From contig CADCUE010000294.1 of the NCBI GenBank assembly GCA_902805805.1, positions 1 to 6,738 of the forward strand: a DNA stretch of 6,738 nt, in the 5' to 3' direction. Made by a program: the position numbers and the translations under genes. The first letter of the stretch is position 1. Every line of letters begins with the position of its first letter. This DNA comes from an uncultured Frankineae bacterium (lineage in GTDB: Bacteria; Actinomycetota; Actinomycetes; Mycobacteriales; SCTD01). This document shows, one piece after another, positions 1-6,738 of the stretch. Below the pieces are notes generated by a model. The model saw only the letters and a program-made list of their open reading frames with translations, was not told where the DNA came from and ran no database searches.

Positions 1-1
1 C

Positions 2-2632
2 AGCCTGGTGTTCACCGCTCTGCGCGCGCCCGGGCCGGTCACGTCGCGCGACCTGCTGGTCGTCCCGCTGGCCCTGCTCACCGTCGCCGCGATCAACGCC
101 GGTGCGGTCCTGCTCGTCCTGACCGTGGTCGGGGTCCGTCCCACGCTGGAGACTGGTCCGCGCAGCCTGCTGCGGGGCGTCGGCGTCGGTGTCGGGGTCA
201 ACCTCCTGCTCGGGCTGCTGTCGGCGGGGCTGTGGACGCAGGCGCCCGAGCTCCGACCGCTCGTCCCGGTCGTGCTGCTGGCGGTGCACCTCGGCACCGG
301 ACTGGTCGCCCAGCAGCTGGCGGGGCAGTCACGGCTCGCCGGGCTGCAGCGTGCCGGCGCGACGCTGGCCGGTCCGGACGAGCTCGGGGTGGCGCTGCCG
401 GTGTTCCTGCAGGAGCTGCGCCGGGCGTTCGAGTGCGCGGGGGTCGAGCTCCGCCTGCGCGGCGACCGGAACGGTCCGCCGCTGCGCGCCGTGTGCGGCT
501 ACGACCCCGGACCGGCCGCCACCGCGCCCCTGGTCGACGAGCTGCTGCGGCGCGGCACAGCAGTCCGGCTCGGTCCGGCCCGCGGCGACCGCGACCTGCA
601 GGCCCTTCGAGCCCAGGCCGGGTGGCGGGACTGCCTCGTCGCGCCCGTGCGCCACCAGGGCGAGGTCGTGGGGCTGCTGGTCACGCACGACCGAGAGGGC
701 TGGGAGGGCTTCGAGCACGGCGAGCTCCCGGTGCTCGAGGCCGCGGCGGGCGTTCTCGGCGAGGCGCTGCACCGCGACGAGCTGGCGCAGGTGCTGGACG
801 CCGAGCGGGCGGCCCTGAGCGCGTCCGAGGTGCGCTGGCGGGCGCTGGCCCGGGTCCTCGAGCTGGTCGCCCGGGGGAGTGCTCTGCACCAGACGCTCGA
901 CCAGCTCGCCCGCACGGTGGAGGAGCAGTCCCCGACCGGCCGGTGCGCGGTGGTCGTGCAGGCGCCCGGTGAGCCTCCGGTCGTCGCCGCCCCGCACCTG
1001 ACCGCGAGCGCTGCTGCAGCAGTGGAGCGGGCGCTGCTGCCGGTCGCCGCCTCGCGAGCAGCCGTCGACGCCCCGTGGGAGCAGGAGGTGGACGACGTCT
1101 CGCCCGCGGCCAGCCGCGAAGCGCTCCGACGGACCGGCGTGAGCCTCCTGCGGGCCTGGCCGCTGCCCTGCACGCCGGGCGGCGGCGCGTCCGGCGTCGT
1201 CGCGCTGTGCTACCCGGACGGTCTGGTCGCGCCCGACGACGACGCCCTGGCCGAGGGCGCCGCCCGCGTCGGCGGGCTCGCGGTCGACCACGTCCTGGTG
1301 CAGCGCCGCCTGGCGCACCAGGCCGACCACGACACCCTCACCGACCTGCCCAACCGCGGCGCCTTCCTGGACCGGCTCAAGCGGGCGCTGCGCAGCACCG
1401 AGCGCAGCGATCGGTGGGTCCTCGTCCTGTTCCTGGACCTGGACCGCTTCAAGGTGGTCAACGACAGCCTCGGCCATCGCGCCGGTGACGAGCTGCTGTG
1501 CGCCGTCGCCGAACGGCTGCGCACCGCCGTGCGTCCGGGCGACACGGTGGCCCGCTTCGGCGGCGACGAGTTCACGATGCTGTGCGAGGACGTCGAGGAC
1601 GAGGCACACGCGCTGCACGTCGTGGAGCGCGTGCGCAAGGCCTTCGAGCGTCCGTTCCCCCTGGGCGACAGCGAGCTGTTCGCGACGACGAGCATCGGCA
1701 TCGCCCTCGGCCGGGGGCGGGCGGAGACACCGGAGACGCTCGTCGAGAACGCGGATGCGGCCATGTACCGCGCCAAGGACAACGGGGGCAACTGCTTCGA
1801 GCTGTTCGACGGCGCCATGCGGGACCGGGCCGTCCTGCGGCTGGCCACCTCCAGCGCGCTGCACCGGGCGGTCGAGCGCGGGGAGTTCCGGGTCGTCTAC
1901 CAGCCGACGGTCCGGCTCGCGACGGGTGAGGTGGAGGGCGTCGAGGCGCTGCTGCGGTGGGAGCGGCCGGACCACGGCACCGTGCCGCCGGGGGACTTCG
2001 TGCCGCTGGCCGAGGAGAACGGCCTGATCGTCCCCATCGGGGCCTTCGTGCTCGAGGCAGCCTGCCAGCAGGCCCGCCGCTGGCAGGACGCCGTGGCGGG
2101 CGGCGTCGCCCCCACCGTCAGCGTCAACCTGTCGGCCCGCCAGCTCGTCGACCCCGGGCTGCTGCCACTCGTGGAGGGGGCGCTGGACCGCAGCGGGGTC
2201 GACCCGACGACCATCTCGCTGGAGATCACCGAGAGCGTCCTGATGGGCGACGTGGCCGCCAGCGGATCGGTGCTGTCCGAGCTCAAGGGCCTCGGGATGC
2301 GCCTGTACGTGGACGACTTCGGCACCGGCTACTCCTCGCTCACCTACCTGCAGCGCTTCCCGGTCGACGGGGTGAAGGTGGACCGGAGCTTCGTCGCCGG
2401 GCTCGGGACGAGCTCGGACGACGACGCGATCGTGCGCGCTGTCATCGGCCTGGCGCACGGGCTCGGGCTGGTCGCCGTCGCCGAGGGCGTCGAGACGCAG
2501 GAGCAGCTCGACCACCTGATCGACCTGCGCTGCGACATCGCGCAGGGCTACCACCTGGGCCGGCCGTCGACGGCCGAGCTCGTCCCGATGGGCCTGCGCA
2601 GCGGCTCGGCGCCGAGCGCCGCCGCCCGCTGA
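2..2632 (+). CDS. Membrane-anchored GAF-GAF-GGDEF-EAL cyclic-di-GMP protein (5'-partial)
   Basis: Probable bifunctional diguanylate cyclase/phosphodiesterase making and degrading c-di-GMP at the inner face of the membrane. The frame is open to the left edge, so the GTG at 8 is probably internal and the N-terminus is missing. Residues are numbered from that GTG. Three hydrophobic segments (about 17-43, 55-76, 84-104) are followed by two GAF-like regions (about 115-255 and 280-430; the second is weaker). The GGDEF domain (about 442-600) has an intact GGDEF at 518-522 and an inhibitory-site RxxD (RPGD, 509-512) exactly five residues before it. The EAL domain (about 616-860) keeps E646-A-L, N707, E739, D769-D770, K790, E826 and Q846, the usual metal-binding and catalytic set, so both domains look active. 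It stops 8 bp from the convergent AOR gene. Signal and ligand are unknown. Family assignment is firm; the net activity is inferred. Confidence 0.95.
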   Translation, partial: SLVFTALRAPGPVTSRDLLVVPLALLTVAAINAGAVLLVLTVVGVRPTLETGPRSLLRGVGVGVGVNLLLGLLSAGLWTQAPELRPLVPVVLLAVHLGTGLVAQQLAGQSRLAGLQRAGATLAGPDELGVALPVFLQELRRAFECAGVELRLRGDRNGPPLRAVCGYDPGPAATAPLVDELLRRGTAVRLGPARGDRDLQALRAQAGWRDCLVAPVRHQGEVVGLLVTHDREGWEGFEHGELPVLEAAAGVLGEALHRDELAQVLDAERAALSASEVRWRALARVLELVARGSALHQTLDQLARTVEEQSPTGRCAVVVQAPGEPPVVAAPHLTASAAAAVERALLPVAASRAAVDAPWEQEVDDVSPAASREALRRTGVSLLRAWPLPCTPGGGASGVVALCYPDGLVAPDDDALAEGAARVGGLAVDHVLVQRRLAHQADHDTLTDLPNRGAFLDRLKRALRSTERSDRWVLVLFLDLDRFKVVNDSLGHRAGDELLCAVAERLRTAVRPGDTVARFGGDEFTMLCEDVEDEAHALHVVERVRKAFERPFPLGDSELFATTSIGIALGRGRAETPETLVENADAAMYRAKDNGGNCFELFDGAMRDRAVLRLATSSALHRAVERGEFRVVYQPTVRLATGEVEGVEALLRWERPDHGTVPPGDFVPLAEENGLIVPIGAFVLEAACQQARRWQDAVAGGVAPTVSVNLSARQLVDPGLLPLVEGALDRSGVDPTTISLEITESVLMGDVAASGSVLSELKGLGMRLYVDDFGTGYSSLTYLQRFPVDGVKVDRSFVAGLGTSSDDDAIVRAVIGLAHGLGLVAVAEGVETQEQLDHLIDLRCDIAQGYHLGRPSTAELVPMGLRSGSAPSAAAR

Positions 2633-2653
2633 GGTCGAGCTCAGGAGCGGGCG
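2623..2653. terminator. Candidate bidirectional hairpin between convergent genes
   Basis: The arms CGCCCGCT (2623-2630) and AGCGGGCG (2646-2653) form a perfect 8-bp stem. GAG (2631-2633) and CTC (2640-2642) can add three pairs beyond a 3-nt bulge. The structure covers the stop codons of both convergent genes, which are only 8 bp apart. There is no U-tract on either side, so classical intrinsic termination is uncertain. In very GC-rich DNA a stem like this can also arise by chance. Confidence 0.4.
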
Positions 2654-4437
2654 CGCCCCGAGGCGTCGAGCCCGCGGGCGGCGTAGTAGCCGTCGATCAT
2701 CGCCCGCAGCCGAGCGGGGCTGAGCGCCGCGGTACGACCGGAGCCGACGGTGAGCTCCTCGGACAGGAAGCGCTCGGGCAGCCAGTCGTCCTCCGGCTGC
2801 CACCCCTCGCGCAGGTTGTAGGCCCGCTTGGCCAGGACGATCCGCGCCGCCGTCGCCCTGAGCTCGTCGGCCGTGAGGTCCCAGCCGGTGACCAGGCGCA
2901 GCAGGACGGCCCACTCCTCGAACGGCTCCTCGAAGACGCCGCGCAGGAACTTGCACAGGATCATCGAGTCCATGACCGCGGAGCGGTCCTCGGCCTCGAT
3001 CGCCCCGCGCACGTGCGCCTCGCCACCCGCCAGCCGGTCCACGTCGCCGGACAGGTCCGACTCGTACGCACCGCTGCGGTTGTGGTCGGCGCCGCGGGCG
3101 TTGACGGCCATCCCGAGCGCCATCGACTGCATGGTCCGCGGCTCGTAGCCAGGCAGCTCCAGCCCCTTGACGTGCGCGGCGAAGGCCTCGGAGCCCTGCC
3201 CGACGACGGCGGACGCGGCCCGTGAGCCCAGGGCGAGCAGCGGGCCCAGACCCTCGCCGGAACCGATCTCGCGCAGCGCGCGCAGGACCGCCTGCCCGTC
3301 ACCGAAGCGCAGCCACGGCGCGTCCAGCAGCCCGCGCTCGGCGCACTCCATGGCCCAGGCGATCGTGCCGCCGGCGGAGATCGTGTCGATGCCGAGGTCG
3401 TCGCACAGCGCGCTGGCGGCGACCACGGCGTCGGGGTCCGAGACCCCGCACATCGGCCCGAGCGAGGACACGTTCTGGTACTCCATGCGGACCTTGCGGC
3501 CGCTGCCGTCCTTGTTCTTCGGGCCCTTGTAGAGGTGCTCGCAGCCGATGGCGCACGACGCGCAGGAGCTCTTGACGACCTCGCGGGACTGCGCCAGCTC
3601 CTCGACCGCCAGTGACGACGCCCCCTCGAACACCGCGGCGGAGAAGTTGCGCGTCGGGAGCGTCGACAGGGCGTTGAAGGCCAGGACGTTGGCCATGGTG
3701 CCCAGCTCGCGGTACTTCGCCGTCGCCCGTCCGCGCGACCGGTCGCGCAGGTCCTTGGCTGCGGCGAGCACGCCGGCCGGATCGGCCGGCGCGACCTTGG
3801 TGGTGGCGTGGACCGCCAGCGCCTTGACGTTCTTGGCGCCCATCACGGCGCCGAGCCCGCCGCGCCCGGCGTGGCGTCCGTCGTGCGACAAGGTGGCGTA
3901 GCGGACACCGCGCTCGCCGGCGGTGCCGATGGAGGCGACCTGCCAGCCGGCGCCGAGCCGTGCCCGGACGGCCGTCTCGGCCTCCGCCGCGGTCTGCCCC
4001 CACTCGGCACTGGCGTCGCCCAGGACGACCCGGTCGCCCTCGATGCTCACGAACGACGGCCCGGCCGCCCGGCCGACGAGCACGAGGGCGTCGTGACCGG
4101 TGAGCTTGCCGCTGATCGCGAAGTGGCTCGACGCCAGCGCGTCGGTCAGCAGCCCGGTCAGGGGCGACTTGGCCACGACGGCGAACTTGGCGCTGGTCGT
4201 CAGGGGCGTGCCGACGAGGGGGGAGAACACGAAGACCAGCGGCGCCTCGGAGGCCAGCGGGTCGACGCCGGCCGGTACGAGCGAGGACAGCAGCCAGGTG
4301 CCGAGGCCGACGCCGCCGAGGTGGTCGCGCAGCACCTGCTCCGGCAGGGGCAGCACGCGGCTGGAGCCGTCGGTCACGTCGATGACGAGGGCCCGGCCGA
4401 AGTAGCCCCCGGGGACGCTGTCGGGCGGGCTAGCCAC
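2641..4437 (-). CDS. Aldehyde:ferredoxin oxidoreductase family protein (tungsten/molybdenum pterin enzyme)
   Basis: A 598-aa protein close to the usual AOR length (about 600-630), with no signal peptide, so presumably cytoplasmic. Known family members oxidise aldehydes to carboxylic acids, passing electrons through a [4Fe-4S] cluster to ferredoxin or another acceptor. Seen here: an N-terminal GGYFGRALVIDV typical of AOR starts; a pterin-binding segment around 188-203 (GRGGLGAVMGAKNVK); cluster ligands C292-x2-C295-x3-C299 plus C495 in ILCKFLRG, matching the CxxCxxxC...C layout of Pyrococcus AOR; MEYQNVSSLGP at 318-328, where the catalytic-region glutamate lies (E319); GADHNR with H452; and a C-terminal YNLREG at 540-545. 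The GTG start overlaps the last codons of the MobA-MoaD gene by 8 nt and has no clear Shine-Dalgarno, suggesting translational coupling. Metal (W or Mo), substrate and electron acceptor cannot be read from the sequence, and no ferredoxin gene lies in the window. Confidence 0.93.
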   Translation of the reverse strand: MASPPDSVPGGYFGRALVIDVTDGSSRVLPLPEQVLRDHLGGVGLGTWLLSSLVPAGVDPLASEAPLVFVFSPLVGTPLTTSAKFAVVAKSPLTGLLTDALASSHFAISGKLTGHDALVLVGRAAGPSFVSIEGDRVVLGDASAEWGQTAAEAETAVRARLGAGWQVASIGTAGERGVRYATLSHDGRHAGRGGLGAVMGAKNVKALAVHATTKVAPADPAGVLAAAKDLRDRSRGRATAKYRELGTMANVLAFNALSTLPTRNFSAAVFEGASSLAVEELAQSREVVKSSCASCAIGCEHLYKGPKNKDGSGRKVRMEYQNVSSLGPMCGVSDPDAVVAASALCDDLGIDTISAGGTIAWAMECAERGLLDAPWLRFGDGQAVLRALREIGSGEGLGPLLALGSRAASAVVGQGSEAFAAHVKGLELPGYEPRTMQSMALGMAVNARGADHNRSGAYESDLSGDVDRLAGGEAHVRGAIEAEDRSAVMDSMILCKFLRGVFEEPFEEWAVLLRLVTGWDLTADELRATAARIVLAKRAYNLREGWQPEDDWLPERFLSEELTVGSGRTAALSPARLRAMIDGYYAARGLDASGRARS

Positions 4438-5272
4438 CGGCGTCGGCCGACAGGAAGGCGACCAGATCGGCGGAGGCGAGCGGGAGCTCCGGGTCGCGCA
4501 CCATCTGGTCGCCGTTGACGGCGGCCAGGACGTGCCGGTCGAGCACGAGGCCGACGGCCTGCGCCGCCGCGGCGAGCGTGGCGGCGCGGACCGCCTGCTC
4601 GCCGCGCTCGCCCCCGGACGCCAGGACGCCGTAGCGCTGCACGACGACCTCCGGGGCCGGCAGGGCGCGCAGGGCGGCGTACTGCTCCGGGGTGTTGACG
4701 CCGGTCACCGAGCTCAGCGCCGGGTCGACCTTGGCGAGGGCCGGATCGGCCAGCAGGGCCAGGTCGTCGAGCGTCCGGACGTCGGCGCCCTCGAGCAGGA
4801 AGGCCGGTCGGGGGCGTCCCTCGGCGAGCAGCGCCCGTGCCCGGTCGGCCAGCCCGGTGCGGTAGCAGGCGGCCAGCGGCTGCCGGTGCCCCTGGACCAC
4901 CGGAAGCGCCACGTCGGCGTCCTGCCCGGCGCGCACGACCGCCCGTACGAACGCCGGGTGCAGCAGCGGCAGGTCGGTCGAGCAGACGAAGGCGTGCGAG
5001 GCGCGGTCCTGCAGCGCGCCGAGGCCGGTGGCCATGCCCTGCAGGGGGCCTCGCGCGACGCTGTCGTCCTCGAGCACCTCCACCGCGCCCGGCAGCGACG
5101 GCAGGTCCTGGCCCGCGGCCCGGACGACGACGACCGGTCCGTCGACCCCGCGCTGCACCAGGCCGACGACGCGGCGCAGCAGCGTCGAGCCGTGCCACTC
5201 GAGGCCCGCCTTGGGCTGGCCCATCCGCGACGACCGGCCCCCGGCCAGCACGATCGCGGCGGTCGCGGACAC
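4430..5272 (-). CDS. MobA-like NTP transferase fused to a C-terminal MoaD-like sulfur carrier
   Basis: A 280-aa protein of two parts. Residues 1-202 form a MobA-type nucleotidyltransferase: LAGGRSSRMGQPK at 9-21 (nucleotide-binding loop, K21), STDLPLL at 98-104 (metal-binding D100) and VNTPEQYAAL near 192-201. MobA adds GMP to molybdopterin. Residues 207-280 look like MoaD, the small sulfur carrier of molybdopterin synthase: LAAVNGDQMV (249-258), PLASADLVAFL (264-274) and a terminal Gly-Gly (279-280), as in MoaD proteins that are adenylated and thiocarboxylated at that tail. A MobA alone is about 190-200 aa, so the extra 75-80 residues are a real added domain. The in-frame stop of the DUF2277 gene lies three codons upstream, fixing GTG 5272 as the earliest start; a GGAG sits only 2 nt before it. 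The MobA half could prefer another nucleotide or cofactor, and the tail could be ThiS-like rather than MoaD. Its place beside AOR favours a pterin-cofactor role. Confidence 0.88.
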   Translation of the reverse strand: MSATAAIVLAGGRSSRMGQPKAGLEWHGSTLLRRVVGLVQRGVDGPVVVVRAAGQDLPSLPGAVEVLEDDSVARGPLQGMATGLGALQDRASHAFVCSTDLPLLHPAFVRAVVRAGQDADVALPVVQGHRQPLAACYRTGLADRARALLAEGRPRPAFLLEGADVRTLDDLALLADPALAKVDPALSSVTGVNTPEQYAALRALPAPEVVVQRYGVLASGGERGEQAVRAATLAAAAQAVGLVLDRHVLAAVNGDQMVRDPELPLASADLVAFLSADAGG

Positions 5273-5281
5273 GGCTCCAGC

Positions 5282-5518
5282 CTACGTCCGGGTGGCCGAC
5301 GACGCGGGGCGCGCGCCCCGGACGACCAGGTCGCGCAGCAGCGACTCGGTGGCGGCGGTGACGGCGTCGACCGCGCCGTCGAAGGCGTCGCGGTTGTGGG
5401 CGGCGGGGGAGCGCATCCCCGAGATCTTGCGGACGTACTGCAGCGCGGCGGCCCGCACGTCGTCGGCCGTGACGTCGTCGGCGTAGGGCGGGCGCAGGGT
5501 CTGGATGCTCCGGCACAT
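5282..5518 (-). CDS. DUF2277 family small protein
   Basis: A 78-aa protein beginning MCRSIQTLRPP and containing VRAAALQYVRKISGM (21-35), the hallmarks of the DUF2277 family, whose function is unknown. The rest is a predicted helix (about 43-67) with a basic, Ala/Arg-rich tail. There is no signal peptide or membrane segment. The frame extends upstream to 5635, but the family consistently starts at MCR-x-I, so ATG 5518 is chosen. No Shine-Dalgarno precedes it; a TACGGT box ends 6 nt before the ATG, which fits a leaderless mRNA. It is the first gene of the unit, 9 nt ahead of and in the same frame as the MobA-MoaD fusion, suggesting co-transcription with the cofactor and AOR genes. A role in that pathway is inferred only from position. 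Confidence 0.87.
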   Translation of the reverse strand: MCRSIQTLRPPYADDVTADDVRAAALQYVRKISGMRSPAAHNRDAFDGAVDAVTAATESLLRDLVVRGARPASSATRT

Positions 5519-5524
5519 GCTCGG

Positions 5525-5530
5525 ACCGTA
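5525..5530 (-). promoter_or_regulatory. Candidate -10 box for the DUF2277-MobA/MoaD-AOR operon
   Basis: On the minus strand TACGGT fits the actinobacterial TANNNT -10 pattern and is followed by 6 nt and then the ATG at 5518. That places the expected transcription start at or next to the A of the start codon, a leaderless arrangement. No good -35 hexamer is visible 16-18 nt upstream. Six-base matches are common, so the support is positional. Confidence 0.4.
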
Positions 5531-5531
5531 C

Positions 5532-5552
5532 GCCGCCGGTGCGCCCGGCGGC
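5532..5552. repeat. Perfect inverted repeat, possible operator
   Basis: Arms GCCGCCGG (5532-5539) and CCGGCGGC (5545-5552) with a 5-nt centre. It lies immediately upstream of the leftward TACGGT box, in the -10/-35 spacer for that direction. It could be a regulator-binding site or simply GC-rich symmetry. Confidence 0.4.
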
Positions 5553-5573
5553 AGCCGGTCACTAGGCTGCCGC
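5548..5573. repeat. 9-bp perfect inverted repeat over the dehydrogenase promoter, possible operator
   Basis: Arms GCGGCAGCC (5548-5556) and GGCTGCCGC (5565-5573) with an 8-nt spacer GGTCACTA. The right arm covers most of the candidate -10 box (TAGGCT) of the rightward dehydrogenase gene. A 26-bp dyad here is the size and position expected for a TetR- or GntR-type operator. No regulator gene lies in the window. Confidence 0.5.
5563..5568 (+). promoter_or_regulatory. Candidate -10 box for the short-chain dehydrogenase gene
   Basis: TAGGCT fits the TANNNT pattern. The predicted start near 5575 would leave a leader of about 26 nt containing the strong Shine-Dalgarno at 5591. No recognisable -35 hexamer is seen. 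The box lies within the dyad at 5548-5573. Confidence 0.4.
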
Positions 5574-5590
5574 GACCGTCGACCCTGCGC

Positions 5591-5596
5591 AGGAGG
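5591..5596 (+). promoter_or_regulatory. Strong Shine-Dalgarno deciding the dehydrogenase start
   Basis: A consensus AGGAGG ends 4 nt before GTG 5601. It supports that GTG over upstream in-frame starts from 5505, which would add 32 residues unlike any dehydrogenase N-terminus. Confidence 0.85.
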
Positions 5597-5600
5597 ACCC

Positions 5601-6383
5601 GTGCTCGACCTGACCGGCACCTCGTCCCTCGTCACCGGCGGGGCCAGCGGCCTCGGCGAGGCGACCGTCCGGGCGCTCGCCGCGCGCGGCGCCTCCGTGG
5701 TCGTCGTCGACCTGCAGGACGACCGGGGGCAGGCGGTCGCGTCGAGCGTGCAGGGCGGCTACGTCCGGGCCGACGTCACCGACGCCGAGCAGGTCACCGC
5801 CGCGGTGCGCGCCGCGCAGGAGCACGGGCCGCTGCGCACGCTGGTCTGCGCGGCGGGCATCGGCTGGGCCAGCCGCACCGTCGGCCGCGACAGCACGTTC
5901 GAGTCGGCGCACGACCTCGCGGCCTTCCGCAAGGTCATCGACGTCAACCTCGTGGGGACGTTCAACTGCATCCGGCTGGCCGCCACCGCCATGGGCCAGC
6001 AGGAGCCGGTCGACGCCGACGGCGCCCGCGGCTCGATCGTCACGCTCGCGTCCATCGCGGCGTTCGACGGTCAGATCGGACAGGCGGCCTACTCGGCGAG
6101 CAAGGGCGGCATCGTCGGCATGACGCTGCCGGTCGCCCGTGACCTCGCCGCCGTCGGGGTGCGGCTCAACTGCGTGGCACCCGGGCTGTTCGACACGCCG
6201 ATCTACGGCGAGGGGGAGGCGGCCGAGGCGTTCAAGGACAAGCTCAAGCGCGACGTGCTGTTCCCCAAGCGGCTGGGGCAGGCTGACGAGCTCGCCTCCA
6301 TGGTCGTGGAGCTGCTGGTCAACCCGTACGCCAACGGCGAGGTCGTGCGGGTCGACGGCGGCGCCCGGCTGCAGCCGAAGTAG
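5601..6383 (+). CDS. Short-chain dehydrogenase, type-2 3-hydroxyacyl-CoA dehydrogenase (HSD17B10-like)
   Basis: A 260-aa classical short-chain dehydrogenase/reductase, probably cytoplasmic and NAD-dependent. Motifs: TGGASGLG at 12-19 (cofactor loop), D37 after the second strand (NAD preference), DV at 58-59, CAAG at 83-86 in place of NNAG, N116 in DVNLVGTFN, S151, and Y164-x3-K168 (YSASK). The stretch QAAYSASKGGIVGMTLP and the tail APGLFDTP...NGEVVRVDGGARLQP closely resemble human HSD17B10 as remembered. That protein oxidises short-chain 3-hydroxyacyl-CoA and 2-methyl-3-hydroxybutyryl-CoA in isoleucine breakdown. Bacterial relatives are usually annotated as 3-hydroxyacyl-CoA dehydrogenases, but the substrate here is inferred. 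GTG 5601 is chosen because of AGGAGG at 5591. It is divergent from the AOR operon across an 82-bp region and convergent with the DUF5999 gene. Confidence 0.92.
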   Translation: MLDLTGTSSLVTGGASGLGEATVRALAARGASVVVVDLQDDRGQAVASSVQGGYVRADVTDAEQVTAAVRAAQEHGPLRTLVCAAGIGWASRTVGRDSTFESAHDLAAFRKVIDVNLVGTFNCIRLAATAMGQQEPVDADGARGSIVTLASIAAFDGQIGQAAYSASKGGIVGMTLPVARDLAAVGVRLNCVAPGLFDTPIYGEGEAAEAFKDKLKRDVLFPKRLGQADELASMVVELLVNPYANGEVVRVDGGARLQPK

Positions 6384-6398
6384 GCCGCGCGGGCGGCT
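6383..6398. terminator. Small GC hairpin between convergent genes
   Basis: GCCGC (6384-6388) and GCGGC (6393-6397) form a 5-bp stem with a 4-nt loop and a possible closing G-U pair, filling the 14-bp gap between the two convergent stop codons. The stem is short and lacks a U-tract, so it is a weak terminator candidate. Confidence 0.25.
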
Positions 6399-6574
6399 CA
6401 GGCGGCCACCGGGGTGGGCGCCGGCGGCGTCCGCAGCAGGCCGTCGCCCTCGAGCAAGACGGCTCCGTTGCAGAGCAGCGCGTAGCCGCAGTCCTGCAGG
6501 TGCTCGGCGACGATGCGCGCCGCGGCTGCGTCAGGAGCCGAGGCGGAGGGGCAGGTCGGAGTGTGCGGGCACAT
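6398..6574 (-). CDS. DUF5999 family small Cys-rich protein
   Basis: A 58-aa protein starting MCPHTPTCPSASAPD and containing YALLCNGAVLLEGDG (31-45). This matches the DUF5999 family of actinobacteria, whose members begin MC-x-H-x3-C-P and carry a conserved LLCNG. The function is unknown. C2, H4, C8 and C35 could form a small metal site, which is inference only; C29 appears to be an extra cysteine. The frame runs back to 6730, but the Ala/Arg-rich upstream extension is not family-like, so ATG 6574 is chosen. The Shine-Dalgarno is poor (GGATCC shortly upstream). The gene looks monocistronic, and the 164 bp upstream are free of coding sequence. Confidence 0.85.
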   Translation of the reverse strand: MCPHTPTCPSASAPDAAAARIVAEHLQDCGYALLCNGAVLLEGDGLLRTPPAPTPVAA

Positions 6575-6629
6575 GGCGGATCCGATCGGGGTGGAGCGCC
6601 GGTCGTCGGGGCCGGCTGTCGTCGTGGTC

Positions 6630-6658
6630 TCTACAACGATGGAAAGCCAGCGTGTCTT
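6630..6658 (-). promoter_or_regulatory. Weak candidate promoter for the DUF5999 gene
   Basis: On the minus strand AAGACA (6658-6653) and TGTAGA (6635-6630) are separated by 17 nt and lie in a locally AT-richer patch unusual for this window. They would give a leader of roughly 50 nt. Both hexamers are partial matches, so the promoter position is approximate. Confidence 0.3.
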
Positions 6659-6714
6659 CCGTGCGGACGCCGGCCGTGCCGCGGCCCCGGCGCGCGCGGC
6701 GGCGGCTCCCTCCG

Positions 6715-6720
6715 TAGGAT
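6715..6720 (+). promoter_or_regulatory. Possible rightward -10 box at the window edge
   Basis: TAGGAT fits TANNNT and lies in a non-coding stretch pointing to the right edge, so it could serve a gene starting beyond 6738. No -35 hexamer is seen, and the downstream gene is not visible. Confidence 0.25.
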
Positions 6721-6738
6721 CGGTGTCCACGGTCGGCC

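Follow-up and report, generated by a model that had tools for sequence, protein, structure and literature searches.

A MobA-type enzyme domain fused to a WorX-like MoaD/ThiS-type carrier domain, encoded directly upstream of an AOR gene in Actinomycetota

WorX, described by Putumbaka et al. 2026 (PMC13328260), is a small ThiS-like protein encoded beside the large subunit of WOR; its authors predict that it serves pterin cofactor synthesis and call its exact function unknown. AOR-linked MoaD genes and a MoaD–AOR fusion in Azoarcus were reported by Iyer et al. 2006 (PMC1779556), tying the MoaD type to the tungsten-type AOR, and in Aromatoleum the MoaD-type proteins AorD and AorE are encoded in the AOR gene neighbourhood (PMC6365974). 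TK1065 of Thermococcus kodakarensis is a MoaD-family protein also encoded beside AOR; the same paper reports functional redundancy among three carriers of this organism, which serve both as sulfur carriers and as protein modifiers (PMC11323500). The locus described here, from an uncultured Frankineae bacterium, has a carrier in the corresponding place: in the window (the whole 6,738-nucleotide stretch that was analysed), a gene joining a MobA-type domain to a C-terminal MoaD/ThiS-type domain lies directly upstream of an AOR gene (Table 1).

Table 1. Positions of the fusion gene, its domains and the neighbouring AOR gene in the window
Feature	Position	Strand	Details and basis
MobA–MoaD (WorX-like) fusion gene	4430..5272	-	280 aa, GTG start; single intact frame and homologues
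MobA-type guanylyltransferase domain	4667..5272	-	residues 1–202; Pfam, fold, invariant motif residues
NTP_transf_3 match	4808–5257	-	residues 6–155 of the fusion; Pfam
MoaD/ThiS-type beta-grasp domain	4433..4663	-	residues 204–280; fold and weak profile matches
C-terminal Gly279-Gly280 of the fusion	4433..4438	-	invariant in 69/69 aligned; 167/167 among homologues listed
AOR (WOR family large subunit)	2641..4437	-	598 aa; AFOR_N and AFOR_C; 8 bp overlap with the fusion

The translated fusion ends in FLSADAGG, and its stop codon (4432–4430) lies within the overlap that begins at the AOR start (4437). A search for homologues returned 6369 proteins at E ≤ 0.001 out of 8000 scored, and the best 120 of these covered 94–100% of the query, each being a fusion. 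Together with the fusions found in the genomes of three surveys (see below), this rules out an assembly or sequencing error that joined two genes, the objection that the initial annotation had itself raised. Among the homologues listed, which are the closest ones and whose second list was chosen by likeness to the C-terminal domain itself, 167 of 167 end in GG, and 166 of them are at least 257 aa long. Since 119 of 6263 ORFs of at least 55 aa (1.9%) end in GG across all loci examined, this terminus reflects more than chance. Where the homologues carry database names, these refer to MobA or to an NTP transferase domain alone, which hides the carrier.

PF12804 (MobA-like NTP transferase) matched the fusion with 107.5 bits against a cut-off of 27. 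The NCBIfam cut-off for the MobA equivalog was missed (best model, 102.2 of 205 bits), and we therefore call the N-terminal half MobA-type and not a certified MobA equivalog. In its predicted fold, MobA structures rank first by Foldseek and are tied with GlmU/IspD by VIA-align, and a profile search aligns it to E. coli MobA as far as E. coli residue 166. The signature LAGG in this enzyme class marks GTP enzymes, while LAAG marks CTP enzymes; the MobA half carries the GTP-type motifs LAGG...RMG..K, GPL.G and D.P. In an alignment of 69 fusions drawn from the GG-ending lists, M17, G18, K21, D69, G75, P76, D100, P102 and N193 are invariant in all 69, and G11, G12 and R16 show no substitution in any of the 59 rows extending that far. 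With motif residues this constant, a MobA half reduced to a dead scaffold is disfavoured on sequence, and both halves of the fusion are probably functional.

Since a fold search with the whole protein was swamped by the MobA half, the C-terminal half was folded separately. The predicted structure has a beta-grasp fold of the MoaD/ThiS kind, equally close to SAMP1 and to MoaD, and carries a free C-terminal Gly-Gly. Sequence profiles are less decisive: Pfam ThiS scored the cut-out domain at 15.9 bits (E 0.02), below the gathering threshold of 22.5, and gave 24.5 bits for one and 16.8 for the other of two separate relatives. Weak profile matches to E. coli MoaD (1fm0_D; E 0.23 and 0.13) extend to the C-terminus, with an unrelated dehydrogenase outranking 1fm0_D in both searches. 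A sequence search for free-standing relatives of the domain gave 20 matches that were mostly fusion fragments on inspection, and the separate carriers discussed below were instead identified from AOR neighbourhoods. The initial annotation had proposed a MobA-type and a MoaD-like domain in one frame, with an intact and accessible Gly-Gly tail, next to an AOR gene. This description holds, the first half being recognised by profile and the second by its predicted fold.

The neighbouring gene product belongs to the AOR/WOR family by its AFOR_N (198 bits) and AFOR_C (344 bits) domains, and its nearest solved relative is P. furiosus AOR (1aor, E 4.3e-91). Conserved active-site residues of the family are Thr243, Glu313, Tyr427 and His448 in P. 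furiosus numbering (PMC13328260). Enzymes of the AOR family hold two MPT without nucleotides (PMC6365974) and thus take bis-MPT (PMC6365974, PMC9103625); the E. coli member YdhV takes up no bis-MGD (PMC9103625), and the MPT phosphates are Mg2+-bridged in all known AOR structures (PMC12096430). By analogy, the cofactor of the window AOR would be nucleotide-free bis-MPT, with W probably as the metal. MobA first makes bis-Mo-MPT and then adds GMP to give bis-MGD (PMC9103625, PMC6650914), the form taken by formate dehydrogenase (PMC13197769). Since the AOR family uses nucleotide-free MPT and YdhV rejects bis-MGD, the final product of MobA should not be the AOR cofactor. Synthesis of an MGD cofactor for AOR by the MobA half is disfavoured on the same grounds, as well as by the Mg2+-bridged phosphates.

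To place the fusion in its genomic context, three draws of Actinomycetota genomes were centred on G001, a Frankineae MAG that is the closest genome, at about 85% identity: 200 genomes at the level of the order, 396 of the phylum and 394 of the class, searched at E ≤ 1e-20, 1e-30 and 1e-40, respectively. In the same order, 21, 13 and 19 genomes gave a match. Scoring in each genome was confined to its top 6 or 12 candidates, and the draws may overlap. Nine of the 21 order matches (G188, G045, G150, G196, G125, G104, G076, G054 and G090), which align at 36–45% identity over the MobA part alone, were treated as lying outside the clade and do not enter the AOR counts. G098 and G874, in which the gene runs off the contig before its tail, were left out; in neither genome did an AFOR_C search match an AOR. 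Also left out of the counts was a degenerate-tailed copy on an R. opacus plasmid, for which the search did not extend to the chromosome. The frameshifted copy of G035 was counted as tail-less and omitted from the later of the two MobA trees described below.

Twenty fusions end in GG, from 18 survey genomes (G001 counted once), a Nonomuraea record and the window. All 20 lie directly upstream of an AOR (window; G001, G084, G037, G112, G025, G077; Nonomuraea; G242, G463, G559, G566, G390; G638, G809, G677, G844, G625, G623, G652), the AOR of G112 being cut by the contig end. The tail is degenerate in 12 relatives (G024, G006, G035, G297, G817, G701, G664, G687, G651, G591, G610, G639) and missing in 10 (G133, G189, G528, G430, G337, G276, G562, G403, G661, G587), and an adjacent AOR was found in none of these 22, with several of the fetched flanks limited by contig ends. 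In 19 of the 22 genomes (completeness unstated) there was no AFOR_C match at all, and the MobA half persists in these 19. The other three (G591, G610 and G639) encode an AOR away from the MobA gene. Here the copy attached to MobA has NVGV or NVPR at its terminus, and a frame ending in SADAGG, 55–62% identical to the C-terminal domain of the fusion, lies directly upstream of the AOR. A carrier is thus directly upstream of AOR in 23 of 23 actinobacterial AOR loci examined. The retention of GG only beside AOR (20/20 versus 0/22), together with a SADAGG-type carrier beside the AOR in the three exceptions, indicates that the carrier belongs to AOR, like WorX; the GG tail seems to serve the adjacent AOR, and the enzyme half other clients as well.

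A Fisher test on these counts (20/0 versus 0/22; p 2e-12) ignores kinship and is not counted as evidence. On a MobA tree, with AOR coded according to whether it adjoins the MobA gene and the near-identical G591 and G610 counted as one lineage, the GG state changes at least five times. The well-supported independent pairs number three; each of them agrees with AOR adjacency, but they are too few for significance (sign test p 0.25). An earlier, smaller tree, coded in the same way, gave four changes and two supported pairs.

The three exceptional loci also bear on the order of events. In G591 the SADAGG carrier has its own gene, 78 aa long and preceded by a stop codon, and in G610 its frame is open for 298 codons with no MobA within, so that both are unfused; in G639 the contig ends at the carrier start and the carrier may be fused there. 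In an AOR tree built by a quick method, the AORs of all three nest in the fusion-bearing clade, and the split is therefore probably secondary, the fusion having come first and a separate carrier having relieved it later. Since the carriers of G591 and G610 stand beside AOR unfused from MobA, AOR does not depend on the fusion. In a Planctomycetota genome (G002, locus L044), MoaD(...VGG), AOR and MobA are consecutive separate genes; the carrier is a 98-aa ThiS-family protein with a GG terminus, and the MobA is 47% identical to that of the window across the MobA part.

Candidate clients of the MobA half are encoded nearby. An FdhA-like gene follows within about 200 bp of AOR in 13 of 22 AOR loci, the window not counted (G242, G463, G559, G566, G390, Nonomuraea, G809, G638, G677, G844, G625, G652, G639); wherever the contig continues, a NuoEF-like gene and MoeA come next. 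Nonomuraea gerenzanensis is a culturable example of the order fusion–AOR–FdhA–FdhB–MoeA. The Nonomuraea FdhA scores above the cut-off of the formate dehydrogenase alpha model (773.9 versus 666.25 bits), and the other copies were matched to it by tblastn only. FdhA lies about 3.6 kb downstream of AOR in G591 and G610 and was not found in the 19 kb of the G623 locus; the contigs of G084 and G112 are too short to show the genes after AOR. In part of the window's group (G037, G077), SelD directly follows AOR and SelA is close by; the fusion's contig in G001, G037 and G025 also encodes a formate dehydrogenase whose frame contains a TGA. Among the 22 GG-less copies, only 7 (G133, G006, G035, G661, G528, G562, G403) have Fdh or Sel genes at a distance of up to about 10 kb, a raw count without a control rate.

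No second MobA-type copy was found in six fusion genomes of the order survey (completeness unstated; matches beyond the best other PF12804 protein were read in G001 only). In all six (G001, G084, G037, G025, G112, G077) that best other protein is of the LAAG type and MocA-like. The G001 protein is MocA/NboR-like, below the NCBIfam cut-offs, and on inspection lies behind an XdhC-like frame; the further PF12804 proteins of G001 are one GlmU-like by motif and two weaker ones. A search of 13 genomes for MoaE gave a single copy in 12 and none in G098. Other ThiS-family genes are present in 13 of 13, with three or more each in six fusion genomes. Those of G001 are MoaD-, ThiS- and CysO-like on inspection. 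The window itself holds no E1, MoeB or MoaE gene, and no JAMM gene was found among its genes.

The reading that we favour, to which we give a slightly better than even chance, is that a WorX-type carrier dedicated to AOR has been fused to the cell's MobA, whose product would go to formate dehydrogenase. As family knowledge suggests, a MoeB-type enzyme would adenylate and thiocarboxylate the GG tail, which, acting with the MoaE of the same genome, would form the molybdopterin dithiolene for the bis-MPT (probably W) cofactor of AOR. The MobA half, whose E. coli counterpart forms bis-MPT before adding GMP, would make bis-MGD for formate dehydrogenase and other enzymes of the DMSO-reductase family, and may also feed AOR with the bis-MPT intermediate, so that the division of clients is not clean. 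The fusion would then give co-production, and perhaps local supply, for clients with different cofactor forms, with no obligatory channel into AOR. AOR could also use the other ThiS-family proteins encoded in fusion genomes.

Alternatively, the fusion may be one of convenience, in which neighbouring cofactor genes merged and co-expression is the sole gain, with no physical or regulatory coupling. The separate genes of the Planctomycetota order, the intact separate carrier left by the secondary split and the existence of MobA-only relatives all fit this account; however, 20 AOR-bearing loci across order-, class- and phylum-wide draws retain the fusion, which hints at, without proving, some value, and we consider mere convenience doubtful.

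The initial annotation had gone further, suggesting that one protein couples dithiolene formation to later cofactor processing for the adjacent AOR. In such a series the tail would contribute to MPT, the MobA half would assemble bis-MPT and AOR would take it before GMP addition; less likely still, this clade of AOR would use MGD, against which the behaviour of YdhV and the bridged phosphates speak. The idea gains from the fact that bis-Mo-MPT precedes GMP addition in MobA and is the form that AOR-type enzymes need, as well as from the strict adjacency of fusion and AOR and the presence of MobA near AOR in Planctomycetota too. These points are offset by the MobA half kept in 19 genomes without an AOR match, by the carrier separate from MobA in G591 and G610, and by a GMP-bearing final product unsuited to AOR. 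The suggestion is thus supported in part: the tail tracks AOR, but the enzyme half persists without it and AOR occurs with unfused carriers. In view of MobA's bis-MPT step, we have raised the series from very improbable to unlikely and slightly lowered our estimate for the dedicated carrier fused to MobA. The point still in favour of the earlier suggestion is MobA's bis-MPT step. A bis-MGD client, FdhA-like, directly follows AOR in 13 of 22 loci.

A more speculative proposal, which we regard as quite unlikely, is that the fusion is a switch at the bis-MPT branch point, the sulfur load of the tail or the docking of MoaE deciding whether MobA stops at bis-MPT or adds GMP; one protein would then split a single metal-pterin pool between AOR and formate dehydrogenase, often encoded side by side. 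It is highly improbable that the GG domain is instead a SAMP/Urm1-like modifier of AOR or another protein, or a docking handle, with no part in molybdopterin synthesis: its fold is as near SAMP1 as MoaD and the T. kodakarensis carriers double as modifiers (PMC11323500), but E1 and JAMM are absent among the window genes, and position and family fit WorX or MoaD beside AOR.

For the dedicated carrier fused to MobA, the genomes examined amount to a natural experiment, with GG only beside AOR, a decayed or missing tail where no AOR was found, and a separate intact carrier where AOR lies elsewhere, so that the idea of a sulfur carrier reserved for AOR can be tested directly. It also raises the question of how one cell shares out its metal-pterin pool among enzymes that need bis-MPT and those that need bis-MGD.

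We found no description of a MobA–MoaD fusion in the open-licence PMC literature, and the available sections of a survey of molybdoprotein fusions (PMC6147048) show no MobA with MoaD; with at least 120 homologues, the fusion does occur in databases, as initially surmised. E. coli MobA (1e5k, 1fr9, 1h4d) resembles the N-terminal half in fold and motif residues and aligns structurally at 22–25% identity, but lacks a C-terminal carrier. MoaD of molybdopterin synthase (1fm0_D, 1nvi_D, 6jbz) shares the beta-grasp fold of the tail, and E. coli MoaD also its C-terminal GG, whereas the carrier here is fused to MobA and its sequence falls under the family cut-offs. Among the AOR-associated carriers, WorX stands alone and TK1065 is unfused, and in the Azoarcus and Aromatoleum systems the fusion partner is AOR or none, in contrast to the carrier described here, which is the C-terminal domain of MobA; the word 'MobA' does not occur in the main text of PMC13328260, PMC1779556 or PMC6365974. 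A ThiS-like WorX beside WORs and a MoaD beside or fused to AOR were thus known already, and what is apparently new is the carrier fused to MobA.

Part of the MobA–MoaD fusion family is set in a selenocysteine/formate dehydrogenase neighbourhood; in four relatives of the window, SelD lies directly 3' of the AOR gene or close to the MobA gene. The place of the window's GAF-GGDEF-EAL gene is taken by SelD or formate dehydrogenase genes in some relatives. A profile model test showed that the MFS transporter of two of the four SelD loci passes the L-lactate transporter model NF049980.

Locations of neighbouring genes (L, relatives' loci)
Feature	Coordinates	Strand	Remark
GAF-GGDEF-EAL protein	window 8-2632	+	faces AOR gene
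DUF2277 gene	window 5282-5518	-	9 bp upstream of fusion
Short-chain dehydrogenase	window 5601-6383	+	near fusion
DUF5999 protein	window 6398-6730	-	
SelD gene	L030:6783-7775; L033:11408-12388; L046:7991-8926; L036:3273-3719		relatives of window
MFS transporter	L030:4161-5453; L033:14013-15422		close to AOR cluster
AOR, formate-dehydrogenase-like genes directly downstream	L027:8906-16705		12 similar loci besides
MobA, degenerate tail	L028:7923-8873		Rhodococcus opacus megaplasmid

On the upstream side of the fusion, the DUF2277 gene is shared with the nearest genome, G001 (L001:3012-3239), and is absent from all 23 other loci checked. The short-chain dehydrogenase is 77–90% identical to copies in eight other loci, where it lies on the strand opposite to the MobA gene and within ~3 kb of it; two of these, in G133 (tail-less MobA relative) and G098 (gene running off the contig), have no AOR match.

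On the Rhodococcus megaplasmid, the degenerate-tail MobA gene is surrounded by integrases, with a MoeA-like (glp) gene ~8 kb away.

In L027-type loci, MoeA also follows the formate-dehydrogenase-like genes wherever the contig extends far enough. Their order after AOR possibly reflects a two-step route from an aldehyde (formaldehyde?) through formate to CO2.
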